Shown one piece after another: positions 1 through 33,468 of a stretch of 33,468 bases of DNA. Location of the stretch: contig NZ_KI519446.1 in assembly GCF_000482505.1 (NCBI RefSeq), forward strand, positions 1-33,468. The letters are read 5' to 3'. The DNA is from Leptotrichia trevisanii DSM 22070. Lineage in GTDB: Bacteria; Fusobacteriota; Fusobacteriia; Fusobacteriales; Leptotrichiaceae. Position 1 is the first letter of the stretch. The number at the start of each line of letters is the position of its first letter. The translations under genes were made by a program, and so were the position numbers. Under the pieces are notes generated by a model. That model made no database searches and had not been told where the DNA came from. It worked only from the letters and a program-made list of their open reading frames with translations.

Positions 1-227
1 GGATTTGGCGATTATATTGTAACTGGTTTCCTCTTTTTTGTTAATTAAAAATTTGATTAAATTTATTTGCCCCTATATTTTTTACTCTGTCTTTTTTCGC
101 AAAAGAATTATATCAAAAAAATTTATTAATTAATTTGAAAAAATTTTCTCAATAATGTAAAATATAGTAAGAATTCTTAAAAATTAAGAAATGTATTTTT
201 GACTTTAAGAGGAAAAATATACACGTT

Positions 228-254
228 TATAATAAACAAAAAATTGAAAGGAAA
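228..254 (+). promoter_or_regulatory. -10 box and ribosome binding site for the first gene
   Basis: TATAAT lies at 228-233. The upstream TTGACT at 199-204 is 23 bases away, too far for an ordinary -35, so the -35 is uncertain. A perfect 7-bp inverted repeat (TTCTTAA/TTAAGAA, 174-190) sits just upstream. GAAAGGAAA at 246-254 gives a normal ribosome binding site eight bases before the ATG at 263. Bases 1-227 otherwise hold no gene that I can support. Confidence 0.4.
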
Positions 255-262
255 TAAACAAG

Positions 263-1138
263 ATGAAAAAATTAACTGCTATTTTATTATTTTTAACATT
301 TGGAATTTTTGGAAATGCAGAAAGCATAAGTGATATTATTTATAAAAAACTGAGTGCAAAAGGGATTAAACGTGAAATTATTGAAGAAACTATTAAACTT
401 GATGAAGAAATTGGCGATGGACTGCTTTTTGAAACTTCGGATATTGATGGAGCGGAATATTTGGAAAAACTGGAAAAATTGCTTGAAAAGGATAGAAATA
501 ATTATATTGTGGCAGGGAAAATCGCTGAAACTTATTTGGCAAGCCTTTACTTGAAAAATATAAAAAATGGAAAAAAATATATGGATATTTTTGAAAAGGC
601 TAATCCAGCAGATTATGAAATTTGGAGCATGAAAGTCAGTTATTATGGGAATATTGAAGATATAGACGAGAAAAGCAAAATTATTAATCAAATAAATAAA
701 AAATATCCAAATTCTTTATTTTTAAAACTTATAAAATTACAGGAAGAAGCCAATGATAATGGCGTGAAAAACTTAAAGCCTGAAATAGATGAAACTCTAA
801 AACTTTTGAGCAATAAAAATGAAACTGACAAATTTACAATGTCAGATGAAGAAATCTACTCCTACAAGTTAAGTTTACATTTTTTAAATATTCGGAATTT
901 TGTTGAAAAAAATGAATTTCAAAAGGGAATTGACTATTATTTAAATAATATTGCAACACTTTCTGCAAGTAATGAGGTGAAAAACTACAACTTGGGGCAG
1001 GAAAAATTTTTATTTATGATGATAACTACAATAAATAATAATATTGAAAACAAAAGTCAAAAGAAAAGAAATGCAGAAAAGCTCAAAAATACTGATATTT
1101 TTAGAAAAATTGATAAAAACAGGGAAATTGAATTATAA
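263..1138 (+). CDS. Exported helical protein of unknown function (paralogue A)
   Basis: I do not recognise a named family. The 291-residue product begins with a short Sec-type signal peptide (Lys-Lys start, hydrophobic core to about residue 17, likely cleavage near GNA-ES). The rest is charged and mainly helical, with tetratricopeptide-like spacing, so it probably lies in the periplasm or on the surface. It is clearly homologous along its whole length to the protein at 26444-27322. Shared landmarks are a DE(x)IgD/DYEI segment near residue 45, NYIV near 80, a KY-D-F-K-P-DYE block near 105-117, M(S/T)DEE near 195, and a NN-A-S-SNEV-YN block near 228-243. The ribosome binding site GAAAGGAAA is well placed. 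The next gene converges on it from the other strand, so it is probably a single-gene transcript. Confidence 0.7.
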   Translation: MKKLTAILLFLTFGIFGNAESISDIIYKKLSAKGIKREIIEETIKLDEEIGDGLLFETSDIDGAEYLEKLEKLLEKDRNNYIVAGKIAETYLASLYLKNIKNGKKYMDIFEKANPADYEIWSMKVSYYGNIEDIDEKSKIINQINKKYPNSLFLKLIKLQEEANDNGVKNLKPEIDETLKLLSNKNETDKFTMSDEEIYSYKLSLHFLNIRNFVEKNEFQKGIDYYLNNIATLSASNEVKNYNLGQEKFLFMMITTINNNIENKSQKKRNAEKLKNTDIFRKIDKNREIEL

Positions 1139-1466
1139 AAATTTTACTCAAAAAGAAAGCTGTTTACTAAAGTGATAAAACCAACAAATTAATAAAATAA
1201 ACATTTTAGGAGCAACTCAAATTTCTCATAGATTATGTTATACTAAACCCCATTTAAATAACAAATTTATTAAAAATTTTTTCAACAAGAAATATAAAAT
1301 TCAATATTTCTAAATAATTAAATTTCGTTTTTTAAATGGATAATTGTATTGATACAAGAAATTTGAGATTGTTTCCTACTTAACCCTATTTTTTCTCTAT
1401 CTATTACTTTAGAATTAAAATCTTAACTATTTTAATTTGTATCATTTTTCATTTTACTAAAGACAA
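1139..1466. other. Gene-free spacer between convergent genes
   Basis: No coding region is supported here. Part of the spacer (1238-1339) is a MITE-like repeat described separately. I found no clean GC-rich hairpin with a T tract that would terminate either of the convergent genes. Confidence 0.5.
1238..1339. repeat. MITE-like dispersed repeat, copy 1
   Basis: The stretch starts TTATACTAAACCCCATTTAA and ends TTTAAATGG, so its ends are partly inverted (CCATTTAAA against TTTAAATGG). Its interior aligns, at roughly two thirds identity by eye, with 21228-21330, sharing a TTTATTA-AAA-TTTT-CAACAA stretch and a TATTTC-AAATAATTAAA stretch. The same end sequence appears at 11904-11920 and, inverted, at 5482-5498. 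This looks like a small non-autonomous palindromic element. Confidence 0.55.
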
Positions 1467-2276
1467 CTAACGCATATTTTCATAATTTTCCACAAATTCC
1501 TCCACAGACAAAACCTTTCCATCCATTTCCATTTCCTTAGCCAAATCACTGATATACGGCTGTTTCACCATGCTTTTCTCCAATGTGTCAAATTGCCAGA
1601 AAATATCACGTTTATCTCCATCAGCAATAACTTTTCCATTTGTCATTACAATTACCCTGTCAAAGTTTTTTACTACAAATTCCATATCATGAGTTATTGT
1701 AATAATTGTCTTCCCCTGCTTTTGAAGTTCGTCAATCAAGTTATGCAAGACTCTCATTCCTCTAAAATCCTGACCTGCTGTTGGCTCATCCATTACAATA
1801 ACGTCTGAACCCATTGCAATTACTGCGGCAATTGTAACAAATTTTCTCAAGGAATACGGTAAATTGTACGGATTTTCCTTTTGATATTTTTCAAGTTCCG
1901 TTAATTTTATGGCATTTTCTACCATTTTTTTTGTTTCATCAGGAGAATATTTTAATTTTTTTGCTCCAAAGGCTATTTCATCGTAAACATTGTTATGAAA
2001 TATCTGATCCATTGGATTTTGAAAGACATATCCGACTTTTCGGCTCATTTTGGCAACGGTATATTTCTTTGTATTCCAGTCATCTACAACAACATCTCCG
2101 CTTACTGGCTTTAACAATCCATTCAACATTTTTACCATCGTTGTTTTCCCAGCTCCATTTTGCCCAATAATTGCGACTTTTTCCCCTTTTTTAACTTCAA
2201 GAGAAACATCGTTAAGCACATTTTCAGTTCCGCTCGGATATTTAAAACTCAAATTTTTGACAGTAATAAAACTCAT
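1467..2276 (-). CDS. ecfA2: ECF transporter ATPase (second EcfA subunit, degenerate signature motif)
   Basis: This is an ABC ATPase of the energy-coupling factor type, 269 residues, expected to pair with the other EcfA and EcfT to power uptake of a vitamin-like substrate. The Walker A motif GQNGAGKTT is at 38-46, the Q-loop FQNP near 85-88, Walker B VIVMDEP at 159-165 and the switch histidine in THD near 196. The ABC signature, normally LSGGQ, reads LPYSLRKF at about 139-146. The sister ATPase in this operon has a canonical signature, so one of the two composite ATP sites is probably weak or regulatory. A good ribosome binding site (AAAGGAG) precedes the ATG. It is the last gene of the minus-strand ECF operon, 55 bases after the macro-domain gene. 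Confidence 0.9.
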   Translation of the reverse strand: MSFITVKNLSFKYPSGTENVLNDVSLEVKKGEKVAIIGQNGAGKTTMVKMLNGLLKPVSGDVVVDDWNTKKYTVAKMSRKVGYVFQNPMDQIFHNNVYDEIAFGAKKLKYSPDETKKMVENAIKLTELEKYQKENPYNLPYSLRKFVTIAAVIAMGSDVIVMDEPTAGQDFRGMRVLHNLIDELQKQGKTIITITHDMEFVVKNFDRVIVMTNGKVIADGDKRDIFWQFDTLEKSMVKQPYISDLAKEMEMDGKVLSVEEFVENYENMR

Positions 2277-2331
2277 AGTTAATCTCCTTTAAAAATCTTA
2301 TTAAACAATTTATCTTTAAATATTTATTTTT

Positions 2332-2895
2332 TTATAAAATCCCTTTCTCTTCCAATAACTTTCTATAAATCTCAAAATTTTCATTTTCAAAACATACAAA
2401 ATTTACTTTTTCTATAAAATCATTTTTTGCCAAATATTCTGTCACAGCGTTAATAGCAATTTTTGCTGCTAAATCTTTTGGAAATCTGTACACTCCTGTC
2501 GAAATATTTGGAAATGAAATATTTTTCAGTTTATTTTTTTCAGCCAATTCTAAACTTGAAATATAGGCTTTTTTTAATAGTTTTTCTGCAAATAATTTTG
2601 CTTCATTATTTTTTCCTGACTGCCAGACAGGCCCAACTGTGTGAATTACATTTTTGAAAGGCATATTTCCTGCTCTTGTAATAACAGCTTCTCCAACATC
2701 GCATTTTCCGCAGGAAGCTCGTATTTTCATACAATCTTCGACTATTTGCTTGCCACCCTTCTTATGAATTGCACCATCAACACCACTGCCTCCAAGCAAG
2801 GAAGAATTTGCGGCATTGACAATCACATCAGCAGGATATTCAGTAATATCGCCTTTTACAAGTACGATTCTATTTTTCAAATCTTTTGGTTTCAT
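2332..2895 (-). CDS. Macro-domain protein (ADP-ribose / O-acetyl-ADP-ribose hydrolase family)
   Basis: This 187-residue stand-alone macro domain resembles the YmdB/MacroD-type enzymes, which bind ADP-ribose and remove acetyl from O-acetyl-ADP-ribose or ADP-ribose from proteins. The N-terminal GDIT at 15-18, VNAAN at 26-30 and GGSGVDGAIH at 35-44 form the ligand pocket. The NVIHTVGPVW segment and the FPNISTGVYRFP loop near 126-138 are also typical. The length is that of a single domain with no fusion. The ribosome binding site AAAAGGAAA fits the ATG. It lies between two ECF ATPase genes with gaps of 61 and 55 bases, all on the minus strand, so it is probably co-transcribed with the importer. 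That linkage is unusual and hints, without proof, at a nucleoside- or NAD-related substrate. Confidence 0.9.
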   Translation of the reverse strand: MKPKDLKNRIVLVKGDITEYPADVIVNAANSSLLGGSGVDGAIHKKGGKQIVEDCMKIRASCGKCDVGEAVITRAGNMPFKNVIHTVGPVWQSGKNNEAKLFAEKLLKKAYISSLELAEKNKLKNISFPNISTGVYRFPKDLAAKIAINAVTEYLAKNDFIEKVNFVCFENENFEIYRKLLEEKGIL

Positions 2896-2956
2896 AATTT
2901 TTCCTTTTTAATAAATATTTTCAAGATTTGCTTAACAATTTTTATTTTTTATTACT

Positions 2957-3796
2957 TTATTTTTTCAATAATTCCACTGTCTTTTCCTTGGTTATAGGAA
3001 TTTCTTCAAACTCAACTTTTCTCGCTTTTTCAAGTTCATAGGCAAGTATAGAATATTGTGTCATACCAATTTCCTTTTCCAGCAAGATTTTATTATTTAA
3101 GACTTCTTCCGCTTTTCCACTCAAAATTATTTCCCCTTCATCAAGGACAAGTATATTTTGAGCATATTCTGCTATTAATTCCAATTTATGCTCAACCAAA
3201 ATAATTGTCTTTCCTTCATTTGCCATTAAATTTATAATTTTGAAAATATCTTCCGTCCCTTTTGGATCAAGCTGTGAAGTGGGTTCGTCAATAACTAGAA
3301 TATCAGGATCCATTGCGATAATTGAGGCAAGTGCCACTCTTTGCTTTTGTCCGCCAGACAAGTCATAAGGATTTCTGTCACGCAGCTTTTCAATTTCAAG
3401 CAGTTTCAATATTTCTTCAACTTTGGAAATTATCTCTTCTTTCTCTAACCCCAAATTTTCAAGTCCATAAGCGATTTCCTCAAAAACTGTATCTTTTACT
3501 CCGCTAATTTGCGTAAATGGATTCTGAAATACAAATCCAATTTTCTGCACAAGTTCCTTTTGAGAATAATCTTTCAGTTCTTTATCTTCCAGCGTTATTT
3601 TCCCTGTCAGTTCCCCTTTATAAAAATCAGGCACAAATCGCCTTAACATATTACAAAATGTCGTTTTCCCGCTCCCATTTTTTCCAATTACAGCCCAAAA
3701 TTCGCCTTTTTTTATTTCAACATTTATATTTTTCAAGGCTTGTTTATCTTCAAGTGGATATTTGTAGTTCACATTTTCTATTTTAAAATAACCCAT
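2957..3796 (-). CDS. ecfA1: ECF transporter ATPase (canonical EcfA subunit)
   Basis: This ABC ATPase of the energy-coupling factor family has 279 residues from the start chosen here. Walker A GKNGSGKTT is at 38-46, Q-loop FQNPFTQ near 90-96, signature LSGGQKQR at 146-153, Walker B ILVIDEP at 166-172 and the switch His in VEH near 203. All catalytic motifs are intact, unlike its sister ATPase. I chose the internal ATG at 3796 because GGAGGG lies seven bases upstream; a longer reading from 3817 adds seven residues without a site. This start overlaps the end of the EcfT gene by 19 bases, suggesting translational coupling. The protein hydrolyses ATP on the cytoplasmic face of the importer. Confidence 0.93.
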   Translation of the reverse strand: MGYFKIENVNYKYPLEDKQALKNINVEIKKGEFWAVIGKNGSGKTTFCNMLRRFVPDFYKGELTGKITLEDKELKDYSQKELVQKIGFVFQNPFTQISGVKDTVFEEIAYGLENLGLEKEEIISKVEEILKLLEIEKLRDRNPYDLSGGQKQRVALASIIAMDPDILVIDEPTSQLDPKGTEDIFKIINLMANEGKTIILVEHKLELIAEYAQNILVLDEGEIILSGKAEEVLNNKILLEKEIGMTQYSILAYELEKARKVEFEEIPITKEKTVELLKK

Positions 3797-4533
3797 AACA
3801 CCCTCCACACAATACACAGCACTATAAAAATAGCCAGCATAATTTTCATAATCTTATCATTTTTTGTTTCTTCTATATCGTGCAATATTGTCCGCTTTTC
3901 CCCAATGGAAAATCCTCTCGACTCAAGTGTAATCGCACGCTCTTCGGTACTTATTATGGATGACAACACCATTGGAATAAATATTGGAATAAGTGCCTTA
4001 AATCTTACGAATACATTTCCTTCCATTTCTACTCCCCTTGCCTTTTGTGAATCCATAATTATATCTGACTGTTTTTTCATTTCAGGAATCATTTGAAGCG
4101 ATAAAAGCAAAATAAATGCCGATTTAGGATTAAGTCCTTTTTTTTCAAGAGCCACTGTGAACTCTTTAGCTTTTGATATTAGTGTCAACATTGTTATAGT
4201 AGAAACTAGAGCTGCAATTTTGGAAGTCAATCTTACCGCAGTTATTATCCCAGTCTTATATACTGTAATAAAACCAAATTTTGCCATAATATCATTAGAA
4301 GGAATCATCAGCCCCTGTACAACAAATATAATCAAAGTTAGAAAAAACAGGCTAAAAAACACTCTTTTCAAGTATATTCCCAACTTTTCATAAAAATAGG
4401 CAACAATTCCGCAAATTGCTATCAATAAATATCCGTAAGTATAGTTTGGCAATATAAATGCTGATATTAACAATACTGCGGCTAAATAGAACTTCGTAAG
4501 AGGATACAAGTTTCTAAAAAAATTTTTAATCAT
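3778..4533 (-). CDS. ecfT: ECF transporter transmembrane coupling subunit EcfT
   Basis: The 251-residue membrane protein has about five to six hydrophobic segments (roughly 13-45, 55-75, 90-120 and near the C-terminus around 230-250). The two cytoplasmic coupling motifs of EcfT proteins are visible: an ARG motif in DSQKARG near residue 165 and a second one in ERAITLESRG near 198-207. These dock into the two EcfA ATPases and couple ATP hydrolysis to toppling of the S component. The gene starts six bases after the S-component gene ends, with AGGAAG as ribosome binding site, and overlaps the start of the following EcfA gene. Confidence 0.92.
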   Translation of the reverse strand: MIKNFFRNLYPLTKFYLAAVLLISAFILPNYTYGYLLIAICGIVAYFYEKLGIYLKRVFFSLFFLTLIIFVVQGLMIPSNDIMAKFGFITVYKTGIITAVRLTSKIAALVSTITMLTLISKAKEFTVALEKKGLNPKSAFILLLSLQMIPEMKKQSDIIMDSQKARGVEMEGNVFVRFKALIPIFIPMVLSSIISTEERAITLESRGFSIGEKRTILHDIEETKNDKIMKIMLAIFIVLCIVWRVLWVILK

Positions 4534-4539
4534 AACTTC

Positions 4540-5139
4540 CTATTCTCCATTTTTCTTATAAATATAATTTTCTCCATATTTAAATTTTATTAAATATCTA
4601 TCTGACATGCTTTTTATAATTAATATAGAAATTACTGTTGTTACAATTTTATCAGCTGCTTCTGTAAGCATAGTGGCTATCGCAACTGCTTGTCCCAAAC
4701 TAAATCCTATACTTTTAAATAATACTACCACTGTAGATGAAGCATTTCCTGTAAATCCTCCATAAACTTTAATAATTATAGGAATAGATACAATTATTGA
4801 AGCCGAAGCCAGTGCCAAACTTACTATAATTGTTTTTATTACTAAATTTTTAGTTCTCATTTTTGCAAGAATTCCTACAACCAAGGCATTACATATTGCT
4901 ACAGGTATAAATGCAAAATATTCTGGAGAAAAACTTCCTGTAATCAGACTCGTAATAACTGCTGTTACTGTCCCCACCCAAGGCCCTGCAATAAGACTAA
5001 TAAACACCGATCCAATTGAATCAAGAAATATAGGCAACTGTAAAAATTTCGCAATCCCAAAACCTGTAAAATTAATAGCCACCGCTACTGGTATCAACAA
5101 ACTTGACATTAAAGAAAAATCCTCTTTTAAACTTTTCAT
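4540..5139 (-). CDS. ECF transporter S component (substrate-binding membrane subunit), substrate unknown
   Basis: This 199-residue protein with about five to six hydrophobic helices is the first gene of a minus-strand operon, immediately before EcfT and two EcfA genes, so it is assigned as the substrate-specific S component. The conserved-looking block LDSIGSVFISLIAGPWVGT near 39-57 resembles S components in which a small-residue patch contacts EcfT. No motif lets me assign riboflavin, thiamine, biotin, folate or another vitamin. The leader between the proposed promoter and the ATG is only about 25-30 bases, too short to hold a known vitamin riboswitch, so regulation gives no clue to the substrate. 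The ribosome binding site AAGGAGG is strong. Confidence 0.8.
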   Translation of the reverse strand: MKSLKEDFSLMSSLLIPVAVAINFTGFGIAKFLQLPIFLDSIGSVFISLIAGPWVGTVTAVITSLITGSFSPEYFAFIPVAICNALVVGILAKMRTKNLVIKTIIVSLALASASIIVSIPIIIKVYGGFTGNASSTVVVLFKSIGFSLGQAVAIATMLTEAADKIVTTVISILIIKSMSDRYLIKFKYGENYIYKKNGE

Positions 5140-5170
5140 TTTTCTGCCTCCTTAAAATTTTATTTACTAT

Positions 5171-5199
5171 ATTTTAAAACATATTTTTCAATATTTCAA
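5171..5199 (-). promoter_or_regulatory. Promoter of the ECF operon
   Basis: Reading the minus strand, TTGAAA (complement of 5194-5199) is followed after 17 bases by TAAAAT (complement of 5171-5176), then by the strong ribosome binding site and the S-component ATG at 5139. Spacing and both boxes fit a sigma-70 promoter. Confidence 0.6.
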
Positions 5200-5331
5200 C
5201 CTTTGGAAGAAAGTTTTGTTATTTTTTTAACTATCTCCATCAAATAATGTTTATCTTGATTTTTATTTCAGTTATTTTGGTTAAAAAATATTTTTTCTTA
5301 TTTTTACATATTCAAATATATTTTAAACAGG

Positions 5332-5357
5332 GAGATCAAACGCCATCCCTCCTATTT
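5332..5357. repeat. Orphan hairpin head of the structured repeat family, copy E
   Basis: AGGGAGAT, the loop CAAACGCC and ATCCCTCC form an imperfect hairpin. The loop matches those of the complete copies (CAAACACC at 12363 and CAGACGCC at 23899), flanked by AT on both sides in each case. The second, long hairpin of the complete copies was not found downstream. Confidence 0.4.
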
Positions 5358-5522
5358 CACAATAACAGTTATTTTAATATCTTTAATTGATTATCACTTA
5401 ATAATAGCGAAAGCTCTACGAACCACTCTCTAAAAATTTTCTTAACAGAATAAAATTTCCTTAATAAAGTTTATGCTTTCTAATGGGATTTAGTATTAAA
5501 TGAAGTTTAGTATAAAATCAAC

Positions 5523-5546
5523 AAAAAAAGACTGAAACAATCAGCC
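5523..5546 (-). terminator. Rho-independent terminator after the DUF898-like gene
   Basis: On the minus strand GGCTGA and TCAGTC pair (one G-U) around a five-base loop and are followed by seven T. The structure starts 13 bases after the stop codon of the gene at 5560-5868. Confidence 0.65.
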
Positions 5547-5559
5547 TTGAGTTAATAAA

Positions 5560-5868
5560 TTAATTTAAAAAAGTTGTATTTTTTACTTTCCATTGTTCTA
5601 ATTTAATGTGTACCCAAAATCCGTATATTCCTAATGTTACTATTATTAGCAACAACCATTTTATCCAATTACCAAACAAACCTACTGCACTGCCATTAAA
5701 TTTTAATCTTCTGCCTTCAACAACAGTATGATTTATTTTCCAACCATAAATCATGCACAATGCCCACGGATAACAAATCCCGAACGTACAAGATGTTATA
5801 AGAGAGCCTAAAATAATCCACCCAATGTAACTAAGCAGCCCACCGTCAAAATAACTTTTATTTTCCAT
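5560..5868 (-). CDS. Small DUF898 (YjgN)-like membrane protein
   Basis: This 102-residue protein has two clear hydrophobic helices (about 11-37 and 68-88). The features that suggest the DUF898/YjgN family are FDGG near the start, TFGICYPWA near 28-36, the H-x(4)-GRRL-x-FNG block near 47-59 and the closing TLGIYGFW-x(5)-QW near 79-92. Such proteins sit in the inner membrane and have no established function. A strong ribosome binding site (AAGGAGG), a good promoter and a terminator of its own make it a single-gene unit between the ECF operon and the acid phosphatase. Family membership is from recalled motif pattern and not from a search. Confidence 0.75.
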   Translation of the reverse strand: MENKSYFDGGLLSYIGWIILGSLITSCTFGICYPWALCMIYGWKINHTVVEGRRLKFNGSAVGLFGNWIKWLLLIIVTLGIYGFWVHIKLEQWKVKNTTFLN

Positions 5869-5893
5869 AATTCCTCCTTATAATTTTAAATTA

Positions 5894-5921
5894 ATTATAA
5901 CACAAAATATTACTTTATCAA
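5894..5921 (-). promoter_or_regulatory. Promoter of the DUF898-like gene
   Basis: On the minus strand TTGATA (complement of 5916-5921) and TATAAT (complement of 5894-5899) are 16 bases apart, about 25 bases upstream of the ATG at 5868. Confidence 0.65.
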
Positions 5922-6010
5922 AATTTTCATTTAAATAAAAACAGCAGGAAAGATACAGCTTTCATATATTTGGTGTATATTATAGCCATACGTTCCTATA
6001 TTTTTTCAAT

Positions 6011-6044
6011 AATAAAAATCAGAAGTATCTTTTTATACTTCTGA
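6011..6044 (-). terminator. Rho-independent terminator after the acid phosphatase gene
   Basis: TCAGAAGTAT (6019-6028) and ATACTTCTGA (6035-6044) form a perfect 10-bp stem with a six-base loop. On the minus strand it is followed by a T-rich run (complement of 6011-6018). It ends the transcript of the gene at 6070-6792. Confidence 0.85.
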
Positions 6045-6069
6045 AAACATTTATTATAATTTTTTATTT

Positions 6070-6792
6070 TTACCATGCAGAGTTTATTAGAACTTCTTCT
6101 CCGTAGCCACCGTTCATTTTTTGTGGATTCGTAGAGTTATAAGCTCTTTGAACTCTTATTCCTCTTATTCCTAATTCTCTTGCGGCTAAGATATCATCGT
6201 CACTGTCACCGTAGTGAATTGAGACGTTGTGTTTTTTGATATAGAATGATTTGTCATATTTGTAGCCACCTGTTGGTGTGTCAGCTGTGTATTCTACATA
6301 AACTTCTTTTGGCAGTTCAAAGTATCTTTGCAATGTTTTAGAAAGTTTTGTAGAAGTGTAGTTTTTGTCTTTTGAATGTTTTGTTCTTCCTGTGATGAAA
6401 AATACGTTATCTCCTCTTTCCAAGTGCATTTTTATCAAGTCTTTTGCAGATTGTTTTGGAATTGAATGTTCATCTCCATTTTCAGCTACATAATCCCAGA
6501 ATTTTTGGTTGTACAGGTAACTTACAGCTCCTCTTTTATCTCCTGGAATTTGGAAATAATGTTGCCCATAGATAAAGTATCCGCTTGAATGAAGCAATGT
6601 GTCATCAATGTCAAAACTTACATTAATTGGCCCTTTCCCCTCCAAACTTTTCTTAATGTCATCAACAGACACAAAATGAACAGCCTTCTGAACTTTATCT
6701 GTCGAATAAAATCCCTCATGAGTGTAAGGAACTTTTGGCCCTGCTGCAAATACTACAGATGCAGCAAATAAAAATAATAATGCTTTTTTCAT
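6070..6792 (-). CDS. aphA: Class B acid phosphatase (secreted, HAD superfamily)
   Basis: This 240-residue non-specific phosphomonoesterase of the periplasmic class B (AphA) family probably releases phosphate from nucleotides and other phosphoesters outside the inner membrane. A signal peptide covers about residues 1-17 (cleavage near FAA-GP). The family's DIDDT motif at 61-65 supplies the nucleophile and acid aspartates. TGR at 134-136 is HAD motif II, and GDSDDD at 195-200 binds the magnesium. The C-terminal YGEEV-x-INS ending is also typical of AphA. The length matches the family. The ribosome binding site AGGAGGAAA is strong, and a perfect hairpin terminator follows the stop. Confidence 0.93.
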   Translation of the reverse strand: MKKALLFLFAASVVFAAGPKVPYTHEGFYSTDKVQKAVHFVSVDDIKKSLEGKGPINVSFDIDDTLLHSSGYFIYGQHYFQIPGDKRGAVSYLYNQKFWDYVAENGDEHSIPKQSAKDLIKMHLERGDNVFFITGRTKHSKDKNYTSTKLSKTLQRYFELPKEVYVEYTADTPTGGYKYDKSFYIKKHNVSIHYGDSDDDILAARELGIRGIRVQRAYNSTNPQKMNGGYGEEVLINSAW

Positions 6793-6864
6793 AACATTTC
6801 CTCCTATATATTTTTTATTTTTTTAGATATAATTTTATTCTGTTTTTAAAAAATTATTTTTTTG

Positions 6865-7023
6865 CTATTTTATAGGTTCACACCCTATAAACTCTCCCTT
6901 TGCTGTATAAGTGCATATATTCCCTACTTTTTTCCCAGTTCTCTTGGGAATTTTAAAATAGGAACAACTTACAGATGTTAATGCAGATAAAACCAATACT
7001 ATAAAAACCTTTAACTTTTTCAT
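6865..7023 (-). CDS. 52-residue predicted lipoprotein, unknown function
   Basis: A short frame on the minus strand begins at ATG 7023 with GGGAGG seven bases upstream (complement of 7031-7036). It encodes a hydrophobic signal sequence with a lipobox ending in LTSVSC, so Cys20 should be lipidated. The mature part is only about 33 residues and basic (KIPKRTGKKVG). It contains two more cysteines in ICTYTAKGEFIGCEPIK, which could pair. The gene lies between gapN and aphA on the same strand. I do not recognise the family. The good ribosome binding site plus a proper lipobox make a real gene likely despite its size. It is probably anchored in the outer or inner membrane facing the periplasm. Confidence 0.7.
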   Translation of the reverse strand: MKKLKVFIVLVLSALTSVSCSYFKIPKRTGKKVGNICTYTAKGEFIGCEPIK

Positions 7024-7064
7024 AGGAAAACCTCCCGTAAAATAGTTTTTTATCTAAATTTTTC

Positions 7065-7097
7065 AAAAAAAAGATGTTCTCCCAAAAGAAAACATCT
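7065..7097 (-). terminator. Rho-independent terminator after gapN
   Basis: On the minus strand AGATGTT (complement of 7091-7097) pairs with AACATCT (complement of 7072-7078) and is followed by eight T. It begins nine bases after the gapN stop codon. Confidence 0.75.
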
Positions 7098-7105
7098 CTC
7101 CAATT

Positions 7106-8524
7106 TTATATATCAAATACGATAGATTTAACTCTTGTCATGCTTTCTATGCTGTATTTTATTCCTTGAACTCCCGCTCCTGAACCTTTGATTCCTAAGA
7201 ATGGGAAACTGTCAGGCCCTCTTTGAGTCTTGTTATTTATATGTACTGTTCCTACTTCCAGTTTTTCAGCGATTTCAAACGCCAATGGGAAATTTTTGGT
7301 GAATACTGCTGATTGTAGTCCATATTCTGATTTATTTGCAATTTCTACTGCTTCATCCACAGATTTTACTCTGATAATCGGCAATACTGGCCCAAATGGT
7401 TCCTCCCAGGCGATTCTCATATCAGTTGTTACGTTGTCAAAGACTACTGGCCAGATTAAGTTTTTCTCTCTTTTTACTGTTGTCAATGCTTTTGCACCTT
7501 TTTCCTGCGCATCTTTTATCAGTCCTTCAATAAAGTCTGCTGACGAAGTGTCAATTACTGTTGTAATATCAGCATTGTCAAAAGGATCTCCCACAGTTAA
7601 TTTTTCAACTTCCGCTTTTATCAAGCTAGCCAATTTATCTGCAACAGAGTCCATTACAAGCACTCTTTTAATTGCAGTACATCTTTGTCCAGAATAGCTG
7701 AATGCTCCTGCCACTATATTTTTTGCGGCTTTTTCCAAATCAGCGTCCTCCAATACGATTCCAGCGTCTTTTCCACCTAATTCAAGCATAATTGGACGCA
7801 TTCCTGCAAGTTTTCCGATTTTTTCCCCAATTGGTGTACTCCCTGTAAAGTTTATAAAGTTCACTTCCTTATGTTCAATCAAATAATCTCCAATTTCAGA
7901 ACCTTTTCCAGTTACAGAGTTGAATACTCCCGCTGGAATTCCAGCTTCTGCAAATACTTGTGTCAATAATAGTCCACTAATTGAACCTTGTGTAGGCGGC
8001 TTGAAAATTACTACATTTCCTCCAATTAATGCTGGTGCGATTTTTGATGCTGATAAGTTTACTGGATAGTTAAATGGTGCGATTGCAAGTACAACCCCAA
8101 CTGGCTCTCTTTTTACTGCCCCATATTTTCTCTTGCTTCCAGCTTCAAATCCACCACCATTTACAAATTCACCTGTGATTCTAAGTCCTTCTTCTGCAGC
8201 ATATCTAATTAAATCAGCAGTTCTAACAACTTCTGAAATAGCTGCCTTAATTCCTTTTGCGACTTCCTTTGCTAAGTTTTCCCCTATTTTATCCTTATCT
8301 CTTTCAAGAATATCCGCAGCCTTATTCAAATAAGCCGCTCTTTCTACAGCCGACAATGCTCTCCAGGCAGGTAAAGCCTTTCTGGCAGATTCCATGGCAT
8401 AGTCAACTTCTTCTCTTGACATGGCTGGCACAGTTCCAAGCTCTTCCCCGTTTATAGGCGAATAAATAGTTATTGTATTTTTAGAGTCTTTCCATTCTCC
8501 ATTCACTAAATTTTGATAGTTCAT
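7106..8524 (-). CDS. gapN: NADP-dependent non-phosphorylating glyceraldehyde-3-phosphate dehydrogenase
   Basis: The cytoplasmic enzyme oxidises glyceraldehyde-3-phosphate directly to 3-phosphoglycerate, making NADPH and bypassing the ATP-yielding step of glycolysis. The 472-residue length is that of GapN. Recognisable blocks are NGEW near the start, APFNYPVN near 149-156, FKPPTQGSISGLLL near 174-187, the general-base Glu in MLELGGKD near 248, and the catalytic Cys in SGQRCTAIKR at about 282. The C-terminal part contains WEEPFGPVLP and HINNKTQRGPD. Overall it reads closely like the streptococcal enzyme. I start it at ATG 8524 because AGGAGG lies seven bases upstream; a TTG at 8527 would add one residue. 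It has its own terminator. Confidence 0.96.
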   Translation of the reverse strand: MNYQNLVNGEWKDSKNTITIYSPINGEELGTVPAMSREEVDYAMESARKALPAWRALSAVERAAYLNKAADILERDKDKIGENLAKEVAKGIKAAISEVVRTADLIRYAAEEGLRITGEFVNGGGFEAGSKRKYGAVKREPVGVVLAIAPFNYPVNLSASKIAPALIGGNVVIFKPPTQGSISGLLLTQVFAEAGIPAGVFNSVTGKGSEIGDYLIEHKEVNFINFTGSTPIGEKIGKLAGMRPIMLELGGKDAGIVLEDADLEKAAKNIVAGAFSYSGQRCTAIKRVLVMDSVADKLASLIKAEVEKLTVGDPFDNADITTVIDTSSADFIEGLIKDAQEKGAKALTTVKREKNLIWPVVFDNVTTDMRIAWEEPFGPVLPIIRVKSVDEAVEIANKSEYGLQSAVFTKNFPLAFEIAEKLEVGTVHINNKTQRGPDSFPFLGIKGSGAGVQGIKYSIESMTRVKSIVFDI

Positions 8525-8561
8525 CAAAATGCCTCCTTATTTTCATTTTTATATATTTTAT

Positions 8562-8570
8562 ATTTTAGCA
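8562..8570 (-). promoter_or_regulatory. Possible extended -10 element of gapN
   Basis: The minus strand reads TGCTAAAAT (complement of 8562-8570), an extended -10 pattern about 38 bases before the ATG. No convincing -35 is seen, so this is tentative. Confidence 0.35.
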
Positions 8571-8712
8571 TATATTTTTCATAATTAATATAGTTTTTTC
8601 ACATATTTTTCATATTTTCTATTTTCTGAAAAAGTAATAGAAATTTGATTGACTGATAAAATAGAATGTGATATAACAAATGTACGTAAAAAATGGAGAA
8701 AAAAATTTGTAA

Positions 8713-8741
8713 TTGCAAAAAAAATAATATTATATTATAAT
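8713..8741 (+). promoter_or_regulatory. Promoter of the alpha/beta hydrolase gene
   Basis: TTGCAA (8713-8718) and TATAAT (8736-8741) are separated by exactly 17 bases. The start codon of the hydrolase lies about 70 bases downstream. Confidence 0.65.
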
Positions 8742-8811
8742 GAATATGTGTACTTATTTAAAATTAGTGAAAGACTGAGTATTTGATAATATTTTTTCAG
8801 AAAGGAACATG

Positions 8812-9702
8812 ATGGAAAAGCAATATTTTGAGAGTTTTGATAATAAAAAAATCCCTTATCTGTTTTTTGAATCAAAAAGAGAAAAATATAAAAATAATGT
8901 TGTGATATTTCATGGAATGACAGAACCTGTTGATAGATATGCTGAATTTGGGGAGTTTTTGGCTTCCAACGGATACAATGTATTTGTTATGGAAATTCGT
9001 GGGCATGGTGAGCTGAAAGAAAATGAAATTGGAGATTTTGGAAAGGGTGGAATAAAATCTGTCTTTAAGGATATTGATTTCTTTTTTGCAAAAATTTTGA
9101 GCAAAGTTGGAGCAACTCCAAGTAATACAACGATTTTTGGACATAGCATGGGTTCTCTTATTGGAACACGATGGGGAATTAAAAATAAATATAAATATTT
9201 TATTTTATCAGGGTTTCCATTGAAAAATCAGCTGGTAGCCTTAGGCGGACATTTTGCCACTCTTCTGGAAAGAATGATTTTCAAAAAAGTTTCTGTATTT
9301 AATAAATTTATGGAAAAATGCAATGCAAATTTTGAGCCAAATAAAACGAAATTTGACTGGTTGACAAGAGACGAAATTGAAAATAAAAAATACGAAGATA
9401 GTGAACTTTGTGGCTATCCTGTCACACCAAAGTTTTATTCTGGAATTTTTTCCACAATGGGATTTATCAACAGAAATTACAAAAAATTAGACGAACATGC
9501 AAAAATATTGGCTGTCTACGGAACTGATGACAAAGTAATTGACATTCCATATATTAGTAAAATTTTTAATATATTAAGAAAGAAAAAAAGAAGAATAAAT
9601 ATTCTTGAAAATAAAAATGGACGGCACGAATCCCTTAACGAAACAAATAAACACGAAATTTATGATGAAATTTTAAAATGGCTAAATGCAAAAGATTTTT
9701 AA
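8812..9702 (+). CDS. Alpha/beta hydrolase, monoacylglycerol-lipase-like serine hydrolase
   Basis: This cytoplasmic serine hydrolase of about 296 residues resembles lysophospholipase/monoacylglycerol lipase proteins (Hydrolase_4 type). The oxyanion-side HGMTEPVDRY block lies near 35-44 and RGHGE near 64-68. The nucleophile elbow GHSMGS places Ser at about 112. The catalytic Asp is probably in YGTDDKVID and the catalytic His in NGRHESLNE near the C-terminus. No signal peptide is present. Two ATG codons are adjacent (8809 and 8812). The ribosome binding core AGGA is only two bases from the first but five from the second, so I prefer the second. The natural substrate cannot be read from the sequence. 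It appears to be transcribed alone. Confidence 0.85.
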   Translation: MEKQYFESFDNKKIPYLFFESKREKYKNNVVIFHGMTEPVDRYAEFGEFLASNGYNVFVMEIRGHGELKENEIGDFGKGGIKSVFKDIDFFFAKILSKVGATPSNTTIFGHSMGSLIGTRWGIKNKYKYFILSGFPLKNQLVALGGHFATLLERMIFKKVSVFNKFMEKCNANFEPNKTKFDWLTRDEIENKKYEDSELCGYPVTPKFYSGIFSTMGFINRNYKKLDEHAKILAVYGTDDKVIDIPYISKIFNILRKKKRRINILENKNGRHESLNETNKHEIYDEILKWLNAKDF

Positions 9703-9815
9703 TTTATATTTTTAATAAATTTAAATACTTTAGTTAATATATTTTACAAAAAATAATAATATAAACAAAAAATTTAAAAAAATTGCAAAAAATAATAAAT
9801 TTTTATCGAAAAGTA

Positions 9816-9824
9816 TGATATAAT
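9816..9824 (+). promoter_or_regulatory. Extended -10 promoter element of mreB
   Basis: TGATATAAT (9816-9824) is an extended -10 (TGnTATAAT) about 30 bases before the mreB ATG. No good -35 is visible, as expected for an extended -10 promoter. Confidence 0.5.
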
Positions 9825-9853
9825 TAAGGAAGTTAATTTTAATAGGAGGAAAA

Positions 9854-10885
9854 ATGGGAGCATTTGATTTTGTAAAAATATTTAGAGTAAATAAAAGCAT
9901 CTCAATAGATTTGGGAACTGCGAACATATTGATTTATGATAAGCAAAGAAAAAAAATAGTGTTAAATGAGCCATCTGTGGTTGCAAGAGATAGAAAAACT
10001 GGAAAATTAATTGCAGTTGGAAGAGAAGCTAGGGAAATGTTGGGAAAAACTCCTGACAGCATTCAGGCTATCAAGCCTCTGCAAGATGGAGTTATCGCAG
10101 ATATTGACTCAACAAAGGAAATGATTACATACTTTATTCATAAAATTTATGGAAATTCATTATTCAAACCGGAGGTAATGATCTGTGTGCCAATCGAAGT
10201 TACAAGCGTGGAAAGAAAAGCCTTGTTTGATGCGGTAAAAGGTGCTAAAAAGACATACATTATCGAAGAAGGGAGAGCCGCTATCATTGGTTCAGGCGTA
10301 AATATTTCACAACCTGAAGGAAGCATGGTAATTGATATAGGTGGAGGTTCTACTGATATTGCAATTCTTTCACTTGATGAAATTATCGCAAGTAAATCAA
10401 TCAGAATCGCTGGAAACAGATTTGACGAAGATATTGTAAGATATGTAAAAAGAAAATACAACTTGTTAATCGGGGATAGAACTGCTGAAAAAATTAAAAA
10501 GGAAATGGCTACAGCATTAAAGGTTCAGTCGCCTGAAGTTATGGAAATAAAAGGTAGGGATTTGGAATCCGGTATTCCTAACACAGTAGAAATTAACGCA
10601 AATGAAATTTATGAAGCAATTGAAGATTCATTATACCAGGTAGTGAACTCAACAAAAGAAGTTCTTGAAAAATGCCCGCCTGAGCTTGCCGCAGATATTC
10701 TGGATAACGGAATTGTAATGACTGGTGGAGGTTCATTAATCAAAAACTTTGTTGACATGATGGAAAAAGAAGTTGGAATCAAAGTGTTCTTATCTCCAAA
10801 TCCATTGGATTCAGTAGTTTTAGGTGGAGGAGCTGCATTTGACAACAAAAAATTATTAAGAACTCTTCAAATGAAAGAAAATTAA
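9854..10885 (+). CDS. mreB: Rod-shape-determining actin homologue MreB
   Basis: This bacterial actin forms membrane-associated filaments that direct lateral wall synthesis in rod-shaped cells. The 343-residue length is standard. The phosphate-1 loop SIDLGTANILIY lies near residues 17-28, EPSVVA near 39-44, the phosphate-2 loop VIDIGGGSTDIAILS near 159-173, and the adenosine motif MTGGGSLIKN near 292-301. A strong AGGAGG site precedes the ATG. The N-terminal stretch up to the first beta strand (FDFVKIF) could be the membrane-binding amphipathic helix. The holB-like gene follows after 41 bases with no terminator, so the two are probably co-transcribed. Confidence 0.96.
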   Translation: MGAFDFVKIFRVNKSISIDLGTANILIYDKQRKKIVLNEPSVVARDRKTGKLIAVGREAREMLGKTPDSIQAIKPLQDGVIADIDSTKEMITYFIHKIYGNSLFKPEVMICVPIEVTSVERKALFDAVKGAKKTYIIEEGRAAIIGSGVNISQPEGSMVIDIGGGSTDIAILSLDEIIASKSIRIAGNRFDEDIVRYVKRKYNLLIGDRTAEKIKKEMATALKVQSPEVMEIKGRDLESGIPNTVEINANEIYEAIEDSLYQVVNSTKEVLEKCPPELAADILDNGIVMTGGGSLIKNFVDMMEKEVGIKVFLSPNPLDSVVLGGGAAFDNKKLLRTLQMKEN

Positions 10886-10926
10886 TAATATCTGTTGTTA
10901 ATCTAAAAAAGAGAAAATGAGAAAAA

Positions 10927-11880
10927 ATGAAATTACAGGAAATAACTGAAAAATTTAACAATGAAATAAATCAGGATAAAATAAGTGCAAGTTATCTCTT
11001 TTATGGCGATAAGAGAGTTGACTTGCTTTCTTATGCACTAATGTTTTCAAAAATGATTATGACAAAGGATGTGCAGAATGACTCTGAAAAAGAGAAAATA
11101 GAACGGCTTATTAATAATTTCCAGCATCCTGACATTGAAATAATAAATAAAAGCAATGAAAACATAAAAATTAACGAAGTTCGGGAAATCATCTACTCAT
11201 CAATAGAATCTTCCTTTAATTCGCCAAAAAAAATATTTATCCTGTGCGGAATCGAAAACTTGCGAAAAGAATCTTCAAACGCTCTTTTAAAAATTTTGGA
11301 AGAACCCCCACAAAATGTATACTTCATACTTCTATCAAGAACATTAAACATCATTTCCACAATAAAATCCCGTACAATCAAATTTCATCTATCTGGAATG
11401 AACAACGATGAACTGGGAGTCAGCAAAGAAATTTATTATTTTTTTGACGGAAATGAAAATGATATTTTGGAATTTAAAAAACAAAATCTCTCACTTGATG
11501 ATATTGAATTTAAAATTAATACTGTAGAAGATATTTTACAAATTATTTTTGAGATGAAAAATTATGCAACTGGAGAACTGGTTATAAAAAATAATCTGGA
11601 TTTGACGATAAAATATAATAAAAGCATTGAATTGCTGGCACGTCGAATACGTTTTTGGGATATCGAAAATGTATATTTTTTTATAAATGAAATCGAAAGC
11701 GAACTGAAAAAGGAGAAAGAATTTCTGATAAATTTTCTTTCAAAAATCATTATAAATGTGAAGTATTCTGTGGGATCAAACGAATTAAGAAAACTGATAA
11801 ATTTGAAAAATAGCATTAGAAGCAATGTAAATGTAAAAAGTGTGATTTTTAACTTTTTTGATATTTTGCAAAGTTCTTAA
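10927..11880 (+). CDS. holB: DNA polymerase III delta-prime-like clamp-loader subunit
   Basis: This 317-residue AAA+ relative matches the delta-prime (HolB) subunit of the clamp loader. The diagnostic region is EVREII near 88-93, then IFILCGIENL near 110-119 and SSNALLKILEEPP near 123-135, followed by NIISTIKSRT, which carries the SRT/sensor-1 area. The P-loop position near residue 27 reads YGDKRVDLLSYAL instead of GxxGxGKT, and the zinc-binding cysteines are absent. It is therefore not expected to bind ATP, as is usual for delta-prime subunits. The ribosome binding site is weak (AGAGAAAATGAGAA), which may couple its translation to mreB upstream. The C-terminal half is divergent. Confidence 0.82.
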   Translation: MKLQEITEKFNNEINQDKISASYLFYGDKRVDLLSYALMFSKMIMTKDVQNDSEKEKIERLINNFQHPDIEIINKSNENIKINEVREIIYSSIESSFNSPKKIFILCGIENLRKESSNALLKILEEPPQNVYFILLSRTLNIISTIKSRTIKFHLSGMNNDELGVSKEIYYFFDGNENDILEFKKQNLSLDDIEFKINTVEDILQIIFEMKNYATGELVIKNNLDLTIKYNKSIELLARRIRFWDIENVYFFINEIESELKKEKEFLINFLSKIIINVKYSVGSNELRKLINLKNSIRSNVNVKSVIFNFFDILQSS

Positions 11881-11903
11881 AACTAATTGAATAAAATTAA
11901 TAA

Positions 11904-11947
11904 TACTAAACCCCATTTAAAAATAGGAATATATTTTTATAATGGGG
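11904..11947. repeat. Short MITE-like palindrome after holB
   Basis: ATACTAAACCCCATT repeats the end sequence of the element at 1238-1339. CCCCATT-TAAAAATA (11911-11925) pairs with TATTTTTA-TAATGGGG (11932-11947) around a six-base loop, with one bulged base. There is no T tract, so it is not a classical terminator, though it could stop transcription or protect the mRNA 3' end of the mreB-holB unit. Confidence 0.6.
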
Positions 11948-12047
11948 ATATTTAATAACTAATTTATAATCATTCAATTAAATTATTTTTTAACTATTTT
12001 GATTAATAAATATTTTTTTATATTATTATATTTTTTCTTTTTATTTT

Positions 12048-12169
12048 CGTAGGATTGCTCATTGCCGCAAATCCTACAACCTATGGCTAGTCTACGACAT
12101 TTATTCTGTACTGACAAAAAACTCGCTGTGCTCAAACAGTTTTGCCAGCACAGAAAAATGCTCCGACGG
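12048..12169 (+). repeat. Structured repeat, copy A (left arm of an inverted pair)
   Basis: A first hairpin has stem GTAGGATT (12049-12056) and AATCCTAC (12070-12077) around a 13-base loop. A linker with CTATGGCTAG follows. A second hairpin pairs 12104-12119 with 12140-12155 (14 of 16 pairs; the two exceptions are A-C on this strand and would be G-U on the other). Inside it lie AACTCG and CTCAAACA. The copy ends with GCTCCGACGG (12160-12169). The first 51 bases match copy A' at 12658-12708 in inverted orientation at 48 of 51 positions. Confidence 0.85.
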
Positions 12170-12352
12170 ACTTAGTTTATAAAAAATGAAAATCATATTT
12201 TAATTATTTGAAAATATTAGGTTTTTATTCTTTTCTAGAAAATTTTGTAATAAATCTGTTATTTAAATAGAAAATAATATTAATTTAGACTACTCTGTTT
12301 AATAATTGTTTATTTAATTTAATTTAATTTTATTTATATTTAGTTTTTTTAT

Positions 12353-12510
12353 GTAAAGGTATCAAACACCATGCCCTTACAACCCCGCTTCTCGAATTTC
12401 AATTTTACAGTAAAAGACAAAACTCGCTTTTAACAAAAGTAATTTTAATTTCATAAGGTTATTACCAACTTAAATATAATAGAAAAGCTCAAACAAGTTG
12501 TCTTTTACTG
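12353..12510 (+). repeat. Structured repeat, copy B
   Basis: The head hairpin pairs GTAAAGGTAT (12353-12362) with ATGCCCTTAC (12371-12380) around CAAACACC, with one A-C and one G-T. After AACCCCGCTT comes a long hairpin: CAGTAAAAGACAA (12408-12420) pairs perfectly with TTGTCTTTTACTG (12498-12510). Inside that stem, AACTC and CTCAAACA flank a further 6-bp stem (GCTTTT 12426-12431 with AAAAGC 12483-12488). The element lies between the two inverted copies A and A'. Confidence 0.8.
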
Positions 12511-12581
12511 AAAAATTAGAATCTCGAAAATTTATAATAACTATTTTTCTTTAACTAAGATAAATTTTTTAGTTTTAAAAA

Positions 12582-12708
12582 CCGACGGAGCTTTTATTTG
12601 TTCAACTACGACTATTTGACGACTGGAAGGAGGAGTTTCGTAGTTGGGCAAATAAAAGTCGTAGTCTAGCCATAGGTTGCAGGATTTGCGGCAATGAGCA
12701 ATCCTGCG
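12582..12708 (-). repeat. Structured repeat, copy A' (right arm of an inverted pair)
   Basis: Read on the minus strand it starts with the 51-base block shared with copy A (12658-12708), including hairpin stems GCAGGATT and AATCCTGC. The variable hairpin follows: CTTTTATTTG pairs perfectly with CAAATAAAAG (12649-12658 with 12591-12600), then AACTACGA with TCGTAGTT (12638-12645 with 12604-12611). An inner AACTC and TCAAATA are also present. It ends in GCTCCGTCGG (complement of 12582-12591). The variable hairpin has no sequence similarity to that of copy A yet pairs fully. Confidence 0.85.
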
Positions 12709-12863
12709 AAAAATAAAGAAAAACATAATAAAAATAGTAAAAACTATTATTAAACAAAATAATCTAATATTAAATCCTGTTAAGAGCAAGAAATTTTAAT
12801 TCTTTGATAAATATATTTAATTCAAAATTTATTAAATATACACTATTTGAATGGGAAATAATA

Positions 12864-13724
12864 TTAATTTTTATCTTTTACTATCGGAACCCAAAGTTCC
12901 ATTTCATAGTCAGAACTATACATATCTCCTTCACCATAAACTTCAAAATCAGGTGTTCCAGCGTGTCTGTAACCTTGTTCTGGGAAAAATGTCCCTGTCA
13001 CATATTTCCATCCTTCATGAATGCAATTTGGAACAATTCCCTTCAATTTTACTACAGCATATTCAGCTTCTGGAACTTCAAGTATATTAAGTCCCAAATC
13101 GTTTGCTTCGGTAACATTTTGAATATCGTATCCAGCCATATAGTTTACAGTAAACTTGCTTTCACAATTTTCATTTTTCTCAATTTCATAGCAAGCTCCA
13201 TAACTTTGTCTATTTCCTAAATTTTCTAATTTTTCTGGAGATACTTTTTTAAAAAGTTTATCCCAGACATTAGGAAAATCACCACCTTCTTCAATTCTTT
13301 CCACCAATCCTGCAATTTTAAAAGCCGATTTTTTCATAACTTTGATGTCCATATTTTTTCCTCCTTCAATACTTAAAGATAATCTTATAGGAGAAAAAAT
13401 TTGAAATGCACTTCCTTTTCTGACTTCCTTTGGTGTGTATCCATGAAATTTCTTGAATGCCAAGGAAAATGAATCTTGAGATTCATAGCCGTATTTAAAG
13501 GCTATTTCTATTATCTTTTCATCGCTTTCACGTAAATCTATCGCAGCACAGCTCAACTTTCTAAAGCGAACATACTCGCTTAACGGATAATCCACCATAA
13601 TTGAGAACATTCTGCTAAACAGCGGATACGAATATCCAGAAAGCAATGCAATCTTTCTCTCGTCAATTCTATCAGTCAAGGTATCTTCGATATATTTCAT
13701 CGTTTCATTAAATGCCTTAATCAT
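12864..13724 (-). CDS. AraC-family regulator with GyrI-like effector domain
   Basis: This 286-residue cytoplasmic transcription regulator carries a DNA-binding domain of two helix-turn-helix units at residues 1-105. The second recognition region is the stretch IIEIAFKYGYESQDSF followed by FKKFHGYTPKEVR, the standard AraC ending. A C-terminal domain of about 125-286 has the GyrI/effector-binding layout seen in Rob- and BmrR-like sensors (KVMKKSAFKIAGL start, WDKLF near 153-157, EVPEAEYAVVKLKG near 216-229, E-LWVPI end). Such proteins usually sense small hydrophobic or cationic compounds and activate efflux or detoxification genes. AGGAGG precedes the ATG. No obvious target operon is adjacent, so it may act elsewhere. 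Confidence 0.88.
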   Translation of the reverse strand: MIKAFNETMKYIEDTLTDRIDERKIALLSGYSYPLFSRMFSIMVDYPLSEYVRFRKLSCAAIDLRESDEKIIEIAFKYGYESQDSFSLAFKKFHGYTPKEVRKGSAFQIFSPIRLSLSIEGGKNMDIKVMKKSAFKIAGLVERIEEGGDFPNVWDKLFKKVSPEKLENLGNRQSYGACYEIEKNENCESKFTVNYMAGYDIQNVTEANDLGLNILEVPEAEYAVVKLKGIVPNCIHEGWKYVTGTFFPEQGYRHAGTPDFEVYGEGDMYSSDYEMELWVPIVKDKN

Positions 13725-13803
13725 ATATTTTTCCTCCTTACACTAAAAGTATATATGATTTTTCGACTTTTTTCCCGATAATTCCTGTACAAATTTTATA
13801 GTT

Positions 13804-14622
13804 TTAAAATTCAAAAAACTCCTCAATCGTAGTTTTCAATCCATGCTTCACATTTGAAGTTGAAATAAATTTAGAGATGCTTTTGATTTCAGGAATTGCA
13901 TTTTCCACAGCCACAGGCATTCCCACGTACTCCAGCAACGGCTTATCGTTCGCACTGTCACCAACCGCAATCATTTCTTCAGGCTTTATATTCTCAATTT
14001 CCCCTAATTTTTTCAATGTTTTCCCTTTATCCACATTTTTGTTAGCAATTTCTAGGAAGATTGGTTTTGAAATGGCGATAAAATAATCATTCCCGTGGAC
14101 TTTATTCATATGTTTTTCTGCCATTAATACTTCTTCAGGCGTTCCAATAATCATACATTTTGTAGTTTTGTCTATTCCTTTTTTTTCTAAATCTTCAAGT
14201 GAATCAAATTTTTGGAATTTCATTTTACATTGATTTGTTTCATACATTACTCCATCTGTCGATTCTGTCCCATAAATCGTATCCCCAACGTACAAAATCA
14301 TCGGAACATTTATTTCCTTTGAAACTTTATAAACATTTTCTATATCCTTTTTCCCCAGTCCCTCGTGAAAAATTACTTCATTTGTCTTCATATCAATTAA
14401 TTCTCCACCGTTAAATGCCAAGACATAACCTTCATACTTATCCATTTGAAGCTCTTTTGCATATTCAAACATCGCATAACTAGGCCTACCGCTTGCAAGC
14501 ACAAATTTAACACCCTTTTCCTTCTGAACTTTCACAATCGCCTCAACGTTTTCACTTGTTATCCCATGCTCCTCATCAAGCAATGTCCCATCCATATCCG
14601 TTGCAATTAGCTTGTAATTCAT
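13804..14622 (-). CDS. Cof-type HAD-superfamily hydrolase (sugar or cofactor phosphatase)
   Basis: This 272-residue cytoplasmic phosphatase is of the Cof/YidA subgroup with a C2-type cap. The nucleophile motif DMDGTLL lies at residues 9-15, motif II in VLASGR near 41-46, the lysine region in NKNVDKGKTLKKLGEI near 193-208, and the metal-binding GDSANDKPLL near 221-230. Members dephosphorylate sugar phosphates, flavin or pyridoxal cofactors; the substrate cannot be read here. GAGAGG precedes the ATG. It lies 22 bases downstream of the decayed threonine aldolase gene on the same strand, so the two probably once formed an operon. Confidence 0.9.
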   Translation of the reverse strand: MNYKLIATDMDGTLLDEEHGITSENVEAIVKVQKEKGVKFVLASGRPSYAMFEYAKELQMDKYEGYVLAFNGGELIDMKTNEVIFHEGLGKKDIENVYKVSKEINVPMILYVGDTIYGTESTDGVMYETNQCKMKFQKFDSLEDLEKKGIDKTTKCMIIGTPEEVLMAEKHMNKVHGNDYFIAISKPIFLEIANKNVDKGKTLKKLGEIENIKPEEMIAVGDSANDKPLLEYVGMPVAVENAIPEIKSISKFISTSNVKHGLKTTIEEFFEF

Positions 14623-14644
14623 AAAATCCTCTCGCTTTCTCTAT

Positions 14645-14998
14645 TTATAATAATTTTACTAATTCATTCAAATCTTTTTCCGTAGTTGCCCAGCTTGTTG
14701 CCAGCCTTATCACTGTGTGTTTTTCATCATATTTTTCCCAGAATGAAAAACTTACGTTTTTTGCCAATTCTTCCATTTTTGTATTTTTAATTATGATAAA
14801 CTGTTGATTTGTAGGTGATTCAAGATAAAATCTGTAATTTTTTTGGTGCAGAATATTTTTTAATTTTTCAGCTAAATCTATTACATGTTTTCCAATCCTT
14901 TTGTACAAGTCATCTGAAAATAATGTATCAAACTGGATTCCAAGAAGTCTTCCCTTTGCGAGCAATGCTCCTTGCGTATAATCATTTGTAAAATATAA
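14645..14998 (-). pseudogene. Threonine aldolase with a large in-frame internal deletion
   Basis: The minus-strand frame starting near 14998 reads LYFTNDYTQGA, which fits the first dozen residues of PLP-dependent low-specificity threonine aldolases. It then passes directly into LLAKGRLLGIQF, which belongs to their C-terminal domain. The remainder (SPTNQQF, FWEKYDEKHTVIRLATSWAT) is the normal C-terminus. About 200-230 central residues, including the PLP-binding lysine, are therefore missing, apparently by a deletion that joined two Gly-Ala sites. No ATG is in place at the expected start: AGG precedes the Leu codon, and the first in-frame ATG-like start is far inside. The product, if made, cannot be catalytic. 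The reference layout is from recall of the family. Confidence 0.8.
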
Positions 14999-15153
14999 CC
15001 TTTCTGTAAAACCGATGCTTTATATTCGTATTATACAGGAAATTGGAAGAAAAGTCCATATAAATGAAAAGCCTTTTAAATAATGCCACAGTACCATTTT
15101 CGTGCTTTTACTCTCTCTTATATATATCTGTTTCATTATATTTTAACCTTCTA

Positions 15154-15186
15154 ATGCAAAAAAAAAAAAAAAAAGCATAGTATAAT
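15154..15186 (+). promoter_or_regulatory. A17 tract directly upstream of a TATAAT box
   Basis: Seventeen consecutive A (15158-15174) are framed by ATGC and GCAT and followed after six bases by TATAAT (15181-15186). The tract occupies the -35 and spacer region of this putative promoter, about 130 bases upstream of the dynamin-like gene. Length changes by slippage would alter promoter geometry. Confidence 0.45.
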
Positions 15187-15228
15187 TTTATTCTGATATA
15201 CTCATATTGTATTAAAAGTATTTTAACA

Positions 15229-15256
15229 TTGAACTTAAAAATTAATTTATTAAAAT
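15229..15256 (+). promoter_or_regulatory. Second possible promoter of the dynamin-like operon
   Basis: TTGAAC (15229-15234) and TAAAAT (15251-15256) are separated by 16 bases, about 60 bases upstream of the ATG at 15318. Confidence 0.45.
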
Positions 15257-15317
15257 TTGGTTTTTTAGTTTAATTTTGAAATAGTCGAAATATAAAATTA
15301 TAAGGAGAGGTGTGTAA

Positions 15318-16847
15318 ATGTTATATTTAGAACAGTATATTAGAAATAACAATGAAGAGTTAATTAATATTCATTGGAATGAAACTATTAACGAATATGT
15401 AAAAAAATTAAATGCTTCAAAAGTGTTATTTAAGAATTTATCAGAAAAGGAGTATTTTAAAAGTACGGATACTTTAAAAGGAAATACATTTTTTAAAGAA
15501 ATAAATACTGAAATTTCAAGATATATTTCTGATTCAAAAAATCCAAGTTACCAAATTGCGATTGTAGGTGCTGTAAAAGCAGGAAAATCAACATTAATTA
15601 ATGCTCTTATTGGCTATGATTTAGCCAGTACAAATGTAACTCCTGAAACTGCAACATTAACAAAAATAAAAACAACAGACAAAAATTCAATTACAGTAAA
15701 ATTTTATTCAAGGGAAGAATGGAAAAAAATCTGGAATGATGCTCAAAAAAGTACAAATGCAACTATTTTTAAAGAAGAATTCGATAACTTAAGAGCAAAA
15801 GAAATAGAAAGTGAAATGTTAGGAAAATCAGATATTTTTAAAGAATTTGATAATTTAGATTCTATGAAAGATGAAATAAAAAAATGGACTTCCTCACATG
15901 CTAGAGAGCATTATTTTGTCAAAGAAATTGAAATTGGTGTAGAAAAATTAAATCTTCCACCACAAGTTTGTCTAGTAGACACTCCTGGGTTAAATGATCC
16001 TGTACAATATCGTTCAAATATTACTTCTGAATATATTCACAGTGCAAATGCAGTAATTATTTGTGTAAATGCCAAAACATTGAGAAATGAAGAAATTGCA
16101 ACAATTTTAGATGTATTAACAAAAGCTCAGGACAAAAAAGACAAAGTTTATATTTTGGGAACACAAATTGACATTATGAATTCCCAAGCAGACTGGGAAC
16201 AGCAACAGGAAGAATGGTTAAAACATTTAAAAGAAAAACAATTTTATGGAAGTCTTGATATGGCTAAAAAGCAATTAATTGGAGTTAGTTCATATTTTTA
16301 TTCAAATGCTATAAAGTTATCATCAGATACGGATATTGATTCATTAGAAGATAGTATTGATGATTTAGTAAAAAAAGAAAAAATGACAAAACAAGACAGA
16401 AGAGAATTATTACGAAAAGATAATATTACTCCTGAAGATATTGAACAAATAAAAAATATGTTGATTGATTATTCAAATATAGAAATTGTAAATGATAACA
16501 TTCAAAATAAACTAATTTTAGGGTTCAATGAAAGTTTAAAAAATGATTTTCTCAATAGATATAACTATTTAAAAAATAAAATTGAAACATTTAAGAAAGA
16601 GCATATTGAAAAAATTCAAGGAAACATTAACAGTTTTGAACAAAGTGAAAATGAATTAAAACAACAAATTTTACAAAATGAAAGACAAAAAGAAGAATTG
16701 GAAACTTTAAACAGAAGATTAAGATTAAAAATAAGAGAAACTACTCAAGCATTTAATACAGATTTTGAAGAATTAAATAGTAATTTCAGAAATCTTATGA
16801 GAGAAATAAAAAAAGTTAAATTTGAAGAAGAAAGTGAGGATAAATAA
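15318..16847 (+). CDS. Bacterial dynamin-like GTPase
   Basis: This 509-residue large GTPase belongs to the dynamin superfamily, whose members bind and deform membranes. The G1 loop GAVKAGKST is at 84-92, the G2 region around TPETATLT at 108-115, G3 DTPGLND at 221-227 and G4 as TQID at 282-285. The last 80 or so residues are heptad-rich coiled coil, probably part of the stalk. No transmembrane helix or signal peptide is present, so membrane contact may come from the partner encoded next. The stop codon directly abuts the ATG of the following gene. The operon lies beside a decayed gene and looks like an accessory insertion. Related bacterial systems are LeoA-type proteins and the Eleos defence system, but homology beyond the GTPase domain cannot be judged here. 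Confidence 0.9.
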   Translation: MLYLEQYIRNNNEELINIHWNETINEYVKKLNASKVLFKNLSEKEYFKSTDTLKGNTFFKEINTEISRYISDSKNPSYQIAIVGAVKAGKSTLINALIGYDLASTNVTPETATLTKIKTTDKNSITVKFYSREEWKKIWNDAQKSTNATIFKEEFDNLRAKEIESEMLGKSDIFKEFDNLDSMKDEIKKWTSSHAREHYFVKEIEIGVEKLNLPPQVCLVDTPGLNDPVQYRSNITSEYIHSANAVIICVNAKTLRNEEIATILDVLTKAQDKKDKVYILGTQIDIMNSQADWEQQQEEWLKHLKEKQFYGSLDMAKKQLIGVSSYFYSNAIKLSSDTDIDSLEDSIDDLVKKEKMTKQDRRELLRKDNITPEDIEQIKNMLIDYSNIEIVNDNIQNKLILGFNESLKNDFLNRYNYLKNKIETFKKEHIEKIQGNINSFEQSENELKQQILQNERQKEELETLNRRLRLKIRETTQAFNTDFEELNSNFRNLMREIKKVKFEEESEDK

Positions 16848-17630
16848 ATGGGAATTTGGAATCTTATTGAAAATGCGATTGAAGGTGCTGCAGATTTTGT
16901 AAGAAATACAGGTATTATTGATAAAATAGTTGAAATTGGAGAAGGAATAGCGGATTGGTTTAAAGATGTATTTAATATAGGTGATGCTCCAAGTTATGAT
17001 AAAGATAATGCTACTATTGATGAAACAAAAAAGGTTAATGAAATTTTACAGACATATATTGAAAAATGTCTTAATATTTCAGAAAAATATGATAACATTT
17101 CAAAAGAAGAAATAAATAAATATTTTTCACAAATAAAAAATAGTTTGATAGATATAAATAAAATATCTGAAAACAATACTGAAAATTCTGATAAAGTAAT
17201 TGAAGATTATATTTTTGATAGCCTAGAATTAAATAGAAACACAACTTTGAAAAGTTTAGACAAAATTTATTCAAATGAAATTAAAGACGCTTATTCATTA
17301 TCCAATTTTGAATTACTTGATATTCTAAAAATGGAACAAGGACGTGAAAAAAAGAAAAAAATGAATGCATTCTCGGTAGAAACTTTAACAGAAGCAAATG
17401 AATTTTTATTTGATGAATTAAAAAATTCTATTAATCAACAACAAAATTTAGTTGATAAAAAACTAAGAGATTACATGTACTCAAGAGAAGAAGAGACTAG
17501 GCGTTCTATTGAAAAAATTAATGAGATTTTAGACAGTGTTAAAACTGGAGAAAAAGAAAAACAAGAATTAAAAAATAGTTATGTAGAATTGCTTGATGAA
17601 GTAAAATTATTTGATGAAATATTTGCATAG
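16848..17630 (+). CDS. Helical partner of the dynamin-like GTPase, amphipathic N-terminus
   Basis: I do not recognise a named family. The 260-residue protein starts with about 45 residues of alternating hydrophobic, glycine and acidic positions (GIWNLIENAIEGAAD, then a similar IIDKIVEIGEGIADW block). These look like two amphipathic helices able to lie on or insert in a membrane. The rest is highly charged and predicted helical, with heptad-like patterns around 50-110 and 185-255. There is no signal peptide. It follows the GTPase with zero spacing and the ribosome binding sequence GAGG sits inside the end of that gene, so translation is probably coupled. Role inferred from context: membrane adaptor, effector or regulator of the GTPase. 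Confidence 0.8.
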   Translation: MGIWNLIENAIEGAADFVRNTGIIDKIVEIGEGIADWFKDVFNIGDAPSYDKDNATIDETKKVNEILQTYIEKCLNISEKYDNISKEEINKYFSQIKNSLIDINKISENNTENSDKVIEDYIFDSLELNRNTTLKSLDKIYSNEIKDAYSLSNFELLDILKMEQGREKKKKMNAFSVETLTEANEFLFDELKNSINQQQNLVDKKLRDYMYSREEETRRSIEKINEILDSVKTGEKEKQELKNSYVELLDEVKLFDEIFA

Positions 17631-17644
17631 TGGAAAGGAAATAT

Positions 17645-17926
17645 GTGTTAGAAAATTTTTTATTTTTCTCTAAAAAGGAAGGGAAAAATTTAGAGGAAAA
17701 AATTTTGGTGAGATTAGATAAAATTATATTAGAACAGGAAATCATTAATCAAAGAATTGATATGTTGCAAGAAATTATAAATGTTTCTAATGAAAAATTG
17801 ATGAATTATCAAACTAAAGAAAGTCAAAATATGTATGGGATTTTAAATCAATTATTATTGAAAGATGTGTTGGAAAATTATGATGGAACATTACAGGAAT
17901 TAATAAAAAAACATAATTCCAAATAA
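17645..17926 (+). CDS. Small coiled-coil protein, third gene of the dynamin-like operon
   Basis: This 93-residue protein of unknown function is predicted to be almost entirely helical (EEKILVRLDKIILEQEIINQ region, then QRIDMLQEIINVS), consistent with a short coiled coil that could bind one of the two larger partners. I start it at GTG 17645 because GAAAGGAA lies at 17633-17640; an earlier GTG at 17630 overlaps the previous stop codon and lacks a site. An out-of-frame ATG at 17643 overlaps the start. It begins 14 bases after the previous gene and is followed directly by a strong terminator, which marks the end of a three-gene unit. Confidence 0.7.
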   Translation: MLENFLFFSKKEGKNLEEKILVRLDKIILEQEIINQRIDMLQEIINVSNEKLMNYQTKESQNMYGILNQLLLKDVLENYDGTLQELIKKHNSK

Positions 17927-17936
17927 TAAATTTTAT

Positions 17937-17961
17937 AAAACTGGGATTTCTCCCAGTTTTT
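17937..17961 (+). terminator. Terminator at the end of the dynamin-like operon (probably bidirectional)
   Basis: AAAACTGGGA (17937-17946) and TCCCAGTTTT (17951-17960) form a perfect 10-bp stem with a TTTC loop and T-rich flank. It lies between convergent genes and can also stop the amino-acid ABC transcript from the other side. Confidence 0.88.
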
Positions 17962-18009
17962 CCTATTTTCAACCTTATCCTTATTAAATAAAATTTAACC
18001 AAATTTACG

Positions 18010-18858
18010 TTATTTCTTTTCAATAATCACTGTCTTAGGATCAACTTTATTTCCATAAACAGGCTCAAGAGTGGCTTTATACGCTTTTTCAAAGAATCCT
18101 TCCTTAGTAAGAGCATCTATTTCAGCATTTAGCCAGTCTAATAGTTCCTTGTTCCCTTTTCTTACAGCTGGAGCAATGTAGTCTTGTTCTCCCAATTCTT
18201 TAATATCCACAACAAATCCAGGATTTTCTGTTGCCCAAGCGAATACTAAAGTATTGTCATGTGCAAGTGCAGCTCCTCTTTTATCCAGCAATGCGTTAAA
18301 TGTTTCTGTGTTTTGATCGTATTTCAACAATTCTATATCTGGATGATTTTTAGTAAAGTAAATTTCTGCTGTTGTTCCTTTGTTAACGATTAATTTTTTA
18401 CCTTTTAGTTCTTTTACATCCTTTATTGGAGCACCTTCTGGTGATACAATCCCTAATGATACCTTCATATAAGGTTTTGCAAAATCAACTTTCTCTTTTC
18501 TTTCATCTGTCACTGTAAAGTTTGCCAAAGTGATGTCAACTTTGTTTGATAGCAAATATTCCACTCTATTTGCAGCTTCCATTGTAACAAACTCTATTTT
18601 ATTTTCATCACCTAACAAATCTTTAGCCAGCCTTTTTGCCAAATAAATATCATACCCTTGATTTTTCCCATTTTCATCGACAAATCCAAATGGTGGCTTA
18701 TCTCCAAATACTCCTATTCTTATTTTTCCAGCTTTTTTTATTGCCTCAATTGAACCTGGCTTAGCACTTCCCTTTTCACCTTTTCCGCAGCTAATTGCAA
18801 ACACTCCTAGAACTAAAATTGCAATAATTTTTACAAACCTTTCAAAATTCTTTTTCAT
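18010..18858 (-). CDS. Amino-acid ABC transporter substrate-binding lipoprotein
   Basis: This extracytoplasmic solute-binding protein of family 3 captures a polar amino acid for the permease genes of the same operon. From the chosen ATG it has 282 residues. The signal peptide ends in a lipobox (VFAISC), so the protein should be anchored by a lipidated cysteine. Typical landmarks are RIGVFGDKPPFGFVDENG near 47-64, GYDIYLAKRLA, an LSNKVDITLANFTVTDERKEKVDFAKPY stretch in two conserved parts, and KGTTAEIYF. The start at 18858 has GGAGG just upstream; a longer reading from a TTG at 18870 lacks one. The substrate is probably glutamate, aspartate, glutamine or a similar amino acid, not resolvable by eye. 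Confidence 0.92.
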   Translation of the reverse strand: MKKNFERFVKIIAILVLGVFAISCGKGEKGSAKPGSIEAIKKAGKIRIGVFGDKPPFGFVDENGKNQGYDIYLAKRLAKDLLGDENKIEFVTMEAANRVEYLLSNKVDITLANFTVTDERKEKVDFAKPYMKVSLGIVSPEGAPIKDVKELKGKKLIVNKGTTAEIYFTKNHPDIELLKYDQNTETFNALLDKRGAALAHDNTLVFAWATENPGFVVDIKELGEQDYIAPAVRKGNKELLDWLNAEIDALTKEGFFEKAYKATLEPVYGNKVDPKTVIIEKK

Positions 18859-18915
18859 AATTACCTCCAAGTTTATTTATATTTTTTTATTTTTTATAAA
18901 CATAATTTTTATCAG

Positions 18916-19698
18916 TTAAATCAGCAAAGCTGATTCCACCTTATCTTTCTTTTCAAAATTAAATATATTTAAGAATTTCTTAGCCCTTTCAGTTTTTGGA
19001 TTTCTAAAAAATTCCAACGGATAATTTGTTTCAACAACTTCTCCAGAATCCATAAAAACTATCCTGTCGGCAACCGCTTTGGCAAATTCCATTTCGTGAG
19101 TTACAATTATCATTGTCATTCCTTCCTTTGCCAGTTCCAGCATTACATCTAGCACTTCTCTAACCATTTCAGGATCAAGTGCCGCAGTTACCTCATCAAA
19201 TAGCATTATTTCAGGATTCATACACAATGATCTTATAATTGCAATCCTTTGCTTTTGCCCGCCTGATAACTCTCTCGGATATGAATTTTTTTTGTCTAAC
19301 AACCCCACTCTTTCCAGCAGTTTTTCTGCCTGCTCTGTAACCTCATTTTTATCCCTTTTCTGCACTTTTAATGGCCCTAAAAGTAAATTTTGCATAACTG
19401 TCATATGATCAAAAAGCTCATAACTTTGAAAAACCATTCCTATTCTCTGGCGTATTAAATGCCATTTTGTCTTATCTTTATTAATAACATTTCCTTGTAA
19501 TTTTATTTCTCCAGACTGAATTTCTTCAAGTCCGTTTACACATCTTAGAAGTGTACTTTTCCCACATCCAGAAGGCCCCAATATTACTACAACCTCGCTT
19601 TTATTTACTGAAAGTGAAACTCCTTTTAATGCGGGCACTCCTTTTTTGTATTCTTTTTTTATATCAGAAAGTTCCAATAAAACTTCCGAATCTGCCAT
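18916..19698 (-). CDS. Polar amino-acid ABC transporter ATPase (GlnQ type)
   Basis: This 260-residue ATPase of the polar amino-acid uptake family works on the cytoplasmic side of the two permeases encoded upstream. The Walker A motif GPSGCGKST lies near 41-49, the Q-loop in [10 protein letters not shown] near 89-98, the signature LSGGQKQR near 143-150, Walker [14 protein letters not shown] near 163-175 and the switch His in VTHEMEFAK near 200. A GGAGG site precedes the ATG. Walker B is followed by V-T-A instead of the common P-T-S, a frequent variant in this family. It lies 36 bases after the second permease gene and 57 before the binding-protein start. Confidence 0.94.
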
Positions 19699-19734
19699 TT
19701 TACTTACCTCCGTTTTTTCAATTTCCTGTATTTT

Positions 19735-20412
19735 TTAAACAACCCATTTTTTCTCTAATTTTTTTGATAACATTGTAATTGGATAACAAACTATGAAATA
19801 TAGGAAAAATATGAATAAATATACCCAAAATGGTGCCATTGGATTTTTCCTGCTTGAAAATTCTATAATTTGCCGTCCTATTTTTAAAACTTCTGCAACT
19901 TCTATAAAAATCGCAAGTGAAGTTGTCTTAATCATTCTTGTTATAAGATTTACAGCAGCTGGTGCAATTCTTCTTACTGCCTGCGGAAGCAGCACATATC
20001 TATAAACCTGGGTTGTATCAAGCCCCAAAGCCTTTGCACTCTCCCCTTGAATTTTCGGAAGCGAAATAATTGCTCCTCTCACAATATCCATCATTTCAGC
20101 CGTTCCCCAAATCACAAACACTATTATCGTCGTAGTTTCTGAATCAATATGCAAGCCAAAGCCCTTCGCAACTCCAAAATAAATTATGAAAAGCCATACA
20201 AGCAATGGAATTATCCGCATGCTCTCCAAATAAAACTTTAATATTCCATAAATAATCTTATTTTTTGAAGTCATAACTATTCCTAAAATTATTCCAAACA
20301 GTATTGAAAACACAATGGAAACAAGGGCAACTTGTCCTGTTACAGCAAGCCCTCCCATAAGCCTTTGCAAATTGACTCCTTTAAAAATAACATCAATTCC
20401 CGACAGTTGCAT
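19735..20412 (-). CDS. Amino-acid ABC transporter permease (His/Glu/Gln/Arg type), second
   Basis: This 225-residue inner-membrane permease has about five hydrophobic helices (near 20-45, 57-75, 85-105, 150-170 and 190-215). The cytoplasmic EAA-like loop is visible as ESAKALGLDTTQVYRYVLLPQAVRRIAP near 120-147, which docks into the ATPase. ESMRIIPLLVWLF near 64-76 is the standard start motif of the HisM/GlnP family. It overlaps the upstream permease gene by 20 bases and shares its transcript, so the two probably form a heterodimeric channel. Confidence 0.93.
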   Translation of the reverse strand: MQLSGIDVIFKGVNLQRLMGGLAVTGQVALVSIVFSILFGIILGIVMTSKNKIIYGILKFYLESMRIIPLLVWLFIIYFGVAKGFGLHIDSETTTIIVFVIWGTAEMMDIVRGAIISLPKIQGESAKALGLDTTQVYRYVLLPQAVRRIAPAAVNLITRMIKTTSLAIFIEVAEVLKIGRQIIEFSSRKNPMAPFWVYLFIFFLYFIVCYPITMLSKKLEKKWVV

Positions 20413-21052
20413 ATCTCATTCTCCTTTCAATAACTGCTAAAATAATCGAAACTGGCAAAATAATAATCAGATATGCCACAACAAGCATAAATAGACTTTC
20501 ATTCGTCTTGTAGTAAAGCCCTATCAAGTCCCGTGTCAGATACATCAGTTCCATCAAAGCCAAAATCCCTATTACCGAAGTTTCCTTCAAAAGAAATATT
20601 ATATTTGCCCCTATCGCTGGAAAGGAAACCGTAAATGCCTGTGGCAAAATCACATTAGTTACAAGCTGAAACTCCGTAAGCCCAATACTAAGCCCTGATT
20701 CTCTCTGCCCTTTCGTAATCGACTCCAGCCCGCTCCGAAATGCCTCACACATATAACTTCCACCTAGAAATGACAACCCAATCACAGCACAAGCATGCGA
20801 ATTAAACGTTATCCCAATTTTGGGAAGCCCAAAATACAGAAAAAACAGCTGTATCACAAGTGGTGTATTTCTCGAAAGCTCAATATAAATTTCCACAATC
20901 TGTCTTGCAACTGGAACTCTATAATAAAGCACCAATGCACAAACTATCCCAATCAATATCGAAAATACAATTCCAAAAATCCCTATTAGCACAGTCAATT
21001 TCATTGCTTCTAAATACTTAGAAATATTTTCTATTATAAAATTAAAGTCCAT
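20393..21052 (-). CDS. Amino-acid ABC transporter permease (His/Glu/Gln/Arg type), first
   Basis: This 219-residue inner-membrane permease is the first gene of the four-gene importer operon. The family motif ELSRNTPLVIQLFFLYFGLP lies at about 57-76, and the coupling loop as GQRESGLSIGLTEFQLVTNVILPQA near 114-140 (in two conserved parts). Five hydrophobic segments span the chain. The ribosome binding site AAAGGAAAG is about ten bases upstream of the ATG. The operon order is permease, permease, ATPase, binding protein, and a good promoter lies 70 bases upstream. Confidence 0.93.
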   Translation of the reverse strand: MDFNFIIENISKYLEAMKLTVLIGIFGIVFSILIGIVCALVLYYRVPVARQIVEIYIELSRNTPLVIQLFFLYFGLPKIGITFNSHACAVIGLSFLGGSYMCEAFRSGLESITKGQRESGLSIGLTEFQLVTNVILPQAFTVSFPAIGANIIFLLKETSVIGILALMELMYLTRDLIGLYYKTNESLFMLVVAYLIIILPVSIILAVIERRMRYATVGN

Positions 21053-21123
21053 TTTTGTCTTTCCTTTCCAAAATCTTGCCTTATATTTTATTTTTCTTTA
21101 TCATTATATTTGTATATAAAAAT

Positions 21124-21152
21124 ATTATACTATAAAAAATTTTATTTGTAAA
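21124..21152 (-). promoter_or_regulatory. Promoter of the amino-acid ABC importer operon
   Basis: On the minus strand TTTACA (complement of 21147-21152) and TATAAT (complement of 21124-21129) are separated by exactly 17 bases. The first permease ATG lies about 70 bases downstream. Confidence 0.75.
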
Positions 21153-21227
21153 GATTTATTTTTGTACATACACATATTTTATTTTAAAAATAAGAAAAAA
21201 GTTTTTATCTTTCAAGTATTTAAGTAA

Positions 21228-21330
21228 TTTATACTCAATCTCATTTAAATAAGGAATTTATTACAAACTTTTCCAACAAAGGATAAAAACCTGGTATTTC
21301 CAAATAATTAAAATATAATTTTTTAGTTTT
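21228..21330. repeat. MITE-like dispersed repeat, copy 2
   Basis: It aligns along about 90 bases with 1238-1339 (TTATACT start, CATTTAAATAA, AATTTATTA, TTTTCAACAA-like stretch, TATTTC-AAATAATTAAA). Its CCCC has decayed to TCTC and its right end is not recognisably inverted, so it looks older or truncated. Confidence 0.5.
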
Positions 21331-21333
21331 AAT

Positions 21334-21366
21334 AAAAAAAACAAGAGATATAATTAAAATCCCTTG
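21334..21366 (-). terminator. Terminator after the arginine-rich exported protein gene
   Basis: On the minus strand CAAGGGAT pairs with ATCTCTTG (one G-U) around a nine-base loop, followed by a run of T (complement of 21334-21341). It is about 70 bases past the stop codon. Confidence 0.6.
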
Positions 21367-21437
21367 CTTTTACTATATTTAACTTTTATAAAAGTTGAAA
21401 AATCGAATGAACTAAAATTTTTTTATTAGACAAAAAA

Positions 21438-21701
21438 CTATCTTCTTCTAGCCGCTCTTCTTCTTCCAGCAGCTATTCTTACACGTCTTTGTCTACGAGA
21501 TGGTTCTCTTTTCACATATACAACTTTTTTTCTTCTTGGAACTCTTATAAAGATGTATCTTCTTCTTATTACTCTTCTTCTTGGTTCTCTTTTTACATAT
21601 ACAACCCTGCTATTTCTTCTAGTTGCAGCAAACGAAGTAACTGATATTCCGATTATTCCCAATATTAAAATCAGTTTTTTCATAAAATTCTTGATATTCA
21701 T
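21438..21701 (-). CDS. Exported, extremely arginine-rich small protein
   Basis: The function is unknown. The 87-residue product has a signal peptide (basic start, hydrophobic core LILILGIIGISVTSFA, cleavage likely after SFAA near residue 26). The mature part of about 61 residues carries 25 Arg and 4 Lys against only 2 Glu. Two copies of VVYVKREP, each followed by basic residues, show an internal duplication, and the tail is almost pure Ala/Arg. GGAG stands at a good distance from the first ATG. Outside the membrane such a polycation could bind lipopolysaccharide, nucleic acid or teichoic/sialic polymers, or form a structural matrix; this is inference. It has an extended -10 element (complement of 21777-21785) and a terminator. 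Confidence 0.75.
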   Translation of the reverse strand: MNIKNFMKKLILILGIIGISVTSFAATRRNSRVVYVKREPRRRVIRRRYIFIRVPRRKKVVYVKREPSRRQRRVRIAAGRRRAARRR

Positions 21702-22003
21702 TATATCATCTCCTTCTTTATTAATTTTATACAGATTTATCTTTTAATAATTCTGTAAAAAATATTATTTAGTTAGATTATAGCACTCTTTTATTTTAAA
21801 ATATTGTAAAATCCATTTGAAATCTATGTTTTTATAAAAATTTATTTTTTTAGTGATTTTTTTTGAAAATCAAGTTATAATTATAGTAATAAAACTTTAA
21901 AATCAAACTTAAAAGTTATTATTATTTTGCTCAAGTCCTAAATTTACTTAATTTCTATCAGCTTGATTTTAAACAGATGAATTTTTTTCAAGGAGGAAAA
22001 ATT
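21702..22003. other. Divergent promoter region with a structured leader
   Basis: The region carries an extended -10 (TGCTATAAT, complement of 21777-21785) for the leftward arginine-rich gene and a TATAAT at 21876-21881 for the rightward nucleotidase. It also has a leader inverted repeat at 21896-21973 described separately. No coding sequence is supported. Confidence 0.45.
21896..21973 (+). repeat. Leader inverted repeat, copy X
   Basis: TTTAAAATCAA (21896-21906) is the exact reverse complement of TTGATTTTAAA (21963-21973), an 11-bp stem closing a 56-base interior, just before the ribosome binding site of the nucleotidase gene. The interior and ends align with 32122-32189 (TTTTRCTCAA, then AAA-TTACTT, then TTGAT-TTAAA). 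Confidence 0.55.
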
Positions 22004-23794
22004 ATGAAAAAATTACTATTATTGGGATTAACATTAGCATTATTTTTTACAGTTAATTTGGAAGCAAAGACTAATCGTAAAGTGAACAAACAAGACTCAT
22101 CAGGTTCATTCGAGCTGAATGTTGCCCACATTAACGATCACCATTCACATCTGGAAGAGGAAAAAATGCCTCTTAAATTGAATGGAAAAACTGTTACAGT
22201 GCATATTGGAGGATTGCCAAGAGTGGCACAGGAAATCAAAAATTTTAGACAGAATAACAAAAATACTCTTGTACTGCACGCAGGAGATGCTGTAACAGGA
22301 ACACTTTATTACACATTATTTGAAGGAAAAGCCGATGCTGAGCTTATGAATGCAATAAATTTTGACGTTTACACATTGGGAAATCACGAGTTTGACGATG
22401 GAAACAAATTTTTGAAAGCATTTTTGGATGTTCTAAAAATACCAGTAGTTTCAGCCAATGTTGTGCCTGACAAGGGAAGTATCCTGGAAGGGAAATGGAA
22501 ACCGTATATAATAAAGAATATTGGTGGACAAAAGGTTGGAATTATTGGACTGGATGTTGTGAAAAAGACAAAGGAATCTTCCAGCCCTGGAGATGACATC
22601 AAATTTTTTGATGAAATTGAAACAGCAAGAAAATATGTAAATGAACTACAAAGTAAAGGAATAAATAAAATAATATTATTATCTCATGCGGGATATGAAA
22701 AAAATGTTGAAATTGGACAAAAAGTTGACGGCGTGGATTTGATTATAACAGGAGATACGCATTATCTTTTAGGAAAAGAATTTGAACAATTTGGATTAGT
22801 TCCAGAAGCAGACAGCTACCCTAAAAAAGTAAATTCTCCTAACGGAAACCCGGTTTATATTGCAGAAGCATGGAATTATTCATATCTATTGGGACAAATG
22901 AAGGCAAAATTTGATAAAAATGGAGTAATTACCGAATTAACTCCAACTCCAAAAGTTCTAATTAGCGATGATTTTTTTGAAATAAAAAATGCCGAAGGAA
23001 AGGCAGTTCAGTTGAATCAAAAAGAAAAAGAGGAAATTTTAAATTCAATAAAGAATAATAAAAATATAGTTGCCATTAAAAATGATCCAACTTTAGCAAA
23101 ACTTCTTGAAAGATACCAAAAAGAAAAAACAGAACTTGGAAAACGTACAGTCGGTAAAATTACAGAAGAAATTCTAGGAGGTTCAGACAACAGAGTGCCA
23201 AATGAACATAACAAAGACGGCTCTTTCGCAACAACTCTTGTAGCTGAATCAGTTTTACATAAATTAAGAAATACAGGAACAGGAAACGTTGACTTTGTAA
23301 TCGGAAACGCAGGAAATGTAAGAATTACACTAAATCCTGGTGTATTCACTTATGATCTGGCATATTCATTATTACCGTTCACTTCAAACACAGTATTCAT
23401 AACTGATATTACAGGTGCAGAAGTGAAACAGACATTAGAAGACGCAATTGACTACGTCCTAAATGGAGGATCAACAGGAGCATTTCCTTACGGTGCAGGA
23501 ATCAGATACGAAGCCACAAAAGAAGGAAAACTCGGAACAAGAGTCAAAAAAATAGAAGTATTCGACTTTAAAGCAAACAAATGGGTACCAATCGATGCTA
23601 AAAAATCCTACATGCTAGCCGTAAACTCCTACATCGCCAAAGGAAAAGACGGTTACACAACATTAGGAAAAATCACAGCCCAAAAACGTGGGACAGACAC
23701 TCATTTAAGCGATACAAAAATATTTATTGATTATTTGAAAGAGAAAAAAGAAATAGGAAAACCAAAATCCACAAACGTAATCTTCAAATATTAA
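22004..23794 (+). CDS. Secreted 5'-nucleotidase (UshA/CpdB-type metallophosphatase)
   Basis: This 596-residue exported enzyme probably dephosphorylates nucleotides outside the inner membrane so that nucleosides can be salvaged. Its signal peptide spans about residues 1-21 (cleavage near LEA-KT). The N-terminal dinuclear metallophosphatase domain shows NDHHSH at 44-49, GDA at 94-96, GNHE at 126-129, LLSHAGYE near 220-227 and GDTHYLLG near 243-250. The C-terminal 5'-nucleotidase domain includes GNAGNVR and YSLLPFTSNTV, with the Phe-stacking region typical for nucleoside binding. I start at ATG 22004 because AAGGAGG lies at 21991-21997; a longer reading from 21977 would spoil the signal peptide. 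Substrate range (NAD, AMP or UDP-sugars) is not resolved. Confidence 0.93.
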   Translation: MKKLLLLGLTLALFFTVNLEAKTNRKVNKQDSSGSFELNVAHINDHHSHLEEEKMPLKLNGKTVTVHIGGLPRVAQEIKNFRQNNKNTLVLHAGDAVTGTLYYTLFEGKADAELMNAINFDVYTLGNHEFDDGNKFLKAFLDVLKIPVVSANVVPDKGSILEGKWKPYIIKNIGGQKVGIIGLDVVKKTKESSSPGDDIKFFDEIETARKYVNELQSKGINKIILLSHAGYEKNVEIGQKVDGVDLIITGDTHYLLGKEFEQFGLVPEADSYPKKVNSPNGNPVYIAEAWNYSYLLGQMKAKFDKNGVITELTPTPKVLISDDFFEIKNAEGKAVQLNQKEKEEILNSIKNNKNIVAIKNDPTLAKLLERYQKEKTELGKRTVGKITEEILGGSDNRVPNEHNKDGSFATTLVAESVLHKLRNTGTGNVDFVIGNAGNVRITLNPGVFTYDLAYSLLPFTSNTVFITDITGAEVKQTLEDAIDYVLNGGSTGAFPYGAGIRYEATKEGKLGTRVKKIEVFDFKANKWVPIDAKKSYMLAVNSYIAKGKDGYTTLGKITAQKRGTDTHLSDTKIFIDYLKEKKEIGKPKSTNVIFKY

Positions 23795-24214
23795 TTTTTA
23801 AAAAAATTTGAAAATAAATGATACTTTTATTACAGATTTTTTTGATTAATAAATATTTTTTATTTTATTTAATATTAGTTTTTTTAACGCAGAGGTATCA
23901 GACGCCATACCTCTGCACTCCCGCTTTACGCAAAACTTTCTTATAAAGAAGAAATAAAACTCGATTTTGAACCAAGATTATTTTAACTGAAATAACTGTG
24001 TATAATTTAAAACATATTTCAAAATCTCAAACAGTTATTTTTTCTTTAACGAAATTTTGCTTGATTCATGTTTTAATAAAACTATCTTGTTGTAAATAAA
24101 CTAAAAACATAAAAATTATAAAAAAAATTCATTAATAGCAGTATATTGTGTAAAATAAAAACATTAATTTTAAATATTTATACCAAAGAATTTAGAAAAG
24201 GAGGAGGTAATTTT
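23795..24214. other. Spacer dominated by a structured repeat
   Basis: No gene is supported. The central part is structured repeat copy C (23889-24060). A start at 24146 in frame with the following gene exists but lacks a ribosome binding site, so the region 24146-24214 is treated as leader. Confidence 0.5.
23889..24060 (+). repeat. Structured repeat, copy C
   Basis: The head hairpin is perfect: GCAGAGGTAT (23889-23898) and ATACCTCTGC (23907-23916) around CAGACGCC. After ACTCCCGCTT comes a long interrupted stem: GCAAAA, TTTC, AAAGAA and AATAA on the left (23930-23957) pair with TTATT, TTCTTT, GAAA and TTTTGC on the right (24035-24060). Within it, AACTC and CTCAAACA flank an inner perfect 8-bp stem, GATTTTGA (23963-23970) with TCAAAATC (24019-24026). 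The layout is the same as copy B, with mostly different stem sequences. Confidence 0.8.
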
Positions 24215-24613
24215 ATGAATAAAAAAAATAATAACAGTGATAATATGACACTTAAAGAAGTACAATATTTAATAAAAAGAATAGAAAAAGGAACTCTGGA
24301 TGAAACAAAAGACGATAAGAGTCCTCAGCAGAAAAGAGAAAATGGGCAAAGATTAATTTTAAAATTAATTGAAGAATTTGGGGAACTAGCTGAAAATATT
24401 AGGAAAAATGTGAGATATGATGGGAAAAATATAAAAGGAACTATTGAAGAGGAAGTATTTGACGTTTTTTATTATATTATTGCGATTGCAAATGATTATG
24501 AAATTGATTTGGAAAAGATTTTTTATATAAAGGATGAAGTAAATGAAGTAAAATATGATAGGGAATTTTCGATTTATGAAGCTAGGAACAAATGGAAAAG
24601 TATGAAAAAATAA
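24215..24613 (+). CDS. MazG-like nucleotide pyrophosphohydrolase
   Basis: This 132-residue cytoplasmic all-alpha NTP pyrophosphohydrolase hydrolyses nucleoside triphosphates to monophosphates and pyrophosphate, for house-cleaning or alarmone control. The family's E-x-x-E helix is EEFGELAE at 53-60 and its partner E-x-x-D is EEEVFDVFYY at 78-87; these acidic residues hold the magnesium ions. I chose ATG 24215 because GGAGGAGG stands just upstream; a longer reading from 24146 has no site. It lies between two nucleotidase-type genes on the same strand, which suggests a local theme of nucleotide turnover. The exact substrate is open. Confidence 0.85.
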   Translation: MNKKNNNSDNMTLKEVQYLIKRIEKGTLDETKDDKSPQQKRENGQRLILKLIEEFGELAENIRKNVRYDGKNIKGTIEEEVFDVFYYIIAIANDYEIDLEKIFYIKDEVNEVKYDREFSIYEARNKWKSMKK

Positions 24614-24730
24614 TTTTATGAAACAGGAATATTTGTTTAAATAAACATTTTATTTATTTTTTTTGAAAAAACTTGAATATGATAAAAAAATTTTAAATAT
24701 GGAAAATAAAAAAAGAAAAGGAAATATAAA

Positions 24731-26386
24731 ATGACAGCAAAAAATACGAATACTTCTTTTAAAAAAAAGGAAGTAAGTATAAAAATATTGGGAACAAGCG
24801 ATGTTCATGGAAGGGTGCTTGCATGGAACTATGCGGCTGATGAAGAGGATAAGTCGGGTTCTTATGCACAGATTTCGACATTGGTGAAAAAAATTAGAAA
24901 AAAGAATAAAAATGTGATTTTGGTTGAAGTTGGGGATGCAATTCAGGACAACTGGATAGAAAAGTTTGCGATGACACCGAAACATCCTATTCCAGAAATA
25001 TTAAATTACATGGGTTATGATATTTTTGTACCAGGAAATCACGAGTTTAACTTTGGAATGCCAACTTTATCGAATATCTTGCGAGATATGAAATTTAAAA
25101 AACTGACTGCCAATTTGTATTACAATGAAAATGCTGAAAACGACACTAATTTTTCAAAAGATAAAAGCAGATACCTGGACGCAACTACAATTATTGAAAA
25201 GGATGGTGTGAAAATAGGAATTATCGGGCTATCTACACCAATGTCAGCACAATTTGAAGAAGATACCGGCTATCTGAACGACTTTTATTTTGTATCGCCT
25301 GTAAAAGAAACTCAAAGACAAATAAAAAAACTGAAAGAGGAAGGGGCAAATGCTATTGTCGTCGTGGCTCATATGGGAATTGAAAATGAGAACGGTATCC
25401 CCGAAACAGGAGTTAAGGACTTGGCAAATGCCGTGCCTGAAATCGATGTGATTGTCGCAGGACATATGCACCAGAACATACAAAAAGAAATAATTAACGG
25501 CGTTCTTATTACAGAACCTCACAGATATGGAACTGTTATTTCAGAAGTAGACTTAAAATTTGAGGTTATTGGCGAAAACATAAAATTGATAAGCAAGGAT
25601 TCTACGACTATTCCCGTTAAAAATGAAAAACCTGACAAAAAAATTGAAGAAATTTATAAACCGTTCCATCGTAGACTTTGTACCATCGCAAATGAAGAAA
25701 TTGGAGAAACTTTAAATGATATGATTCCAAAGGAAAAACATCACGGTGTATCAGCTGCGTTTGGAAAAGATACAGGAATGTCCTCGTTCATAACGGATGT
25801 GGAACTTTATTACAGCGGCGCTGACGTTGTTTCATTTGCATATAACTATGAAAATGTAAAACTGGACAAAGGAAAAATCAGGAGAAAAGATATAGTTTAC
25901 AACTACCGTTATACAGGCGGAGATGTTACAATCTACGAAATGACTGGAAAACAGCTAAAAGACTATATGGAATGGGCTGCTGACTATTTTGACACAATTC
26001 AGGCTGGCGATACTGAATATCGTTACAATCCAGAACGTGCCAATGGAAAATACGTTACTTTTGATATTTTTGGAGGAGTGAAGTACAAAATCGACTTGAG
26101 AAACGAAAAAGGCAGTAAAATTACCAATCTGATGTTGAAAAATGGAACAAAAATAACTCCTGAGATGAAGCTGAAAGTTGGAATGAATGCTTATAGATTT
26201 GAACAATTAGCTAGAAAAGGCGGTATTTTCGATGGACAGGAAATACCAGTATTGTGGGCATCTAAAGAAGCAATCGGAAATATAAAGGGAACTATTCAGA
26301 ATATGATGATTGATTATATCCGAAATGTAAAAAATGGTGTAATAGAAGGAAAGAGCCATAATAACTGGGAAATAATCGGATTATAA
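24731..26386 (+). CDS. 5'-nucleotidase/cyclic-nucleotide phosphodiesterase-type metallophosphatase without signal peptide
   Basis: This 551-residue protein is related to the secreted nucleotidase upstream, with the same two-domain plan. The metallophosphatase motifs are TSDVHG at 22-27, GDA at 68-70, GNHE at 102-105, VVAHMGIE near 215-222 and AGHMHQN near 243-249. The C-terminal domain has YNYRYTGGDVTIYEMTG near 390-406 and resembles CpdB/YfkN-like enzymes. Unlike those, the chain begins MTAKNTNTSFKKK with no hydrophobic core, so it appears cytoplasmic. The ribosome binding site AAAAGGAAA supports this start, and no upstream ATG would add a signal peptide. A paralogue of the first exported protein follows after 57 bases, possibly in the same transcript. 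Confidence 0.88.
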   Translation: MTAKNTNTSFKKKEVSIKILGTSDVHGRVLAWNYAADEEDKSGSYAQISTLVKKIRKKNKNVILVEVGDAIQDNWIEKFAMTPKHPIPEILNYMGYDIFVPGNHEFNFGMPTLSNILRDMKFKKLTANLYYNENAENDTNFSKDKSRYLDATTIIEKDGVKIGIIGLSTPMSAQFEEDTGYLNDFYFVSPVKETQRQIKKLKEEGANAIVVVAHMGIENENGIPETGVKDLANAVPEIDVIVAGHMHQNIQKEIINGVLITEPHRYGTVISEVDLKFEVIGENIKLISKDSTTIPVKNEKPDKKIEEIYKPFHRRLCTIANEEIGETLNDMIPKEKHHGVSAAFGKDTGMSSFITDVELYYSGADVVSFAYNYENVKLDKGKIRRKDIVYNYRYTGGDVTIYEMTGKQLKDYMEWAADYFDTIQAGDTEYRYNPERANGKYVTFDIFGGVKYKIDLRNEKGSKITNLMLKNGTKITPEMKLKVGMNAYRFEQLARKGGIFDGQEIPVLWASKEAIGNIKGTIQNMMIDYIRNVKNGVIEGKSHNNWEIIGL

Positions 26387-26443
26387 TTTTGATTTGTTGT
26401 AAAAAATTAAAATATAAAAATATAAAAAAATGGAGAGTGATTT

Positions 26444-27322
26444 ATGAAAAAATTAACAATAATATTTTTATTATTGAACAGTTTAAGTTTTACTTATACA
26501 AGAAGAGAGCAGATTCAGGAAAATCTTGCAAAAATTGGGATAAAGCAGTCAATAATTGATGAAACACAAAAAATTGATTACGAAATAAGAGATATTGTGT
26601 CTTTTGGAAATGATGAAACTGTAATTGGGGAAAAATTGAATAAACTGCTTGCCATCTTGAAAAAAGATGAGCGAAATTACATCGTATCAGAAGACATCAT
26701 TACAATTTATGAATCAAAAATCGGAAAAGATTATGAAAAATACTTAGATTTATTTACAAAATACACTCCTTACGATTATGAAAAACTGTTTGCAAAAATG
26801 GTATATTATCGTGGAACGGGAAAAAAAGATAAAAGTGACAATTATTATAAGGAAATAGAAAGAAAATATAGTAATACTCCCATTATGGAAATTATAAAAA
26901 TTTATAACACAGCAAATGAAAACGATAGACAAGTTCAAACAAAAAAGGTTTTAAATTTATTAAAAAGCGAAGAGGTAAAAAGACAGGTTGGAATGACAGA
27001 TGAAGAAGTTCATTCGATGAATTTAACTTATACTTTGGCACAAGTGAGAAAATATTACAACAATGGTGAAATTGAAAAATCAGTTTCAGAATATATAAAC
27101 AACGTTGCAAATGCTAGTGTATCAAATGAAGTCCGTGATTACAACCGTCGAAAAGAAACATTGCTGCTATTAAACGCTTTGATGGTTAATGAAGAAATTA
27201 CAAATAAAAAGTTACGTGAACAAAATAAGCAGAAATTGGAAAACACTTATATTTCTAAAGAAATAAAAAAAGCAACTGTAAAAGATGCCAATTATTTGGA
27301 TAAGTATTTGAATGAAATGTAA
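26444..27322 (+). CDS. Exported helical protein of unknown function (paralogue B)
   Basis: This 292-residue protein is homologous along its length to the protein at 263-1138. It starts with a Sec-type hydrophobic segment (about residues 5-18); the cleavage site is unclear because no small-residue AxA motif stands out. Conserved with its paralogue are NYIV near 78, KY-D-F-K-P-DYE near 99-112, M(T/S)DEE near 189, and the block NN-A-S-SNEV-YNRRKE near 224-240. The fold is probably helical and TPR-like. GGAG precedes the ATG. It lies 57 bases after the signal-less nucleotidase, with no terminator between, so co-transcription is likely. I recognise no named family. Confidence 0.7.
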   Translation: MKKLTIIFLLLNSLSFTYTRREQIQENLAKIGIKQSIIDETQKIDYEIRDIVSFGNDETVIGEKLNKLLAILKKDERNYIVSEDIITIYESKIGKDYEKYLDLFTKYTPYDYEKLFAKMVYYRGTGKKDKSDNYYKEIERKYSNTPIMEIIKIYNTANENDRQVQTKKVLNLLKSEEVKRQVGMTDEEVHSMNLTYTLAQVRKYYNNGEIEKSVSEYINNVANASVSNEVRDYNRRKETLLLLNALMVNEEITNKKLREQNKQKLENTYISKEIKKATVKDANYLDKYLNEM

Positions 27323-27472
27323 AAGAATTGAAAAATTTAGTAAATATGTCAAAAAATATGAAAGCCAAGACTGGTATATTCAGATTTTTTAGGTAAAAAT
27401 TATAAAAAAAGACAAACTTATGTAAATTTAACAGAATTTGATAAAAATTTTTTAAAAAATAAAAATTTTGTT

Positions 27473-27501
27473 TTGAAAATAAGCAAACATTGTGGTATAA
27501 T
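27473..27501 (+). promoter_or_regulatory. Promoter of the enolase gene
   Basis: TTGAAA (27473-27478) and TATAAT (27496-27501) are 17 bases apart, and the -10 is extended by TGG. The enolase ATG lies about 48 bases downstream. Confidence 0.75.
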
Positions 27502-27542
27502 TAATTCAAGAAATATACAATTAAATAAATTTATGGAGGTAA

Positions 27543-28859
<1,317 letters not shown>

Positions 28860-28890
28860 TAATACATAAAATTAATAAAAGTTAAAAGTT

Positions 28891-28940
28891 AAAAATGTCT
28901 CTTTTGAAGGTAATAAATTACATTTAGAAGAGATGTTTTT
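28891..28940 (+). terminator. Terminator after enolase
   Basis: AAAAATGTCTCTTTT (28891-28905) pairs with AGAAGAGATGTTTTT (28926-28940) over 15 positions, three of them G-U, ending in five T. It lies just upstream of the promoter of the next gene. Confidence 0.75.
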
Positions 28941-28949
28941 AAATAAAAA

Positions 28950-28978
28950 TTGACAATTATTAACAAATGATATATAAT
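28950..28978 (+). promoter_or_regulatory. Perfect-consensus promoter of the FadA-like adhesin genes
   Basis: TTGACA (28950-28955) and TATAAT (28973-28978) are separated by exactly 17 bases, a full sigma-70 consensus. It implies very strong transcription of the adhesin pair. Confidence 0.9.
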
Positions 28979-29022
28979 ATAAAAGATAATTAAAACCGAT
29001 AACTAATTTAGGAGGCAAAATA

Positions 29023-29430
29023 ATGAAAAAAGTTGGAATTTTATTTGTACTTTTGAGTGCTTTATCATTCTCAGCTGCTTCTTCAAAATCTTCAAAAACA
29101 ACAACAAACCAAACAGTAACTGGTAGATTTAATCAACTTGAAGCAGAATACGAAAGATTAGTAAACATGGAAAATCAAGAGTATAGTAAATTAAAAGCAA
29201 ATGCTGAAGCAGCATCTAACAAATTAGCAGAAAAAGAAGCTCAAAAAGCTCAAATCGAAGAAAGAATTGCTAAAATTGAAGCAGCAGCAGATTCAAAAGC
29301 ATTTAAAGCTCAATATTCTGAGTTAGCAAAACAATACAAAGCTGTAGTTAAAGCATTGGATTCAGAAATCAAATCTTTAAGTACAACTGTTGAAAACTTT
29401 GCAGCTATAGAAGCATTAAAAGGTAATTAA
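29023..29430 (+). CDS. FadA-family small adhesin, first copy
   Basis: This 135-residue exported helical protein resembles the FadA adhesins of fusobacteria, which form antiparallel helical hairpins and polymerise into surface filaments that bind host cells or other bacteria. A signal peptide spans about residues 1-19 (SFSAAS). The mature part is heptad-rich: RFNQLEAEYERLVNMENQEY, then an Ala-rich stretch with LAEKEAQKAQIEERIAKIEA, and a C-terminal helix ending in ENFAAIEALKGN, matching the family's closing pattern. AGGAGG precedes the ATG and a consensus promoter lies 45 bases upstream. A second FadA-like gene follows 80 bases downstream with no terminator between. Its role in adhesion is inferred from the family. 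Confidence 0.85.
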   Translation: MKKVGILFVLLSALSFSAASSKSSKTTTNQTVTGRFNQLEAEYERLVNMENQEYSKLKANAEAASNKLAEKEAQKAQIEERIAKIEAAADSKAFKAQYSELAKQYKAVVKALDSEIKSLSTTVENFAAIEALKGN

Positions 29431-29447
29431 TCAAAATTAAATTAACG

Positions 29448-29513
29448 AAAGGAGATACGGGAAGTCAAAAATAAAATTAAAAAGTTTTATTTTATTCTCG
29501 TGTATGAAAAATG
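29448..29513 (+). promoter_or_regulatory. Shine-Dalgarno, intervening hairpin and start codon of the second FadA-like gene
   Basis: AAAGGAG (29448-29454) is 56 bases from the ATG (29511-29513), far too distant to work in linear form. The bases between form a hairpin: 29455-29463 pairs with 29495-29503 (nine pairs, two of them G-U) and 29468-29476 with 29485-29493 (nine pairs), with an eight-base loop. When folded, only seven bases (29504-29510) separate the end of AAAGGAG from the ATG, the usual spacing. No other ribosome binding site is next to the ATG. Confidence 0.65.
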
Positions 29514-29924
29514 AAAAAGAAATTAGCAGTATTATTAGGAGTTTTAGTATTAAGTAGCGTTTCATTCGCAGCTCCAAAAGCAAAAGCGGCAGCTAAACCT
29601 GCAGCAGGTGGATCAATTGAAAGCAGCCTAAGCAATTTAGAAAACCAATTAGTAAAATTACAACAAATGGAAGATGCAAAATTCAGAGAACAAGAAGCTC
29701 AAGCAAATGCAGCAGCTCAAAGATTAAGCAACTACACAGCAATGCAAGCTAAAATTGACGAAAGAATTGCTGAAATTGAAGCAAACGTTGATACAAGCAT
29801 TTTTGGAAAAGAATTCAAAGCAAAAGTTACTGAATACAAAAACTTAAGAAACCAATTAGACAAAGAAATCGCTAAAGAACAACAAGTTCTTGACAACTTT
29901 GAATTAATTAAATCTTTAAGATAG
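29511..29924 (+). CDS. FadA-family small adhesin, second copy
   Basis: This 137-residue exported helical protein is closer to classical FadA than the first copy. A signal peptide covers about residues 1-20 (SVSFAA). After an Ala/Lys-rich linker come SSLSNLENQLVKLQQMEDAK, an EQEAQANAAAQRLSNY stretch, IDERIAEIEANVD and the end LDNFELIKSLR. The two helices and the central turn fit the FadA hairpin. It has no ordinary ribosome binding site immediately upstream; a hairpin appears to bridge a distant one (see 29448-29513). An out-of-frame ATG at 29504 gives only a short peptide. It shares the consensus promoter of the first copy and ends at a strong terminator. Confidence 0.88.
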   Translation: MKKKLAVLLGVLVLSSVSFAAPKAKAAAKPAAGGSIESSLSNLENQLVKLQQMEDAKFREQEAQANAAAQRLSNYTAMQAKIDERIAEIEANVDTSIFGKEFKAKVTEYKNLRNQLDKEIAKEQQVLDNFELIKSLR

Positions 29925-30252
29925 TAATTAAATTTAATATAAAAAAGGTGCTTTTACAAGTTATTTGGAAAGGCATTTTTTTTATGTCTAATTTTTGATT
30001 TTTGAGATATACTAAAAATTCTCAAAAAAGTAAGAACTTAAATAATTTTAATGCTCTAATAAATATAGATTTATATTCTGAAATGGGGATTATAATAATT
30101 CTATTTTAATCTTGGAGCAAAAAATTTTGAAAAATATTGAAATAGAGATACAATATAATTCCAATTTTAAAGTATTTTTTCTATACTATATTTATACTAA
30201 AAAAATAATATAGCTGTTTACCAATCAAATTAAAAGGAGATATGTAATAAAT
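29925..30252. other. Spacer between adhesin genes and the EamA transporter
   Basis: It holds the adhesin terminator (29941-29983) and the ribosome binding site of the next gene. -10-like sequences (TATAAT 30154-30159 and TATACT 30182-30187) are present, but no -35 at correct spacing is seen. No gene is supported. Confidence 0.4.
29941..29983 (+). terminator. Terminator after the FadA-like adhesin genes
   Basis: AAAAAAGGTGCTTTTACAA (29941-29959) pairs with TTGGAAAGGCATTTTTTTT (29965-29983) over 19 positions with three G-U pairs and one mismatch, around a five-base loop, ending in eight T. Confidence 0.85.
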
Positions 30253-31143
30253 ATGCAAACACAAAAAAAATTACATGGAATGCTGCTGGCCAGTTTAGCT
30301 TCTAGTCTATGGGCTATTTCAGGAATTTCCGGGGAAATTCTTTTTAAAAAATTTAATTTTTCATCAGACTGGCTCGTTTCAACAAGGACATTAATTTCTG
30401 GAATATTGCTATTTGCAATTGTTATTTTTATTGAAAAAAAATCTGTCTTAAAGCCATTAAAAAATAAAAAGGATTGTCTTGGAATAATTTTATTTGGAAC
30501 AGCGGGAATGTACTTGGTTCAATATACATATTTTAAAACAATTGAGTTAAGTAATGTTTCATTTGCCACAATTTTACAGTTTACTGCACCATTTTTTATA
30601 TTCGTTTATGAGTCTGCAAAAAATAGAAAATTGCCATCTGTTTCAACTATAATTCTATTATTTATGACAATTTTAGGAGTTGTATTTATAGCAACAAAAG
30701 GGAATTTCTCAAATTTATCTGTTTCAATGGAAGCATTGGTATTTGGACTTGTATCAGCTATTATGATAGCCTTCTATTCAACATATCCAAAAAAACTTCT
30801 GAAAAAATATGGAAGTATAACAGTAGTTGGCTGGGGAATGATAGTTGGGAGCATAATTTCAAATATTATTCATCCAATTTGGAAAATTGAAGGTAATGTA
30901 AATGCAAAATCAATTATTCAAGTGATAATTGTTGTAATTCTGGGAACTTCCATAGCCTATTTAATTTACATCGCAAGCCTGAATTACATTTCATCTTCCC
31001 TTGCAGGAATTTTAACAGCCTTTGAGCCTGTACTTGCTGCTATATTATCTGTAATTATTTTTGGATTAAAATTCTCATCTGTTGAAATAGTTGGTTTTGT
31101 GCTAGTTTTTGTTTCAATATTTATTTTAGAAAAAAGATTGTAA
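30253..31143 (+). CDS. EamA/DMT-superfamily transporter (RhaT/YdcZ-type permease)
   Basis: This 296-residue inner-membrane protein has ten hydrophobic helices in two repeated halves (about 10-140 and 155-290), as in drug/metabolite transporters of the EamA type. The first half contains SSLWAISGISGEILFKK near 16-32 and ALQ-like FATILQFTAPFFIF near 104-117; the second half ends in ILTAFEPVLAAILSVIIFG near 256-274, the usual EamA signature near helix 9. Substrates range from amino acids to nucleotide sugars; none can be assigned. GGAG at 30236-30239 is 13 bases from this ATG, rather far, because an ATG-TAA pair lies between them. Confidence 0.9.
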   Translation: MQTQKKLHGMLLASLASSLWAISGISGEILFKKFNFSSDWLVSTRTLISGILLFAIVIFIEKKSVLKPLKNKKDCLGIILFGTAGMYLVQYTYFKTIELSNVSFATILQFTAPFFIFVYESAKNRKLPSVSTIILLFMTILGVVFIATKGNFSNLSVSMEALVFGLVSAIMIAFYSTYPKKLLKKYGSITVVGWGMIVGSIISNIIHPIWKIEGNVNAKSIIQVIIVVILGTSIAYLIYIASLNYISSSLAGILTAFEPVLAAILSVIIFGLKFSSVEIVGFVLVFVSIFILEKRL

Positions 31144-31242
31144 AATTTTTTCAAAATTTTCTGTAATTTTTTAAATTTTCTCATTTTTCTTTAATGTTAG
31201 TGTGATACTATTAATTAACAAAAATGAAAAGAGGTATTTAAA

Positions 31243-32031
31243 ATGAAAAAAATATTTGTTTTAATCGGAATTTTTGCGATGTTTGTGGTTAATTGTTTTA
31301 TTTTAAGTGCAGCTCAGACTGTCAATTTAAATGGTACTTCGTGGCAATTATCAAGAATTAGACAAAACGGAGTAAATTTAGAGATTCCAAGAAATACTAA
31401 AATCACAGTTAGTTTTTCAGGAAATAAGATAAGTGGATTTTCAGGAATTAACAGATACAATGGAACTTATCGAGTTAGAAACAACTCTACTTTATCAACT
31501 GACATAAGTACAACATTAATGGGTGGTTCTGAAGAATTAATGAACTTTGAAATGGCATTTTTGGATATTTTACAATCTTCTCCAAAAATAAATTATAATA
31601 AAGGAACATTAACTTTAAGAAATAGTAATGGAGATGCTTTGAGTTTTAATAAAAGTTCAAATTCAAATAATCAATCAGATGAAAATTCTTTATCACGTTT
31701 GACTAAAGAACTATCTGGAACAGATTGGAAACTTGTTAATATGAACGGAAAAGAAGTAAGAAATGCTGGAATTACAATTTCGTTTTCAGGAAATAAAATA
31801 AATGGTAATTCAGGAATTAACAGTTATTTTTCTGATTATATAATAACAGCGGGAAATATCACAATAGGAACTGTTGGAAGTACAGAAATGGCTGGTTCTG
31901 ATAGTCTAATGAAAACTGAAAGACAATATCTAGAACTTTTACAAAATGCTAAAAAAATTGAATTAGTAAACAACACAACTTTAGTATTAACAACAAACAG
32001 AGGTAAGACTTTGACTTTTGAAAAATTATAA
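31243..32031 (+). CDS. Exported protein with two META (HslJ-like) domains
   Basis: This 262-residue exported protein carries two tandem META/DUF306 domains, about residues 28-133 and 158-262. Each begins with an L-x-GT-W segment (LNGTSWQL, LSGTDWKL), contains F-SGNKI-G-SGIN-Y near the middle and an M-GS-LM-E-x-F/Y-L--L block, and ends in a beta strand. The repeats are clear paralogues of each other. The signal peptide covers about residues 1-24, with cleavage near LSA-AQ; the upstream Cys does not sit in a good lipobox, so I predict a soluble periplasmic or surface protein. META-domain proteins are linked to stress tolerance or heat-shock-related envelope functions. AAGAGG precedes the ATG. 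Confidence 0.87.
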   Translation: MKKIFVLIGIFAMFVVNCFILSAAQTVNLNGTSWQLSRIRQNGVNLEIPRNTKITVSFSGNKISGFSGINRYNGTYRVRNNSTLSTDISTTLMGGSEELMNFEMAFLDILQSSPKINYNKGTLTLRNSNGDALSFNKSSNSNNQSDENSLSRLTKELSGTDWKLVNMNGKEVRNAGITISFSGNKINGNSGINSYFSDYIITAGNITIGTVGSTEMAGSDSLMKTERQYLELLQNAKKIELVNNTTLVLTTNRGKTLTFEKL

Positions 32032-32121
32032 TTTATAAAAATTTCTTGTTTTTTTTAAAATAATTTATTTTTTATTAATTTACTTTTTTCAAAATTAATG
32101 ATACAATTGATACACAGTAAA

Positions 32122-32189
32122 ACCTCTTTAAAATCAAATTTTACTCAAATATAAAATTACTTTTGATAGTTTTGATATTAAAAAGAGGT
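32122..32189 (+). repeat. Leader inverted repeat, copy Y
   Basis: ACCTCTTT (32122-32129) pairs with AAAGAGGT (32182-32189), and ATCAAA (32133-32138) with TTTGAT (32171-32176), forming an interrupted hairpin about 40 bases before the peptidase ATG. The sequence is related to 21896-21973 in the leader of the secreted nucleotidase. Confidence 0.55.
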
Positions 32190-32230
32190 AAATATATAAA
32201 AAAACTAATTTTGAAAGGAATAAAAAATAT

Positions 32231-32878
32231 ATGAGAAAAAACAAGTTTTTAACAGCAATATGTATGTTATCAGCTTTTGTAGGTTCAAATCTACATGCAA
32301 AAACATCAAAAACTAAAAAAGTTAGCAAACCTAAAACATCTCACAAACCTGTAAATAATAAGAAAAGCCATAGTGGTAGCAATACTGGAATTTATGGTAT
32401 TTCGTCAAACAATAAAAATGCTCTTATTGAAACAAAAATGACGGAATTGCGACAAAGACATGCTAAAGCTATGGCTTCAGGTTCTGCTCAGGAGAGAAGA
32501 AAGGCAGCCGTTGAAAGAAAACTTTTGACGTCTTACAGCAAATGGAGAGGTACAAAATACGCCTGGGGTGGAGATTCCAAAAAGGGAATTGATTGTTCAG
32601 CCTTAACACGTAGAGTTTACCGTGAAGCCTTTAATAAAGAACTTCCTAGAGTTTCACAGCAGCAAATAAAAAAAGGGACAAGAGTTTCAGCAAAGAATTT
32701 GAAATCAGGCGACATCGTTTATTTCACACCGGAAAATAGAACGAGCCACACAGCTGTTTATGTTGGAAATTCATTGTTTATAAATGCTTCATCTTCAAAA
32801 GGTGTTGTGATGTCTTCTCTAAAAAGTCCTTATTGGAGAAAATATTTTAAATATGGTGTGAGAGCCCATAATACGTAA
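32231..32878 (+). CDS. Exported NlpC/P60 peptidoglycan peptidase (MepS/Spr-like)
   Basis: This 215-residue exported cysteine peptidase probably cleaves peptide cross-links or stems in the cell wall. A signal peptide covers about residues 1-23 (LHA-KT). A Lys/Ser/His-rich linker follows to about 60, and a charged helix to 95. The catalytic domain spans about 97-215: YAWGG at 110-114, the catalytic Cys122 in IDCSALTR, LKSGDIVYF at 157-165 and His173 in TSHTAVYVG. The third polar residue, His in Spr/MepS, is Asn185 here (FINASSSKGV), an accepted variant. SSLKSPYWRK near 195-204 also resembles Spr. The ribosome binding site AAAGGAA is about a dozen bases upstream. It forms an operon with the lysozyme-inhibitor-like gene 18 bases downstream. 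Confidence 0.92.
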   Translation: MRKNKFLTAICMLSAFVGSNLHAKTSKTKKVSKPKTSHKPVNNKKSHSGSNTGIYGISSNNKNALIETKMTELRQRHAKAMASGSAQERRKAAVERKLLTSYSKWRGTKYAWGGDSKKGIDCSALTRRVYREAFNKELPRVSQQQIKKGTRVSAKNLKSGDIVYFTPENRTSHTAVYVGNSLFINASSSKGVVMSSLKSPYWRKYFKYGVRAHNT

Positions 32879-32896
32879 AAAGAAAGTAGGAACTTT

Positions 32897-33262
32897 ATGA
32901 AACTAACTGGAAAATTGCTGATAATAATAGCAGGAGTTTTATTATTAGTAAGTTCATTAAATGGAATTGCAGCAAATAGACATAGAAAAATAAAAAGAAA
33001 ACATCCAGTAATAAACGATAGACGTAAAGCTATTGTTTCACAAAAATTTAACTGTGATGGAAAGCAATATGTTGTAAATTATATTACAGATGATAAGGTT
33101 CAATTGGTGGATGTTACATCAAATGCCAAATTTCAATTGGATCAAGTTGTATCTGCAAGTGGTTCACGATACAGCAACGGAAAAATTGAAATTCACATAA
33201 AAGGCAATGAAGCTTTACTTAATCGAGATGATAAAGATATTTCCTGCACTCTTATAAAATAA
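32897..33262 (+). CDS. MliC/PliC-like C-type lysozyme inhibitor
   Basis: This 121-residue exported protein begins with a signal peptide (hydrophobic core LLIIIAGVLLLVSS, cleavage near IAA). After a basic linker comes a small beta domain with the layout of MliC: F-x-C-DG near 51-55, then the signature SASGSRYSNG followed by KGNEALL near 86-106, and a final Cys in ISCTLI that can pair with the first. In MliC the SGxxY and KGxxA segments enter the lysozyme active site. The family's lipobox is absent, so it is probably soluble periplasmic (PliC-like) instead of a lipoprotein. It lies directly behind a wall peptidase gene, which suggests control of host or endogenous muramidase activity. Assignment rests on motif pattern. 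Confidence 0.75.
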   Translation: MKLTGKLLIIIAGVLLLVSSLNGIAANRHRKIKRKHPVINDRRKAIVSQKFNCDGKQYVVNYITDDKVQLVDVTSNAKFQLDQVVSASGSRYSNGKIEIHIKGNEALLNRDDKDISCTLIK

Positions 33263-33276
33263 CAATACAAAATAAT

Positions 33277-33313
33277 AAGGACTGTACCTAAATTTTTAAG
33301 TCAGTCCTTTTTT
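33277..33313 (+). terminator. Terminator between convergent genes at the right edge
   Basis: AAGGACTG (33277-33284) and CAGTCCTT (33302-33309) form a perfect 8-bp stem followed by a T run (33308-33313). It ends the peptidase-inhibitor unit and may also serve the converging autotransporter gene. Confidence 0.8.
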
Positions 33314-33329
33314 ATTTATTTAAATTATA

Positions 33330-33468
33330 TTAGAAGTTAAATCTAAGCCCTGTCGTAAACACATTGTTATTTCCTTTACCTTTTCCACTGTCAATAGAGC
33401 CGTCATAGTTTACATACCAGCCAAATCCAGAATTTACTTCTGTCAATGCTCCAACTCCTACCCAAGTT
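33330..33468 (-). CDS. C-terminal end of an autotransporter/outer-membrane beta-barrel protein (partial)
   Basis: The last 45 codons of a minus-strand gene run off the right edge. The peptide shows alternating beta strands (TEVNSGFGWYVNYDGSID, then NNNVFTTGLRFNF) and ends in aromatic Phe after RFN, the sorting signal for insertion by the BAM complex. The pattern of a GWY-NYDGS strand, a Gly/Lys turn and a final TTGLRFNF strand is that of type V autotransporter barrels, which are abundant in this group of bacteria. Nothing can be said of the passenger domain. The stop codon is the complement of 33330-33332. Confidence 0.82.
   Translation of the reverse strand, partial: TWVGVGALTEVNSGFGWYVNYDGSIDSGKGKGNNNVFTTGLRFNF

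Follow-up and report, generated by a model that had tools for sequence, protein, structure and literature searches.

Within one intergenic region of Leptotrichia trevisanii DSM 22070, two inverted repeats share their ends and form long hairpins in between. The question is what has kept these hairpins, and on which molecule they act. The window, meaning the whole stretch of DNA that was analysed, comprised 33,468 nucleotides (contig NZ_KI519446.1) of a 2.85 Mb genome that holds dozens of copies of the module described below. The original prediction concerned copies A and A' and held that structure, and not sequence, is being kept.

Copies A, B and A' in the window

The shared ends were as predicted. 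Read directly from the sequence, the 51-nt ends of A and A' differ at 3 positions (48/51 shared), the pair T12050-A12076 in the head stem of A is C-G in A', and GCTCCG(A/T)CGG is present at 12160-12169 (+) and 12582-12591 (-). The third difference, T12091 in A and A in A', pairs with the A/T site of GCTCCG(A/T)CGG, so all three end differences lie in paired positions. GGATTGCTCATTGCCGCAAATCC gave 2 exact matches and none in 100 shuffles, and GCTCCG(A/T)CGG reached at least 2 matches in 3 of 100 shuffles. The match between A and A' is therefore not due to chance.

Each copy is a module made of a 20-bp stem with a cap (P2), which a linker joins to a second hairpin (P1). Module A (type I, 12048-12169) folds on the minus strand, where it gave an R1 match of 2.2e-25. 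Its P1 hairpin (12049-12077, minus) shows pair changes on both sides across copies. Its P2 (12098-12160, minus), supported by fixed-register pairing and by the G·U and A·C counts, consists of a 5' arm at 12160-12141, the cap at 12140-12121 and a 3' arm at 12118-12098 with 1 inserted base. Module A' (type II, 12582-12708) folds on the plus strand (R1 match 1.6e-26; z -6.7). Its P2 (12591-12658, plus) has arms at 12591-12610 and 12639-12658 around the cap at 12611-12638, and its P1 (12679-12707, plus) was seen in the A' fold and as helix 4 of a 96-copy alignment. On the folding strand, all 20 of the 20 P2 positions pair in A'. In A the fixed-register count falls to 17 because of the one-base insertion in an otherwise 20-bp stem.

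A and A' were both more stable than shuffled sequences (RNA z -4.5 to -6.7). Folding was far stronger on the strand opposite to the one first described, which is minus for A (-45.3 vs -34.7 kcal/mol) and plus for A' (-51.9 vs -37.7 kcal/mol), since A·C mismatches become G·U there.

Between A and A' we observed a further module, B (12353-12530, minus), absent from the original prediction. It coincides with inverted repeat I3 and folds with -47.1 kcal/mol (z -4.5). Its P1 (12353-12380) has a different stem, and its P2 arms (12396-12420 and 12498-12522) enclose a cap with a long insert.

The proposal that A and A' form the unit had to be abandoned. B and A', arranged tail to tail, make up the natural inverted pair: the orthologous locus of a related genome (G013) contains B and A' without A, and dozens of copies in another Leptotrichia genome (G010) have this same tail-to-tail order. 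The composite B(+)/A'(-) spans approximately 12285-12767 with no strand of its own and corresponds to inverted repeat I2. Its outer arms (12285-12341 and 12711-12767, 57 nt) are 72% complementary. Copy A looks like a separate insertion beside this composite.

The locus is flanked by a DNA polymerase III delta-prime-like gene on one side and by a convergent AraC/GyrI-type regulator gene on the other, and its content differs between relatives. Two genomes (G004, G009) have about 100 bp with a terminator-like hairpin at this site. In G005, A ends after 12105 and is fused to B sequence, and in G011 and G006 another element of the same superfamily is present. The relatives' terminator-like hairpin, AAAATGGGAAATAAACTG...TCTCCCATTTT, was not found in the intergenic region of the window. 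Positions 11880-12864 hold mobile elements where several relatives have a terminator-like hairpin between the convergent genes (L195, L196).

Pairing, strand and cap

The inner arms of A and A' had been described as paired and as unrelated in sequence. The pairing stands, while the second part does not: when read from the tail to P1, types I, II and III have P2 arms that can be aligned gap-free on either side of a common cap. Common to all three types are closure by ACU, a bulged UU on the 3' side and another 20 positions. Between subfamily I, to which A belongs, and subfamily II, to which A' belongs, 10 of the 20 P2 pairs changed on both sides and none on one side. The type II consensus has one broken P2 pair. 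When arms were exchanged among the three types, only 10-13 of 20 positions paired.

The expectation that other copies would pair was borne out. We collected arm pairs by cap and linker, not by pairing, which gave 82 distinct instances after one misfit was excluded. In fixed register they contained 1328 Watson-Crick pairs, 201 G·U, 8 A·C and 83 other combinations. Distinct single changes from a Watson-Crick consensus led to G·U 26 times and to A·C 6 times (binomial p = 0.0003 if independent), where the copies share ancestry and both pairing and change counts are non-independent events. Covariation was strong in two alignments. Among 17 copies, 95.8% of the cells were paired (71.7% when shuffled, 40-50% when slid). 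Among 96 copies collected with a covariance model the value was 94.5%, compared with 70.6% when shuffled, in an alignment that is fitted to the model and so biased towards it. P1 pairs with changes on both sides numbered 8 of 10 among the 17 copies and 10 of 10 among the 96.

It had also been noted that the A-C mismatches of copy A would be G-U on the other strand. This generalises to the whole family, and the excess of G·U over A·C (201:8) in the tail-to-P1 reading shows that the fold is maintained on a single strand, minus for A and plus for A'. Double changes, strand asymmetry and fixed register agree in direction. Because of this G·U signature, the simplest account is that the fold acts as RNA. 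We estimate at roughly 60% the probability that A, B and A' are one structured module, carried on short non-autonomous Leptotrichia elements and acting as RNA. Transcription through the element would make the module RNA, and the conserved cap would serve as a putative protein docking site.

The main claim, that the structure persists while the stems change in sequence, thus held up. The contrast of structure with sequence was too strong, as there is high conservation in the cap, in the linker and in the loop of P1. The cap reads ACUGUYUGA-small helix-GAGUUU and is nearly invariant, in a model that was built from copies collected by this same motif. Heads with differing stems have a common loop, whose RNA-strand form is near UGGCGNNUGA; module B is one of these heads. 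The helix inside the cap spans 7 to over 60 nt and varies in sequence. At its closing pairs, GC/GC is replaced by AC/GU and by GU/AC without loss of pairing, and type II has G-A as the second. This helix, which flanks the two GA positions, stays paired in most copies. The two GA positions are nearly invariant, and tandem G-A/A-G positions surround the small interchangeable helix.

A kink-turn consists of tandem sheared G-A/A-G pairs beside a 3-nt bulge and kinks on Mg2+ or L7Ae. The arrangement in the cap may be called kink-turn-like by analogy, since it resembles the kink-turn or box C/D-like internal loop in having GA and GA on opposite strands by a short helix, with a one-sided unpaired stretch. 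It differs in that the bulge would be 5 nt (UGUYU) and not 3.

Some copies (L010-L019, L059 and others) have an optional extra domain, P1b, between the linker and P1. Its mini-hairpin AUUGC-GUA-GCAAU corresponds to AGUGC-GUA-GCACU in another subfamily, with both stem sides changed and the loop kept.

Element backbones and genomic placement

The module was found on at least two backbones. The first has TACTAAAC ends and 3-bp target duplications. Alignment of the flanks gave a non-coding repeat of about 390-480 bp with TACTAAACNCCATTTAAA at both ends, 327-483 bp long in full single-module copies, and this end had 79 matches in the genome compared with 2 for the reversed control. Across species, a filled site (AAACTCA-element-TCACTAACAG) and an empty site (AAACTCACTAACAG) revealed a duplication of TCA, and a second locus gave a 3-bp TTA/TAA duplication. 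Duplication of TA, as in the IS630/mariner type, was ruled out by the empty sites, which point to 3-bp TNA. From the terminal repeats and the duplication at filled and empty sites it follows that A lies within a MITE-like element at 11903 to about 12286 (plus), which has 89% identity to positions 1-378 of a 390-bp element consensus. Its left terminal repeat (11903-11921) is ATACTAAACCCCATTTAAA, and the right end is degenerate near 12286.

Further TACTAAAC terminal repeats or remnants without the structured module were seen in the window at 1240-1258, 5478-5513 and 21231-21249. Elements of 136-143 bp with the same terminal repeats, likewise without the module, occur at G000:C3:38620-38755 (L145), G000:C13:52281-52417 (L135) and G000:C11:22619-22761 (L154). 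At L213, two TACTAAAC terminal repeats have a DDE_Tnp_1 insertion sequence with GGGCGTGTCTGA ends nearby.

The second backbone, present in dozens of copies in G010, is a composite of two modules, one type III-like and one type I-like, placed tail to tail. It is a different backbone with the same module. These composites are 432-481 bp long, have no coding capacity and end in GATGGTTTAAAA...TTTTACTCTGTC; the left end GATGGTTTAAAAATTTTAGGGG occurred 59 times in G010 and not at all in the control. Perfect target duplications of 9-12 bp, mostly 10, flanked 13 of the 15 copies with both ends. A burst of near-identical composites with 10-bp duplications (L264-L283, L379-L408) suggests recent activity. 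A TATAAT-like box in the centre of G010 composites was missing from some copies.

With their short length, lack of coding sequence, inverted terminal repeats, target-site duplications (TCA and TTA/TAA, or about 10 bp in the composites), high copy number and intergenic position, these elements have the defining features of MITEs. The 3-bp TNA duplications recall, we assume, the IS5-family MITEs of the IS1031/IS427 type. Unlike MITEs, they have an interior that is a conserved strand-specific fold, and no transposase with TACTAAAC ends was found among the PF01609 transposases of the genus. A search of these transposases, of kb-scale terminal-repeat pairs and of 30 G010 loci yielded no autonomous relative with the same ends. 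The PF01609 transposases were rejected as mobilisers, as they carry other ends. Those terminal-repeat pairs of L. hongkongensis and of oral taxon 879 that lie 1.7-2.0 kb apart were rejected as autonomous copies, as they contain host genes (glycosidase-like and MATE-like transporter, named by eye).

These ends bear on whether the fold could act as single-stranded DNA. In that case a recombinase or HUH-type transposase would recognise one extruded strand, by analogy with REP/RAYT and integron attC sites. The module is mobile, its inverted pairs recall BIMEs, and hairpins of DNA likewise accept G·T more readily than A·C, so that a single-stranded DNA fold would give the wobble-based strand preference as well. 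The REP/BIME repeats with RAYT (E. coli PU-BIME, PMC2267715) are likewise intergenic hairpin repeats, present in hundreds and in inverted pairs. The module elements differ from them by target duplications, terminal repeats, two hairpins and an invariant cap, and the REP/BIME-RAYT system is marked by absence of target duplication and by a hairpin recognised by Y1 HUH, whereas here target duplications are present. Two points speak against single-stranded DNA: inverted-repeat ends with 3- or 10-bp duplications are typical of double-strand DDE transposition, and the two modules of a tail-to-tail composite fold on opposite strands. We consider a role as single-stranded DNA unlikely, though it is the chief competitor of the RNA reading.

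The RNA reading was also compared with a role for the host, in which intergenic modules would, for example, mark 3' ends, act as insulators or stabilise mRNA. Placement is in keeping with such a role: 107 of 109 modules are intergenic, just 1 of 87 lies between divergent genes, and at the window locus elements occupy the site of the relatives' terminator-like hairpin. Against it, modules in tandem gene pairs lie on the same and the opposite strand equally often (34:34), and their presence at a given locus differs between species. No intrinsic terminator (GC hairpin with U tract) was found in 11850-12900, and promoter-like sites showed no excess (10 vs 7.5 +/- 2.8). The RNA reading is itself weakened by this lack of promoter excess, by the incomplete retention of the TATAAT-like box and by the failure of the above searches to reveal an autonomous partner. 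The inconsistent orientation and the single divergent site also do not fit a cis-regulatory RNA such as a riboswitch or leader. Intergenic placement, balanced orientation and the lack of terminators or promoter excess together argue for a selfish or element-serving role and not for cis-regulation. Since the module sits on unrelated backbones, with 3-bp and 10-bp duplications, we regard it as the element's cargo or helper, not as a regulator for the host, and find a host function improbable. Very improbable is that mutation alone keeps the stems, with template switching perfecting quasi-palindromes: it would explain why both arms change together without function (I vs II: 10 double, 0 single), yet it would erase both kinds of mismatch, whereas G·U persists and few A·C are seen (201:8), and the loops are almost invariant.

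Distribution and the cap beyond Leptotrichia

Hundreds of copies of the folded module, which is probably made as RNA, were found in 13 Leptotrichia genomes. When 98 Fusobacteriota genomes were searched with the full model, 12 of the 13 Leptotrichia gave strong matches and the remaining one (G012) weaker ones. Two taxa, L. hongkongensis and Leptotrichia sp. oral taxon 879, carried the head pattern, with a few isolated exact matches elsewhere. The plasmid and phage collections searched gave no match.

No Rfam family matched the window; other hits were far below the gathering threshold, and modules at other loci were unmatched. In the open literature we found no paper on Leptotrichia MITEs, and the letters of the cap appeared in no relevant setting. 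Mobile/repeat sequence candidates (MRSCs) have been described from genomes that include L. buccalis, and MRSC-65-2, the example published there, consists of one stem and has UYCCGG repeats (PMC11109978). As a multicopy structured motif with strong covariation and an orientation inconsistent with genes, the module belongs among MRSCs as that paper defines them, and MRSC is a category, not a homology family (PMC11109978). Its two hairpins and GA-cap set it apart from MRSC-65-2. Our claim of novelty is therefore limited, because the module may match an unnamed MRSC in the supplement of PMC11109978.

The cap alone was multicopy in several other Fusobacteriota genera, where the control was clean in most, and also occurred in a few IMG/VR contigs of varied GC. 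At cap-only sites, 21 of 24 distinct stems paired at 7 or more of 9 positions, compared with 12% when arms were swapped; these sites may be homologues or instances of a recurrent motif.

In other Fusobacteriota the cap sits on hairpins with unrelated stems (L297-L308, L314-L328, L347-L366), and in three genomes (G056-G058) it belongs to another multicopy element. In the IMG/VR contigs (L344-L346, L367-L378) it tops long multi-helix hairpins, and in several cases CTTGATTTTTTTGGTTCTTTT-like sequence follows.

A tentative idea, for which we would give less than even odds, is that distant bacteria share a mobile RNA that has this kink-turn-like cap (ACUGUYUGA-helix-GAGUUU) on wholly different stems and that travels on unrelated transposon backbones. 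It would then be an RNA-level parasite or helper common to several non-autonomous elements, and it would depend on an RNA-binding protein of the host or the transposon.

Structured repeats such as REP, BOX and the 'mobile/repeat' motifs are common, and whether their folds act as RNA or DNA, and to whose benefit, is mostly unsettled. With hundreds of copies, 13 genomes, two backbones and a strand signature, the module offers an unusually clean test case, and its cap a handle in the search for its protein partner and for related modules in other phyla. If the RNA is confirmed, bacterial MITEs would carry selected RNA, which would suggest that RNA assists small transposons in moving or takes part in silencing them.

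Follow-up and report, generated by a model that had tools for sequence, protein, structure and literature searches.

To our knowledge, start sites at which a hairpin bridges a distant Shine-Dalgarno (SD) sequence and its start codon are known as isolated cases, mainly from two genes of phage T4. The hairpin in the leader of T4 gene 38 cuts a distance of 22 nt to 5 nt, and the one lying between SD and AUG at the 26-25 intercistronic junction cuts the spacing of gene 25 from 27 to 11 nt; close relatives keep this second hairpin and distant ones lack it (PMC3014915). Distant SDs also characterize a group of the E. coli polyamine modulon (oppA, rmf, fis and others), in which structure near the SD affects the approach to the AUG (PMC7177335). 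These structures are bulged, possibly include the SD itself and respond to spermidine. The leader of fadA2, the gene studied here, likewise has a distant SD, but in it a clean hairpin, not known to respond to spermidine, begins after a strong and free SD. In the split ribosome binding site of E. coli thrS, the hairpin reportedly separates the SD region from a single-stranded landing region upstream of it and, unlike that of fadA2, does not stand between SD and AUG. At the thrS site, a folded hairpin is tolerated inside the ribosome footprint (PMC3936740). The open-access literature that we searched holds no report of an SD-hairpin-AUG class in a bacterial chromosome, which is not proof of absence, and the consulted passages of a survey of RNA motifs in 50 genomes describe other Leptotrichia motifs and no such class. 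The principle is thus already known from T4 genes 38 and 25, while its recurrent use as a chromosomal class appears to be new.

The window analysed here is a stretch of 33,468 nt from Leptotrichia trevisanii DSM 22070 (contig NZ_KI519446.1, positions 1 to 33,468), to which all coordinates refer. It encodes two genes arranged head to tail, fadA1 and fadA2, with PF09403 scores of 85.8 and 92.9 bits, respectively, against a gathering score of 28.5; both therefore belong to the FadA family, in agreement with the preliminary description of the pair as FadA-like adhesins. The elements of the locus are:

28950..28978, + strand: promoter upstream of fadA1, sigma-70 consensus TTGACA-17-TATAAT (12 of 12 consensus bases)
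29023..29430, + strand: fadA1, FadA-family adhesin-like gene, 135 aa, ordinary SD (PF09403, E 2.9e-24)
29447..29454, + strand: 5'-extended SD GAAAGGAG, perfectly complementary to the 16S rRNA 3' end of the congener G002 and invariant in 10 species
29455..29463, + strand: lower stem, 5' arm AUACGGGAA (predicted fold)
29468..29478, + strand: upper stem, 5' arm (predicted fold), sequence free to vary across species
29483..29493, + strand: upper stem, 3' arm (predicted fold)
29495..29503, + strand: lower stem, 3' arm UUCUCGUGU (predicted fold)
29504..29510, + strand: single-stranded spacer of seven bases preceding the start codon; orthologues have 7-10 nt
29511..29924, + strand: fadA2, FadA-family adhesin-like gene, 137 aa, beginning at the start codon of the putative bridged site (PF09403, E 1.9e-26)

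The motif AAAGGAG (29448-29454), which the preceding G turns into the extended form GAAAGGAG, is located 56 nt from the fadA2 ATG (29511-29513), near which no other good SD was found. The hairpin begins at the very next base (29455), inserts 49 bases up to 29503 and leaves exactly seven bases (29504-29510) before the ATG. All these positions had been correctly given in the preliminary description, as had the nine pairs of the lower stem (29455-29463 with 29495-29503), whereas the upper stem, counted there as nine pairs, is predicted to contain 11; a one-base bulge occurs at 29494. The spacer includes a second ATG (29504), which is out of frame and not conserved (ATA in L010), and a TGA stop in the fadA2 frame (29505-29507) just upstream of the fadA2 ATG. 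Because no promoter-like site was detected on the + strand between fadA1 and fadA2, where no terminator was called either, fadA2 is probably co-transcribed from the fadA1 promoter, the pair forming a single operon. The Rfam 15 covariance models gave no match to the fadA2 leader with E values up to 1, and a DNA search of the L. trevisanii genome with this leader returned only the leader itself and AT-rich noise.

The minimum free energy predicted for the hairpin is -14.0 kcal/mol versus -7.2 +/- 2.0 kcal/mol for shuffled sequences (z -3.3), none of 200 shuffles being as good. In contexts of 120 to 380 nt, the pair probability of the lower stem ranges from 0.77 to 0.99, while the SD and the ATG are mostly unpaired; with the hairpin folded, the residual spacing would be 0 + 7 nt, with both SD and AUG predicted to be free. 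The fadA2 leader resembles that of T4 gene 25 in having a distant SD at an intercistronic junction and a hairpin between SD and AUG. It differs in that gene 25 is a single phage gene with 27 rather than 56 nt to bridge and no described extended-SD class, and in that the Leptotrichia plan is common to many chromosomal genes; T4 gene 38 is also a single phage gene, with a much shorter insert. Every defining feature of the two T4 sites that can be examined in sequence was found at fadA2, which would work in the same way.

The fadA2 gene was compared in relatives from the genus and the family, including 13 Leptotrichia species with L. trevisanii among them. Ten of these species, again including L. 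trevisanii, possess a long junction, in which GAAAGGAGAU is invariant (10/10). Among them, the distance between SD and ATG varies from 48 to 62 nt, while the distance from stem to ATG stays near 8 nt (7-10). The outer helix is unbroken in nine of the ten leaders, opening 0-2 nt past the SD and closing 7-10 nt before the ATG; in the tenth (L017), it is kept but split by one A-C mismatch. The preliminary description had looked to orthologous loci for both the pairing and the seven-base spacing: the pairing is indeed kept in the ten species, apart from this mismatch, while the exact spacing is not, extending from 7 to 10 nt. One leader (L018) has a weaker fold, which changes when more flanking sequence is included. 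Upper stems vary between species in sequence as well as in length. Folding z scores of the leaders range from -2.1 to -5.6, and just 4-8% of shuffles adopt the bridging geometry. Compensatory changes were observed in L016 (C-G to U-A and A-U to G-C), although covariation in the lower stem is modest, because the arms are conserved in sequence: both partners have changed in two pairs, and 49-75 of 500 shuffles reach those counts. A covariance model of the leader gave exactly one strong match (63-80 bits) per genome in the ten species and no strong match in the three other Leptotrichia species. The comparison hence strongly supports the structural bridging first proposed for this locus, since SD, stem and a spacing of 7-10 nt are kept in all ten species with a long junction.

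The three species without the hairpin (G005, G007 and G012) form one clade in an FtsZ tree. Like the other genera, they have a short junction in which the end of fadA1 contains an ordinary SD, AAAGGAG or AAAAGGAGGA lying directly before the fadA2 ATG. Relatives having the gene without the hairpin, which the preliminary description would have counted against bridging, do exist, namely three congeners and members of other genera; what they have instead is a different, short junction, which fits a lineage-specific replacement. As the short junction is shared by this clade and the other genera, it is probably ancestral, and the bridged junction a gain. The bridged junction would have replaced a short one in which the fadA2 SD sits in the last fadA1 codons, giving fadA2 a strong entry site of its own inside the fadA1-fadA2 operon, and this in most of the genus.

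The search for a class of such sites started from weak covariance-model matches at other genes displaying an SD, a hairpin, 8-10 nt and an ATG. We scanned the whole of G002, a complete Leptotrichia chromosome with predicted gene starts, using the first ATG of each open reading frame without an SD-like word nearby. A site was considered as bridged when a helix of at least 6 pairs starts at most 3 nt from the SD and leaves 7-11 nt to the ATG. AAAGGAG was found 22-78 nt upstream of 31 gene starts devoid of a near SD, and 19 of these sites are bridged, versus 4 of 115 with permuted control motifs (P 2.7e-12); shifting the window between hairpin and ATG leaves 1, 1, 5, 1 and 0 sites. Among the other 12 sites, some resemble this plan with values that deviate slightly, and a TTG start is likely for one. 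A scan beginning with the hairpins gave the same peak, with 19 ATGs at 7-11 nt versus 8 across the other 36 positions. The peak was weaker when the most stable hairpin downstream of each SD was chosen irrespective of where it ended, and also in a scan permitting internal ATGs. The named genes among the bridged ones are pheT, ftsZ, argJ, mnmG, adk, fadA2, the BREX gene brxC and those for precorrin-8X methylmutase, a formate/nitrite transporter, pyroglutamyl peptidase, a NUDIX protein and an RlpA-like protein, with no common pathway. In L. trevisanii, three bridged genes were read, namely fadA2, ftsZ (L201) and a CoA-disulfide reductase-like gene (L275). The preliminary description had missed that the genus has many sites of this kind besides that of fadA2.

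The extended SD distinguishes these sites from ordinary ones. The 16S rRNA of G002 ends in ...GGATCACCTCCTTTCT, whose CTCCTTTC is perfectly complementary to GAAAGGAG. The latter occurs in 18 of the 19 bridged sites versus 26 of 757 ordinary sites in G002, and AGAAAGGAG in 12 of the 19; bridged sites, mostly carrying GAAAGGAG, would thus pair with the extreme 3' end of the 16S rRNA. Their hairpins begin where ordinary SDs would continue, ordinary SD spacing in the genus being 5-10 nt. Of the 108 GAAAGGAG sites of G002 taken together, 21 are bridged and another 41 precede an ordinary start. The arms GCUACUU/AAGUAGC, of the type seen at ftsZ, are found at at least one further intergenic GAAAGGAG site of G002, where they enclose a loop of some 60 nt ahead of AAAAAAATG.

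The ftsZ gene is bridged in all 13 Leptotrichia species with GAAAGGAG, the arms GCUACUU...AAGUAGC or UGCUAUUU...AAGUAGCA and a nine-base spacer, the loop varying in length; these stems are only marginally more stable than shuffles. In other genera, ftsZ mostly has CAGGAGGAUAAC or similar close sites. The argJ start is bridged in five species, five others having the ordinary kind. Two other genera possess a bridged grdC, in which one pair has changed from A-U to G-C, and adk is bridged in G002 and one other genus with unrelated arms and the same geometry.

Independently of start codons, we also searched for a pattern made of the SD and the stem arms only, AAAGGAGNGTRTGATN{2,32}ATCATACA. It yielded 18 matches in 14 of 33 Leptotrichiaceae genomes, including one in L. 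trevisanii, versus 0 for the reversed pattern in the same 33 genomes. Seventeen of the 18 matches are followed 7-10 nt later by an ATG opening a reading frame of 166-497 aa, and represent about nine different genes. Extension to the phylum (98 genomes) added three matches, all in one other genus, and viral contigs contained no match to the GURUGAU/AUCAUAC pattern. About nine genes with no relation to each other, spread over five genera, carry the arms GURUGAU/AUCAUACA around unrelated loops (L267-L284), possibly through common descent, transfer or a shared binding factor.

These sequence comparisons indicate that the fadA2 start is very probably a structurally bridged, or split, ribosome binding site belonging to a Leptotrichia class. 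The predicted plan of this class is (A)GAAAGGAG - 0-3 nt - hairpin - 7-11 nt - AUG, with about twenty sites per Leptotrichia genome, a genome-wide figure derived from the single congener G002. The extreme 3' terminus of the 16S rRNA in the 30S subunit would pair with GAAAGGAG while the hairpin remains folded and looped out during formation of the SD duplex. The path from SD to ATG would then be about 7 nt at fadA2 despite the 56 nt separating them, and 7-12 nt across the class, near the ordinary 5-10 nt. Bridging at fadA2 is probably constitutive. Such recurrent use on essential genes (ftsZ, pheT and adk), if confirmed, would make what has been a curiosity a regular way of initiating translation in bacteria and provide dozens of natural sites, with many orthologues, for studying how the 30S subunit makes room for a folded insert lying between SD duplex and P site. 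Start-site prediction would be affected too, because gene finders look for an SD close to the start. More tentatively, and with doubt prevailing, Leptotrichia and some relatives could have a dedicated second class of start sites covering about 1% of genes, in which the 16S 3' terminus forms a duplex of 8-9 bp and the hairpin, held by the 30S subunit, is a structural component of initiation, perhaps along with a factor or a response common to the class.

A bridging stem is also a natural control point, and the preliminary description had envisaged a translational switch, for instance temperature- or factor-dependent, that sets the ratio of the two adhesins; temperature, polyamines, a protein or a small RNA would open or stabilize the stem and so set the fadA1:fadA2 ratio. 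Polyamine-dependent initiation at distant SDs has been reported in E. coli (PMC7177335), and the arms are conserved beyond the needs of pairing, GURUGAU/AUCAUAC recurring at unrelated genes. On the other hand, the bridged genes share no pathway, the upper stem is free to vary and the predicted pairing of the fadA2 lower stem is nearly constant, from 0.95 at 25 °C to 0.91 at 50 °C, which makes a switch rather unlikely. The temperature-dependent version finds no support, as the predicted stem hardly melts by 50 °C and its melting would lower translation. An RNA thermometer was rejected on the same predicted values, the SD being free and not sequestered.

Several bridged G002 leaders have an ATG or GTG 3 nt past the SD, and at fadA2 the frame from 29455 stays open until a TGA overlapping the fadA2 ATG, as if the SD served a short leader reading frame and the main gene was translated by coupling or reinitiation. 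This frame is not conserved, however: nine of the ten fadA2 leaders, ftsZ and several others have no start codon in the usable range, and the geometry is identical with or without one, so that we regard such a leader peptide as highly improbable. We find equally improbable that the inverted repeat is a DNA operator, an RNase site or a transcription attenuator, with the ATG served without an SD. Any inverted repeat could be a protein site and some arms do recur between genes, but loop lengths are widely different, and the arms differ by gene and yet keep a fixed place relative to the SD (0-3 nt) and to the ATG (7-11 nt). Moreover, no U-run follows the fadA2 hairpin, where no terminator was called, and genes with a close SD rarely have a hairpin (1/10). 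An S1-like protein encoded by L. trevisanii falls below its family cut-off and decides nothing here. A chance fold, conceivable in AT-rich sequence that folds easily and with ftsZ stems that are weak relative to shuffles, can be dismissed in view of a geometry conserved in 10 species, once per genome, and of a genome-wide enrichment more than tenfold over controls.

The pheT gene is bridged in G002, G003, G007 and G022 (L227, L229, L239 and L228, respectively) and ordinary in the other Leptotrichia and the remaining genera, the sisters of G007 having a different leader. The G002 and G022 proteins, although from different genera, are 100% identical over 799 aa, and the near identity includes the bridged leader, which suggests a recent horizontal transfer of this essential gene together with its start site. 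The ftsZ leader of G022 (L210) lacks any SD-like word in the 85 bases before the start and contains AAGTGGC, which resembles the 3' arm of Leptotrichia ftsZ; it is possibly decayed or different. In G002, brxC and a nearby methyltransferase-like gene (L190:4942-6141 and L190:1063-2262), the latter probably belonging to the same BREX cluster, are both bridged, with different stems.
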